DNA of 64,000 nucleotides from Hirudinaria manillensis (taxonomy: Eukaryota; Annelida; Clitellata; Hirudinida; Hirudinidae), in assembly GCA_034509925.1 (NCBI GenBank), contig CM067534.1, positions 4,648,501 to 4,712,500 on the forward strand. Reading direction: 5' to 3'. The translations under genes were made by a program, and so were the position numbers. The notes under the pieces were generated by a model, which did not search any database, was not told the origin of the DNA, and saw only the letters and a program-made list of their open reading frames with translations. This document shows, piece by piece, positions 1 through 64,000 of the stretch. Position 1 is the first letter of the stretch, and the number at the start of each line of letters is the position of its first letter.

Positions 1-3000
1 ACTCCAGAGAACTTTTCCATAAGTGAGATGAAACTGAGACGACCTCTGATGTAACCTCGTGTTGGAGTGCTGCAGAGTCGAAAGGTCAAAACAATATCTG
101 TCGTCTTCGATGTCATCCTCCGTGATCGAAGCAAAGTTGACGATCTTCTCGACGGGACCTCGGGAGGTGGCATTCTTGGACCTCCTCGCAGGAGAAACTT
201 CCCTGGATCGGGAAACGTCTCCGGGGACGCGACTCGGGGCAGGCGAGGGTTTCCTCGAAGGAACGAACTGAGGCCGAGGTATAGGATTCCTCGGATGTAA
301 ATTATTCGCAGCTGAAGGAATTTAAATCAAATTCATTTAAAATCAGAATTTAATCTTTACTTTTTAATTCAACAAAATTATCATTTTTGTTGTAGTAGTT
401 TTTTTTTAAATCTTTTTTTTAAATTATTTTAAAATAAATTTCAAAAAACTTTTGAATAGCTAAATGGCCTATTATAAGTTCAATCAATGAATTGACTCAC
501 GCAACGGGATGGTGCCGAGTGCAGGTCTGTACATGTTAGGCTGAAAATGATAATTAATAATCTAATGGCAGTTATAAAGATTTCACAGTTGTAATTCCAC
601 AGCAGTGTCTGATACTAAATTATTGTGAAATTACAAACAAATTGATAATAATAATAAATCATGTTATTGGAAAACATGCAAATCACAAGAAAAATCCTTA
701 TCGGTAGAACTTTATAATCACAAATAATAAAAAAGATCAAGTTAGTTATGCATTTCTTCTAAAAATAACTGTGGCTTGTCATGACAACCAGCATTTGTTG
801 TGATATTTTAGTCAGTGAGTGAGCTCTAATTAATATTAATGATGATGAAAAGCCAAAAATCATATCAATGATTCTAAAAACAAAGACGAACCTTATCATT
901 TTCTCCACCGCCTTTGAGCCTACCGGCAATTTCCCGAGCATTCATGTAATGCAATCCGTTGTCATCTTTTAAAGTCGCTTCAAAAACATTCTCCACCCAA
1001 TCAGACAAGTTTGAATCGTTATTGCTGGCGTCATTCGTCTGTCCTTTCGTATGTTTACGACTTTTGTCGTCTCGGCCGAGTTCTACGTCGACGTATATTC
1101 TTTTCAAACACGGCGGATTGATCCGGGTCAGGTCGAGAAGGGAGTTCGAAGGGTGATCCATCTGCTGAAATCGTCCCCTGTTCTCCGACTCCAGGCACTT
1201 GACGAACCTGGCATTCAACGGGCTTCTCTCCGACAGGCCGAGGTCCGCGTACATCTTGTCGAAGGTTTTCAGCGGTCGTTGCGCATCGGTGGCGTAGATG
1301 GAATCGCGACGATCCGAGAACTTGAAGAATGAGTTCGGATTCAGAGCCGTTCGTGGAGGAGCGGGTGCAAACTCCTTCAACTCCACAATGTCGGAGATGT
1401 CCACTTCTTTCCATGCCAGGAGCTTCTCCAAATTGCTTGCAGTTCTAAGTTGATCCATTTAATTATTAAGTACGTCTGAACAATTATTAAATGCATAATA
1501 TTGTTGAAAAGATCTAAAGTGTTTTTATTTTCAACATTAAATGAAAAATAGTATAAAGCCATGGATTCTAATGAATTCTTCTTTTCAATTATATAATATT
1601 TTGGAATTTTATTTGAGACTCAGAATACCTCAAGACACAATGCCCTAACTATTGTCATGCTCCATACACATGTCGAACAAAGACCTATGAGTCAACTATT
1701 GAAAGATATAAATAGGTTTGTTTTTTGTTCAGACTTATTAGAACCCAATCGAAATGAGTCAGATAATGTCAGTACGATGGAATCAAACCTACGCTTTAAT
1801 TTCTGTTAACTATTTTATTTTTATTAGTAACGACATCTTTATATTAATGCCTAATTAAAAACGTGTGGATTACCTATTGGATCCAATTCTGTATGCAACC
1901 AGATGGGAATCAGTCGTGAGATATTTCTCTTCGGTTTCAACTTCTTTGATGCCATCCAATACGAAATCTGACCCGGACAGGTAGCAACAAACACTTTCAT
2001 CGATTAGCTCCAGCGCCCATCCACTATCGTCCAGTTTCCTAAAAATGGGTTTAACTTAATTATAGTTAAAAATAAGTTTAATTATAATTTTATTTAATTA
2101 TAGTTTTATTTTTAGGCACGTCCCATACAACGAATCGACAAAATTGGAATCTTCGGAGATGTATGGACTCGATAAAGAATGATGGTTTGCAAAGGAAATC
2201 AAACCTTTCCTGGAGAAGTTCTTCGACAAACTCCTCGGCAGTCGTCCAAGAATCAACTTCCCTGCACGTTTTGGTTCCTTAGATTGCAAATGACCCGATT
2301 AAAACCCTCAACGAGTCAAAGTTACTTTGAATTCTTATTGACGAACCGTCATAGAAAGAAGCCTTGAGTGCCATCGGGAGTCTCGTGAATGCGGCCTTCC
2401 ACTCCAACCTGCTCGGAGGATGAGACCGATCGATCTGTCCCGGGACGTTAGAACCTCTCAGAAGGTTCTTCTGACAATGAGCGGCCAAGCTCTCGGGACA
2501 ATAGTGTGAGACGTAACTGACGACGATTGAAATTTAACGTTATAGTCAAATTTTCATTAAGAGAAATTAATGCTGCTTTGCATTTATAGTGTATTATAAA
2601 GTGATACAATCTTAGATTGTATTGTTTAGATTGTATTGTACAATTGTATTGTTTTGTTTATAGCAGATCACAGATAGGTTGTTCCCCATGACAATATGTT
2701 CTTAATTCAGTCCGTAGGCCTGTTCAGTTTTATAGGCCAATAAAACAATTGGCTAAGAACGAACACAAATGCATTGGTTTTGCTGTCCTGAATGATTATG
2801 ATGCAAAGCCATCACAAAACAAAAATAGAACAACAAAAGCAGTGAGGTACTTGATGAGGTAATTGGAGAGGACTTGGCTCGGGTGGAAGCACCCTCCGCA
2901 CAGGGTCATCAGGAACCAAGTTCTGTCGAGCACGCTTTCTTTCAGCTTGTCCTTCACGAAAGCTTTGCTACAAATTTGCAGCAACATTTCATCCTTGAGA

Positions 3001-4680
3001 GGCAAATTGTTGAGGCACTTTGAGATTATGAAGTCCACAGAAAGCATTCGATTAACCAATGAATCATTGTCTTTGATCAAGAACCTCAGGAGCTAAAAAT
3101 AGCACGTCAGTCCCGACTTAGAACGGCCTCACGATAGAAGGCAATTGTACTAGGCAACTCACGAGTTTTGCTAATTCGAGCATCGTTTTGGCGTCTTTCT
3201 CAGACTCTTTCTTCAGAATTGGATTGTCATGGAAACCCTTAGGTATATAAGACATGGCACCCTGCACAACAACAACAAAATGGCTTTGTTAATAAATACA
3301 GACAGGAAGTTAATCGTGGGAGTTGTACTTTCTCTGTTGTGTAAACAGGTTTTTAAAAAAAAAAAGAAGCCTTATAGAATATCTCTGTCTATGCAATTCA
3401 AGTCCAATAACATGATGAGACAGTGCTGATTAATTTGGATCGCATGAATCACATTACTCTAATCACCATGCTTCTTGTGGTTGCAAGTAATTCATGTTGA
3501 AACTCACAGGGCAGTAGACTTCAGCAAACTTTTTGAAATCAAAACTGTTGACGTCGAAGGGCAGATGAGGCGAGAAGGTTGTCGGAGGAATGCCTGGGAC
3601 TTGAACGAACGTATCTTCGATGGTCCCTTCATGGAGATAATATTGTTGTGATAATATAATCATGAATTGGAGTTAAGTTAACGGAAATTTAATTTAATTA
3701 TAAACTCTTGTGTCAAATTATTTACTAAAATTTTATTATACTAATTATATTACTATAAATGGTGATTTTGGTGATGCAATATAAATTTAACATGCAATAA
3801 TTAACATAAATGCACTGGTTAACCTGGATGAAGGCTTATTTGATAGGCAAGTGCTGTGGGAATTTCCAAGCTGTTGGCATTCACTTTGAAAGAAATCTTT
3901 TCCTACAAATTATCCGGCATTAAATTATTTATGTTTTAAAAATGTAAATATAAAAATTAATAAATAATAATTTTTTAATTTATTAAATTTAATTTATTTA
4001 ACTTAATTAATAAATAATAATTTTTTAATTTATTTCCTAATCGGCCATTATAATAAAACAATCCATTTTTTCTTCCATCAAATGCACATTGGCAGCACAT
4101 TCAGTCGACTGGTGTCGAACAATTTCAGGTGTTCTTGTTCTTGAAGCGTTCGACCAACACACGATGCATGCTTTGATTTCATTACTTCCTCATCACCTTA
4201 AAGCTGCTAAGTACTTCCTCGTATATGGGTCAGTAACTAGTAACTATTAATAAACTATTAACTACGTAAAATATAATAATAATAAATATAATAATAAATA
4301 ATAAAATAAGTTCACAAGACATTAAATAATAAATTATGTTTAAATTATTCGAGAGACCGAAACTTCGTAGACCGACCTTAATGACTTCGTCGGGCAGCGG
4401 ACCATTGGCTTTAATCTCCTCGAATATCTTTGATCTCCTGGCTTTCATATCATCCTTATATTTCTTCATCTGCCTCTGGTTGTCTTCAAGAATCCTGCTT
4501 TTATCTTCTTCCATCTGCAATGAAGAAATACGGAATAATTATGAGATGGATAAATATAGAATAATTATGCCGTGAATAAATGTAGAATCGAAATGATTAA
4601 TATGCATGGTGATTTACTGTTAATAATTAATAAATATAAACAACATATAATAATAATAATAATAACAGCAACAACAACTA

Positions 4681-4725
<45 letters not shown>

Positions 4726-7700
4726 TGAAGTAGTGAATCAAGCACTTGTAAGTGATTTTGTTACTTCTTCCTGAGTTTAACGAAGAATCATTTTTGACAT
4801 TAGCAGTTCAAAAGGCATTATAAAATGAATCATCATCAGTTTGATCAAGCTTCAATCGAGATCGACACAATTCAAAGCATGCAACAACCTTTTTGTATTC
4901 ATTTTGAGATATCAACCTCCTTAAATGTGCCTGAATGGTTATCGCAGCAGCAACCATCTTGTTGTAATTTTTCCTGTAAACGTGAATAATTTGATAAACC
5001 AAACCGCGTTCGGCACAATTCAATTCGTCACCGACGGATCTTCCTCGGTTTGAATGACAAGTACCTGGCTATCCATCCCCTTATGAAAGCCTGCAATCTC
5101 AGAAGAGCCTCTTTATTCTTCGACAAATGTTCCCTGGCAAGTCGTCCCCTCAAATATTTCTGAAAGACCAGTGCAGCTTCTACGAGAACTTTGTTTTTTG
5201 CTTTGCCTAGATGGCCCAAAAAGTCTTCTTTCATGAAAACCTTAAGCAATGTTAATTACTACCATCAAGAAACAATCTCGAGATATCGTCCGCTTCAAAA
5301 ACGACTTTATTGGGTTTTTAAAAAATTTTTAACGATTAAATCGAGTTAAACGCTCGTTAATTGCACAAATCACCTTCGTTTTTCCAATTTCCCAGCTGTT
5401 CTTCCAAACGTGTTCTCGATTTTCCAGTATCGTCTTACACACGAACCGAAGGCTTGCCTCGGCGACGTTCGAAGGACCGGTCACGGTCGACGGGAGAAGA
5501 CATCTGAATCTAATTAAACGTCGAGGGTCGAATAACGTCGACACGACGCCGACACTAGCACAACGATACGTAAAACCGTGACGACACGACCATCGTTAAG
5601 TCGAAGTATTTTGAAATTGCATTTCGTTCGTGAAAGGCACGTCCGATCGACCGAAGATTGTGGCCGCAAATGCAGGATCATCTGCCGTAATTTGCAAGAA
5701 TATTTTTTCTAAGAACGCTTTCATGACATTTTTTCGTGGACAATAAGAATTATTCACAACTACACGATAACAATGTCGACTACAGCAGAATGTTGAAGTC
5801 ATACTTTTGATAGAAAGTAATGAACTTCTGTCTGACGGAAAAACCCAACTTCCTGATTTTGACGGTTTCGAGCATGCCGGTGGCACGGAGTTGGTCGAGA
5901 ACCGACTGGTCCTGGAAGAGCATGGGGGACTTTGTATTGTTTGGCTTGATGCACCTGATGAACCAAGGGTTGCAGCTGGGGTACGAACCAAAAGAATTCT
6001 ATTAGCAATATTATACATAATATTTATGTATATTATACATGAACAAATTTATTTTTATATTAATATTTTTCATTTTATTATGGTTTAAAAACATGTGCTC
6101 CAGTTCTGCATGAATGCATTTGGCCATTTATAGGATCATAATAATCAATTCATTTCAATGGACTCAGAAAAATGAAAATGATATATATATATGTGTATAT
6201 ATATAGATAGATATACTTCATCATTTCTAGAAGGGATTGAAGAGAATCATGAAAGAGCATTGAGACTGTTGCACTCCTGGATTTGCTACTCATGGTACTC
6301 CTTGTGCCGTGTTTAAAAAGGTCGTCCTTGTTTCTCGTTTCTAGGTCCTGCTCAAAAAATCCAGACACAAAAGTATCCTCACTCTCCAGCAAAACTAACA
6401 GAACTTCTGTCTTCAGAGATTCTCTGTTTTTGTCCAGGAAGTGAAGAACCTTTAATCGATAATTGTGATAATTACGAAAAGCGTTAATCGCTAAAGGCGA
6501 TAAAGTTTTTGTTTATATCTGAATTACGTTGTAAGTCACGGAGCCTGCGTAATGCTTGACGGAGAACTCGGGATCTGCCATCCTAGGCTTGATGTAATAA
6601 TTGCTGGAGCCATGTTTGGCGTGGCACTTCTCTAGGAATGTCCAATCAGAGCCCTGATGGTACACATACAAATTATCCCTTATTTTCTACGATAACATAT
6701 GCTACGACATATGATAACTATGATAACATTTTATTTTACTAATTATATTACTAACCTAACCCTAACCCTAACCCTAACCCTTTCAAAAGTCATTCAAATT
6801 AAAAGTCATACGTTTGGAAAGTAGCTCTCTTCATCGAGCAAGTGGAAAATTCCGTGAGGTTTCTTGGAAATCAGGTCGACCACTGGCTGGTTGTCTAGAA
6901 AATCGATTGTGTACCACGTCACTCCCTCTTTTGCATATTCCTCTTGCTCGATCTTGAAGATGTGTTTATTGAAGTAATACTGGAGGGATTCATTTGCATA
7001 ATTTATGCAAAGCTGTTCAAAACTGTTGAATGACAGATCCTGAGAATAATAATAACGTATTGAATGATTTCAATGCTCAACAGTCAATAAATACACTGGC
7101 ACATGTTACAAATGGCTAAAAATAGCTGATAATTCAACACAAATTACAATAACCTCAAAGCCAAAAATGTCCAGGATGGCTATAGAGTTCAGGTTATTGA
7201 GGTTTGGGTCGTGTCTCGAGTTTGAATTTATTCTGTTGACCAGCCAATTAAAAACATGGTGATACAATGCCTTTGCTATAGAGTCCCTGGATGTAATTTA
7301 TAGCATAATAGAATATAATCAAATAGAATACGTTTAAAAGTAAACTCCTTTTTATTCAAAACATCAACATCCGTCTCAAATAAACAATGTCGCAAATCTT
7401 TATCGCCGGAGTCTCCACCCCCAAGGACTGCTTTGATATTTTCTGCTTCTTTCTGCTTATGATTTTTCTAACTCTTGGTTTTTTATTTGTCATTACATAT
7501 TACATAATTCTTTAACCATGTTAGACATCATAATCATCATGTATCTTCAAGTTCTTAGTAGCTCAGCAGATCAGTGAGATGAATAAGCAACCCTACCTCA
7601 CATCAACAGCTTGGTCCATTGTAAGAGATATCACCATTTTCTCATTTCTAGCCTCCTGAATTTATCAATGAACGAAATCAAGCTTTGTGAAGTTTCATAC

Positions 7701-10700
7701 AATCTGGACGATTCTAACTAAACGTGACTAACTGTGATTCTTGTGGTCAAAACTTGTTTAAGACCTTTGATTGGAACTTTCAGAAGTTCGCCAACTATCC
7801 TGCAATTTGACTCAGTAACAAGTGAGACTTCTTCCATCCTGTGCACATTCTATGAAATTGAATTGATCCAAACTTATGAATAACCAATTGAGTATGAATT
7901 TATCAATTTCAAACGACCGACCTCACTTCGAGCGAACGTCACATTCCCGAGATGCAAGACTGCCGACAGAACCTTAAACATTCCATTCATTTCTTCGTCG
8001 GTGAACTTATGATGTTCAAAAGCTCTCCGGACGTTATTAAAATTTGCAAGGTCATCTCTCGATTCAATAACGGCATCTCTCCCCTAAAATAAATTGTTAA
8101 TAATAGACTGATTTACTGCCAAATTCATTAAAAGAGAAGATTAGGTTACATACATGGTTTAGGTAGGCAAAGTCTTCCACTTTTGATAAATATAAATCTG
8201 TTTTTATATTATTTGGCAAACCTTTGAACATTTCATAGAAAAAGTGGTAATTTCTCTCCCCAGGAAGCTAGGATACATCGTTAAATACACTTAAATTATT
8301 TCTATTCATAGCTTCATTACTTCAAAATTCATACTTGTTTAACGATGCGTGATCTTTCAAGCAAATATTTATTGGTTTTTGATCCCACCATTGCGCCACT
8401 GAAATAAGAATTTGAAAAAATAAAAAGTAAGGTTGTCACGATATTTTCTCAAAATGACAAAAATACATACTTTGCAAAATAAAGTGATACATATTTTCCA
8501 AATCTACTGGAATTATCATTTATGACCGTTCGAGCATTTCCAAATGATTCAAGAATGGGATTTGCTTCGAGAATTTGTTCGGTGACGGTGCTCTTTCCAC
8601 TTTTGTCGCTAATTTTGGCTAGGAAATGCATCAATAACTTGGTGCTTTCTGTTTTGCCCGAACCACTTTCACCACTATCAGGAGTTTTTAAAAATATGAT
8701 ATGACTAGTAAGCAATGAACATTGCCAAACTACTTACCTAATGACCACAACTTGGTCCTCTTTTTCATCTTTCATGTGCAGATATGCTTCATTCCCTTGG
8801 TAAAACAAGTGCCTGAATAGGAAAAGCTATGAATTGTTCATTCGTACCCAATGATTGTGCCATAACCTGGCTGGCTTTTGAATTATTATATGACTATCAA
8901 GTAAAATTGAACAAAAGTAAACATAAAAAATAAAAATAATAAATGAAACATCAAAAAAATGACGACCAAATACAAAAGAGACGAACAAACAAAACAGGAA
9001 AGAGGTGGGTGTAAGATGGAAGGTAATAAATCACCAGATATTTGAGTTTAAGTGGTTACATTTTATAAAACATTATTTACAGATTGTTGAATGTTGTTAT
9101 TGATGATACAAATGCATAATTTGCATAAAAATTCCATTTTGAGTTTGCTCAACTGAAAACTCCTGATATTATTTAACGACTTAATAACGACAATCAAATA
9201 CTTCCCAACGTCCCCCTTCACTAATCAGCGAGCAACGACGCCCCGTAAAAACAAAGCAGACGAATTTTAATGCAGTGTCTAATTTCAACGACTTTGTAAG
9301 CTTTTTTGAGTACAACATTTAGCAAGATTATTTACAGTATATTAATGTTGTTATTTTTTTTGTAACAACAAATAAACCTGCGACTTAGCGCACGTCTTTT
9401 TACAAAAAAAAGTTGTGGCGAATTGTTTGTAATTAATCGTCTTAATTAGGATTAGAGTGGATTTTAACATTTTGATTTTGAGGAAATGTAATTTTTTGTC
9501 AATGTTTCATGTTTATATATCACTAAAACTTACTTTGAAGATCTTATGAACCTTGTAATATAAATTTTATAACACATATGCAAAAAGTTCCTATCATTAT
9601 TGGAAAGTCTAAAAACACATTGTTATGCAATTTACAAGTTGTATTAGTCATAGGAAGCTCATATTTTACAAGGTGTTTTGTGTGTGATAAAATGATGCAA
9701 TGTCCAAATTTGAACAAATTTCATTGGTTAGTTCTCGAGAAATTAGGAAAAATGTGAAATTCCTATCTTTATTGTCTCCACTGTATACGTTATTGTCAAA
9801 GAAAGACACTTGCACTCAAAACGAAAGACTCCTGGCGATTCTAGGGTCTCAAACAACCTTTTACGTCTAAGCCCCGAAATTATAACTAGCCTAAGTTCCA
9901 CAAAAAATGCGCTTGGTCCGCTACTGCAAGTGAGTAAATAAGACGAGTTTATAAAGCACAATTTTCATATACGGTTATTAAGTTTCTTATTACATTTAAG
10001 TCAAGTGCACGTCACAAATAAAGCGGTCTTCAGTTTAAGGTAGCTTGTCGATGTCATCGTGAGTGTCTAACTTTAGAGGCTTGCATAACAATAAGGGGTG
10101 TTGCCGAGTGATTCGAGTCGTGTTGCTGCTATTACATTTCCGAATGCCATAAAATAGTAGATTTAGAAAATGCAAGAATTCACTGCACCATTTCTCTGAT
10201 CTCACATCCTATTACTTGGTTCTTATGCTATTCAATTACATGCTTTATGTGTTTAAGCCTAAGCATTCTTTGAGACTTCTTTGTAAACCGCCGTTCTCCC
10301 ATAGATTCATTGTCTAATTGGTTGTCGTCACTTCCCATAATATTGCCCATTGGTTCCATACCTTTCTTTTTCTGAAATTTTCGACTTGAAAGACTGTCGT
10401 TGGTCGAATTTTAGCCAGAAGTATCCTTTAGATTAATTCTTCTTGACGTTGTTGGTCGTCGCATATAAGCATTCATACATTCCTATTGGAGTATTATAAA
10501 TATAAAAATTGGACAGCAATATTGCAGCTGGAACCCTGGTTATAATGCTTAAAATTGTAATTCTTCAGTTGTATATTCAATATCTTGAATAGGCTTCAGT
10601 AGTTGTTATGCTAAATACAGTACACCTTCATGCGTTCATGTGAAATTTCACTCTCGATTCTTCACAAAAGGTTGATGTCAATCGGTATGCATGACTTTCA

Positions 10701-12356
10701 CTGTTTACCTCAACGCTTTCGTTCGTATTAAAGCTATCTTTCAAACATTTTGATCAATTATTGGAGGTGTCCTCAGTTCCTAATCTAGGACGTGCATCAA
10801 ATTCATCATCAGTGATTGATATTCAAAATAAACGGAATATTCCTTATCGAGTAATAGCACGCAATTCAATGAAGATAAAATGACTTATTTTAGTAGTATG
10901 AAGAATAGTGAATGTTGGGACATATCCGGGATGATCTTTTACGGCTTAATTTATTTAGTAAGAATAAATGATGGATGATCAGAGAGGCTTGAGAAATGGA
11001 TAAAATGACTTAGTAACCAGACTATTGGTTAAAGTTGAACAAATTATATTGAATATTACACAAGCTACGTTAAATACTACAGCTTGCATTTCCTATATTT
11101 TGGCCTAGGACCACAAAAAATTAATTTAATGAAATAAACTATAAAAAATAAAATAACGATGAACTAACGGGGGAAGGCTGTTTGCGGCTTTGTGGTACTT
11201 CGTTACTGCACCCAGGCCGTAAATGTCAAGAGGTTTGTACGGGTTTATGGCAATCAAAATGTTTCCCACATTAGTCTAAAAAAAGGCATCATTTTGTACT
11301 TCATGAATCTTGAAAAGCATGTATTAAAACTATATAACCGACATAAATCTTTTCAGTCTTATATCTGGCTCGTAAGTTCGTGACTATGTGAGCTTCCTCC
11401 AGTTCGCTTGAAAAAAATAGTAAAAAATTAATTTATTAATATTTATTTTTAAATAATTTATAGCAGTATATCAAAATATTTATGTCAATATGTCAAAATG
11501 GCTAATTATTAAATAGTTTTTATTGATAATCATGATTATCATGATACTCTAACTTAAACGACCTCCTTATCCCTAATTGACTATACTTTCGTCGTTGGAA
11601 AATCTGAAATCACATCCCCGCTTTGAAGGATTTTTGAGAACAAGCCTTTCCATGCAGATGCAAAGCATAAGAATAAATTGCATTTGTTAAATTTATCTTT
11701 TTAAATGCTTGCTAATTGAAATAAATTAAAATGTCTCCGCCTCATTTTGCGCGCCATAGTTTTGCTATAACTTTTCAGCTGCGTTAATTTGTCCTTGATT
11801 TGAAGATTTATTATTTTCGTGAAAGTTAACTCCTAGGTAAAGCCCTCGTAATGCATAAAGGTGGTTGATTTTTTTAATAGGTGCTATGTAAATGGAATAA
11901 GTATCCTAAGCTTCTGCTTATAAATAAAATCATTTTTTTGCTTATGCGAATTTTACAAATTTACCAGACAAGTGAGCGTCGCGCTATTCACAGATAATGA
12001 TGCTCGAGGAATGGCCTGGTCAAGAGTTTATAACTTGTTTATGATGGCTCAAGATGGGGTACATTTTTTCTTATAAATATGCGCATATAGTTTATTATTG
12101 ATGTAACAAAACGATAATTTATGATGGTTAAGTGGTTCAGGGTAACCACTCTTTATTATTACTAACTAATAGAGTTATTAACTCTAAAATATTGAAACTT
12201 CTGGCCTGTCATAAGTCACTGAATTTGTTGAGAATGAGAAATCCTTATTAACCATTTTACTATTTAAAGTGAAGATTATTTAACAAATCAAATTTTAAAA
12301 ACTTACGGCAAATCTATAATGTTATCAACAACTCCAGAATCTTCCCCATCAGTCAT
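1..12356 (-). CDS. Unconventional myosin with MyTH4-FERM tail (3' end beyond the window)
   Basis: Actin-based motor. Exons joined by phase: 12356-12307, 11406-11343, 11275-11169, 8812-8738, 8674-8471, 8398-8335, 8267-8154, 8083-7922, 7849-7733, 7655-7597, 7286-7154, 7039-6812, 6653-6528, 6449-6217, 5975-5805, 5509-5374, 5240-5065, 4973-4889, 4514-4377, then tail exons. The motor has [13 protein letters not shown]-loop GESGSGKTE, switch [11 protein letters not shown], switch [20 protein letters not shown] and IRCIKPN, so it should be an active ATPase. Glu fills the TEDS position. About three IQ-like motifs follow (about 5190-4889), then a charged helix (4514-4377). A MyTH4 domain (about 3265-2840) and FERM-like segments (about 2530-1870) come next, then low-complexity exons (1455-900 and 300-1) open at the window edge. 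The N-terminus is short: MTDGEDSG leads directly into the motor, with no SH3-like domain. The tail fits class VII, XV or XXII; class XV is my weak preference. Some tail exon boundaries (4220-1870) are uncertain. Confidence 0.9.
4640..4723. repeat. (AAT)n microsatellite
   Basis: Nearly pure AAT/TAA trinucleotide array in the myosin intron between the last IQ-like exon and the charged-helix exon. Confidence 0.95.
6752..6783. repeat. Interstitial telomere-type repeat (CCCTAA)4
   Basis: About four head-to-tail CCCTAA units lie in a myosin intron, between the exons at 7039-6812 and 6653-6528. TTAGGG is the usual metazoan telomere unit. It is short and intronic, so it is an interstitial copy and not a chromosome end. 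Confidence 0.85.
8813..11168 (-). other. Large intron of the myosin gene (2.36 kb)
   Basis: It separates the exon ending at the NSLPP codons (11169) from the exon starting [10 protein letters not shown] (8812). It is AT-rich. A 72-codon open frame on the minus strand at 9961-9743 has no recognisable domain and lies inside the intron. I see no second gene or intact mobile element. It is far longer than most introns in this gene, so it is a reasonable place for regulatory sequence or an old insertion. Confidence 0.75.
11407..12306 (-). other. First intron of the myosin gene (0.9 kb)
   Basis: The donor is GTAAGT directly after the first coding exon (12307) and the acceptor is a T-rich tract ending CAAG before 11406. 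The phase (two bases left over) is met by the next exon, giving the join IIDLP-PELEEAH. AT-rich; nothing else recognised. Confidence 0.75.
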
Positions 12357-13063
12357 TTTCTTTACAAAATGGCAAAAAAGCAAATCGATTGACTTAAATG
12401 AAGCTTTCAGTCCGTGGACTTTACAAATGACTTGAAATAAATATCTTTCTTTAAAAAAAAACGGTCCGAACAGACTTATGTTTACTGTTGCTATGTTGGG
12501 CGAAAAACGATGCGAAATGCTTAAGCCCAATTCAGTACCGAATTTTAGTACCTTATACAATATGCAATTATCTGTTCTCGGGACCTTCTATTCTTTGACT
12601 GAAGTAATTCAGGTAGGTAAATGACACCAGTCATGCGTGTCAGGGACGCTAGAATAACAATAGTCAGTTAGCAGCTAATTCACTGAACAAACAAACGGAC
12701 AAAATTCTGCGGGGTTTTTTTTCTGCAATAGACTATTCCGGCAAAATATCTAAGAAAGAGGAAGTCGTGATGAAAAGCAATTTATTGTCTACTGATGGCA
12801 GTCATTGTAAACAAACAATGGAATTTTTAAGACTCTATATATATATATAGAAATTGGAATTAATTTTTAAAATGAAATCACAAGCGAAACTTATGTCAAA
12901 TCACACAAACAACAGAGAAAGTTTGCCAAAGAATTATCTAAACTGTCGCCATAGCAACCAAAGGCATCGTTCGCTTGCAACGAGAACTACTCTCCAGATG
13001 TGGACATGGATAGTTGAGTGCAGGACAATGTTCTTTACATCTCCATTTTCTTCACTATGCTCA
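12357..13063. promoter_or_regulatory. Spacer between the PREB 3' end and the myosin start
   Basis: About 0.7 kb lies between two minus-strand genes. It must hold the 3' UTR of the PREB gene and the promoter/5' UTR of the myosin. I see a possible PREB polyadenylation signal at 12781-12786 and an AT-dinucleotide run near 12836-12848. No coding signal. Confidence 0.5.
12781..12786 (-). terminator. Possible polyadenylation signal of the PREB gene
   Basis: AATAAA on the minus strand, about 280 bases past the PREB stop codon. Position and strand fit, but AT-rich DNA yields such hexamers by chance. Confidence 0.4.
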
Positions 13064-15450
13064 TTACAAGTGAAAATATTCGAGAATCTCAAACAAGTCG
13101 AATATATTCAAAATCCACACAATCAGAAAGATGAGAAGGCAGGCTCCCAGCAAAACCCACAGGACGCTATAGGAAGCTGCAATGCAAATGACAATGACAA
13201 TTTAACCAAGAACGAGAAACGGAATTTCCCAAAATTTCGTGCCTTCTGTTTCCATTTGATGAGCGACGATTTGATTGTCTGCCGAGATGCTGAACATGGT
13301 GAATTCGCTGCTTCCTTTCGACGTTTTGATGTTGGGAAGCGAGGGGGTGAATTCGAGTCCAGTGACGAAGATTTTGTGAGCAGATTGCACGTGATACAGG
13401 CGCTGGACACGAATTTATGCAGTCATAATTATGCTAATGAGCACGTTTATCTTCCATAAGAAACTATGACTGTTAAAACGATATAGTTTTCATGCTTAAA
13501 TGTCTATTTATATATATATTTTTTTTTATTTAATTTCCATTCTCACTAACCTGTAAACTGAAGGAGATATAAACAGAAACAGCGCCTGATATTGTTCCGA
13601 CTCCAAAGAACACACCATCATTACTGTGAAAAGGCAACATTATTCAAATTAACTTTCTTTAAAGTCTTTTAAGTATTTGATCTTTTGTAATATGGTTTGG
13701 CCAATAACAGTATGAAAGGATATAAATACATTGCAGTATAATAGAGATATAAGATATGATAAATAAGTACATAAGAATCTTATATATCATAACAAACGTA
13801 TGTAAGAACCTGACGGCCATTGCCGAGAGGATGTCGGATCCCGTGTTGACCAATTTTATACAGCGGAAGGATTCCCCATCCCACTTGCTGACAAAACTTG
13901 AAACCCTGTTCTTGTCTCTTGCAATGGGAATGTGAGTTGTGAGGATGCAATAAGCATTTTCCTTGTCTTTGATTCGAGCAAATCTGAGAATTCATTTACA
14001 ATCATCTCAAAAGTATTCGTTTGGGTCATGTAATTGTTCTAATAATCGCTATAATGAGACTCGTACACAAAAGTAACTGAAACTATTGTTCATCGGTGAG
14101 GAAAGACTAGAAAATCGCTCGGCAGAAACGATAAATTTTTTGTCGCACCTGCAACTTCTGAATCTGTGCGTCTTCAGATGTTCATTCACCCAAACGAGTT
14201 GGAGGTGCTTTGAGCCATCCTTCAATTTCCATAGCACGGCATGGCTGTCCTTTGAAACCGTGACAACCTGTATTAAATTATTGGAAATAAATTCAGGTGA
14301 AATTCTATTTACAAATTAAAAAATGAATAAAAAAACAACCTAAACTTTCAATATTAAATTAAAAAGCATTAAATCATATTTCAATATTTAAAAATTTATT
14401 CACTTAAAATGAAGAAAGAAATGTTAAAAATTCACTTTATTTTTAGTACAAATTGAAAGGATGAAGACAAAATGCATAAATTGTAAAAATCATAAAATAA
14501 ACAAGAACTCACATATTTGTTGTCAGGACTGCAATCCAAATCATCAATTTCATTGCTGTGTGATTGTACTTCATAGATGAGCGATAGAGAAGGAAACTGC
14601 AAACAATAAATATAAATACAATTTAAAAACATTATCCAAGCTTCAAAATATCAAAATATTGACAAGCAATTGAAAACCTCCCAGCATCTTAATGTTCCTT
14701 CTGCTCCTCCGGTGACGAAGCACTTGAGGTCTTGAGTAAATCGGACTACTTTCTGGAAGCCACCTTCTAGGGACTTGTCCGTGATTATTTCGTCGAGCGG
14801 CTCGATTTCAAAGCCGACCATCCTAGGAGCCATGTTGTGATTCGTGGAATTTGTAAAGTTGTTTTTTCTCTTTCTTACTCCTTCCACAACTTTTAACATA
14901 GCAACGGAATGTAAATTTAATCAATCATCTAAAAGATGTGAATTAAAATCATTTTTTAAATCTAAAAAGTCACCTTCTTTCTCAACCTTAGGAACCATGA
15001 CTTTATATCTGAGAATGTGAACAGAACAGCTGTCTTCCATACCAGTAGCCAAATAGAAACATTTGTCTTGAGAGGCCACATCACAATTCATGACAGCCCT
15101 TGATTTAGTTTGGTAATGGTTTACTTTATGCAAAGTGAGAGAACCTTCCTTGTATTTCAGTTCATAAATATCCTGGTATCAAATAAATGTGGCATATTAA
15201 TTGAGGCAAGTTTATTTCACTGGTAAATGCAGCGAACATCTGCTTCAAGCCGCTCCGGGTTGTCAATTTACAAAAAAAAAATGTCTGGAGAGCTCTAAAA
15301 ACAACAGATGGTCCTAACCATGGCGTTTGGAATGCCGGTTTTTGCCGACCCTCCTCCGCCGGCAACCAATAGATGCTTCTCTCCAATCATACGAGAACAG
15401 TACAATGGAAAATCCGATTTAGCAAGAGGAATAGTTCTTTTCCGTCCCAT
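13064..15450 (-). CDS. PREB: PREB/SEC12: ER membrane WD40 exchange factor for Sar1
   Basis: Guanine-nucleotide exchange factor that loads Sar1 with GTP at the ER to start COPII coat assembly. Nine exons in consistent phase: 15450-15319, 15172-14974, 14889-14678, 14596-14513, 14267-14149, 13983-13810, 13623-13551, 13402-13207, 13176-13064. The N-terminus MGRKRTIPLAKSDFPLYC followed by AGGGGSAKTGIPNA matches the PREB start, including the Gly-rich loop. Later blades contain FVTGGAEGTLRCWE, DSHAVLWK and GVGTISGAVSVYISFSLQ, the last very close to vertebrate PREB. The C-terminus is a single hydrophobic segment (from about SVLWVLLGACLLIF) followed by a short lumenal tail, as expected for a type II ER membrane protein. 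That anchor is in frame only if a 30-base intron (13206-13177) is removed. The ATG at 15450 fits the family start. Confidence 0.93.
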
Positions 15451-16957
15451 GTTTACAGCTACACAGAACGAAGTTACAACGGAGAAATATAAATAAGAGC
15501 AAACCTCTAAGTAGTGACGTTGGTCATTTTTAAAAGTTTCGAATTTAATGTAATTACATGCATGGAAAAGTTACACAATGACGATAGCAACATTTGTTGT
15601 GCACAATAATATTTGAATATTAGTATTAATACTTTTAAGCTAACACCGTCTTTTTATCAATATCATAGCGATTGTAGAAAATAATATATTGTTCCAAATG
15701 TTCTAAACAATTTAGTTATTACCTCTATAAATGACTATCTAGAACTTATGAGTTTTGTGAGTAATTAATTAAATGCTTATTAGCTGACTTGGTTAGGTGA
15801 GAATATTTTAATTTTTTTCTGTGGAAATTGATTACAAAATGTGAAAATATAGATAAACGTGGGATCACGGTCCCTTTTCCTGACCCGGAGCCGCAACACT
15901 TTTGTAATATATTGTCATTATTTATAATTACCATGCATTCGAGGTTCCACCCTTAGTATTATAATAATGACTACTATAAGCAGCAATTTGTACCGCATTA
16001 CTTACGCAGTAACTTTTATAAAATATTTATATATGAGATATATATTAAATATTTGAATGAATGTTAAACTACTTTTATTGTAAGGGGAAGTTCAACTCAA
16101 ACATCAAAATCAGTAGAATGAAAGCCGAAGTCTGGCTGTCGAAAAGGCTGGTCTTTCATGAAATGCTGATGTTATGCTGAATCAATGATAAATATTTATT
16201 TTAGACGTACTGAAAAAAGTACTGATTTACAGATAATTATTACGGCGCTTTTAACTATTAATTAACTAATGTAATTAGCATTTAGGTAATAATAAAGACG
16301 AAATAACAACCACGCACATCACTTTTTGGTGCAAAAACGTAGCTCCTCCCTCATTAATAATATGCGTAAATCCTAGCCGAATGTTCTCAGCGATTTCCAT
16401 GCAACGGAGCGGAAAAACAGTGACTTAGGACCTCTAAGTCATTTGTTATTTGTCTGCAAACTGCCTCAGAATTTTCGGCATTTCAGGTTTTTCCAGAAAC
16501 AAACCCTAGTACAACTTGACAATATCAGACCTGATGATTTGTCCTGCTTTATAGCCTTTGGCTTTGTATTTCTAACGTTAAATGGGTATTCACCAAAAAC
16601 AAGAATATATTTAATTTACACTTAAATTTTTGTTGAGAATCTCACGAGATATTTCAGGATATATAGTTTAGTATATTTCAAAGTTTAATTGGCATTGTCA
16701 ATTTAATTATCCTTAAATAAAACAAGTACATTGTTTAACCATCAACTAAGTTGCGTTAATTAGAGTCTATCTTTTTTATTGAATTGTGGATATTATTAGC
16801 TGAAGTGTGATCATAATTATGTATGAAAGGCGTGGCTACAAGGCTTCGTTTCATCATATGATTTGAAATTGTAAATACGGGAGTGTTTTTCTGCGACTGT
16901 GCTTGGATACAGGACTTGTTTTGGGGTCTTGTGTTTTCCTTAGGAGGTTCAATTAAG
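15451..16957. other. Divergent spacer between PREB and FAXDC2
   Basis: 1.5 kb between two genes facing away from each other, so it carries both promoters. A likely splice acceptor (TTTTCCTTAG) just before the FAXDC2 start near 16942 suggests a 5' UTR exon of FAXDC2 somewhere in this spacer. AT-rich, with no coding signal. Confidence 0.5.
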
Positions 16958-18361
16958 ATGGAAGACATATCGGAAATGACTCCACCCGATTTGAAATTGA
17001 TGGTGAAGAAGAGCTTTATCGATAAAGTAAAACAACTTTGGGAATCCATCAGGATAAGTGTTTTCGTAATTGGAACTGCTCTTATTATTTTCGTAGCTGC
17101 AAGGAATTCCATAACATGGTAAAGCATGGGGTTTCCAAGAAGTTTAAAGGCGCGATCACAATTTTTGATTTCATACTTCCAGGTATCTGCAAAGATTTTG
17201 GGGAGCATCTGGGGATTATTGGCAAAGTAAATGGGAGCCAATATATGACTTCTTTGGCGGGAACGATATGCTTCTTGGATTTACAGGTTTTTTTAATCAT
17301 TTGAATGTTTATATGCATTAATCTTGAATGAATACTTAATTTTGCATTCAGGAATATTGGTAATTTCAAATGGAACATTTTGTATTGTAAATCTCTGCTT
17401 TGCTTATCTGGATTTAACTGGGCAGCCAGCATGCCTATTAAAATATAAAATCCAGCAGGACAAAAATGTTCCAGTATGTTGTTTCATGAAGTCTTTGATC
17501 GACAGCAGTAATCATTTCTTATTTGATTCAAATATAACTATTTTAAAGGTTGATATTGCTAAGCTGAAGAAGGCAGTTTTGCAAGTGGTCTTCAACCAGT
17601 TTGTTTTGGGTGTTCCCTTCATGTATGTTACATTCCTTATCATGCAATGGAGAGGATGCAGTTTTGGAAGAGAGTTACCTACTTTTCATTGGGTCGCAGT
17701 CGAAATGACGGCTTTTGTGCTCGTGGAAGAAATTTTGTTCTATTACAGTCATAGGTTGAGATTATTTTCCAGCAATTATGAATGAAATCATGTGGTCACG
17801 TTATGTGCAAACAATTGCTCTGCAGGCTTTTCCACTACTCAATTTTTTATCGGTATGTCCACAAGATGCACCACGAATGGACGGCTCCAGTGGGTGTTAC
17901 CTCCATCTATGCCCACCCTATAGAGCACATTTTTGCTAATATGTTGCCAATTGTCATGGGTCCTATCTTAATGCAATCCCACATTGCAACATCCATCATG
18001 TGGTTCACTGTTGCTCTCGTATCTACCTCCATATCTCACTGCGGTTACCACCTACCGTTTCTCCCTTCACCAGAGGCTCATGACTTCCACCATCTCAAGT
18101 TGGCTGCATTTTTTGATTCATATTATTCGAGTATCATGAATTGGAAATTTTTTTAGATTTGTGAACAACTACGGCATGCTCGGAGTTCTGGATAGATTGC
18201 ACGGAACGGACAGATTGTTCAGGGCATCGAGAGCTTACGAACGCCATATCATGTTGCTCGGATTCGTTCCTTTGTCTCAGCAGTTCCCTGATGATTCCAA
18301 GAAGGACAAGTCGAAATGTCATCTGGGGAAGGAGAAGGAACCGGCAAACAGTGTTTTCTAA
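16958..18361 (+). CDS. FAXDC2: FAXDC2-type fatty acid hydroxylase domain protein
   Basis: Multi-pass ER membrane enzyme of the sterol desaturase/fatty acid hydroxylase superfamily, which uses a di-iron centre held by His boxes. Six exons: 16958-17118, 17183-17286, 17352-17473, 17549-17754, 17826-18098, 18157-18361, giving 356 residues (human about 330). All three His motifs are present: HRLFH after FYYS, HKMHH before EWTAP, and HDFHH before LKF. Diagnostic stretches are LQRFWGASGDYWQSKWE, RELPTFHW and SHCGYHLPFLPSPEAHD. Hydrophobic segments lie near residues 30-50, 90-110, 160-180 and 250-275. The start at 16958 follows a probable acceptor; an in-frame ATG at 16883 would add 25 residues and is less likely. 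Its substrate is not shown by the sequence. Confidence 0.95.
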
Positions 18362-18576
18362 ATCCTAGTTTTCACTCTGTGTTGGGTCGCAACTGTGATT
18401 TTTCTTACAGTTTTGCAATAAAATCATTCGTCTCTTTGATTTCTTCAGTAGGTATTAGGACATGTTCTTATATTGTTTCAGATTTCGTAGGTGATCAGCT
18501 CTTTGCCCTGGCAAAGTTATTAGATGGAGTACTGATCAAAACTCGTTTTTACTACTAAATGTTTGTGATGCTGTGA

Positions 18577-18582
18577 AATAAA
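18577..18582 (+). terminator. Polyadenylation signal of FAXDC2
   Basis: AATAAA on the plus strand 216 bases after the FAXDC2 stop codon, the first good match downstream. Confidence 0.6.
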
Positions 18583-20853
18583 AGATTATGGTGTTGTATA
18601 TGCTTGACTTATAACATTCATCTTAAATAGTTTTTGTTGACGTGCAGATAATTGTAGCTTTCGGTGAAGAGAAGTTTATAGAATCTGAGTATAAGGTCAA
18701 GATGAAGCACACCTGGTTTGATTGTAAGAACCGTGTCGTAGTTCGAATGTGTCACTAATGAGGTTGTTGCGCAATCAGATCATTGAAACTACGTTCTAGT
18801 TGGTGTATGTCGTTACTAGGAACAATAAGTTCGTTTGAAAGAGATGTTACTGACAAAGTCATTAACGGGTCGCAAACAAATCTAAAGTCAAAAACTGAGA
18901 ACGTGTTTTGCAGCACGCGCCAGCACTTAAAAAGTAATTGATGACATTAAATTAATGGTCTACAGTTAAAGGAAATCGACATGGTCTGTTATCAGGGACA
19001 GTTCGATAAATCATAAAATAATAATTGACTTTTACAACAAACTAAAGTCGTGGACTTCAAATGAATGTTTTGTAGTGATTAGCTGATCCCTCTATTATGA
19101 CTTAATCGTTGACGTTCGAAGTTAGAAATTGTCAAAAGATGTCAGCACCAGTCAATGACATGCCAGCCTATGTCATCCAAACTTTCAATTTCTCCACTAT
19201 CTTTAACAGGTTCTCAAAACATTTCTGCAGCTACTAAAATTAGAGCGCAATACTCGTTAATCTTTCTCTGAATTTCTTTCGCTCTATCGACTTACGAGAC
19301 ATGCGTAGTAGTTATTACGTATTTTACGTTGAATTTTGAACCTAGTTCACGAAAAAACGAAAAAGAGACTTTCAGCAGTTCAATGACCACAGCTAACAGA
19401 GAAATGCCACGGGTCTTCACTAATGACAGACGTTGATCGTCAAATGGATTGAAGCATCGTGTTCAGGAAGTAAACATACCAGCCGCAGTTACCGCAGGTC
19501 TTACTTAATTTACAATTGTCTCGTGATTGACGAAATAAAGCAAATTACAAAAATACAGAATATATGATATTTTCGATACATAACCGATATTTATTTTTAG
19601 CAAGAAAATTTAATGAATATATTCTTTGACCCGGGATGCCAACTAGAGGACTTTATTTGTGGCGTACCATTTGCCTAATGGGTGGAAGCGATAGACATGG
19701 ATGAGGGTAAACGAGGACACTGATGAGATGAATGAAACTACCATTTAAGGTGGATTGTTAGGTGCGAGAAACTCCTTTTCGGAGCTTATCCTCATTGGAG
19801 GTCCACATATTAAAATGTTTTGACCTATGGAAACTCCCTACACTTTCCAGACACTGACAGGGACACCCAGCTGATCATCGAATACTGGAACTCCCCACAA
19901 TTTTGGATCGTGGTATGTTTAACATATACTAAATACATATTTTTGGTGTGTCTAACGGGCACATACAAACACTTGTGACATAATAGAGCAGCAATATAAT
20001 AATAATAATTTCACTTACAGATCTGGCAATAGTTGGCAATCAAGTGGTCTGAGTTACAAGTGAAGAATTTGAGTCATCAAAAATTGTTCACAAAATGTGT
20101 TTTTGATTAGTAAGTAAATATGTAAATCCACATTTTTTTCTTTATTATGTCAACGTGTCTTCCTTTTGTTGGCATCGTTTGGGATACAAACAGGTCATTG
20201 GGTGCCAACCAAACATCACGGACTAATTTATAGTCTAGTATAGTTTGAATGACACTTTATGTAAACAGCTATAAAATGGTAGCTGGACTGGTCTGAGATT
20301 ATCATTTAATCTGATATAATCAAAACAGCTCATAGAAAAGTTTAAATGCTTTATATTTTGACCCCTTTCCAAGTGCTTTTTTTGTGTTACAGACTGAATT
20401 TCTTTTAAGAATAAATAATAAATGTTTCATTGAGAATGTTGAATCTGCTCTTCAGATGTTATGCTTGGTCGTTGTCCTGAATTTGCCATAGTTCAACAGT
20501 CTAACGTCTGTCTATTTGAACCACAATAACAATGTAATGTAATGTAATTTGAACAAAAATATCATGAATGTATATTACATGATATATCAGCCAGGCTTGT
20601 CTAAAACTATTTCAAAGCAACAAAAACAATACATTATTTTAAAAACGTTTCGACCGCATTTTGAAACACCATGCCTCAACTGGATGAACGAACATCAAAA
20701 AATGGCTCAACATTTTAAAATAAAACAACAACATCATCATCAACAGTGTCATCATCATCATCATCAACAACAGTATCATCATCATCAGCAGCAGCAGCAT
20801 TAGCAATAATAAATACCAATCCGTGATTGTTCGTCTCAAAGAATTCACTTTTC
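18583..20853. other. Convergent spacer between FAXDC2 and BPTF
   Basis: 2.3 kb between two genes whose 3' ends face each other. I find no conserved coding sequence. A His/Gln-rich open frame at 20549-20803 comes from CAT/CAA/CAG microsatellite sequence (about 20725-20800) and is not supported as a gene. Small AT-rich runs occur near 19990-20010 and 20525-20550. Confidence 0.6.
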
Positions 20854-23800
20854 TCAGAGCTTTTTCCTAAGTTTTATGAGTTTTGACAGGAACATGCTTT
20901 GAAGCCTGTTAGCGTTTTTGTAATCGATCGACTGCTTGAGACTGTAGTATCGGAGGTCACTAAAGAACCCTTCAAAATCTTCAACGAATTCTTCTATTGT
21001 TTTGTAGCTCCTTATCAATAGCTTCTCCTCAATGAAATTGAAACCTGGCATTAAATGGATTTAATATATTAATTAGTAATTAATTAATTAATTACGATTA
21101 ATGACAAAGATGGTGTGGCAAATTATAGTTTGAGTTTTTCAGACCTCTCTTGTTCTTTTGAATAGAATCGTCAAGAAATGCTTGTGAAATTGGGAGATCC
21201 TTAATTGAAATTAGAAGTTTATTATTAAAAATTAGAAGTTTATTATTACTAGAGGAGTGTGCTCAAGAAATCATTTGCAAGCTCCCTCTGCTCAATAAAA
21301 CTGACCTTTAGTTCACTGAGAAGTTGAAGAAGTTTAAACGTTTGTTCCTCTTTCATGAAAGGTTCTTCTGCTTTCAAGCACCTGGACTTGCAGGTCGGAC
21401 ACTTGAACGATTCCAACTTCTGAGCCTCGGTGGCCAAAATTCCGACGCATTCTCCGTGAAACCAACCGAAGCACTCGTCGCAGCCGATGTAAAACCTGAA
21501 CGAACGAAAGAACGGATGGATGAGTAAAGCCCGTAGAAGGAATGGACGAACGAAAGAATAAAGCTAAAAAAACAATGTCTTTCTGTTGGCATCATTTCCA
21601 AAAGCTCAAATCTATCGAAACAATGTAAAAAAAACAAAGAATCCCGTCCAAAGTGCAAGCACTGGGTTTACTTTGTTTCATCGTAAGGAGTCCTGCAGAG
21701 GCAGTGCAACTGGTTGGACGGTTGTTTTCGGCACAACTCGCAAATGTATTTGTCCCGTTGGGCTGCCTGTTCGGGTGTGAGCCCAACGCATCCACCGTGG
21801 TACCAACCTCCGCAGTTGTTGCAACCGACATAAAATCTAAAATTCAAAAGTGTCACACACGCTTCTCACAGCAGATTGTATCACTTGCTTGTCAACATAG
21901 ACATAGACAATGAATTCCACGTAGAAGTATAGACAGGTGACATGCATGTAAATTGTACAGACTTGTGTTAGTGGTCTCAAGGACCCTTCAGTTTGATGTT
22001 TTAAATAAATAAATAAATATATAAATAAATATATTATATAAAATGCTTTATATCTTCTTTTTAAAAGACATAGTGACATGCACAACAGCCTTACTTGGTG
22101 TTGTCGTATGGAGTCCTGCACAGACAATGCAGCTTCGCGTCGTCTTCTTTGTTGCTGTCGTCTGATCTTGGAGGCTTTTCGGACCTCGGTAATTTCTTAG
22201 ATGCGGAACTGAAATCGTCGCAAGAGTTAAGTAATTCGTTAAATGATTAATTAATTAATTGAGTATTGATTAAAGTAACAAGCAAAGGACATATGATCTC
22301 ATCATTTATGCTGCAAACGAATTTTAAAGCTTCCACTCACTGAGGATCTCCGCTGGAGTTTCTTTTTCTCTTCCTATTTTTTGATGACGACTCGTTGACG
22401 ACAACGTCGCAGTCGTCGACGTTTTCTGCGACGCAGTTTCCGACTTTCGGAGAGTCGAACATGTTCATTCTCCTCGGGACGACGTTCGTCGGAGAAAATT
22501 GGCCGACGGTGATGGTCGTCCGTTGCGGCGGATCCTTTGTAGGAGTCGGATGACTAGGCTGGCACGAGATCGTGGATATGTTTTCAGGGGATTTTGCTAG
22601 CTTTCTCGGAGGTTCTGGAGAGACTTGTAACTTCGTCTGCCTCGCTTTGTCCCTGTCTTGGGAGATCTGAGGAGAACCATCTACCAGACTTGCACCTTTG
22701 TTCGAATCCGTAGATTTTGAGGGAGCGGATGCACCGTTTGTGACAGATTGCGATAGGGTATCAAAATCCTTGGAATCCTTGTGATGAAAAGAGAAATCAG
22801 ATATCGTGATCTTCTTTTGAAACACGTTCTTCAGGCCTGCCAAGATTTTTGTCGTGGTCTCGCTCACTTCCGTCTGAACGCTTTGGCCTTCCACCTCTTT
22901 CGGAATCAATTCCTTGTTCTCCGAATCCGATCTCTGAATGTCCGTTTGTTTCGCGATTTGATCACCAAGACTTGCATCTTGTTCGGGGGTGGTTTCAGAA
23001 ACCGTGCCATGATCTCGAGGAGAAGCGGGTTGGATTTTAGCAGAATCTTTGGGTGCTTGTCTGTTTGTTTGAGGAGATTTTTTTGACGGTTGCGTAGGAG
23101 AAACAATTATTTTGATTTTCCCTCCAGGAAGATGAACTGCTTCTTGACCTGTGGATAGTCAGCAATTGATTAGAAGTCATCCATGATGACTCATTAGGAC
23201 AAAATAATAATTATATATAATAATAATAAAATAATTATGTTTCATTTATGTTGTATCATCAAACCATGTTAAGTGCATGCATGTAATGGCATCCGAAACC
23301 AAATTTTGTGACAGCATGCAGAGATTCCAGATGAATAATTAGAACAACTCATTATAATAATTTATTCGCCACCTTCTTTCAGACCTAGAACCTCAAGTTT
23401 CCCGTCTGGACTCTTGACTACGCTGATGTGCTTCAGAAGTTCATTCATGCAGAGGCCTGATTTTGAACTGGCTGCAAGCAGGCGGACGTGATCAATTGAA
23501 TAATTGTGGTGAGTGAAGGCATTAATTAATAATTAATTAATTATATTAATTCATAATTAATAATATTAATTCATAATTAATTCAGACAATGCAAAAATCA
23601 GGGATGTTTATCTCCACTGAGAAGTTGTTGTTAATATTTGCAAGGTGATTCGTCAAAGAAGATGGCCAAAGAAATTCTTCAATTCTTATGCGAACTTACT
23701 CGATCCGTCACGAGCTTGGAGGACTTTGATCGGAAGTTCTTTGGTCTGAGGAGAGGGGACGCTCTGTTGTTTACAAAACAAATTTTGTGAATGATTAATT

Positions 23801-26800
23801 AATTAATTAAATAAATAAATCATTAAAATTAATCATAAACGAATGAAGTACCGATCAACATTCTCTGCCGAGCTAATTAAACATCACAAATTATCAAAAT
23901 TAATCAGTTTAAAGAACTGACCGAAGGAGAGTTGGCTGCAGATTCAAATCTATTCTGCCTCATTTCCATTCTCTTCTTCTTCAGTTCATCTTCGATGGAA
24001 ACTTTAATCGTCGGGGTGCTGTTAGGAACGGAGCACGGAGCAGGTCTTGCTTTGGAATTGTTGGGAGTTTTGGGTGTGGAAAGCGAGGGAAGCTGGGTGA
24101 CTGGATTGGTGGGTGTTTGAGGCCTGGAAGAGGACTTGACGAGCGACGGGGTTGATGACGATACTCGTACGACCTTCTTGTCTTGAACAGTTGTCTTTTC
24201 TTCTGTTCGTTTCTCATGGCTTCATGTTGAAAATAAAAGAAAACCATTGAGGCTGTGATATTAAATGCGACAATAAATTTAATAATGATTATTATTTAAT
24301 AACTAATACAACTTACACATCAGCAAAGTACTTGATCTGCCAAAGTTCCATATCATCCTCAGAGATGAATTCCTCTGTCACGACTGGTTCTAAAACTCTC
24401 CTCTCCCTTAAACCAGTCCTTTGAGTGGTCCGTTCTTTAGTTGAAGTAACAAATTATTTGCTATTGACTCGATATATACCCGTGCATTTGTATACAAAAT
24501 GATACTGACAATTGAATGAAAGTCTAAGCCATAAGAACTTTCAAGCATCATATTTGCACTTTAAATTACAATAAATAAATTCACCTCCATTGCTTGGGGG
24601 AAGGGGTTGGCCGGACTCCTTGGGCGTGACCTTTTTGCGGACGAGGTACTTTACTTTGTAGCTGACGGGATCGAAGTCGGAAGCAAAGGTACGCTTGTCG
24701 AGCATCTCGTACGTGGTGATGTCGTCCGTGCCGTGTTCCGCTCCGTCGACGGCCAGGATGCCGTCCGACGGATAGGGGGAGTGCACGTCGTCCCAGCGGA
24801 TGCAGGCGTGGAGGACTTTCAGCTGGAGGGCCAAGTAACTCAGATTGGAAGCCATCCTCGTCCTAAATCTCCAGGAAGTCTGGAAGTTCGGTCGGGGGCA
24901 GCCGACGAACCTCGACGATCCGGGACAGACGGACCTCAGGGCCCGGGCCACGAGCGGGCAAAAGCTTCCCGAGGAGGAATAATTGAAACCTGGAACTTCC
25001 GCGACTCCGCCCCTTCGAGCCAACCTTCGCAGTTTCTCTCCGTCGAGGACAAATATGTTGGTCCTGCTCTTCTGCTTCTTCACCTCGAAGTAATGGGCCA
25101 TCGGCAGACCTCCGTTGATGTTTTTGCTGCTCTTGGATGGAGAAAGTTTCTTCAACGAGACACGAAGTTTCGTGGAGTGGACGATGCTCGTGAAGTGTTC
25201 GAGATCCGTGCGGTCGTTTGTGGTACCCTTGTCGGGCGAGTTCTTCATCTCCAGGAGAAGTGCTTCTAATCTTTTTATGATTGAATCTAAACTTTGGAAA
25301 GCATCTTTCTCTGTGGATTGCTTAGATTTCTTAGTGACTGCATTAAGTGGTTCAACTGGAATCGACTTGCCTTGGTTGTCATCAGTTTTTATATCTGTCA
25401 TGTTGGCATTGTCAGTCTTAACATCCACGTTGTGGTTGTTGTTTACCAAGGAAGGAGCAGTTAATGTTTCATCAACCTTTGAATCCACCTCCATCATCAT
25501 TTCTTGTATGTCTTTAATCAACTTCTCAACATGTTCTTTATGTTGAAGTCTCCTTTTAAGCAAACCATTCAAATATTTCACAGATGGAGTTGCTTCTGCC
25601 AATGGAGTTTTCGAGTTGAGCCACTGCTCCACGTCAAAAGCTGGAACGTCTCCGAGAGTGGCATTTTCATCAGGGGTTCCGTTTGAAGAAGGAATTTTTC
25701 CGCACGGGATTTGGTGCAAAAGGTGATTCGTCCTCCTTTTCTTTGACACTCTTACTGGGGACACCCAGTACCAAGAATGCAACCCTGACAGACGATATTC
25801 CTCACCTCTTTGTCTCCATATCTTTGCAAGAAGTAACTTATTATTATTATTATTAATAGACTGCAAATGAATGCATTATTATGATCTTGCAGTGCTGATT
25901 GCAATGATAATTTTCAAATCTCTCACCACGTGATGTACACCAAGAGAGTACTTGACCCCTTCAGGATTCCAGCTGAGTTCCTCCTTCAACGAACTCCGAA
26001 CCTCTTTCTCTCTCTTCTTCCCTTCCTCCAATTCAACTGCTGTCATTCTGTGCAAAGTGGAGTGCCCTGGAAAAGATCTTCAAATATAAAAACCTTACAA
26101 CTTAATTCAAACAAAACAATTCATAATATCAATGCCTAATATTAACAATGTTATAATAAATAATGACAGTTTACGAATAATGACAAAATAGTTTCCAAAG
26201 TCAAGTTCGTAGGGGTTAACCTAAGGCCTGGTGCCAGACGTTATTGAACACCATTGGTCTTATGCACGCTTCAAAGATCATGAGGACGAGACTGAACTCT
26301 CTGGCGGTTGTGCACTTTGAGATGGCTTTCAACCATTTGGAACAATGCAGTGACCAATTGACGTGCATGAATGACCTGCAAAAGGTGATTGATTGTAAAC
26401 ATTTATTTCTGCCTCTTTCTGTCATCCGTTCAGGTGATAATGATAAAGTAGTTGTTGTAGTTGTTTTATATAGTGTATAAGTTTAATACAAACAACAAAT
26501 ATTGTTATTATTATTATTATTATTAATGCAAATGCAGGAATAACAATTACAAATTGTTAAAAATAATTAAAACGCCACAAATAGAAACTACAGAATCGAC
26601 TTTGGATTCCGAATAAACTGACTTTGGAATGCTCTCCTGGAGGTTGACGATAGTCCTTCTGAGAATCTCGAGCATCGTTTCGTGTCCTCCGTTTGCTCCG
26701 TGCTTCCCGACGTTTTTCCCGCAGATCCAGTTGAACTCTGCGGCCGGGGTCAGACTGAACTTGTACGAAAGGTGACGTTTCTTTTCCCTCTCCTCGAACT

Positions 26801-29685
26801 GCTGCTGGCGACTAAGGGCGAGAATCTCGGTGCTGTAGACGTTTGAATACTTTCTGAAGCTGCATTCCATGCCTGGATAATAAAAGGATGATGATGATTA
26901 ATAATAATAATAATAAAAATGGTTGACACTTTAATTATTGTAAGTATATGTTAATTTAATTAGGAACTTAACAATATGGTTTAGGGAAATTAATCATATC
27001 TTAATAATAATAATAAATTTATGGGGTTGAGAAGTTCAATTTATAAATTTAATTCCAAACTCTCATAATGACCGAATTAAACGACGTTGCTTTCATTTTC
27101 AGTGTTGTTTACAACTTGTAATGAATTTGATTAATTTAAATAAATAAATAAAATTAAATTAATTACCAAGCCTGAAGAGGGTCTCTGAAGACCATGGATT
27201 GTTAGCTCCACTTTGGGAATTCTGAACTATTTTATGAATTTTTGTCTTAAAATCTAAAAAATGACATTCATCATGGAATCATGGAGCTGATTGTGGAGTT
27301 AACTGATAATTAATCATTATTGTTATAATTATAAATAGACATTCAATTGATCCCTTAATTCAGTCATTTATCGGTCAAAAGCTGAGATTTATAATGCAAA
27401 AAGTGGTCACTCACTCGTTTGATTCTGCTGAGTCTGTTGGAACATTAAAAAAAATAATTAAAATATCATTAAATAATTATGATATAATTAGAAATTCTGT
27501 TTTTAATCTTAAAATCAATGATTTATGAAATTCTTTGTAAACAAGAACTTTGACTTGTTGAACTGAGAGGCTTACAGTGGGACCCTCGTCAAAGATTACA
27601 TTCACCTGGTTAGTTCTTCTCAAATTCACTTGTTCTGGGAAAACAAAGTTATTTTCAATCGATTGGTAACCAAGGCATTGCAATCAAAGCATATCAATCG
27701 AGAAAACTAAAAATGCAAGGGGAACTATCCTTGACATTGGAGCTTTTGTATATTTAAAAGAAGTGTAATAATAACAATGATAACAACAATATCATTAATA
27801 ATAATTTATTCCTGGATTGAGAATATTCAACTTTCGATGAATCAAAACATCAAAGCTCACCATCGTCATGCTTCAGGCAACTAGTCCTGGAATCCTTATA
27901 TTTATCTGTGAGCGTCTCCGTAACTTTCATATCACCGACGATGGCATCCCTCGATGAACTGATGGATTCGCAAAGGAGTTTCTCCAGATCTTCCGAGTCA
28001 AACTTTGACAGAAGTTCATCCAGTTGTGCCTCAGTGGAATAATAGGCAAGTAAATGGTTGTCGTCCTCACTGGAAATCGTAGTGAAATTGTTTTACAAAT
28101 TATAACTAATTATAACAAGTAAATAAATTAAATACTCATCACAGCATCAACTAATGATAATAATAGCAAAATAAATGCAAATAATATTAATTAAATAATT
28201 ATTGAAATATTATTACAACTCCAATGAAATCCATAAGTTGTTTTCAGAGTGAACGTGCAAACTCACACGAAAATCCTCCTGACGAGATGCCAGTACTTCC
28301 TGCCGTGCCTGTCGAATCCCAGAGGTTCCTTGCGTCCAAACACCAGTTGGGTTGTCATGGAAGAGCAGTCGGCGTCCTCCGTCCGTGCCACCTGCGATGA
28401 ACCGTGACCGATGACTCGTGACGAGCGGACTAATTACTTAACAAAGTATTTTTACCAACCTTTTGTTTGTGGCATGCAAGGCAATACCAGTCCCCGGATG
28501 GAATCGTCTCCAGAGGAGGATGTATGCACGACAAGTGGTACATGGCCGGACAAGACTCGCAACACAACAAGTTGCCCCTCCTGTCAACATTAAATTTCCT
28601 GGTCAAAACAAAAATTATGTCAAAAGAGCAGAATGGAATAAATCAGGAATGCAGAATGGAAATTTTCAAAGTTTGCATGACTTCGTATTTGATGAACAAT
28701 GATTTGGATTCATGGATTTGTGAAATAATAAATGATAATAAATTCATAAAGCCAAGGGATGTGGGGATCAGATTTGGAGAAACCAAAGCTCTGAGACAAA
28801 AATCAACTTTGAATCCATACAAAATCATGCTTACTTGTGACATGATCTGCAATGTTCTTCATGGACCAATTCATTCTCCTTAAAGAGCAATTCCCTAGCA
28901 GCATTTGTGCATATGAATAAATCAATGAGTGATTGGAAGAGACCTAATTTCTGTTCAACAGTGAGGCTATAATAGTGGTGAGCATTGCGATAGGATGTCA
29001 ATCCCTTCATGGAAATACTCTCCAGGTACATGCAGACATTCTCAAACCAAGTGATGTCATCCATGCAATAAAATGAAATGGATACACTGTCTTTACAGTC
29101 TTTGGTTGTCAACAGAATTCCATTCTGCTCATCCTCTTTGAGAATGCATTTTAATAAAGACATGTGGCATTCGGCCAATAATTTAGTATTTTCTTTCATG
29201 CACAATGCAGCACAAAAATTTTCAAATCTGAATGCTGTCAACCTCAAAACACTTGAAAACTGATACAAGACTTCATAAATACCAATAGCACACCACAAAT
29301 TTTGTAAACTTAGTAATAAATCTGATGCACTTAGCGGCAATTCTAAGAATTCATAGCGTTCAAAATCTGGGGGGCGTACAAAAATAATTGGTGCACAAGA
29401 AAATGATTTTCTTTTGGCATCAGACTTATGGGGGTCTCTAAGATCATAATCGGGATCACTCGAATTGTCATCGCTGACATCACTCAATGCATCTGTTATT
29501 TCACTCCTACATTCATCTGTCAAATCATCTATGTCACAGAGTCTCCCATCAATGGCTTTGTTAAGGGTTTCAGTTTTTGTGGTGAATCGGTTGCTTCTCC
29601 TACTCTTTGACCGTAATTTTCGATCAGAGATGCTGCTATCATTGCTATTGCTTGAGAAGTCTTCAAATTTTTGTTTTTTTCTCAT
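20854..29685 (-). CDS. BPTF: BPTF/NURF301: large subunit of the NURF chromatin remodeler
   Basis: Scaffold of the ISWI-containing NURF complex; nuclear. Exon 1 (29685-28836) encodes a basic/acidic N-terminus, then the DDT domain (LELPLSASDLLLSLQNLW, AIGIYEVLYQFSSVLRLTAF) and a WHIM-like segment. Exons 28580-28460 and 28391-28268 give the first PHD finger (LLCCESCPAMYHLSC) and FGRKEPLGFDRHGRKYW. Exons near 26871-26600, 26380-26225, 26075-25926 and 25826-24580 carry BPTF-specific blocks: RQQQFEEREKKRHLSYKFSL, REFSLVLMIFEACIRPMV, WRQRGEEYRLSG and LRRLARRGGVAEVPGFNYSS. Ser/Pro-rich linkers follow (24440-22140). Two C-terminal PHD fingers lie at about 22165-21710 and 21708-21290. The last exons (21295-20854) form a shrunken bromodomain ending KLRKKL. 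I estimate 1.7-1.8 thousand residues, shorter than fly (about 2.7 thousand) because the linkers are short. Small exons between 28069 and 27160 and 24230-23370 are approximate. Confidence 0.95.
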
Positions 29686-29870
29686 TACATTAATTCATAA
29701 AATCATTTAACATGAAACCATCCCCAAACGCGAGCGAAAACTAGAACAATAACAATAACATAAATACATAATATAAATTTTAGTTAACTAATAAATCAAT
29801 GTCAAATAAAATTTTAAATTGATTTCAATCATAAAGTATTTTAAAAAACTAAATATAATCTCTCAAAAAT
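29686..29870. promoter_or_regulatory. Bidirectional promoter between BPTF and TXNDC15
   Basis: Only 185 bases separate the ATG of BPTF (minus) from the ATG of TXNDC15 (plus). Both genes begin with a convincing N-terminus, so transcription must start in opposite directions from this AT-rich segment, or the transcripts overlap. No TATA box stands out against the AT-rich background. Confidence 0.6.
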
Positions 29871-31263
29871 ATGATTCCAAAGAACCTGTGTTACATATGT
29901 AATTGGTTATCTGTCGGACTTTTATTATATTATGCTGCGGCGATGCTTTTCAAAGTGTCGGGAGTTTTATTATTAGTTGTGGTGTCGCTTGCAGGTTAGA
30001 AGTACATGATACATTTAGATACGATAATATTCTCCGTGTCTTGATGCGCCTTTAGCTGCAGTGAGATCATAAACTTTGTTTTGTGTGATTTTTTTATTGT
30101 ATTGTTTGATTTTTGAGAACAGCTAGCACTACTGAGGATGACAGCCATGACTTACTTACAAAATCCAAGACTGCATCACCGTTTTCATTCTGGGATAAAC
30201 TGCCATTCCTTACCAAAGAATTTTCTTCCTATGAGCCAATACCACATGACGAGAGATTTTTAAAAGAAATTGAATTTGATAAAGAAGTCTGTCCCCAACC
30301 AACTTTTGAAGAAATAATTTTTAACAAACAATGCTTCAATTTTCAAGCAAGTTTGAGGTGGTACTTATTTTAACTGTTTAAATCATATTTTAGAATTTTG
30401 TCAGAAGACATTTATATTCTTTTCCTCAATCATAATCAAAAAATTTCCATTATAATTGAATTAAATGCATAAATATTATTTCAGTAGGGAAGATACCTCT
30501 TTATTCTCCCAAACAATGTCCAGAAAATTATTTTGCAATCCAATTCTTAGAAATATTTCTGAGCCGTCGAACGTGAAAATGGTGAACAGCACGGAACTTT
30601 TGGAGCTTTTGGGAAGAAATGGATCCAATTCAAACCATTGCACTGTGGTGCTGTTTTATGCCATCTGGTGTGTTTTTAGCATGAGGATGGCACCAGCCTA
30701 CAATGCTCTTGCACGAGCCTTTCCAATGCTGGATATAGTGGCCATAGATGCTTATAACTTTGGACAGTTAGTCATACTTGTGATCTTTGACAGTTTTTTT
30801 TTCAAGCTTAGGGTTGATTAAGACAAATTGTTGAATCTATTTTAGACTGAATTCCAGATTTGGATCGTTGTCTGTACCTACCGTCATGGTGTTTCACAAT
30901 GGTAAAGCAATATCAAAGTTTAATGGCACACAGAGGACTTTGGAAAGTTTCAGTGTGTACATCGCTAATGTTACAGGTTACTGTTTATGGGATTTGCTCA
31001 TTAATTATAGATGCAATGTTTGCAATTTGTTCATTTTAGGTATGAAACCACTTTCATCTGTTTCAATTCAAGATTCTGATTTTGAGGGCCCCTTACCCTC
31101 TCAGCTTAGTCAGGATGTTGATTATGCACTGTGGCTGTCGTGGGCTTTCATTATTGTTTGTATTGTCGGTTCCATTATTAAGTCTGAGAAAGGGATTCAG
31201 TTTTATACTGCTCTAAAGGACTTGCTGACACACCAGGCCGGGGCACCGCACCACATTGATTGA
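29871..31263 (+). CDS. TXNDC15: TXNDC15: thioredoxin-domain membrane protein
   Basis: Type I membrane protein with a lumenal thioredoxin-like domain, linked in vertebrates to cilium assembly and Meckel-Gruber syndrome. Five exons: 29871-29994, 30123-30357, 30485-30766, 30846-30976, 31040-31263, total 331 residues (human 360). The start codes for a hydrophobic signal/anchor (LLLYYAAAMLF, LLLVVVSLA). The thioredoxin core has VVLFYAIWCVFSMRMAPAY, RFGSLSVPTVMVFHNGKA and FNGTQRTLESF, the last matching human FNHTDRTLE. The active-site position reads WCVFS: one Cys and no CXXC, as in human (WCRFS), so it is probably not a disulfide oxidoreductase. GPLPSQLSQDVDYALW leads into a C-terminal transmembrane helix and a short tail. 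Confidence 0.93.
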
Positions 31264-31338
31264 CTGTGATATGCTTGTCATTCGTTGATTCTTTTGAGTC
31301 TTAAAGTGGCTGCACCTAAGATGTCTTGTTATATTATT

Positions 31339-31344
31339 AATAAA
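31339..31344 (+). terminator. Polyadenylation signal of TXNDC15
   Basis: AATAAA 76 bases after the TXNDC15 stop codon on the same strand. Confidence 0.65.
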
Positions 31345-31413
31345 TGTTTTGTAGATAAGGTGACTTATTGTATATCAAGAACACAATTAAGTAAAGTTTG
31401 GGGTGAGTTCTGG

Positions 31414-31790
31414 TGAGCAATTTGCCAGAACTTGGTATTTTCCACTAGATCTGGCTTTTTTGGCCTCCAACTGTGCATTTTTTGACTACCTACATCTTTC
31501 TCAGGATAGTGGGACTTGTCAAATAACTATTTGAGTCTGCAGAATCAGCTCCTCATTAGGTTTGAAATGTGAAACACTGAATGTCTTCAAAGTGAGGGTC
31601 TTGCAACTCGAAAGTCATTTGGAGGTTTCTGCTTATTCCACTGCAAAAGGGGAAAAAAGAAGGAAAGGAAACACTGGGGCATTTGTAATGCCAACTGGAT
31701 TTAAGATGTGCTTCAGTTGTGATTTTGTCAAAAAGCGAGGGAGTGTCAAAGCTCCTATCAATTAGCTCTTGCAATCTAGCCAACGATTTA
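31414..31790. repeat. Head segment of tandem repeat unit, copy 1
   Basis: Starts with a segment containing GCCAGAACTTGG and TTTTCCACTAGATCTGGC that recurs at about 33768 and 35289. The three copies keep the same order of motifs (CAACTGTGCATTTTT, CTTTCTCAG, GAGTCTGCAGAA). This copy lies right after the TXNDC15 polyadenylation signal and is the most diverged. Confidence 0.85.
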
Positions 31791-33017
31791 TAGTGTAGCT
31801 ATATCACTCAGCAGAGGGTATTGGTATAAAACTGATTTCTCAGGGGTAGTCTGGAATTGTCGACACTGCAGTAAAGTCGTAAACGTATTTATCATTGAGC
31901 AAGTCGTCTCGCTCCGTCCAGTTATTCAACTGACATTAATTAACTATCTACCAGCAATTTTGTCGATTTTATCAGGCGCCAGAGCCTTAATAAATTTGTT
32001 GTTAAGTTTTGATTATTCATCCATTAATGGAAAAGGTTGCATGACTACAATATTTTTGAAATGGTATTATTCTCACTTAATATTCCTATCCTTATATAAT
32101 ATCAATATTTTGCGCCTCGGAAGACTACTCCACCATCGCAACCTCAATATTAATGAAGGCTCATAATCTGTTTGGAATTTGTTTGATTTACATATATACG
32201 TATTTACGTATAAACCAAATTGAATAACCACCTTCATTATCCGCTGACCGTGAATTACGTGTCTTCCCTACTTCGCACATTCCAAATATCTCATTGCTTA
32301 GAGACAAACAAACTTTTCTGTACAAGCAATTGGCATCCAAATTGGAGAAGTGAAGAATTTACATTGTGAAGTTCTTCACTTGAAGACTTTAGGAAAGCAA
32401 TGACCTATTGAAGAAAATTCCAGAGAATAGAACTCAAATCCTCTGAATATCTAAGTCCTATTAGTGATTTAAGCCTCTGCAACGTAATAGTTCACGATTT
32501 TGCTTTACGTACCATCCCAGAATTCTTTGTTATTGTGTCGTCCAGAATCCGTGTCTCAGTCACAGGCTGCACTTCCCCAACGATCGAATCATCAAGACAT
32601 GGAATTCTTTATCCAAGATATCATTAGCTACGTAATATTGTCATTAAGTTTTAAATCTTGCATTTCATCCACAGATTTAAATAAGTAATCGTAAATCCAT
32701 TTTCGCGTTTAATGATTATATACGTTGTACAAACTTGTTTCAATGGTTATTAAATAATCTTTCAACTTATTGAGATAAATTAATATAATATAATGCTGCA
32801 ATTAAAAGTTTAATGCTAATGATTTTCATTTTTCAATTTTAAATTTAGTAAACTATTGTCTTTTTAATGCGAAATGTCAAAACAAGGAAATTAATTGATT
32901 TTTTCGTTTATATTGGTTATCATAAAAACATGATGAAGCTCGTCAATATGCATTGATAAGTTTAAAAAGAGGACTTGTTTTAGTCCATAGTCCTCAATGA
33001 CTGCGATAAACTTGAAG
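31791..33017. other. Spacer inside repeat unit 1, partly unique
   Basis: About 31850-32350 appears to be extra sequence absent from units 2 and 3, because head-to-gene distance is about 1.6 kb here against 0.77 and 1.07 kb there. From about 32390 it again matches the other units (AATAGAACTCAAA, GATTTAAGCCTCT, then near-identical sequence from about 32735). No coding signal. Confidence 0.6.
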
Positions 33018-33479
33018 TTAATCTTCCATGTTAATCTTTGCACCGCACTTGATTCTCGACAAATTTTCCAAGCTCCTTGATTTCATTCTGGACAAATTTT
33101 CAAAGCTGCGTGATTTCAATCTATTCAGAGAGTTTGTGACTCGATCTTTCAAAGAAGGTCTCTCGTCAACGTGCAAGGATTGCATCGAATTATGGAAGGT
33201 TTTCACTACCTTCTTACCGTTTATTTGGTCTTTATGCCTGTTGGATTCGTAGTAAATCCAAGTCCTTTCCCGTTTGTAGCGCAAACGCGTGTCTGCCAAA
33301 CAGTATTGATAAAATAAGAGCGTGTACATCGTATTCCTGAGCATGCACTCCTTCGAGAGGCTCTTGTGTGAGTGCTTAGCCAATTTTGCATACGTACTAT
33401 TGATGAGGTCTTCGACAAAAGCTGATGACTTTTTGAAGTCCTTCTTACTGAAGGAAACTTTTTTGCTCTTTCCAAACAT
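33018..33479 (-). CDS. Small intronless gene, tandem family member 1 (unknown function)
   Basis: 153 codons with a true ATG. I do not recognise it. The N-terminal half is basic and predicted largely helical: KKDFKKSSAFVEDLINSTY, a short loop, then KECMLRNTMYTLLFYQYCL. The C-terminal part holds a duplicated 11-residue motif, KSRSFENLSRM then KSRSLENLSRI, each with several possible phospho-serines in basic context. There is no signal peptide or transmembrane segment, so a soluble intracellular, perhaps nuclear, protein is likely. Two near copies (34538-34999, 36360-36824) and one distant relative (37862-38398) lie alongside in the same orientation. Differences among copies are mostly single amino acids and none breaks the frame, which argues for selection as a protein. 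Confidence 0.75.
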   Translation of the reverse strand: MFGKSKKVSFSKKDFKKSSAFVEDLINSTYAKLAKHSHKSLSKECMLRNTMYTLLFYQYCLADTRLRYKRERTWIYYESNRHKDQINGKKVVKTFHNSMQSLHVDERPSLKDRVTNSLNRLKSRSFENLSRMKSRSLENLSRIKCGAKINMED

Positions 33480-33600
33480 TCTTGGAAATTATCACCGCTG
33501 ATTGATTTGACCGAGCTGCTTTGTTACTCGTCCATTGGAATGGCGCTCCGACGTATGGAAAAAAGATTCTGAATATTAATAAAAAAATTAATTAAAAATT
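33480..33600 (-). promoter_or_regulatory. Conserved upstream region of family member 1
   Basis: The 100 or so bases upstream of the ATG are almost the same in all three tandem copies. They include GGAATGGCGCTCCGACG and an AT-rich GAATATTAATAAAAA block about 90 bases before the start, which is TATA-like on the coding strand. The AT block also recurs ahead of the diverged fourth gene. Confidence 0.5.
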
Positions 33601-33767
33601 TAGTTTTTTTTTCAATTTTTTAAAATTAGTTGTTATTGTTATTCTTTCGAAATAGTTCCAATAACTTTAAATGTAGATCATATTATTCCCTATTATTAAT
33701 GAACATTTTCTAAATTATGTGAGTTATCACATATCAGGCAACCAACTAAATATACTTTAGATGTCTT

Positions 33768-33960
33768 GAGCAATTTTACCAGAACTTGGAGTTTTCCACT
33801 AGATCTGGCTGTTTTGGATACAAACTGTGCATTTTTGGACTCTCTACGCCTTTCTCAGAGCAATGGGATTTGACAAAAAAAAAGCCTGAGTCTGCAGAAG
33901 AAGCCAACAGTTTCTGGTATTGCTAGGGCAGAAGATAATGGTATAAGAATAATTTATGGA
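33768..33960. repeat. Head segment of tandem repeat unit, copy 2
   Basis: Matches the heads at 31414 and 35289. Relative to those it lacks about 300 bases: the match jumps from GAGTCTGCAGAAGAAGC directly to CAACAGTTTCTGG. This accounts for the unit 2 spacing of 1520 bases against 1822 for unit 3. Confidence 0.85.
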
Positions 33961-34537
33961 TTACAGGGGTAGTCTTACCTGGTCGCGTGAAGACTCAAGG
34001 AAATCCTATTGAAGAAGACTAAAGCGAATAGAACTCAAAAACCCTGTACATCGACGTCTTATTAATGATTTAAGCCTCTCCCTAAGATAAAAACTTCACC
34101 AATCGCACGCTGCACTTCCCCAACAATCATATCATCAAGACATACCCCGATAGCTTTAGGAAGGTATTAAATCTTGTCCTTCATCCATAGATCTAAATAA
34201 TTAATCGTTTCGTAATTCCTTTTTTCGCGTTTACTGTTTGTTGTACAAATTTGTTTCAATGGTTATTAAATAATCTTTCAACTTATTGAGATAAAAAATA
34301 AAACATAATATAATGCTGCAATTAAAAGTTTAATGCTAATGATTTTCATTTTTCAATTTTAAATTTAGTAAACTATTGTCTTTTTAATGCGAAATGTCAA
34401 AACAAGGAAATTAATTGATTTTTTCGTTTATATTGGTTATCATAAAAATATGATGAAGCTCGTCAATATGCATTGATAAGTTTAAAAAGAGGACATGTTT
34501 GAGTCCAGAGTCCTCAATGACTGCGATAAAATTGAAG

Positions 34538-34999
34538 TTAATCTTCCATGTTAATCTTCGCACCGCACTTGATTCTCGACAAATTTTCCAAGCTCCTTGA
34601 TTTCATTCTGGACAAATTTTCAAAGCTGCGTGATTTCAATCTATTCAGAGAGTTGGTGACTCGATCTTTCAAAGAAGGTCCCTCGTCAACGTGCAAGGAT
34701 TGCATCGAATTATGGAAGGTTTTCATTACCTTCTTACCATTTATTTGGTCTTTATGCCTGTTGGATTTGTAGTAAATCCAAGTCCTTTCCTGCTTGTAGC
34801 GCAAACGCGTGTCTGCCAAACAGTATTGATAAAATAAGAGCGTGTACATCGTATTCTTGAGCATGCACTCCTTCGAGAGGCTCTTGTGTGAGTGCTTAGC
34901 CAATTTTGCATACGTACTATTGATGAGGTCTTCGACAAAAGCTGATGACTTTTTGAAGTCCTTCTTACTGAAGGAAACTTTTTGGCTCTTTCCAAACAT
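34538..34999 (-). CDS. Small intronless gene, tandem family member 2 (unknown function)
   Basis: 153 codons, differing from member 1 at only about six residues (for example KSQKV for KSKKV, MLKNT for MLRNT, DEGPS for DERPS), so about 96% identical. Same intronless layout, same duplicated KSRS-ENLSR motif, same upstream region (35000-35105). It sits 1520 bases from member 1, which is the repeat period. The frame is intact and begins with ATG. Function unknown; the high identity indicates recent duplication or gene conversion. Confidence 0.75.
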   Translation of the reverse strand: MFGKSQKVSFSKKDFKKSSAFVEDLINSTYAKLAKHSHKSLSKECMLKNTMYTLLFYQYCLADTRLRYKQERTWIYYKSNRHKDQINGKKVMKTFHNSMQSLHVDEGPSLKDRVTNSLNRLKSRSFENLSRMKSRSLENLSRIKCGAKINMED

Positions 35000-35105
35000 T
35001 CTTGGTAATTATCACCGCTGATTGATTTGACCGAGCTGCTTTGTTACTCGTCCATTGGAATGGCGCTCCGACGTATGGAAAAACGATTCTGAATATTAAA
35101 AAAAT
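35000..35105 (-). promoter_or_regulatory. Conserved upstream region of family member 2
   Basis: Nearly identical to the region upstream of member 1, including GGAATGGCGCTCCGACG. The AT block is slightly altered (GAATATTAAAAAAAT). Confidence 0.5.
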
Positions 35106-35288
35106 AATTAATTAAAAAATTAGTTTTTTTTAATTTTTTAAAATTAGTTGTTAATGTTATTCTTTCGAAATAGTTCCAATAATTTTAAATGTAGTTTATA
35201 TTATTCCCTATTATTTATGTAAATTCTCCAAATTATGTGAGTTACCATATATCAGGCAACCAACTATACTTTAGATGGTGCGATGCCA

Positions 35289-35735
35289 TGAGCAATTTTG
35301 CCAGAACTTGGAATTTTCCACTAGATCTGGCTGTTTTGGATACCAACTGTGCATTTTTGGGACTATCTACGTCTTTCTCAGAGCAATGGGATTTGACAAA
35401 AAAGTCTGAGTCTGCAGAAGAAGCGTCTCACTAGATTTGGATTATGAAATACTGGAGGTTTCAAAGTCAGTGTATCTCGTAATTTGCAATTCGTTTAGAG
35501 GTTTCTGTTCATTCCAAGCAAAAAAAAGGGAGAAAGAAGGAAACAGTAGACTCCTGGGCATTTGTAATGCCAACTGAATTTAAGACTTTCTTGAGTAGTG
35601 AATTTGTCAAAAAACAAGGGAATGTCAAAGTTTCTGCCAATTAGCTGTGCAAGAATTCGGCCGTCGCATGGCTACTAGCCGGCTCTTACAAGCTAGCCAA
35701 TAGTTTCTGGTATTTCTATGGCAGAAGATAATTGT
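35289..35735. repeat. Head segment of tandem repeat unit, copy 3
   Basis: Full-length head like copy 1 (GCCAGAACTTGG, CACTAGATCTGGC, GGCATTTGTAATGCCAACTG, AAGGGAATGTCAAAG). It ends in CAATAGTTTCTGGTATT, the point at which copy 2 resumes. Confidence 0.85.
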
Positions 35736-36359
35736 GTAAAAATAATTTATGGATTACAGGGGTAGTCTTTCCTGGTCGCATGAAGGCTCAAGGAAATCCT
35801 ATTGAAGAAGACTACAGCGAATAGAACTCAAAACCCCTGTACATAGACGTCTTATTAATGATTTAAGCCTCTCCCTAAGATAAAAACTTCACCAATCGCA
35901 AGCTGCACTTTCCCAACAATCGTATCACCAAGACATACCCCGATAGCTTTAGGAAGGTATTAAATCTTGTCCTTCATCCATAGATCTAAATAATTAATCG
36001 TTTCGTAATTCCATTTTACGCGTTTACTGTTTGTTGTACAAATTTGTTTCAATGGTTATTAAATAATCTTTTAACTTATTGAGATAAATTAATAAAACAT
36101 AATAGAATGCTGCAATTAGAAGTTTAATGCTAATGATTTTCATTTTTCAATTTTAAATTAAGTAAACTATTGTCTGCTTAAAAGTCAATAGCGAAAAGTC
36201 AAAAACAAGAAAATTAATTGATTTTTTCGTTTATATTTTATTATATTTTCGTACATTGGTTATCATAAAACATGATGAAGCTCATCAATATGCATTGATA
36301 AGTTTAAAAAGAGGACATGTTTGAGTTCAGAGTCCTCAATGACTGCGATAAAATTGAAG

Positions 36360-36824
36360 TTAATCTTCCATGTTAATCTTTGCACCGCACTTGATTCTCG
36401 ACAAATTTTCCAAGCTCCTTGATTTCATTCTGGACAAATTTTCCAAGCTGCGTGATTTCAATCTATTCAAAGAGTTTGTGACTCGATCTTTCAAAGAAGG
36501 TCTCTCGTCAACATGCAAGGATTGCATCGAATTGTGGAAGGTTATCATTACCTTCTTACCCTGTATTTTGTCTTGATGCCTGTTGGATTCGTAGAAAATC
36601 CAAGCCCTTTCCTGCTTGGAACGCAAACGCGTGTCTTCCAAACAGTATTGATAAAATAAGAGCGTGCGCATTGTGTTCTTGAGCATGCACTTCTTAGAGA
36701 GGCTTTTGTTTGAGCGTTTAGATTTTAATTTTGCTTGCGTGGTATTGATGAGGTCTTCGATAAAAGCTGATGACTTTTCGAAGTCCTTCTTATTAAAGGA
36801 AAGTTTTTTACTTTTTCCAAACAT
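36360..36824 (-). CDS. Small intronless gene, tandem family member 3 (unknown function)
   Basis: 154 codons, the most diverged of the three tandem copies but clearly homologous throughout: FGKSKKLSFNKKDFEKSSAF, KCMLKNTMRTLLFYQYCLED and SLKDRVTNSLNRLKSRSLEN. The duplicated KSRSLENLSR motif is retained, and the C-terminal SRIKCGAKINMED is identical in all three. Changes cluster in the middle (KLKSRSNKSLSKK, ERAWIFYESNRHQDKIQG). A conserved upstream block lies at about 36880-36965. Function unknown. Confidence 0.75.
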   Translation of the reverse strand: MFGKSKKLSFNKKDFEKSSAFIEDLINTTQAKLKSKRSNKSLSKKCMLKNTMRTLLFYQYCLEDTRLRSKQERAWIFYESNRHQDKIQGKKVMITFHNSMQSLHVDERPSLKDRVTNSLNRLKSRSLENLSRMKSRSLENLSRIKCGAKINMED

Positions 36825-36879
36825 TTCCAGTTAAATTTTCAGTTTAATTATTATAGTAAAGTATTTATCACCACTGATT

Positions 36880-36965
36880 GATTTGACCGAGCTGCTTTAT
36901 TACTCTTTCGTTGGAATGGCGCTCCGACGAATATAAAGAAAAGATGCTGAATATTAATAAAAAGA
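36880..36965 (-). promoter_or_regulatory. Conserved upstream region of family member 3
   Basis: Carries GGAATGGCGCTCCGACG and GAATATTAATAAAAA like member 1, but lies farther from the ATG because about 30 bases of AT-rich sequence are inserted next to the start. Confidence 0.45.
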
Positions 36966-37861
36966 AATTAATTAAAGAAATCAAAAAAAAATCTCGAAAT
37001 AGTTATTAAAATAATTATGAATGGATATCAAATTAAAATTTGAGTAACAATTTATTAAATATAGAGCATGATTTTGGCGTTCAAATTGCTTACGGGAAAG
37101 TTGTGTGAACTGTGATTCATGTGTTTTTGACGAGATACCATTATGGAATAAACATAATTGGAATTATTTGGGTAATGACCAGAAATTTGTCACAGGAGTT
37201 GCTTGCAAGGACAGGACTCCTCTGTTTTCCAACAGAGATACGTACTGAATTGGAAACGATGTGGTCGCAACATCGCAACGGGTTTGTAATTTCAAATCAA
37301 TAAATTTTTATTAAACTTCTTATTTTTCATATTATAATTTATATGCGTTTTATTGAAACATAACATCTTCCATGAATTGTGATACCCGTCAACGCTCAGT
37401 TAAGGTTCAGCTTTCTGTTGTAGTCTTGTTAAGGAACTTAGCTCGCCTGAGCCTGGAATGAATAAATGCATAAATAATAAGCAACCATTGATGTCTATTG
37501 GACACTCCAATTAGAAACAATGCAGATGATTGGTGTACTATTTTTAATTTTGACGATATACATACAATTATGTCCATAATTATTTCAATGTCGTCCATGT
37601 TTCGAACGTTTTGAAGACCAATAACAATTCCCAAAAGTAATAAAATTTGCATATATTTTTTGGGAATTAAAATCAAACACTTTAAAGTTAATTTAGTAAT
37701 CATTAATTGAAATCAGAAAATATTTAGAAATAATTTTTTTTTATTAATCCAATAATAATCATTTAATAAGTAAAATTTACCATATTAACCTGGAACCTGA
37801 ACCATAAACCATAAAATGCACGTCAATCTTTGAATCAAAAATGGAACTTCATAAAACACAA
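36966..37861. other. AT-rich spacer between family members 3 and 4
   Basis: About 0.9 kb. The repeat-unit head is absent, so the tandem array ends here. A 98-codon open frame on the minus strand (37703-37407) is hydrophobic and without recognised homology; I leave it uncalled. Confidence 0.55.
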
Positions 37862-38398
37862 TCACATGAACTCCCATCTACTTTTCCTCACTGAGTCAAA
37901 AAAATCATCTTTTAATTTAGGATTCTTCTTCTTAGGTTGAGATCTCAAATGAAACGAGTCGTCGCAGGGTGTCTTTCTCTTCAACGACTTAGACCTTCCA
38001 TTGGTCAAGGTAGACGTTTTTAGAGTTTTGCCTTTATCTTCCTCGTCCTCCTCATCATCACCTGATGATGAAGATGACGACGACGACGACGATGACGATC
38101 CGTCCGACGAGTCGCTGGAACTGCCGGACGTTTCATTACCCTGGCTTCCTATTCCGGGTGTGCCGCTGGCCTGGGTTGCGTTGGGAGCTTCGGCAGTGAA
38201 ATTCATTCCTTCGGTCAACGTGGCTTCGAAAACCATCAAAGACGTGAATGTATTGTTGAGCAAGCACATCTTATGAAGGTTTAGCTTCTTGTTCGTCACC
38301 ATTTTGAAAATGGTGGTCTGCTTCAGGTCTCTGACGAATTCTAAAGTTCGGTTAATGTCTCCCTTTGTGTAAGAATTGTTTTCGTTATTATTGAACAT
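37862..38398 (-). CDS. Diverged intronless family member 4 with acidic Ser-rich tail
   Basis: 178 codons, ATG start. The first 55 residues align with the tandem family: KGDINRTLEFVRDLKQTT against KKDFKKSSAFVEDLINST, then LHKMCLLNNTFTSL against LSKECMLRNTMYTL. After that the protein is different: a Ser/Gly/Thr-rich stretch, a run of 12 Ser, GDDEEDEEDK, and Lys/Arg clusters (KSLKRKTP, QPKKKNPKLK) that look like nuclear localisation signals. The Ser run sits in a CGA/CGT-like repeat (38060-38100 on the plus strand). The shared N-terminal block with unrelated C-terminal tails suggests the N-terminal helices are the functional domain. Function unknown. Confidence 0.7.
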   Translation of the reverse strand: MFNNNENNSYTKGDINRTLEFVRDLKQTTIFKMVTNKKLNLHKMCLLNNTFTSLMVFEATLTEGMNFTAEAPNATQASGTPGIGSQGNETSGSSSDSSDGSSSSSSSSSSSSGDDEEDEEDKGKTLKTSTLTNGRSKSLKRKTPCDDSFHLRSQPKKKNPKLKDDFFDSVRKSRWEFM

Positions 38399-39569
38399 TT
38401 TCGGTTATATTCTCTGACTTGAAAAATTTGAGTAGGTTTTCGATGATTTTTGTATATTTATTTGTTTGAATATTTCGTTTGTCTTGAGATATTTTTTTTA
38501 TCGAGGTACAAAATTAGGCGCCAAAAAAAGATATCGAATATTAATAAAAACTGTTATTAATTTCGTGTTTTTAATTAATTAAAATTTTGTCAAATAAATT
38601 TTTAAAAAATTTAATTAAATAAAATTTAAATAAATATAAATATATGAATGACCTGCAACGGAGTTGAAATGAAGTCCGAAGGACCGTCGACGATGTTGGA
38701 AAGGTCGTCTGAAACCCGTATCGGTTAACACCGGGCTTGTGGCGCAATGGATAACGCGTCTGATATATATAAACATATTTATTTAATTATTTAAGAGAGT
38801 AAATCTTATTCGGTGATTAATATTTCACGATAATGAATTAATTGAGGCAATAAAATCGGAATAAAATGCGCTTAAATTATTAACGTTTAATACTGAACTT
38901 TCAAACAGAGCGATTATGTCCAATTTATGTCCAATTTCCATGTTTTTTTTCTGTAAAATAACTTATAAATAATAAAAAAAAGCGCTGCAAAAGACACCGA
39001 ACGTTACCAAAGATAATAAATATAATACAGATAATAAAACTTCTCTTGGATTTTATGTAAAACACAGAAAATGGAACCTGTCTTTGATTTGGCTTTACAA
39101 ATTCTGAGTATTATGTTTTATTATTTCTTAATAAAATGTTTTCCCTATTTAGACAGTTAAATATTAGTTTATTAATTTATTATATTTATAATAAATAAAC
39201 TTAGTAATTCCTGTATTATTGGTCTCGCATTAAATCAGTGGACAATCAAATAATTCTTAGAGAGACAGAAGAGTGTTTTATTAGACAACGAGGATATGTG
39301 CTCGAATTTTTAGCTGTAACAAATATTTAAACAAAGTGATAAATATTTACAATTCTGTAGAATAACTAAATTGATGAAGTAATGATTCAATTACTTGTTC
39401 AGTAGCTCGGGCACTTTTTGTACTCGAAGCATTTGTACTTGGTCTCACATTAAGAAACAATGTTGAAACACGATTGAAACGTGCCTTTACATCCCCTTGG
39501 GATAACATTGCGCACGTAAAATATTGGACAAATAAATGTAAATGTAAACATGTTTTGATGTTGCGTTCC
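38399..39569. other. Spacer with an upstream AT element and a tRNA fragment
   Basis: Contains GAATATTAATAAAAA (about 38537-38551), also found upstream of the tandem genes, and the tRNA-Arg fragment listed separately. The rest (38770-39560) is AT-rich without coding signal. Confidence 0.55.
38733..38763 (+). pseudogene. 5' half of a tRNA-Arg gene, truncated
   Basis: Reads GGGCTTGTGGCGCAATGG then ATAACGCGTCTGA: the acceptor 5' strand, full D arm with the A-box consensus, and the 5' side of the anticodon stem of metazoan tRNA-Arg (ACG type). After TCTGA it turns into TATATATAAAC, so the anticodon loop, T arm, B box and 3' acceptor strand are missing. I found no 3' half nearby. It is a relic or a retroposon head, not a working tRNA gene. 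Confidence 0.7.
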
Positions 39570-40670
39570 TCACTGCGTCTCAGCAGATCTTAGAACCACG
39601 GCATCTCTGTGGAAAGGGTGACTTCGATAGCCTTCACTACGGAGTCTCGCACTCGACCTGAACTCTAAAAGTCTGCAAATCATGTCCGTCAAGTGGACGT
39701 CAACTCCTTGGAATTTCTTCAGATGGACGCCAGCACGCATGTTCTTCACCAGTTTCTCACCTGACTCGTCTTTGAAGGGAAACTCCTTCAAGAGACAATA
39801 GTACAGACACACCCCCGTGCTGAAGCAATCGGCTTCGAATCCACATCGTCCGCTGGTGATCATCTCCGGAGCAAAGTAGCGCGTCGTACCGGCCATTCCG
39901 TGTGCCACTCCATTCTCCAAGACACTGCTCAGACCAAAATCGATGACTTTGTAGACACGATTTTCCCACTTTGCCTCGATTAGCGGTGGATAGGTGATCA
40001 TTATGTTGGATAATTTAATGTCTCTATGCACGATGTCCAAAGTAGTCAGATGGCAAAGAGCGCTTGCCATTTGAAGACTGAAAGATTTTATTTCTTCGAC
40101 GAGCATAGACTGCTTCTCCAGCAAGGAAGAAACGTGACCGGCATTGCAATATTCAAAACCCATGTAATGATAGTCAGAGTCGGTGGAATATTCGAGCAGT
40201 TTGACGACATTGTGGTGCTGAACCTGTGACAGTTTTCGAAGAATTTTTAATTCCCTGTCCACTTTTGTCGATCTGCCGATGACTTTAACCGCGAGTTTCC
40301 TCCTCGTCTCGTCGTTTGTGTATCCTTTGTAAACGATGGCGTGGTAACCGATTCCAACTCGATCGTGGAAATGTACACTCATCCCTCCTACTTCGACCAA
40401 CCTATTCAGTTTCGGATTGACAGCATTGACTCGTTGTTGGTTTTCTTTCGATTTGAAGACAACTTTGCCAACGTCTTCGAAGGCGTCGTTGTTTGATTCA
40501 CCGGGGTCAGGAAAATCATTGAAGTCAAATTCTTTGTCTTGGGTTACTTGCTTCGATTTTAAAGAGTCACGGGTCATCGGGTTAATTTTTGGGTGGAGTC
40601 CCGTAATTGAAAGTTGAGAAATACTGTTACAGGGAATTTTGAAAAGAATTTCGTTTTCTTTGTTCTCCAT
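39570..40670 (-). CDS. Intronless Ser/Thr protein kinase with N-terminal KEN boxes
   Basis: 366 codons in one exon. The kinase domain spans about residues 100-355: Gly loop VGIGYHAIVYKG (105-116), catalytic Lys in LAVKVI (about 129), HRDIKLSN (215-222) with the catalytic Asp, DFG in VIDFGLSS (244-246), and FAPEM (266-270) as the APE motif. All key catalytic residues are present. HRDIK marks a Ser/Thr kinase. The 100-residue N-terminal extension has KEN at 4-6 and 75-77 and an RxxL at 34-37, motifs used by the anaphase-promoting complex. Family not recognised; the NIM...VYK...DFG spacing is a little like TBK1/IKK-type kinases, but similarity is weak. The lack of introns, in a genome where other genes have many, suggests origin by retroposition. 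Confidence 0.88.
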   Translation of the reverse strand: MENKENEILFKIPCNSISQLSITGLHPKINPMTRDSLKSKQVTQDKEFDFNDFPDPGESNNDAFEDVGKVVFKSKENQQRVNAVNPKLNRLVEVGGMSVHFHDRVGIGYHAIVYKGYTNDETRRKLAVKVIGRSTKVDRELKILRKLSQVQHHNVVKLLEYSTDSDYHYMGFEYCNAGHVSSLLEKQSMLVEEIKSFSLQMASALCHLTTLDIVHRDIKLSNIMITYPPLIEAKWENRVYKVIDFGLSSVLENGVAHGMAGTTRYFAPEMITSGRCGFEADCFSTGVCLYYCLLKEFPFKDESGEKLVKNMRAGVHLKKFQGVDVHLTDMICRLLEFRSSARLRSEGYRSHPFHRDAVVLRSAETQ

Positions 40671-43600
40671 TGAGCTTCCTTCAAATGAAATTTATATTCA
40701 AACGAAAGTAAAATTAAAAATGGAATTTAAATCTCAAATTGTTCAAAATAAAATTAAATAATTTTTTATGTGTTCCACGTTTTTATTTGTTTCTGTCTAG
40801 TTCGAAGTTCTTGGATTGGAATAAAAGATTTGAATCTTTTCTGATCTTTTGCTTTTTTTAATTTTAAAGTAATTTTTACAACTTTATTAAATTGCAATTT
40901 GGTAATTTGGCAACAATTTTTTTTACACTAATTCTTTGAAAACGTAGTAATATAAATATTAAATTTATTGTTTCCTAATTAATGGCTAATGTATGAACCT
41001 AAATTTGAAACTTTTTTTGACCAAATTATGCAGAAAATCTAAAATTTGGGGCACTTCATAATCAATCTACCTCAAGTTTTATGGGGCACTTGTCAAATTG
41101 CACTAATTACTTACTATTGGACGATTATAATAACAATAATAATAATAATAATAATTTTTTATAATCGTTAATGAATTATTAATGATATTATAATTATACG
41201 TGCATATGTAATTAGCTGAGAATGTCAAAGGTTAACATCGGAACTTTTCATTGACTTAAAAAGGCAACAGCTGCCCGAATAAGGAAAAGATTTTTTAAAA
41301 AATTTAAAGAAATCGATTCGAGTGTTCGGATCTATTTTTAGAAATGGAGGAATTTTAAATATTCCACCTGGGTGAGATAATGAGAATACTCGGAGAGTGA
41401 AGGATATTCAGTCACGTGGTTACTAGAAGTAAATGTTTTCTACTCTTTACTTCGTCATTAATAATAATACTAATAATAATAACAGCTTTGAATTATAATG
41501 AAGCTACTTATTATTCAAAATGAGCTCATGAATTATTAATTAGCGATTATAATATAATATAACAGTAATTACTTTTAAAGCAATTCTTGGTCGGCACGGT
41601 GGGAATGCTTTTAGTTTAGTAATTGTTGCTTAATTGTTGTAAATAAGAAAAGAAGCTTTTAAAATATTCGATAAAAACGGGCTGTGAATCACTTGTGACG
41701 ATTAGAAATAAAAACTTCAGTTGAAGTTTACCGAGTGAGCGCCAAATAAGTGGGACAACTTTTTTGAGATCAGAACATCTTTTCCTGGTAATGAATGCCA
41801 GGAATTCTCAATTAACATCTTTGACGAGTATAGTTTAGTTTTTTTATAAAGCGAGTAAAACAATACTTAAGCCATGAATGTATTTCACTTAGTTCCGTCA
41901 CCACGAATACCCCGCAATACCCAAAGCACGAGAGATAAGCATGGAGTATATTAGCAATTAGTTTATCAATCCATTTCCGTGCTCAATGATGATTGGATAA
42001 CAAAAATAGAACGCTGGGACTAAATTGAGATATGCCAAGAATTCTACAAGTTAAGGCGGAACAGTTGTCCGAAACTTCAAGACCCGCGTGAAATAAAGCG
42101 CCATATAAATGAGAGTCTTGTTCGGATTTAGGATCTTCTGATTGTTTATTTGTTTTTCTTTTGCTCCCTTAAAAATATTTCCTCTTCAACTTTTTCCTCC
42201 AAACGGCCGGTCTTAGGGGAATCGTTGTTTACATACCTACCGTTGGAAAAGCGCGCCAAATATTTGATAAGCTAACCCTTATGGCAATGAAGACGATGAT
42301 GATGATGATGATGATGATAGCTTGGGTGGTAATGATGATAATGATGATAACTTTGGTTGCATTGGTGATGGCTCAGTTGATAACCTGGATGGTTATGATG
42401 ACGATGATGTTGATAAAAGATGGATTTGTAAAATTTCTGAATGATAAGTAGACGGTGATATTCAGTAATAAGTGGATTTAGTAGGTGGAATGCTGGAGTG
42501 TGTTGTTTTTTTTATGTCAACAATGATTCCTATTCATCGAAACTGTGTCAACCTCAAACTACATTTTTAACCAGAGACGGACAAGGGAAAAAAATTTTGC
42601 AATAAAACAAACTAACATTAACTAGTAATTAAAAAACATAAATTATAATTAAACTAATTAAGAAATTATATTTAGAAAATAAATTAATTAAAGCATAAAA
42701 ATCTGAGTTGAAAGACGGGAGTAAATAAATGTCCATCGATCTGAAATCATGCCAAGAAATGAAGCGCTCAAATATTCAAGGACTTCACGGTCGATTGAAC
42801 CGCCAATTGAACCGATGATTGAAGGGCAGCGACTGTTGTTATTTCGTCAAATGAGGAGGCAAATCCCATTTTCGTCTTCGTCTTCTCCTTTATTTTTCAA
42901 CGTATCGGAATTTCAAACGCGACAGCTATTCGTGTTTCGAGCAGAGAAACTATTTCTATTCTATACTTTTGTTGCACGTCGGATATATTTGGCCATCCCT
43001 CGTAGAAATTCGCCTTCCTTATGGAGGTAGGCAGACAAAACAACCTGGAAAATGTCTTCCTCGCTTCCTTGAAATCAACTGGAACGAAACGGCGTCATGC
43101 GTGACCAAATCGTCGACGATTATTTCATCAATTAGCTTATTTATATTTTAATCAAATTCAATTTAATATCGTCTTTTTAAAAGCAATATTTATATTTTAT
43201 TCGAATAATCACCGAATATGAAGAAGATTTATATTTCCATTTAACCATTGAGCTGTCATTTCTCGTCACGATTCCTCTGACATTCTGACTGCTTCTCTTG
43301 CTCGTCTCTTTCCTTGTACCTGTCCATCCCTCTGCCACGGCTTGCACTCCTCTGGAATGCGGAAATGATGATGGATGGATAGATGGATGGATGGATGGAT
43401 AGCGCCACTTAAGAACAACAGCGCACTTACACGCGCTCACAAGATCACATATAGTAGTACTAGTATATAAAGAGACATAATTGCCTTCCCGGCATGGAGA
43501 TTGCGATACAAAAAGCAAATTAATTTCTATTTTTTTCAAATTGCAAGTTGTAAAGATTTTCTTCGAGTCGACATTTCATTTTATTGTTTCATATTTCTAT

Positions 43601-43881
43601 TAAATTGCTTCTTAATTCTTAATTGAACTTAGAAAAACAAAGACGAATACGAAAGCAAAAATGACAATAAATTGGGTTGGTCAAATGCTTTTCTAATTCC
43701 TGCTGACTTTCCAGATTTTATTTTAATTAATTAAGTAATTCAAATGAATTACATGAAAGTAAGTTTATCGACGGTTGTTAATGGTTACCGAAGAATCTTT
43801 TAAAACTTAAATGATTATATTTTTGTTTTGTTGTTTTTTTTTTAAATTAACGAATTAATTCAATTTCTCGATGAATTTCAG
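40671..43881. other. Intergenic region between the kinase and the secreted-factor gene
   Basis: 3.2 kb, AT-rich. It holds an AAT run near 41130-41155 and a GAT microsatellite near 42290-42320 with imperfect GATGAT sequence to 42420. An open frame from an ATG at 42749 ends at a plausible splice donor (GAG then GTAGGC, 43026); it could be a 5' exon of the next gene but does not join it in frame, so at most it would be non-coding. A GGAT repeat lies near 43366-43402. Confidence 0.5.
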
Positions 43882-45063
43882 ATTCATTCAGATGGAGGAT
43901 TACCTCTCTTGCTTCTGCCCAAATTAAGGAGCCTCCTGGTCGTCATGGTGGCCGTTGTCACTAGCAACATCAATGCCGACACGACGAGTCTAGAATTGAC
44001 TGACGGGAATGCTGCAGACCGGAGGGAATGGAACATCAAACCAATCATTTGTGAAAGCGTACCTTACCACGTACTATGGAAGCGATTGCAGGTCAATAAT
44101 TTTATTATGAAATGTAAATACAAATTAATTTAAACTGAAGTTTTATCGTTTACTTGGTCGATCTTTGAGAGCCACGCGTACCCTGACAGAACGTGAAGGT
44201 GTATCTTAATTGATCTGCCGTTTTAAAAGTCCATACTTGAGAGCACTTTCTAGCGCTACAGGCCGGGTTGCGAGCAAGACACGCATCGACTTTAGTTCGA
44301 TAAAAATGAAATAAATCGTTAGAAAGTTTTCAAAAAGACTTTTTATCGTTCATTGCAGATGGACGTAATGCAAAACAGTGGATCGGTTTACAACGTTCGA
44401 ATGTCCAGCAACGGAACCGTCATCTACGACTTGAAGCCCCGAGTCAGACGAAATTCTTTGACGCCAAGAATTGGTGACGATCGAGGAGCCGACGTTGACG
44501 TCAGTTCAGTCGGTGCTGAGGCAGAGTTGGCCAATGAAGTCAGAAACGTTCAAGACCCGAAGAGGTCTCGTAGGTTTTCGTCCAAGCTTCGTATTCGAGA
44601 CCCGAGCCGCAAGACCTTCAAGACCAAACGTTCGGGTTCGCATCACGCGACTGCATTGGAGAGCAGTAGCGGAGATCGCAACCAGTGGCTGAACAGCGCC
44701 TACGAGTCCTTCAAGCAGTTCCTGCAGAATTTCAGAGTCTGGGAAGATCAGAATCAGAACCGGGTCTACTTCGAACAATTGGCCAGCAGACTGCGTCAGA
44801 ATCTCTGCCAGTTCAAGTCGCGACGCATCCAGCTATCGGAGGGCTATTTCCCTCCCACGGTCACCTCGGGACGTTGTCATAAGTTGGACCCTAAGGCCAA
44901 ATGCCTGCCGACCAAGTACAGCGTTCAACTCCTGAAGAAGGCCGAAAACCTTTGCTATCCGGTTCCGAGTACGAGCGTCAACAGCACCTACGAGGAAGTT
45001 TGGGTCATGACGAACATCAAAGTCAACGTCGGATGTCAGACCGTCTTTTCGAGGCACGGATGA
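43882..45063 (+). CDS. Secreted, dibasic-processed Cys-containing factor, IL-17-like (5' end uncertain)
   Basis: Two exons, 43882-44091 and 44359-45063, join in phase 0 for about 304 residues. The first exon starts with a hydrophobic stretch (LPLLLLPKLRSLLVVMVAVV) that looks like a signal peptide. The first in-frame ATG inside it is at 43945, so the true start may lie in an unseen upstream exon. A basic, Ser-rich region follows with possible furin sites (KPRVRR, KRSRR, KTKR). The C-terminal domain has five Cys and the order GYFPPTVTSGRC, CLPTKYSVQLLK, then IKVNVGCQTVF. This resembles the IL-17 fold pattern (YP..I..A.C, VP....VLR, VGCTCV), except the last Cys is Thr. Noggin/Trunk or Spaetzle-type cystine knots are alternatives. 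It is probably an extracellular ligand; family assignment is tentative. Confidence 0.6.
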
Positions 45064-47430
45064 TGGCGTCACGGACGTCGTCGTCGTCGCTACGTGCCTT
45101 CCTTGTGACGTCATCGACTTTTTTTATTTTTCACCGTCGTCATGGCTTCTTGGAGACTGAGAGTTGTCATAGCAACCCGTGTATTTTATTTTAAAATTTA
45201 ATTTAATTTAATTTATTTTATTTATTCTATTCAATTTATTATATACTTCATTACGTGTGTACGTGTCAACTTGCCAAATATCACGTCATTCCAGAAGCAT
45301 TTCGGTTGTTGGAGATTCGCATTTATTTATTTGGTTTGGCACCACGTGTACATTCTTAACTTTCATTTGTTGTCTACTTCTGCATTTCATTTCGATCTTT
45401 ATTTATATATTTATTTATGTATTTATTTATGCATTTGTTTATGTATTTATTTATTTATGTATTTATTCTTCGATATTCTTTCAACTTTTACGACCTTCAC
45501 GTGATTCTTTAACTGCCTGAAATCGCTTGTGTAGTTAGGTCAACAAAGTTTAGTATAGATCGGCTTTACCTCAGGATGTATTCTCATCAATAAGGAATTC
45601 TAGTCTCCAATCCGTTGGAATGCTTTTTGAAAATCGTTACCCGATTTGTTTACTTTTTACGATTTAAGACGTTGTAAAGCATTAATTTTTTTATTTTATT
45701 TTTATTTTTTGTAATTTGTACGTAAATGATCTCATCCCACGCACGATCGCTAAAACGGGTTGTTTTGCAAAATCGAGCAGCATTTTCATGTCATTTTTAA
45801 ACGGTTTACTGTTTATTGCTACTCGAAACAATTGAAAAAAAAAAACCAAAAAGAATTGAATTGTAAAAGGGTTTTTAATTCTTTTTCTGTTCTTTCACTC
45901 TGCTAACAAACAACTGCTAACAACGCCGATGAGGATCGATATTCAATTCGTCACATTGATTTCTGTCATATTGATTTTCAACTTCCTCATTACGGATATT
46001 AATAATTTTTTGATTAATTAAGGATTTTTTTTTAATTGACATCGATTCATTCACTTTTACATCCCCCAAGAAGATCATCATCATCATCATCATCATTCTT
46101 TTACAAGCATTTTCACAACATTTTCTGATGCGACCTGAAATCCAAAATTTCCTGAAACCTGGGATCGTCTGAACACAAAATGGAAGCTTTGTTTTTTTTA
46201 AATTAAATCGAATTGTTTTATAAAGTGTACCTTCCAGCGACTTCGTTTGTACCTTACGTGATCCTCGTCTCCGTGGTAACCGTTTCCATGGTGATGGACG
46301 GATGATGGCGTCCAAAAATAGTTCGAGAGGAAGACGTGGAGACTGCGATGATCAAAGAAATAAATAAATGAATAAATAAATAATTCCTTTCAATTCCAAC
46401 CTCTGAGCGCCTGTTTGTAACACGTAACACGCTTTGTTGTTGTTTGTTTTTAATTCTAAAAATTCTAAAAATAAACTTCGAAGGAATTCCACACGTGACG
46501 TCACTGGAGTGCTTGACTCTTTCCTCTAGATTTCCAGGTCTAAAATTAGATCTCAAAATGAGAGATCCAACCGGGTCGACATTCTTCGGAGGTAAAATGT
46601 CTAAAATGTGCCTTGATTAATCTCGTTAAAAATCAATATTTATAAAAAAAAAAGCAGGTCAATAATGAATGATAATAATAATAATTAAGTATATAATCCC
46701 TAACCAATAGCGATCCGTGTTTGATCCGATCATTGCGTTTTTATTCGCCAGAGTTTCATGCCATCTGAAGTTTGTAAGAAGAAGAAAAAATGAATCAGTT
46801 CTTCAGATGGCGTGTTTAACAAAGTTTAACAGCAAAAAAAAAATGTTGAAAACTATTCGCAAATCTGAGAGGAATTGGAGACACACTTGGTCGATGGAGA
46901 TTGCTTTTGCAACTTAACATTATACACATTCCAATACTCTATTCGTACGATCCGGGAAAAACCTCGGAATTTCCATGAAAATGCTTCCACTTTCTTAAAA
47001 TAGAAGCAAGAATCGAAAGCAATTGAACGCGTTCGAAATGAAAACAGGTTGATATGCACGAATAACAGAAACGATTCTTCGATAATGAAAGCGAAACCAT
47101 TTGGCGTCTCGATGGATCTCCATGGAAACTGGGAAATACAGACGATATTTCATTACAACCGAAACTCAGATAAGTTGACGAAGTTTCTGCCAAATGATGA
47201 CGTCAATTACATTATGACGGTGACGATGATGATGACGACGATAATGATAATGATGATGGTGATGGACAGAACGATGACCAATCGTAGCGCGGTCATGATA
47301 ACGATGGCGGTCTGTACCATCACGTGCCTAAGCGCAAAGTCCCCGACGCAAAACTCTAGCGCATTGGAGGACCATCGGCGCAAGATTATTCGACAATAAA
47401 TAACTTTTAATGTCTGCTCAATGTTTTATT
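45064..47430. other. Intergenic region with TTTA-type repeats
   Basis: Begins with the 3' UTR of the secreted-factor gene. A TTTATTTATG/TTTATGTA array lies near 45395-45470. CATCAT and AAT runs occur near 46075-46095 and 46670-46690. GATGACG-type repeats lie near 47215-47270. Open frames here are low-complexity or lack recognisable domains. Confidence 0.55.
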
Positions 47431-47530
47431 CGTCATCTTCTTCCAGCTACCTGCTGTTCTGCGCGGGCGTCTGCAGTCCATGTCGCCAGGAGATGCTCGG
47501 TCGGCTCTTGGACGCGCTAAATGAATTTAT
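47431..47530. other. Short GC-rich patch of unknown nature
   Basis: About 90 bases with much higher GC than the surroundings, preceded by a possible acceptor (CTTCTTCCAG). The plus strand is open as YLLFCAGVCSPCRQEMLGRL and onward, Cys-rich but unrecognised. It could be an isolated exon, an RNA gene or a relic. Confidence 0.25.
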
Positions 47531-47704
47531 AATTTCGCTTTTCGAAAGTACAATTAGGATATTATTATTATTATAATAAATAGTAGTGATAAAGATCATT
47601 AATTTAAAAAATAGTACTGTTGCTGCTGCAGTACTGTACGTTGTACGTACCAGTGATGCTGGAAAAGTTGTTTTTAAGTGGATGTTTCAGCTGAAATCTT
47701 CTGT

Positions 47705-47935
47705 TAGTTAATGAAGATGATGAAGACGATGATTGCGATGGTGATGATGACGATGGTGGTGGAGGTGGTGATGTTGATGATGATAGTTTTCCTGGCGAAT
47801 TGATGATATAACCTGATGCTTGATGATGAAGATGATGTTGGTGAGTTAAGATGTCGATGACGACGATGATGGTGATGATGATGATGGTGGTGATGATGAT
47901 GATGGTGGTGATGATGATGATGATGATGATGTCAA
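47705..47935. repeat. GAT/GGT microsatellite cluster
   Basis: Imperfect GATGATGGT arrays in two blocks (about 47705-47790 and 47820-47935). Confidence 0.9.
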
Positions 47936-48369
47936 TCCGAACAAGACTACGACATTCTTCTTAGGCTTTCTTTGTACTCCTCTGTACTACTTTGTGCTGC
48001 TTTGTGTTCGTTTGTATCGCTTTCTATTGCTTTGTATCGCTTTGTATCTCTGCACATCCCTCGCTGTCCGTGTGCAGGTCGTAAAGGTATCATTTCCACT
48101 GAAATATGACTAGTGTGATGTGACTACTTAGCAATTCTTATTTATTCCAACCAAAACAACAACAACAACGACAACAACGACAACTGCTTACTTCTTTCTT
48201 TCACCTGCAAACCATCCTCTGTGAATTGTCATCGTCATCGTCATCGTCGAGTTGTCATCATTTTAATCGCTACGAGAACGTTTGAATTGTTGAAATTATT
48301 TTCGGCCGTTTTAGGGTGTTGCAATGTTGTAGTGTTGTAGCAGTTATTTTGTAATGTTATCAGTTTTGG

Positions 48370-48412
48370 TGATGGTGGTGGTGGTGGTGGTGGTGGTGGT
48401 GGTGGTGGTGGC
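48370..48412. repeat. (GGT)13 microsatellite
   Basis: A nearly pure run of GGT triplets preceded by GATGGT. Confidence 0.95.
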
Positions 48413-49109
48413 GTTAACATAACGTAATAACATGACGCAGTACTTTAACGTACGAACATATGTAATCATTAAGTCGTAATGTCAGCAATAATTATGACTA
48501 TTTATTATTCATTCACTAGGAAAACGTACCTCGGTCATCATCATCCACATCATCGTCATCGTCGTCGTCATCATCATCAATTTTATTCATATGAATAGAT
48601 ACCGGATGATATTAATTTAAGACATTAACATTATCAACATTATCAGTAAATCAGTATATCGTAGTATATCACTGATGATACAGAGTATATCATCACCATA
48701 GTCAAGGCTTAGTTAAATGTACGTTTATTTATAACCTGTTGTTAATCTGATCGACGGCATCATCATCATCATCATCATCTAACTCTTTCTCTACAGTTCA
48801 TCATCCAGAAGTGATCACGTGATGGCTAGGTAGGGGAAAATCCTGAATTTGAGGAGTTTAGAAGTCCCCAGCGACGAGAAGGGTTGCAATCGGACTTGTA
48901 GCCAGTACTCTGTTTTGAAGTACCTGTGTTTAAGGTTCCATTATCAGTACTCAGTGCTATGTACTCAGTACTACGAGTCTGGTTGCAATGAAACCCATTG
49001 AAATGATGATCACGTGTTAATTCCTAGTCTCTGAAGTGGACCACGTAATCGTGAAATTAAAAATTTGAATCTCTACACCTTTCATGTACTTTTATGTGGA
49101 TCGTTGGAA

Positions 49110-49265
49110 GTCTATGAATGATTGATGAGTGAAGTGATGGTTGACTGATGCACTGTGATTGATTGACGATTGATTGGTGATTGATTGACGATTGATTGAT
49201 GATTGATTGAGGTATTGATTGATCGCTGGTTGATGTATTTGTCGATGGCTGATTGGCGATTTCAT
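49110..49265. repeat. Imperfect GATT-type tetranucleotide repeat
   Basis: Multiple ATTGATTG and TTGATTGATGA units. Confidence 0.8.
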
Positions 49266-49459
49266 TGATCTTTAACTCGAATAAGCTCTTCGTTCTGTCT
49301 ATGTAATTAAAGAACTATTATGGTAATGATTGGAAAGGAATTTGGTGAGATAGTGGGTTAACGAGTGAGGGGGTTTCCCAGGCCCAAAAAAGGAGACATT
49401 AAGCTTTGATGTTTCTTTATACCTTGTGAGACACCATCCGAGATGCCTTTAACGATGGT

Positions 49460-49730
49460 CATGAAGGTGATGACGACGACGACGATGACGAAGATGATGA
49501 CGACGACGAAGATGACGATGGCGATGACGATGATTATGTTAGTGATGATGACTCTGGTGATGGCGGTGACGAAGACAAGGAAAATGAAGAGAAAGGTATG
49601 TCGAGAGGCAAGATGTCGATGATTACGTCCGTCATAATTGAGCCACAGGGGTGATGCCTCTGATGATGATGACGACGATGATGATGATGGTGACGAGGAC
49701 GACGACGACGATGATGGCAATGACGCTGAT
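49460..49730. repeat. GAC/GAT trinucleotide repeat blocks
   Basis: GACGACGACGATGACGA-type arrays at about 49468-49560 and 49660-49735. They generate Ser- and Val-rich open frames on the opposite strand, which I do not count as genes. Confidence 0.85.
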
Positions 49731-49966
49731 GACTTCTTTAGCGTACAGCGTGACATACAGAGACGCGTGCACGGTCGTAGCACCGAGATGTCTGTATAGG
49801 GGAGCCTAGGTTTGATGGCTTTGAGTGACAGGAGCTGAAAGCTTCTATTGATCGCATCATACAAAACAACAGTGAGGAGAGATAGTGATGGAAGGGGGAG
49901 AGGATGACGAGGCAGAAGGAAAAGTCAAAAAACTGGCAGAATCAAGAATTGAGAGGATGTCAAGGA

Positions 49967-50140
49967 GAATGAATGAATGAGTGAATGAATAAATGAGTGA
50001 GTGAATGAATGAATGATTGATTGAATGAATGAGTGAATGAATAAATGAGTGAGTGAATGAATGAATGATTGATTGAATGAGTGAATGAATTAATGAGTAA
50101 ATAGATGAATGAGTGAATGTATTAATAAGCAAATGAATGA
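49967..50140. repeat. (GAAT)n/(GAGT)n tetranucleotide repeat
   Basis: GAATGAATGAGTGAATGAATAAAT units over about 170 bases. An open frame rich in SFTHSFIHS on the minus strand is only the translation of this repeat. Confidence 0.95.
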
Positions 50141-50639
50141 TGATAACTTCGAACCCAACTTGTAAACAATTGGAAGAGGATGAAGAAACTTTAAAATTGC
50201 TATCATTGGTCAAGAATTAAACAAAAAAAATATGTCCTTCAAATATGCCATTGAATCAGAAACTCTTTGTTTGTCTGGTCTCCAGGACAAGCCATTGTGC
50301 TTACTCATCCATGAGACATTCGATCAATCGGTCAATCAATCAATCAGTCATCTCCTTTTCAATCACTGGCCATCAATCATGATGAGACAATCACCAGTGT
50401 AAACATTTAATTGAATTAATTATAAATCCAGCCAATTAATTCGGTAATTTACTCTTATCAAGTGACTCATACAGGCATTTATTATGATTCAGAAGAATTT
50501 CGTTTGTCTGGCTACTGATTCATCCATGTTTCGTTCATTCGCCCATCAATCAATCAATCTTTATCAAATAGCGCTTCAATCAGTCACCACAGTTCAATCC
50601 ATTTTGTCGAACAGAGATCGATAAGTCGAACGATTTCCC

Positions 50640-50915
<276 letters not shown>

Positions 50916-51404
50916 AATCACGTAACCGACTAACGAACATCATCGTCATCACTACTTAAATAAGCCAATTATAACCTAATTCAATCAATCGATCCAGGTT
51001 TAAACGACTACCTGTACTAATTAAGTAGACCTAAAAATAGTTTCAGGAACTTTCCATTATTGGACGGATGCGTATTTTAGGCTCAGAAGGGACTTGAATT
51101 CTTAGCCATCGGAACTAACAGGAGGCAGTTTGGCTTTCAGTGACTCTTTTCGATCGAAATTTTTCCTTTTGCCGGAAAAAAAATCCGATAGAATTAAAGA
51201 ACAAAGTCGGCCATTAAATTCTTTTTTATCGCTCCGAAATTCTTAGCAAACGGCTCCACCCCTAGCGGCTAGTGTTTCTTGGCTCTGCATTTAGGAATAC
51301 TTGGAGCGAATTTTCAATCATTTACACCGGAGTCCTATTCACGAGGAACCTCTTAATGAAATGCCTAATATCTCTTTTACGACCTCTTTTACCCGGTATC
51401 AGGG

Positions 51405-51520
51405 TTGGCTGACTGGGTGGATGGATGGGTGACTGGCAGGATGAATGGGTGGATGAATGGGTGGGTGGCTGGGTGGATGGATGGATGGGTGGGTGAGTGG
51501 AAAGACGGATAGACAGAAGG
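51405..51520. repeat. GGAT/GGGT tetranucleotide repeat
   Basis: Imperfect GGGTGGATGGATG units over about 100 bases. Confidence 0.85.
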
Positions 51521-51599
51521 ATGAGTGAATGTTTTAATGGCACACCAACGGATGGACAGAGAAGAGCAAGAAATGAATAAAGGATGGAAAAAAGGACAT

Positions 51600-52500
51600 T
51601 AAAAGTAGAAGACGGAACTATTGCCTTAAGGAGGGATCCCCAAAAGACTGTGCTGATGTCTACTTTGGCTTCGAACTTTTCTGAGGTATTGGACCCAGGG
51701 CTGTTCTTTTGACCCCGTATGGTTCGAAGGCCTGAGAAGGTTCGATTTTAGGAAGTCCATAAAAGCGCCCGCGATGGAACTCGTAATGGAAATTGTTCAA
51801 GAGTGGATTTGATATTTCTAGAGAGAAGAAAAAAAAAATATATTGATTAATTTTTATGCCCCTTTTGCGGACATTACGTCTACTGTCATGGACGCTTTTA
51901 AGAGATATTTACTCGCGCTAATATTTCCATAAATAAAAGTTAAAAGCCCAATTACGAGAGGATAATTATTACCGTAAAGAGTAGAAAATAAAAATGGATG
52001 AAATTATGGCGGACGGAGTGCCGGAAGCCACGATGGGTGGGGTAAGAGCCCGGGGCTTATTCTCCGAAATTACTCTTAATACTGCAGCTGTAATTTTTCA
52101 TTCGCCTTCTTTCTTATCGCTGGCCCGCTGAGTATAATAAGGGGAGTGGATTTACAGGCCCTCTGTTCACGGGACTACTCTTAATAAACGTCACGCTGAG
52201 ACCGCTTTATGCCCACGGCGAGCCCAAAAATGAGCGCATTCCCCCATTGTTGTCGGCCGAATTTATGCAACACTTCGGTCCTTTGCAGCGGCCCGAACGT
52301 ATAACTCGGTCCCAGGGCTGGCCGTAACGGCCTGTGATGTAGAAAGGCCCTGTGAATGCAGATATGTCTTTTTTTATTGCCCGAGCGGCAATAAAATCGC
52401 TCTATAACTCGAGATTCATGTATGCAAAAGGATGCCTCGTAAAGAGACGTTTGCAGCGTCTGAGAGCAAGACACGTGTGACGCGATGGATCTTCCTGGAA
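51600..52500. promoter_or_regulatory. Candidate conserved regulatory island in the gene desert beside teashirt
   Basis: A low-repeat stretch with higher GC than the microsatellite-rich DNA on both sides. It has no convincing reading frame: the 97-codon minus frame at 52474-52181 has no family resemblance. It contains several TTTAT-type homeodomain/Caudal-like sequences in various orientations, for example TTTATTGCCC with GCAATAAAA about ten bases on (52372-52396), GAATTTATGC (about 52260) and CTTTATGCCC (about 52207). Complexity, size and position fit an enhancer or conserved non-coding element. Only cross-species comparison would show this. Confidence 0.35.
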
Positions 52501-52893
52501 AAATTCACTCCGATGAATTTCACCATAAATTCAGACTCTGAGAAATATTTTATTTATTTCTTCCGCTTCTTTGAGGACTTCTGAACGCTCTTTCATTTCA
52601 TTTCACGTTCTTCTGTCTGTCTATCTTCTCTCTATCTCTCTGTCTGTCTGTCTGTTTGGCTGGATGTCTGACTGGCTGTTTGGCTGTCTGGCATCTGTTT
52701 GGCTGGTTGGCTGCATGTCTTTCTGTTTGTAGAGGAATGATCTTTCAAGATTTTGAAGATCAAAGATGATGATTCGCCTAGGTTGCCTTCCGATGGATCC
52801 ATGGGAAAGGAATTAATTACGTAATTCGTATTATTTATTAATTACATATTTAACTATTATCATTTAACGACTAATTCCTTACTAAGTCCTACC

Positions 52894-52934
<41 letters not shown>
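52894..52934. repeat. (CT)n dinucleotide repeat
   Basis: About 18 CT units, then a short CTAT tail. Confidence 0.95.
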
Positions 52935-52935
<1 letters not shown>

Positions 52936-53741
52936 ATCTATCTCTCCAAGTTGGACGTAAAAGGGAGTCGAATGTAGGAAGGTCGTTATGAAAATTGGAA
53001 ACTCAGAGCGAATGAATTTATGGATGCCTGTCTAATATTTGAAGCCAGCGACCAACTTCCCCTCCAAGTGAACATCAATCAAAAATATTGCCAGCCACGC
53101 AGTTCCAGCGCAAAACTTTCGGAACGCGTGCAAGGCTGACCTTGTACTTGTGTACGACGACCCTGTACTACTGTACATTGGCCAGGTACTATTGTACAAT
53201 GAATTGCTTTTGTAATATTATTGTGTACATTGACTCTGTACTACTGCACGTGACATTATTTTTGTAGTACTACTGTGTACATTGACTCTGTACTACCGTT
53301 CATTACATTATTGTCGTAGTACTACTGTGTACATTGACCTTGCAGTATTGCACATTGACCCCTTGTGTGACTACAGTAACCACTAAATCAGTTTCTGTTT
53401 CGTGTAGGATTCTTTCAAATTGCAACTCACCTTGGGATAAATAACCACTCGTCCATCTCTTTGTGTTTCATCGTCATTATGACTCTCCAGCTTATAATAA
53501 TAATAATAATAATAATAATAACCAGGTTTAAACATAGCTATTGTTAATAACTAATTAGAAGGATATATTATTCAAATTATGACTCATAATACTATAGCGA
53601 CCCCCGTTGGATGCAAAGGTGTGCAGCATAATTTCTGTTGCAATTACAAACTCCATTATCAACCTCAACTCGTATCCTCATTACTTGTCAACATAACGAT
53701 AAAAACCATCTAATTAATCAACACACACTTATCACAACTAA

Positions 53742-53815
53742 CTCATCATCATTATTATTATTGTTATTATTATTATTATTATTGTTATTATTATTGTTGT
53801 TGTTGTTGTTATTGC
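53742..53815. repeat. (TTA)n/(TTG)n microsatellite
   Basis: TTATTATTGTTATTATTATT array; its poly-Leu translation on the plus strand is not a gene. A shorter AAT run lies at about 53497-53521. Confidence 0.95.
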
Positions 53816-54063
53816 CAATATTCCTGGCCATCGTTATAAATGTTTTCCCTTCTTTATTCCAAAAAAGATTTTCATCGATGGATGATTGTTGCGCAATAAA
53901 AATTCTTCACCAGATGTCTCCAGCCGAATGTCACTGACGAGCGCAAGCCGAGAGACTTGACATGACGACATGACGTGCCGTGTCAACTTTGACGTGGAAA
54001 AGTGTGACTGATTGAAACGTTCCGATTGACGGTTGTCAATCGATTGAACAAGAAGTGCGAAAA

Positions 54064-54345
54064 TAATGGCGATGATGATGATGATAGCGATACTCTCGAT
54101 GTTGAGGGTGATGATGATGATGAGGATGATGATAAGGATGAGGATGACGACGACGATGACGTGATTATGATGGAGCAGTTGGAGATAAGACCTCTGCTTA
54201 CATATAACCTAATGTTGTATGCCTAACCCCGGTATCTCTGTTTATCAGACAAGGCGAAAACTTCGATATTCATAAAACATAACAATGATAAGTGATGACG
54301 ACGACGACGACGATGATGATGCTGATGATAACGTCGATTATGATA
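54064..54345. repeat. GAT/GAC repeat blocks
   Basis: GATGATGATGAGGATGATGA at about 54070-54165 and GACGACGACGACGATGATGA at about 54297-54345. The Asp-rich open frame is repeat translation. Confidence 0.9.
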
Positions 54346-55386
54346 ATGATGCCGAGAACGAGCGGTTTTGGTAACTGATAAAGATAAGCATTTCAGCAAG
54401 AGAAACGAGTCAATATATTTATAAATTCTTTTTTATTCTTTAAGAAATAAATAAAAATAAAATAATAAGTTGGACACCGATGAATTATCCTTAACAACAT
54501 AGATGATGATTATGATAGTGATCGTCAACAACTCTGCTAATATTGAACATCTATGTCGTTCTTGTCTTTTGTAGAACTTGCCTACATTGTACTTGAGTTG
54601 TACTTGACTGACCTTGTACTGAACTTTACAAACAACTTTGTACACGAAATTTACACAAATTGGCGCATGAATCGATCGTTGTACAACACGTACTCGAGCC
54701 ATCATCATCGTCATCATCGTCACAACCAGGCAGACAATAAAATGGAGAAAGTGATAAACAAAGAGATGGATGTAGATCTTAAAACAAAAAATAAAATATA
54801 ATATATTTTCTAACATAATAAGCCGAACAGAAAACATTTCTATTTTAATCTTCGAGATATAATTAAATTTTAATCATTTGTTATCCAAAGATATAATATA
54901 AAAAATAAAATAAAAATAATAAAAATAAACGCCGAACAAGAGACACGAAAACAAACTAAGAAGCAGACGTAATTACACGACAATGAAATCAACGCAGACG
55001 AGATAAGCACTTGCACACGTGCACACGTACACACACAGAAATATGCACACGCACACACACATACACAGAAACATACAAAGCCCATTCACTTGTTTTCTTC
55101 ACAACCCTCAACACGTACGAAAAAAGCAGACGAGACTCTCAAATGTTTACGGTCATTAATTAGCATCTGTAATCTTTCAGAAATAAATTTACAATCTTTT
55201 TGGCGCCAATCGGATGATTGTAAACACGATCCAAAAATAGCCACAACGAACCAACAACAATGAAACTAGGAAAATTTGACGGCGATAATTCTTCAGAAAT
55301 TAACTTTTCTCGGCTCGCCATTTTTGAGACGGCAATCGACCGGCGTGCCAGACGCTTGCCGGACATTGTATGACTACAAATACAAC

Positions 55387-55389
55387 AAC

Positions 55390-55454
<65 letters not shown>

Positions 55455-55456
55455 GT
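55387..55456. repeat. (AAT)n microsatellite
   Basis: About 22 AAT units with one ACT interruption; gives a poly-Asn frame that is not a gene. Confidence 0.97.
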
Positions 55457-55696
55457 TGGTTAAATGGCGGATGTTTGAAACAAGCTCACAACCTCACAAA
55501 GTACCGAAGAGAGAGACAATGACTGACACCGATAAAGGAGATAAAGATTTGAAAATCATTTGTCGGTTGATTTATGAATTTATTTATCAATTTATTCTAT
55601 AATTAAGTATCAGATAATGAAGCAGACGCCAACGAAACTAACGTCGAGTGACGTCACTGGGGTGTAAGGGGGCGTGAAGGGTAGAGGGGTAGGGGA

Positions 55697-55720
55697 TTTA
55701 GGGTTAGGGTTAGGGTTAAG
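55697..55720. repeat. Interstitial telomere-type repeat (TTAGGG)3
   Basis: Three TTAGGG units plus partial flanks, orientation opposite to the copy in the myosin intron. Confidence 0.8.
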
Positions 55721-56257
55721 GAACGACATCCACTTGCAGAGCAATTGAATGAAATCTTGAATCGAACGAAATAAAAATATAAAAATATAAAATAAAATCA
55801 AATAAAGACAGAAAAATGAAAATAAATGATACCCATGAAAATCTCTGGAGCAATCCAAGTCCACTCCAGCGTACAAAAAGTCAGTCTAGCAGGCCAAGTG
55901 TTTTGATTTTTCTGACATATGCAAAGAAATAAAAACGAATGGAGAGGTATACAAACGAATGCTATTTTGATTTCAGTCGTTTACCAAGTTATCTCTAGGA
56001 CGAGGGTTTCAGAGGAACACGTAGAGATTTAAGCAGAAGGACACGGAAGGACAGGAGGAGAGACACTTAGGGTGACATTTAAGGTGACATTTAAAGTTAT
56101 TAATAGCAAAAAAAAAAGGTTGGTGACGCGTTCCAGTCGTTGCTTAGCAGTTTGAGATTGAAATTCATTTCGTATTCGTTTCGTAAAAAAATATTCAAAT
56201 TTCAAATGTAAACTATCGACTGGAAAACATGAAAACACTTTCGAGCCACCACTGAAT

Positions 56258-56380
56258 GAGTGAACGAACGAACGAATGAGTCATTGAATGAATGAGTGAA
56301 TGAACGAGTGATTGAATGACTGACTGAATGAATGAGTGAATGAACGAGTGATTGAATGACTGACTGACTGAATGAATGAA
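56258..56380. repeat. (GAAT)n tetranucleotide repeat
   Basis: GAATGAATGAGTGAATGAACGAG units, similar to the array near 50.0 kb. The minus-strand SFTHSFSQSF frame is repeat translation. Confidence 0.93.
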
Positions 56381-56764
56381 TAAAATCTGAAAGCGTGTGA
56401 ATTGATTTGAAAATGTGGCACGAAATGCTTCATCGTGCGACTAAAAATACTGGAAGTCAAACATGACATGACGCCCCTATGATGTACATCTTCTCTAATG
56501 TTCTCATCATCTCATTAAAATAATTATGAATAATTATAAATAATATTGCAATAAAACAACCATTGTTTTATTGTTGAGATAATGTCAAATCGAAGGATCA
56601 TTAAATGAGAATATGAATATAAAAATATGAATATTTATGTATTTATTTATAGCATCTGCTTCCGTGTCACGTGATTTTAATAGGAAAGGTTAACTTTCTT
56701 TTTAAAAACAATTTTGAGATTAAAATGTCAATATTAGCAGCACCCAAACACTGCTGACATTGAA

Positions 56765-56890
56765 GTGACGAAGACGACGACGATGAGAAAGATGATGATG
56801 ATGCTGCTGAGGATTATGATGATGAGGAGGAGGAGGAAGATGATGAATACTACGACGATGACGAGGCAGTTGATGATGATGACGATGTTA
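56765..56890. repeat. GAC/GAT/GAG trinucleotide repeat
   Basis: Purine-rich GACGACGACGATGAG and GAGGAGGAGGAAGATGATGA array. Confidence 0.9.
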
Positions 56891-57189
56891 GGGGAAGCGA
56901 CTGCGAAAGCGACGGAGCAGTCACATGAGGTCCTGAATTCCTTTAGAGATTGATTCTTATCCTGACAACTTATTGTTTGAAATGTCAAACGTCAACCCAA
57001 CTATGAACAGGAGAAGAATTTTTAATAAACCACTTGTAATTAAAACCATATTTGTAAAAAAAATAAAACACAAATAAGTACAAATAAATAAATAAATGAA
57101 TAAATGAATAACTAAATTGTTCCACTCGTTATCCTTACGTTGGCTTATTTTTTATTCCAGTTACGTATTTGTTAATATGTTGTCCTCGT

Positions 57190-57385
57190 AATAATGATAA
57201 TAATAATAATTATTATTTCATAATAATAACGAAATAATTCTAAAATAATAACATAATAATAATAATAATAATAATAATAACTGCTAGCTTTGCCTTAGAA
57301 TTCACATGCATGACTAATAAAAATTACGACTTTACTATGATTTTATTATTATTATTATTTTTATTATTATTATTATTATTATTAT
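57190..57385. repeat. AAT/ATT microsatellites in inverted order
   Basis: AATAATAAT runs at about 57192-57210 and 57250-57285, followed by ATTATTATT at 57340-57385. The two strands could pair as a weak hairpin. Confidence 0.85.
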
Positions 57386-57569
57386 CAACTGAATTACTGT
57401 AAATTGTGTGGTTTGATTTATTAAACGACCCAAATAGCAGCCTTTACAATGAAATGTTTGTTTACAACACATCCTTGAACCGGAAGCAAAAACAAGATTA
57501 AAATAAAATAATTTAATATAAAAAGAATTTAATGATATTATTGATATTAACGATGATAATATGGCTCGA

Positions 57570-58249
57570 CTAATTTTCTAAAAATAAAAATAATAATAAT
57601 AATAATAACAACAACAATGAGTCAGTAGTTCCAATGGTTGTTGCTAAAATTAACAACAAACACGACTCCATGACTCGAAACACGTCTAAGGTAACAACAT
57701 CAATAAAATGGTTGAAACAACAACGACGACAACAACAACAACACCAACGACAACAATAAATCAACAAGAACCAAACAACAACACGCAGATAGCAGTAGGG
57801 AGATGAACTGAGACGAAGACGGAAGAATAACCGTTGCACGGATAGAGTTTGAATAACGTAGCGATTACTTCCAACTGACAACACACGATCAAAGGCAGAG
57901 AAGCACGCGGATAAACGGAGATCTAAGGATGGGGCCTACGGAGAGGGGTTGGGAAGCGGTACCACTGGAAAAGAGGGGCACGCCAAACGGTGACCCGACG
58001 AAAATTCGAAACTAGCGATGAGGGACGGTCCCTAAAGCCGCCCCGTCGTAAGAATGCATCGGAAATAATAGATTAAAAACGACTTTAAGCGACAAGAAAA
58101 AGAGCCACGTTCGTCTCTGAAGTTTGGAAGTTTACATCGCCCCGAGCGATGCACAGTTACAACGTTAACTCGCCGACATCCGAGTCCATCGTTAGGAGTC
58201 GAAGCAGCGATTGTCAACTCTGCTCGACATCGTCCTACGGCAACAAACA
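57570..58249 (-). other. Probable 3' UTR of teashirt with ACA/AAT repeats
   Basis: Downstream of the teashirt stop. AAT and ACA/ACG triplet runs lie at 57590-57620 and 57715-57765. The 57890-58249 part is of normal complexity, less AT-rich, and likely transcribed with the gene. Confidence 0.4.
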
Positions 58250-61200
58250 CTACTGCACCTGTTGACACGAACGAACGGAAGTGGAGAGAGACTCGTTGAT
58301 TGGAAAATTCGACGGTTGACATCTGGAAAGGTGGAGAGAATTTGCAGACGATTCGTCGTCGTTTTCCTGTCCTCCGCTCGTCTTGTCGTTGGCGTCTTCT
58401 TGGTCAACGTTGGCGTCTTCTTTGTCTGCCTCATAGTCGTCTTCATCTTCCAATCTTGAATTGATTTCACCGTTGATCGACTTCGTGCCGTTGGCAACCC
58501 GTTCGGAAAGTTGCTGTTGCTGTTGTTGTTGAGGCTGTTGCTGCTGCTGTTGTTGTTGATGCTGTTGTTGTTGCCTGTAGTTTGGGCTTTCAAGAGGTAA
58601 GGGACATCCTTCGTGTTTTGAATTGTCAGCCTCTTCTTTTCTCTCCTCGTCATCTTGTGGCTCCGGTTTGATTCTGATGAGATTCGGAGGATCGTGATCA
58701 AAGTGAGTGCTCTGTTCGAACCCATGGTGATTATACTTCACCAGGTTGTCTTCCAAGGGATTTGGCATTAAGCCCTGCCTTGCCATGTACTCCATGCCCC
58801 GATAGGATTCAGTGTAAAAATCCCTTTTCCTGTTTGAGTAGCCAGTGGGTGTTGGCGGTTGCTGGAAAGTAGGTGAGTGGGAACTGAAGAACTTAGAAGC
58901 CAACATTTTTATCGAATCCAGGGAGTTTGAGTACTGAGTTTGGTTTGGAGTTGAGGACTTTCCGCCTCTGTCGGATGAAAAACTGGACAAATATTTGTCA
59001 CAGGTGAGATCAAATGGATTCAACGGGCGCTCCTCGGCTCTGCAATCGTCAATTTTCTCATCTTTCACGGACAGATACTGGTTCTTGTCCATCGACTGGT
59101 ACTGTCTGGCGTATTCGGAATCCGTCGTGGACGACGACTCCGAGCTAATCGTGAATCTATTTTCCAGTCTCTCGTCACCGGGCGCGGCCGATTCGCTCTT
59201 GACCAGCGATTGTCCCGAATGTGGGAGACTGTGAGAATTTAGCATTAAACCGTGCGTTGATTGGAGCTTTTTACGCTTTCTCAGTAAATCTTCATTTGAA
59301 GACTGGCATTGATCGAGAGGTCTCTTTTTGCCGTCCGATTTGTTGCAGTTTACGCTGTTGCTCGCATTCCTCGCGTTCGTTCGCGCGTCGCAACGCAGGA
59401 AAGCATTGTTGTAAACGTTTTCCAGCACCGGGGCAGTTATTAAACAGCGAGAGGCAAACGAAGGGAACGGCAAGGAGCTCGGAGTGTGAAGGGACTGCGA
59501 GATCTTCGAGAAACTGCTTTCGATGAAATTCTCCATCGCTTTCAAGGAAGACGCTCCGTCGACTCCGTAGGGAAGAGGAGACACGAGTTCCATCGACTTC
59601 CTTTCAGCCTGCAAAGTTTTACTCTCTCCAGGCTCAGATTCGTCGTTGGAAGAGAGGCCCTTGCCAGCAGAGTAGGAAAACCTGGGCGTTAAGTATTTGT
59701 CACTTAGACTCGACGATGACTTGGAATTGGTCGATTCCTGCTGGTAAGGTTTCGACAGAGAAGATTTCGAAGCGTTTCTGTTGCCAATTCTAGAGTCGAA
59801 TTTGTGAGAAGTCGACTCCTCTGTGTATAATCTGCTCGAATGATTCGACTGATGCCTCGAATCACTTCTGACGTGTTGTTTCGCCATCCTTTCCTGGTCC
59901 AGCCTGCTATGGAATAGCGTCAGTGCCACTCCGTCAACTGGCTTAATCTCTTCGCAATTTTCTGTCATCTTTTTAAGCATCTTTTTATACGAGGGGAAAT
60001 CCAGCATTTCGGTTATGCCAAATTTGAGAGCCTTGCCGTCTGATTTAGCTTTATCGCTGGAATTCTCATTATCGCTCGTTTTATTTTTCGACTTTTGATT
60101 GATTTCAGACAACTTTTTATCTGCCTGTGAACCGCTTTTGAACGAAGTTGGCGAATTATTACTATTATTATTATTGTTGTTGCTATTGTTATTATTATTA
60201 TTAGTGTTGTTAATGTTACTAGAATTATTATTGTTGTTGTTGTTATTGTTGCTGTTGCTGTTAACGTTGACGCTGGGCATGGTAGTAGGAGTGTGAGAGG
60301 ATGATAACGACGAGGATGGTTTCTGCTGTTCATTGCCAAGTTTTGGCACCCAAGTTCTGCTGTTGGGTTCAGTAAAGTCTCCATCAGCTTTGACGATGTT
60401 GATGTAATGCTTTGTCTTCACCATGTGCACCGTCAGTTCAGGCAAAGATCGAAAAGAAGTCCTACACTGGATGCACCTCAAAATCATTTCAGTCTGTTCC
60501 TGACCTTGAGAAATCCAAACGTCTTGACCTCTTACTAACTTTGGCAGATCTTCCGCGGTATCCAGCTCCAAAGACTCCGGCGTGTGCCCGGTTTCCTCCA
60601 CGTGAACGGTTAATTGGAAGAGATTGCTGTAAGTAATCCCGCAGCTACAGCGCTGGTTGGTATGTATTTTTTTCTTGTCTGCAGAATTTTGATTCGCTTC
60701 GGAGGACGTCAGACTAGAAGAATCGTTGGCCAGATTGCCTTCGGGCCTCAAGGAAGCTACGAAATTTTGCATTTTCTTTTTTTGCAGCTTTTCCAGGCGT
60801 CGATCTTGTAGCGACGGCTTTGACTTCTTGGCGTCGCTCGACTGCTGGGACGACTGCGACGCTAGCGGAAGTTGCGCCATGCTATGATTTTTGTCGACAA
60901 AGGATTCTGATGTTCTCTCGCTGGTTCCACTTCTGGGTCGTTTTAGGGGCAATTTGCTGGATTCGCAGCACGCGTGAGGTTTCGTTTGGGAACTCGGTCT
61001 ACCAGTCTCACAGGAACCTACCATTTGCTTGAGAGAAGAAATTTCGTTGGTCAGAGGTTTGGAGGACGAAGAAGAACTCAAAGAGGGAGATCTAGCTTCG
61101 AAGCCATTGCTCGTTCCCTGAGAAAAACCGCTCTTTTGTTTCAATGTATCGTACATGGACTGCTTGAAGAAGCCATATCCCAGTCCGTTGTAAAAGTTAA

Positions 61201-63950
61201 CTCCGTGAAACTTGGAAGTGGAACTCGACAGCATGGGGGAATTCTCTCCAAACTTTGACTGCAGCGTCAGCAAAGAAGCCGAACCGGAGATGCCTTCGTC
61301 GTCCTCGTATGCACCTCTGCTCCCCCTATGTTGATACTTCTTCAAGGACAAGTCGAGAGGCTGTTCTTCGGTAGATTCGCCTTGGCCGTAGGAATGACTG
61401 GTCATCGAATTAATATAAGATCCTCTGTAAGAATTCGCAAGAGATGACTTTGATGTGCAGCATTCGTATGTCCTCATGTTGTCCCTACAGGTAGGCTGTT
61501 AATTGTTTTAAGGAATTAATTATGCCTTGTACTGGCAATTGAAAGTTTTATTGCAAATGTTATTTGCAAATATGTTACTAACTAAATTGATTATCTGAAA
61601 CACACAACATCCCACAGTCAGACAATCAGTAGCATATTTCATTGGAAGAACAGGTGACAAGGAAGTTTTTATACCGCTTTTGTTGTGGCCAGTGAAGGTG
61701 ATTGGATGAAGTGCCTTCCATCTTTAGCCATTTTGTTCCTCACTGTGGCAATGGGCGTGGTCAGAGACTCCACGAAACTTTGGAGTCTGTTCACGTGACT
61801 CTCTGCAGTGTAACTGGGAGAGGTGGCAGTCCTCGACGAACCAGAGGAAACGGAGGACGATGAACGCTGCGATCTGAAGCCAGTTGCGTTGCTACTGCGT
61901 TCGGAACTGTTGCTTCTCGGTCTGTAGGGAGAGGCAACTTTCGATCTAGGAGATGAGAAGCCGTTGCTGTTGTCGTCTGCCTCCGTCTGTCGAGCGACTG
62001 TTTGTCTTTGCGAACTCGACGGTCTGTACTTGAATTCTTTGTCCTCTTCCTCGTCTTCCGTTTCGTTCGTGCTCTTGTGGAGTTGTTTGTCTTGATTGTA
62101 GTGCTGGAAGTAGTGGCTGAAGAGTTGTCTTTCTCCTGCCAGGGTCAGAATGTCCGCCATGGCTCCTCTTTTTTCTAGCGGCTCGTCGTAGCTGTTCGAC
62201 TCGCTCTCGGCCTCCAGAATTTCCTTCTTGATCGGATGAACCAGCTCCGGCAAAAGGACGTGTGATTTCGAATCCGGACTTTTCTTCCTCTCTTGGCCGA
62301 CTTGGTTCGTCTTTGAAGAAGTCTGCGGTTCTTCAACCGTTGACGTATCCATCCAAGAACCTTCGGCAGTTTCTTGATCTTCGACCTCTCCGTCGACCTT
62401 GCCCTCCTTGTCCGTGCCGTGGTCATCGGTCTTCCTCGGACACATCAGAGGATGTTCATTGAAGCTGTTGTCTTCGAGACAGTCAGAGTTTTGGAGGTAG
62501 TCGTTAGAGTTTAAGGGAACATCTGTGGCTTCCTCGGTCTCAGTTGAAGCATCCTCTTCTGTTTTCTTCGCCTCAGTCGGTGAAAGGTTGTCAGTCTCTT
62601 CTGCATGAATACGAAAGAGACGGTTTTTATTTTTCTTGCCATTCTTGCATATGTTAAACAATTACTCGATAATTTTCAGAATTCTTACAAAACATTTCGA
62701 ATATTATTTACGATGACGCGTTGAAATAACACTGGCTCAGGGTTTGGCAGTCTCGGAATGTTTTTTTAATTTCTAATAAAAATTATTAGCATAATCTAAA
62801 CAAACTCCTCCATTTTCCATATTTTAAACACTTTAACGAATAAAATACACGCCGGCTTAATTTACGACCGATATAATCAAGTACAGATCTTCAGCAGAAA
62901 AGATAAATAAAGGTGTTCAATCAGTAACAAGTCATAAATCTTTTCTCTGAAAACTTAGAAACTCAGAAGGACCCATCAAGTGGCGTTTTCTTTAAAAGTC
63001 TGAGTTGAAATAAATAGGATATTCACGATTCAGGCCCGGCACGAGTTCTGGACAATAGAGTAATGGTGGCATCGGTCGAAGTATTTATTATTGCCAATAT
63101 TGCTTCCAGGACTGGAGATAACAGAACAAGAGCCAGTGCAGAGGATTGGAAGACTACAGAACGTCGCACAGGCAGCTTTGGCTTTGATGGTCCGCAGCGT
63201 GATTGACGTTTTATGATCTTCGAGGACTCTAGAGAATCGAATGACTGATGCCTTAATTGAATTCAGTCCAATTGATTGATAGGCCACTTGATTGAACAAC
63301 CCAAGGATCGGTGGAGATTTCGGGCCAAGCAGTGGCTTCTCTGGCTGCCAAAGACGAAACAAGACGAGTGCAACACCGTAGAATAAGTGTCGAGTTCTGT
63401 TTTACCGGCGTTAAGCGGCCGGTGCACTGTTGAAACCATTTTTAACATAAAACTTTAATGACATCTTTAAGGGTCTTTGGAATACAACCGCTCGCTTTTC
63501 ACGGCTTAAAGTCATTCCGGATTCTCTCGAGATCGTAGCATCTTTCCGGACGGCAAGAACCACTTTGAGCAGAAAGAGTCTCTGAAACTGAGCAATGTTT
63601 ATAAGGAGCAGAGGAGTTGTATAAATTATTTACAACAAAGCAGGCCCCAAGTTGTACATAGGTGGGCTTATGATGATTTGTGCTACGACCATGCATGCTG
63701 GACACTCAATCATCTCCGTCAATTGCTTTCTCCTCCTCCTTCTCAGCTTCTCCCATCTCTCCATCACGATTCCTTATTCACTCGGATGACAGTCTTCCAG
63801 CAACAAGTCGGTGCGCTGCGGAGCCGCATTCTGCGTCAACTCTTCCCAGGCGACGAATAAAAAACGAATAAAAATGTTAAAAGTCAAATTGAAATCAATT
63901 ATCAAACAAAAAACAATTAGTAAACGTTCACGTTTTCGAGTTGCCGCCAT
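58250..63950 (-). CDS. tsh: Teashirt/TSHZ-type zinc-finger transcription factor
   Basis: Developmental regulator; nuclear. Exon 3 (61495-58250) starts in phase at CPTCRD or close by and encodes about 1080 residues. Counting from its internal Met at 61477: PLDLS at 40-44 (CtBP-binding motif as in fly Tsh), an atypical finger at 277-298 (CSC...HVEETGH), and a Tsh-type finger at 335-357 (CIQC...HMVKTKH). The run-up LVRGQDVWISQGQEQTE matches fly LVRGQNVW. Poly-Asn, Ser-rich and poly-Gln stretches follow, with a possible SUMO site IKPE near the end. Exon 2 (62600-61675) is acidic/Ser-rich with MADILTLAGERQLF. A first exon at 63950-63932 (MAATRK then a split codon) joins exon 2 in frame to give MAATRKQETDNL, similar to the MPRRKQ start of TSHZ proteins; this is inference. 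Total about 1396 residues. No homeodomain, as in invertebrate teashirt. Confidence 0.88.
62601..63931 (-). other. Inferred first intron of teashirt
   Basis: 1.3 kb between the proposed short first coding exon and exon 2 (acceptor CATGCAG before 62600). It holds several short open frames without recognisable homology. If the proposed first exon is wrong, this stretch is promoter/5' UTR or part of a longer intron reaching past the window. Confidence 0.45.
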
Positions 63951-64000
63951 TCTCAAGGTTTCCAGAAGCGACGTGTTTCCTAACCTCGCTAATCTACAAC

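Follow-up and report, generated by a model that had tools for sequence, protein, structure and literature searches.

In general, animals use one set of mRNA-making factors together with a few germ-cell paralogues. In Drosophila, the testis-specific TAFs are duplicated general transcription factors with promoter use limited to sex cells, and many testis genes are retrogenes. To our knowledge, no single core promoter is common to the duplicated machinery and to LTR elements in the Drosophila testis. Male-specific TATA-associated factors and an enrichment of INR, MTE and DPE in ovary promoters of Drosophila have also been described (PMC11410370). In mouse oocytes, an initiation complex of TBPL2 and TFIIA has its own core-promoter preference and drives both oocyte genes and MaLR LTR retrotransposons (PMC7755920). 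At the protein level, IER2, IER5, IER5L and the SERTA proteins are described as helix-loop-helix binders of PP2A-B55 (PMC11446282).

Here we analyse an array of intronless leech genes in a 64-kb stretch of DNA (the window). We estimate at about 0.72 the probability that this array forms one unit within a genome-wide, often tandemly amplified class of intronless genes that is co-activated by a dedicated core promoter.

Results

The sequence-only reading had described the locus as three intronless minus-strand genes of 153-154 codons, each opening with ATG. All three are present and free of internal stops (Table 1). Start-to-start spacing returned the head-to-tail periods of 1520 and 1822 that had been proposed, and the roughly six residue differences between copies 1 and 2 correspond to 6 nonsynonymous and 4 synonymous changes. 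Copy 3, said to be more diverged, encodes a protein 85% identical to that of copy 1. The idea of an isolated new family was not supported, and not all neighbours of the array are intron-rich. The upstream block described below is common to many single-frame genes, an older relative (ORF4) adjoins the array, and the neighbouring kinase is one open frame with a whole kinase domain. ORF4 has its N-terminal part in common with the array proteins and continues with a Ser/acidic stretch and a basic tail. Over ORF4 residues 1-63, identity to the array is 30% (E 3e-4 in the genome search; 0/5000 shuffles as good). The spacer stretch beyond copy 1 may mark a former, older boundary of the tandem unit.

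Table 1. Features of the array locus, in window positions.
Feature	Position	Strand	Description
Array spacer	31332..31767	+	Diverged (75-79% identity), without gene copy, beyond copy 1
Array gene copy 1	33018..33479	-	153 aa, intronless; intact ATG-to-stop frame
GTCGGA of copy 1	33547..33552	-	Downstream, index 23, near CCTCGA/GTCG position of other promoters
Motif TATTCAGAATCTTTT of copy 1	33561..33575	-	Exact, 96 bp before ATG (genome list C9:4682059)
TTAATTAA box of copy 1	33588..33595	-	20 bp upstream of motif start
Array gene copy 2	34538..34999	-	153 aa, intronless; intact ATG-to-stop frame
Motif of copy 2	35081..35095	-	1 mismatch, 96 bp before ATG
Array gene copy 3	36360..36824	-	154 aa, intronless; intact ATG-to-stop frame
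Motif of copy 3	36939..36953	-	1 mismatch, 129 bp before ATG
ORF4	37862..38398	-	Fourth, diverged relative, 178 aa; genome search and shuffle test
Degenerate motif of ORF4	38526..38540	-	3 mismatches, 142 bp before ATG
Single-frame protein kinase	39570..40670	-	Whole kinase domain; related to kinases of same promoter class
Motif-like GATTCAAATCTTTT	near 40836		166 bp upstream of the kinase; spotted by eye

The ratios of dN to dS (Nei-Gojobori), a rough guide only because mosaic divergence suggests gene conversion, were 0.34 for copies 1 and 2 (bootstrap 0.08-1.63), 0.38 for copies 1 and 3 (0.18-0.82; 0.17-1.01 for codons 1-90 only) and 0.35 for copies 2 and 3 (0.17-0.75). The upper bound is below 1 in two of the three pairs, and the array is not obviously decaying. 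A single 3-base indel separates the aligned coding regions, and the flanks contain many. The mosaic is seen in the dS of copies 1 and 2 against copy 3, which is 0.34 in codons 1-65 (5' part) and 0.08-0.15 from codon 91 (3' part), and in copies 2 and 3, whose 3' flanks are 94-96% identical compared to 91% in the coding region.

Being intronless and tandem, and having a promoter block in common with LTR-like elements, the array could be read as a transposon-encoded open frame or as decaying retrocopies. We regard this as very improbable. Searches of the whole 148-Mb genome found clear copies of the array gene at this locus only, and elsewhere the repeat unit matches just the short promoter block and, on C5, one short spacer. 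The frames are intact and the dN/dS bounds given above also argue against decay. No transposon or viral protein match exceeded the cut-off, and no relative was found in viral contigs. Searches of the array proteins against Pfam gave nothing above cut-off, in line with the earlier statement that no known domain was recognised. The only virus-family matches (PHROGs) were weak.

Each of copies 1-3 has the block TATTCAGAATCTTTT, exact or with one mismatch, within ~250 bp before the ATG of a single-exon coding region. Several other genes are present in the window, and matches with 0-1 mismatch occur solely before these three. Copy 1 also has TTAATTAA upstream and a CG-containing downstream element near the fixed position, with GTCG instead of CCTCGA. 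The ORF4 motif, which by mismatch count alone is within chance for the window, is preceded by TTTTTATTAA, identical to copy 1.

Across the genome, the exact 15-mer occurs at 449 sites compared to 2 for the reversed control, and a longer form of the motif occurs at 98 sites compared to 0. We read 56 of the 449 sites and set aside 21 as LTR-retrotransposon-like, sorted out by flanking similarity and by eye. At the remaining 35 sites, an uninterrupted frame starts 30-213 bp downstream in every case (35/35). Four of the sites set aside (L057, L058, L075 and L088) were called LTR-like without protein evidence and have no long frame; if these are counted in, the frame is found at 35/39 sites. A stop closes nine of these 35 frames within the fetched stretch; the other 26 run off its end and may have later introns. 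As a control, a frame of at least 100 aa starting 20-350 bp away was found at 174/2000 random window positions with 551 bp stretches and at 230/2000 with 1201 bp stretches.

The surroundings of the block are also structured. CCTCGA is present in 9/34 promoters, and in 6 of these it lies at index 21-22, whereas shuffles gave a mean of 0.3 and at most 3. TTAATTAA is present in 13/23 upstream regions, for which shuffles averaged 2.2 and reached at most 7, and positions -19 to -22 account for 8 of its 19 occurrences. TATAAA is under-represented (5/23 upstream regions compared to 10.4 expected). Some class members lack TTAATTAA and some lack the CG-containing downstream element. At the level of sequence, TTAATTAA upstream and CCTCGA downstream of the block suggest a dedicated core promoter.

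The CAG within the block and the T-rich stretches before it in some genes would also fit a splice acceptor (TATTCAG/AATC) of a spliced leader or of a 5' untranslated region intron, in which case the genes only seem intronless. This reading is improbable, since conservation extends beyond the CAG (AATCTTTT), CCTCGA lies at a fixed distance in 6/34 and TTAATTAA clusters at a preferred spacing. The 20 upstream bases are A/T-mixed (A 0.37-0.43, T 0.45-0.49) with no clear pyrimidine tract, and an acceptor in the LTR-like sequences would presumably cut off the 5' end of the element RNA.

The motif-bearing frames include TFIIF-alpha, TFIIF-beta, TFIIS, Elf1, Spt5-NGN, cap N7- and N2-methyltransferases, XRN, SF3A3 and MIF4G proteins, and the genes are frequently in tandem. 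Class content in the 56/449 sites read is mixed, with kinases, HECT, E2, homeobox and unknown proteins also present. In the reverse check, genes were first identified by domain: an XRN gene on C2 and an outlying copy of TFIIF-alpha each have the motif with 1 mismatch. For another XRN frame (C6, 949 aa open), the 361 bases read across its start contain no match with 2 or fewer mismatches. Split homologues, apparently intron-bearing, were found for TFIIF-alpha on C3 and for XRN on C11. Three of the 11 TFIIF-alpha copies checked are short. At least two types of LTR-retrotransposon-like sequence also contain the block, and at L089 a kinase frame begins 287 bp after the motif of such an LTR-like sequence.

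For the cap N7-methyltransferase, the search returned two motif-bearing single-frame genes only and no split copy, and it may therefore be a housekeeping gene. Such a gene is what one would expect if the block were a general leech core promoter element and its tie to intronless mRNA-machinery genes a sampling accident, a reading that the sample size (56/449) also favours. We nevertheless consider a general element to have a low probability: there are only 449 exact sites genome-wide, some of them LTR-like (21/56 read), the 35 other sites read all precede uninterrupted frames, and in the multi-gene window the close matches are confined to the array.

It is doubtful that the array encodes a divergent helix-loop-helix protein of the IER/SERTA type with a role in recruiting or blocking PP2A-B55, and we treat this identity as a weak lead. 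AlphaFold2 predicts a helix (12-34), a loop and a second helix (41-86), with pLDDT 74-91 over residues 11-60, but the whole-protein model is poor (mean pLDDT 57, pTM 0.40), and a Foldseek search with the model gave no match below 0.001. K32, L41, K43 and C45 are invariant in all four proteins, and L41 opens the second predicted helix. These residues would fall at B55-contact positions of IER2 (K17/L30/L34) and CDCA4 (K44/L56/R58/V60) (PMC11446282). The pattern considered for such binders has hydrophobic residues at i and i+4, a basic one at i+2 and another basic one in helix 1. The IER5 sequence considered was chain 8uo5_D. With hhalign, 0/100 column shuffles were as good as the match to the IER profile, but with IER5L added 5/400 were, and of 452 unrelated windows 7% scored as well as ORF4, 8% as well as copy 1 and 34% as well as copy 3. 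Pairwise comparison with the leech IER protein gave 10/5000 shuffles as good for copy 3, but was weaker for copy 1 (173/5000) and ORF4 (393/5000); for SERTA, 14/100 hhalign shuffles were as good. Neither PF05760 nor PF06031 matched the four proteins or three N-terminal parts, and small IER and SERTA models ranked the array proteins no higher than background. The genome has a true IER gene (Pfam E 4.3e-12), itself a single open frame, and a SERTA search of the genome gave two sub-threshold matches, both elsewhere.

Discussion

The sequences show an AT-rich stretch, often with TTAATTAA ~20 bp upstream, followed by TATTCAGAATCTTTT and, ~30-215 bp further on, an uninterrupted ATG-opened frame; some of the genes also have CCTCGA at a fixed distance downstream of the block. 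In the dedicated-promoter reading that we prefer, transcription may start at TTCA within the block, in the manner of an initiator. The intronless gene class of the array is probably retro-derived and used in the germline or early embryo. The promoter would be used in a reverse-transcriptase-rich cell type, most likely one of these, where retroposition may have produced intronless paralogues of mRNA-making factors that acquired the common promoter and were then amplified. LTR elements would use the same promoter for expression in the same cells, and the small, predicted helix-loop-helix protein of the array would be a member of the programme, perhaps a phosphatase or kinase adaptor. An anonymous gene family would thus become a member of a defined regulon.

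The proposed start signal common to the array, the intronless mRNA-machinery-like genes and the retrotransposons hints at a second, separately controlled expression toolkit. More tentatively, the leech may have a second, retro-derived mRNA production line, from initiation to translation, under one TATA-less promoter that it reads itself and so maintains itself, with LTR elements riding along and the array as a new regulator. If true, this would show how retroposition can duplicate an entire expression programme and how one promoter sequence, also used by retrotransposons, can wire it together. Placed in this second line, as intronless and in part amplified copies, are TFIIA and TFIIF for initiation and TFIIS, Elf1, Spt5 and Elongin A for elongation, the labels TFIIA and Elongin A, like RPAB4, being below the Pfam cut-off. 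Factors for capping, 3' processing, decay, splicing and translation are placed there as well.

Like the IER and SERTA proteins, the array protein is predicted to form a helix-loop-helix, in which K, L and K would occupy the B55-contact positions. It differs in having no Pfam match, a shorter loop and a different C-terminal part, and the homology is putative. Like the testis TAFs and retrogenes of Drosophila, the leech class combines duplicated transcription-factor-like genes and intronless copies. Like Drosophila ovary promoters, its promoter is TATA-less and combines a putative initiator with a downstream element at fixed spacing; unlike them, its elements are TTAATTAA, TATTCAGAATCTTTT and CCTCGA and its genes are single-frame. 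With the mouse TBPL2/TFIIA system, the leech class would have in common a promoter used by genes and LTR elements alike. In the mouse, the preference is TATA-like and a TBP paralogue is involved, whereas TATAAA is depleted in the leech class. In contrast to the mouse system, the promoter-bearing leech genes themselves resemble initiation, elongation, capping, decay, splicing and translation factors, and they are single open frames, often arrayed.

The array genes and their relatives

The sequence-only reading had described three intronless minus-strand genes in tandem, and a check of frames and spacing found all three in place and as described. The set is larger than the three members it proposed, with ORF4, the next minus-strand frame upstream of the array (37862-38398), as a further relative. 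Over residues 1-63, ORF4 is 30% identical to the array proteins (genome-search E 3e-4), an N-terminal likeness reached by none of 5000 shuffles, and differs from them in its second half. Searches of the same species' genome (G000; 148.4 Mb, 23 contigs) returned no further clear family member, the three leftover matches of one search having E values of 0.79 or worse.

The frames of copies 1-3 are unbroken and their coding part contains a single 3-base indel. A dN/dS comparison, proposed earlier as a check, gave 0.34-0.38, with a bootstrap upper bound below 1 in two of the three pairs but not in the third; when copies 1 and 3 were compared over codons 1-90, the bounds were 0.17-1.01, touching 1. 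From the intact frames, the single indel and dN/dS, the copies look maintained. They are mosaic: their 3' part is more alike than their 5' part, as is the downstream flank in the pair of copies 2 and 3. Past the stop codons the 3' flank is conserved (window 32850-33017 and the matching places behind copies 2 and 3), and GAGGAC...GTCCTC and ATCAATGCATATTGAT-like inverted repeats were seen there by eye.

A 15-mer upstream of the array recurs across the genome

Used as a DNA query, the first repeat unit gave six off-locus matches, all to a single block upstream of the array ATG, and other open frames stand behind the block at these six places. With the second repeat unit, the one off-locus match was a short piece of spacer on contig C5, where the motif is absent. 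The block, the 15-mer TATTCAGAATCTTTT, has 449 exact sites in the genome compared with 2 for the reversed control. Within the window, matches with at most one mismatch occur before array copies 1-3 only. With up to three mismatches the window has 10 matches against a chance mean of 9.25, so the ORF4 version is proposed from its position and from the shared TTTTTATTAA before it.

Features of the array locus (window coordinates) and of motif-associated loci elsewhere in the genome (G000; C, contig; L, numbered stretch read)
Feature	Location	Detail
Array copy 1	33018-33479	Motif 96 bp from ATG
Array copy 2	34538-34999	Motif 96 bp from ATG
Array copy 3	36360-36824	Motif 129 bp from ATG
ORF4	37862-38398	Motif version 142 bp from ATG, 3 mismatches
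Single-frame kinase gene beside array	39570-40670	Motif-like sequence 166 bp upstream
TFIIF-alpha tandem array	G000:C11:7335919-7395445 (L044, L045, L092-L095)	24 places, most in open frames
Cap N7-methyltransferase	G000:C2:13153163-13155742	Two tandem single-frame genes with motif
Homeodomain frame	G000:C10:8253192-8253752 (L110)	Behind shared motif
Candidate LTR-driven retrogene	G000:C2:14223717-14225017 (L089)	LTR-like sequence's motif 287 bp before kinase frame
LTR-like elements	L064, L065, L079, L080, L082	Gag-like frame starting MGPKIL
Genuine IER gene	L008:769-1638 (C3)	289 aa, single frame

Fifty-six exact sites were read: 40 picked among 100 listed of the 449, on chromosomes 1-3, with most second members of same-strand pairs ~5.3 kb apart omitted, and 16 drawn from the 98 sites of a second list. 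Twenty-one LTR-retrotransposon-like (LTR-like) sites were set aside, comprising a 12-site cluster with alike flanks, in which the one gag-like frame tested, that of L064, carries a SAP domain at its N terminus, a second cluster of five, and L057, L058, L075 and L088, classed by their flanks alone. Integrase-like and gag-like frames in this set are what we read as gypsy and copia.

The remaining 35 sites represent 29 distinct promoters, the others being near-copies. Behind every one of them, 30-213 bp downstream of the motif, an ATG opens a frame, which is at least 114 aa long in 34 cases and a complete 81-aa Elf1 protein in the last; nine frames reach a stop inside the stretch read and 26 continue past its end. 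With the four weakly classed sites counted as genes, frames are found at 35 of 39. Among 2000 random window positions, unmatched for composition, a frame of at least 100 aa was present at 174 when 551 bp were taken and at 230 when 1201 bp were taken.

The block as a probable core promoter

A+T content is 83-92% upstream of the motif and 45-65% downstream. Of 23 upstream regions, 13 contain TTAATTAA, where shuffles average 2.2 and reach 7 at most; 8 of its 19 copies lie 19 to 22 bases ahead of the motif start, and by eye it also precedes the block in the larger LTR-like cluster. TATAAA and TATATA fall below shuffle level (5/23 versus 10.4 and 1/23 versus 8.3 expected). Downstream, CCTCGA is present in 9 of 34 regions, six times at index 21-22. 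The fixed spacing of elements on both sides of the block and its use by LTR-like elements make a core promoter a better fit than a splice acceptor. Transcription from this putative core promoter would start at the A of TTCA.

Genes behind the motif

The Pfam scan covered the stretches other than L099, L100, L101 and L104. Above cut-off were TFIIF-alpha, TFIIF-beta, TFIIS, Elf1 and the Spt5 NGN domain; mRNA cap guanine-N7 and RNA cap guanine-N2 methyltransferases; XRN, a metallo-beta-lactamase/beta-CASP protein (CPSF type in our reading), a CCCH protein, SF3A3, MIF4G and an RRM protein; and a ubiquitin-conjugating enzyme, HECT, protein kinases, CCHC proteins and a homeodomain. Naming proteins of this set PABPN1, CPSF100 or eIF4G would be a reading of our own, beyond the Pfam result. 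Thirteen of these 18 types have an actual or plausible role in mRNA making, maturing, turnover or translation, a count made without a genome-wide background. Below cut-off were TFIIA alpha/beta (E 7e-8), Elongin A (0.004), THAP (8.6e-5) and, in a 67-aa protein, RPAB4 (0.066), bettered by FtrD-like (0.0066), which likewise missed the cut-off. L055, L056, L087, L102, L108, the gag-like L067 and the array proteins had no Pfam match.

Several motif genes are themselves in tandem. The TFIIF-alpha array on C11 has 23 exact motifs with a period of ~1.71 kb. Eleven copies were checked in L044 and L045: six encode 438-441 aa and another 393 aa, three are short at 36-110 aa, and the stretch end cuts off the last. 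In each of the 11 the exact motif precedes the ATG by 125 bp. Elf1 has 20 sites mostly ~743 bp apart, Elongin A-like 9 mostly ~1.3 kb apart and the C6 kinase 11, with one of each read. On C3, two adjoining pieces also match TFIIF-alpha and appear to form a split gene; in one of them the match reads through a stop. XRN also matches four pieces on C11. When genes were instead picked by domain, the C2 XRN gene and an outlying TFIIF-alpha copy (L092) had a 1-mismatch motif; for the C6 XRN frame, 361 bases read across the frame start contained none within 2 mismatches. The genome search found no cap N7-methyltransferase copy beyond the two motif-bearing frames, which suggests either that the soma needs this enzyme as well or that the search overlooked a further copy; retrogene replacement is possible.

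At the level of sequence, these genes have in common the block, accessory elements at preferred positions and uninterrupted downstream frames, and LTR-like elements carry the block as well. Motif-bearing genes may be co-regulated, with their promoter probably used in germline or early embryo. The class would have originated by retroposition, L089 being one case in point, and the array would belong to the same programme.

The array protein

AlphaFold2 predicted helices at residues 12-34, 41-86 and 110-142, with pLDDT 74-91 over residues 11-60 in an overall poor model (mean 57, pTM 0.40). The C-terminal part contains a repeated KSRSxENLSR stretch, corresponding to a 33-bp repeat. Membership of the IER or SERTA families was not adopted; statistical support for homology is weak. 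The predicted hairpin is of the kind found in known B55 binders, and four residues invariant in the array proteins and ORF4 are placed like the B55 contacts in IER2 and CDCA4.
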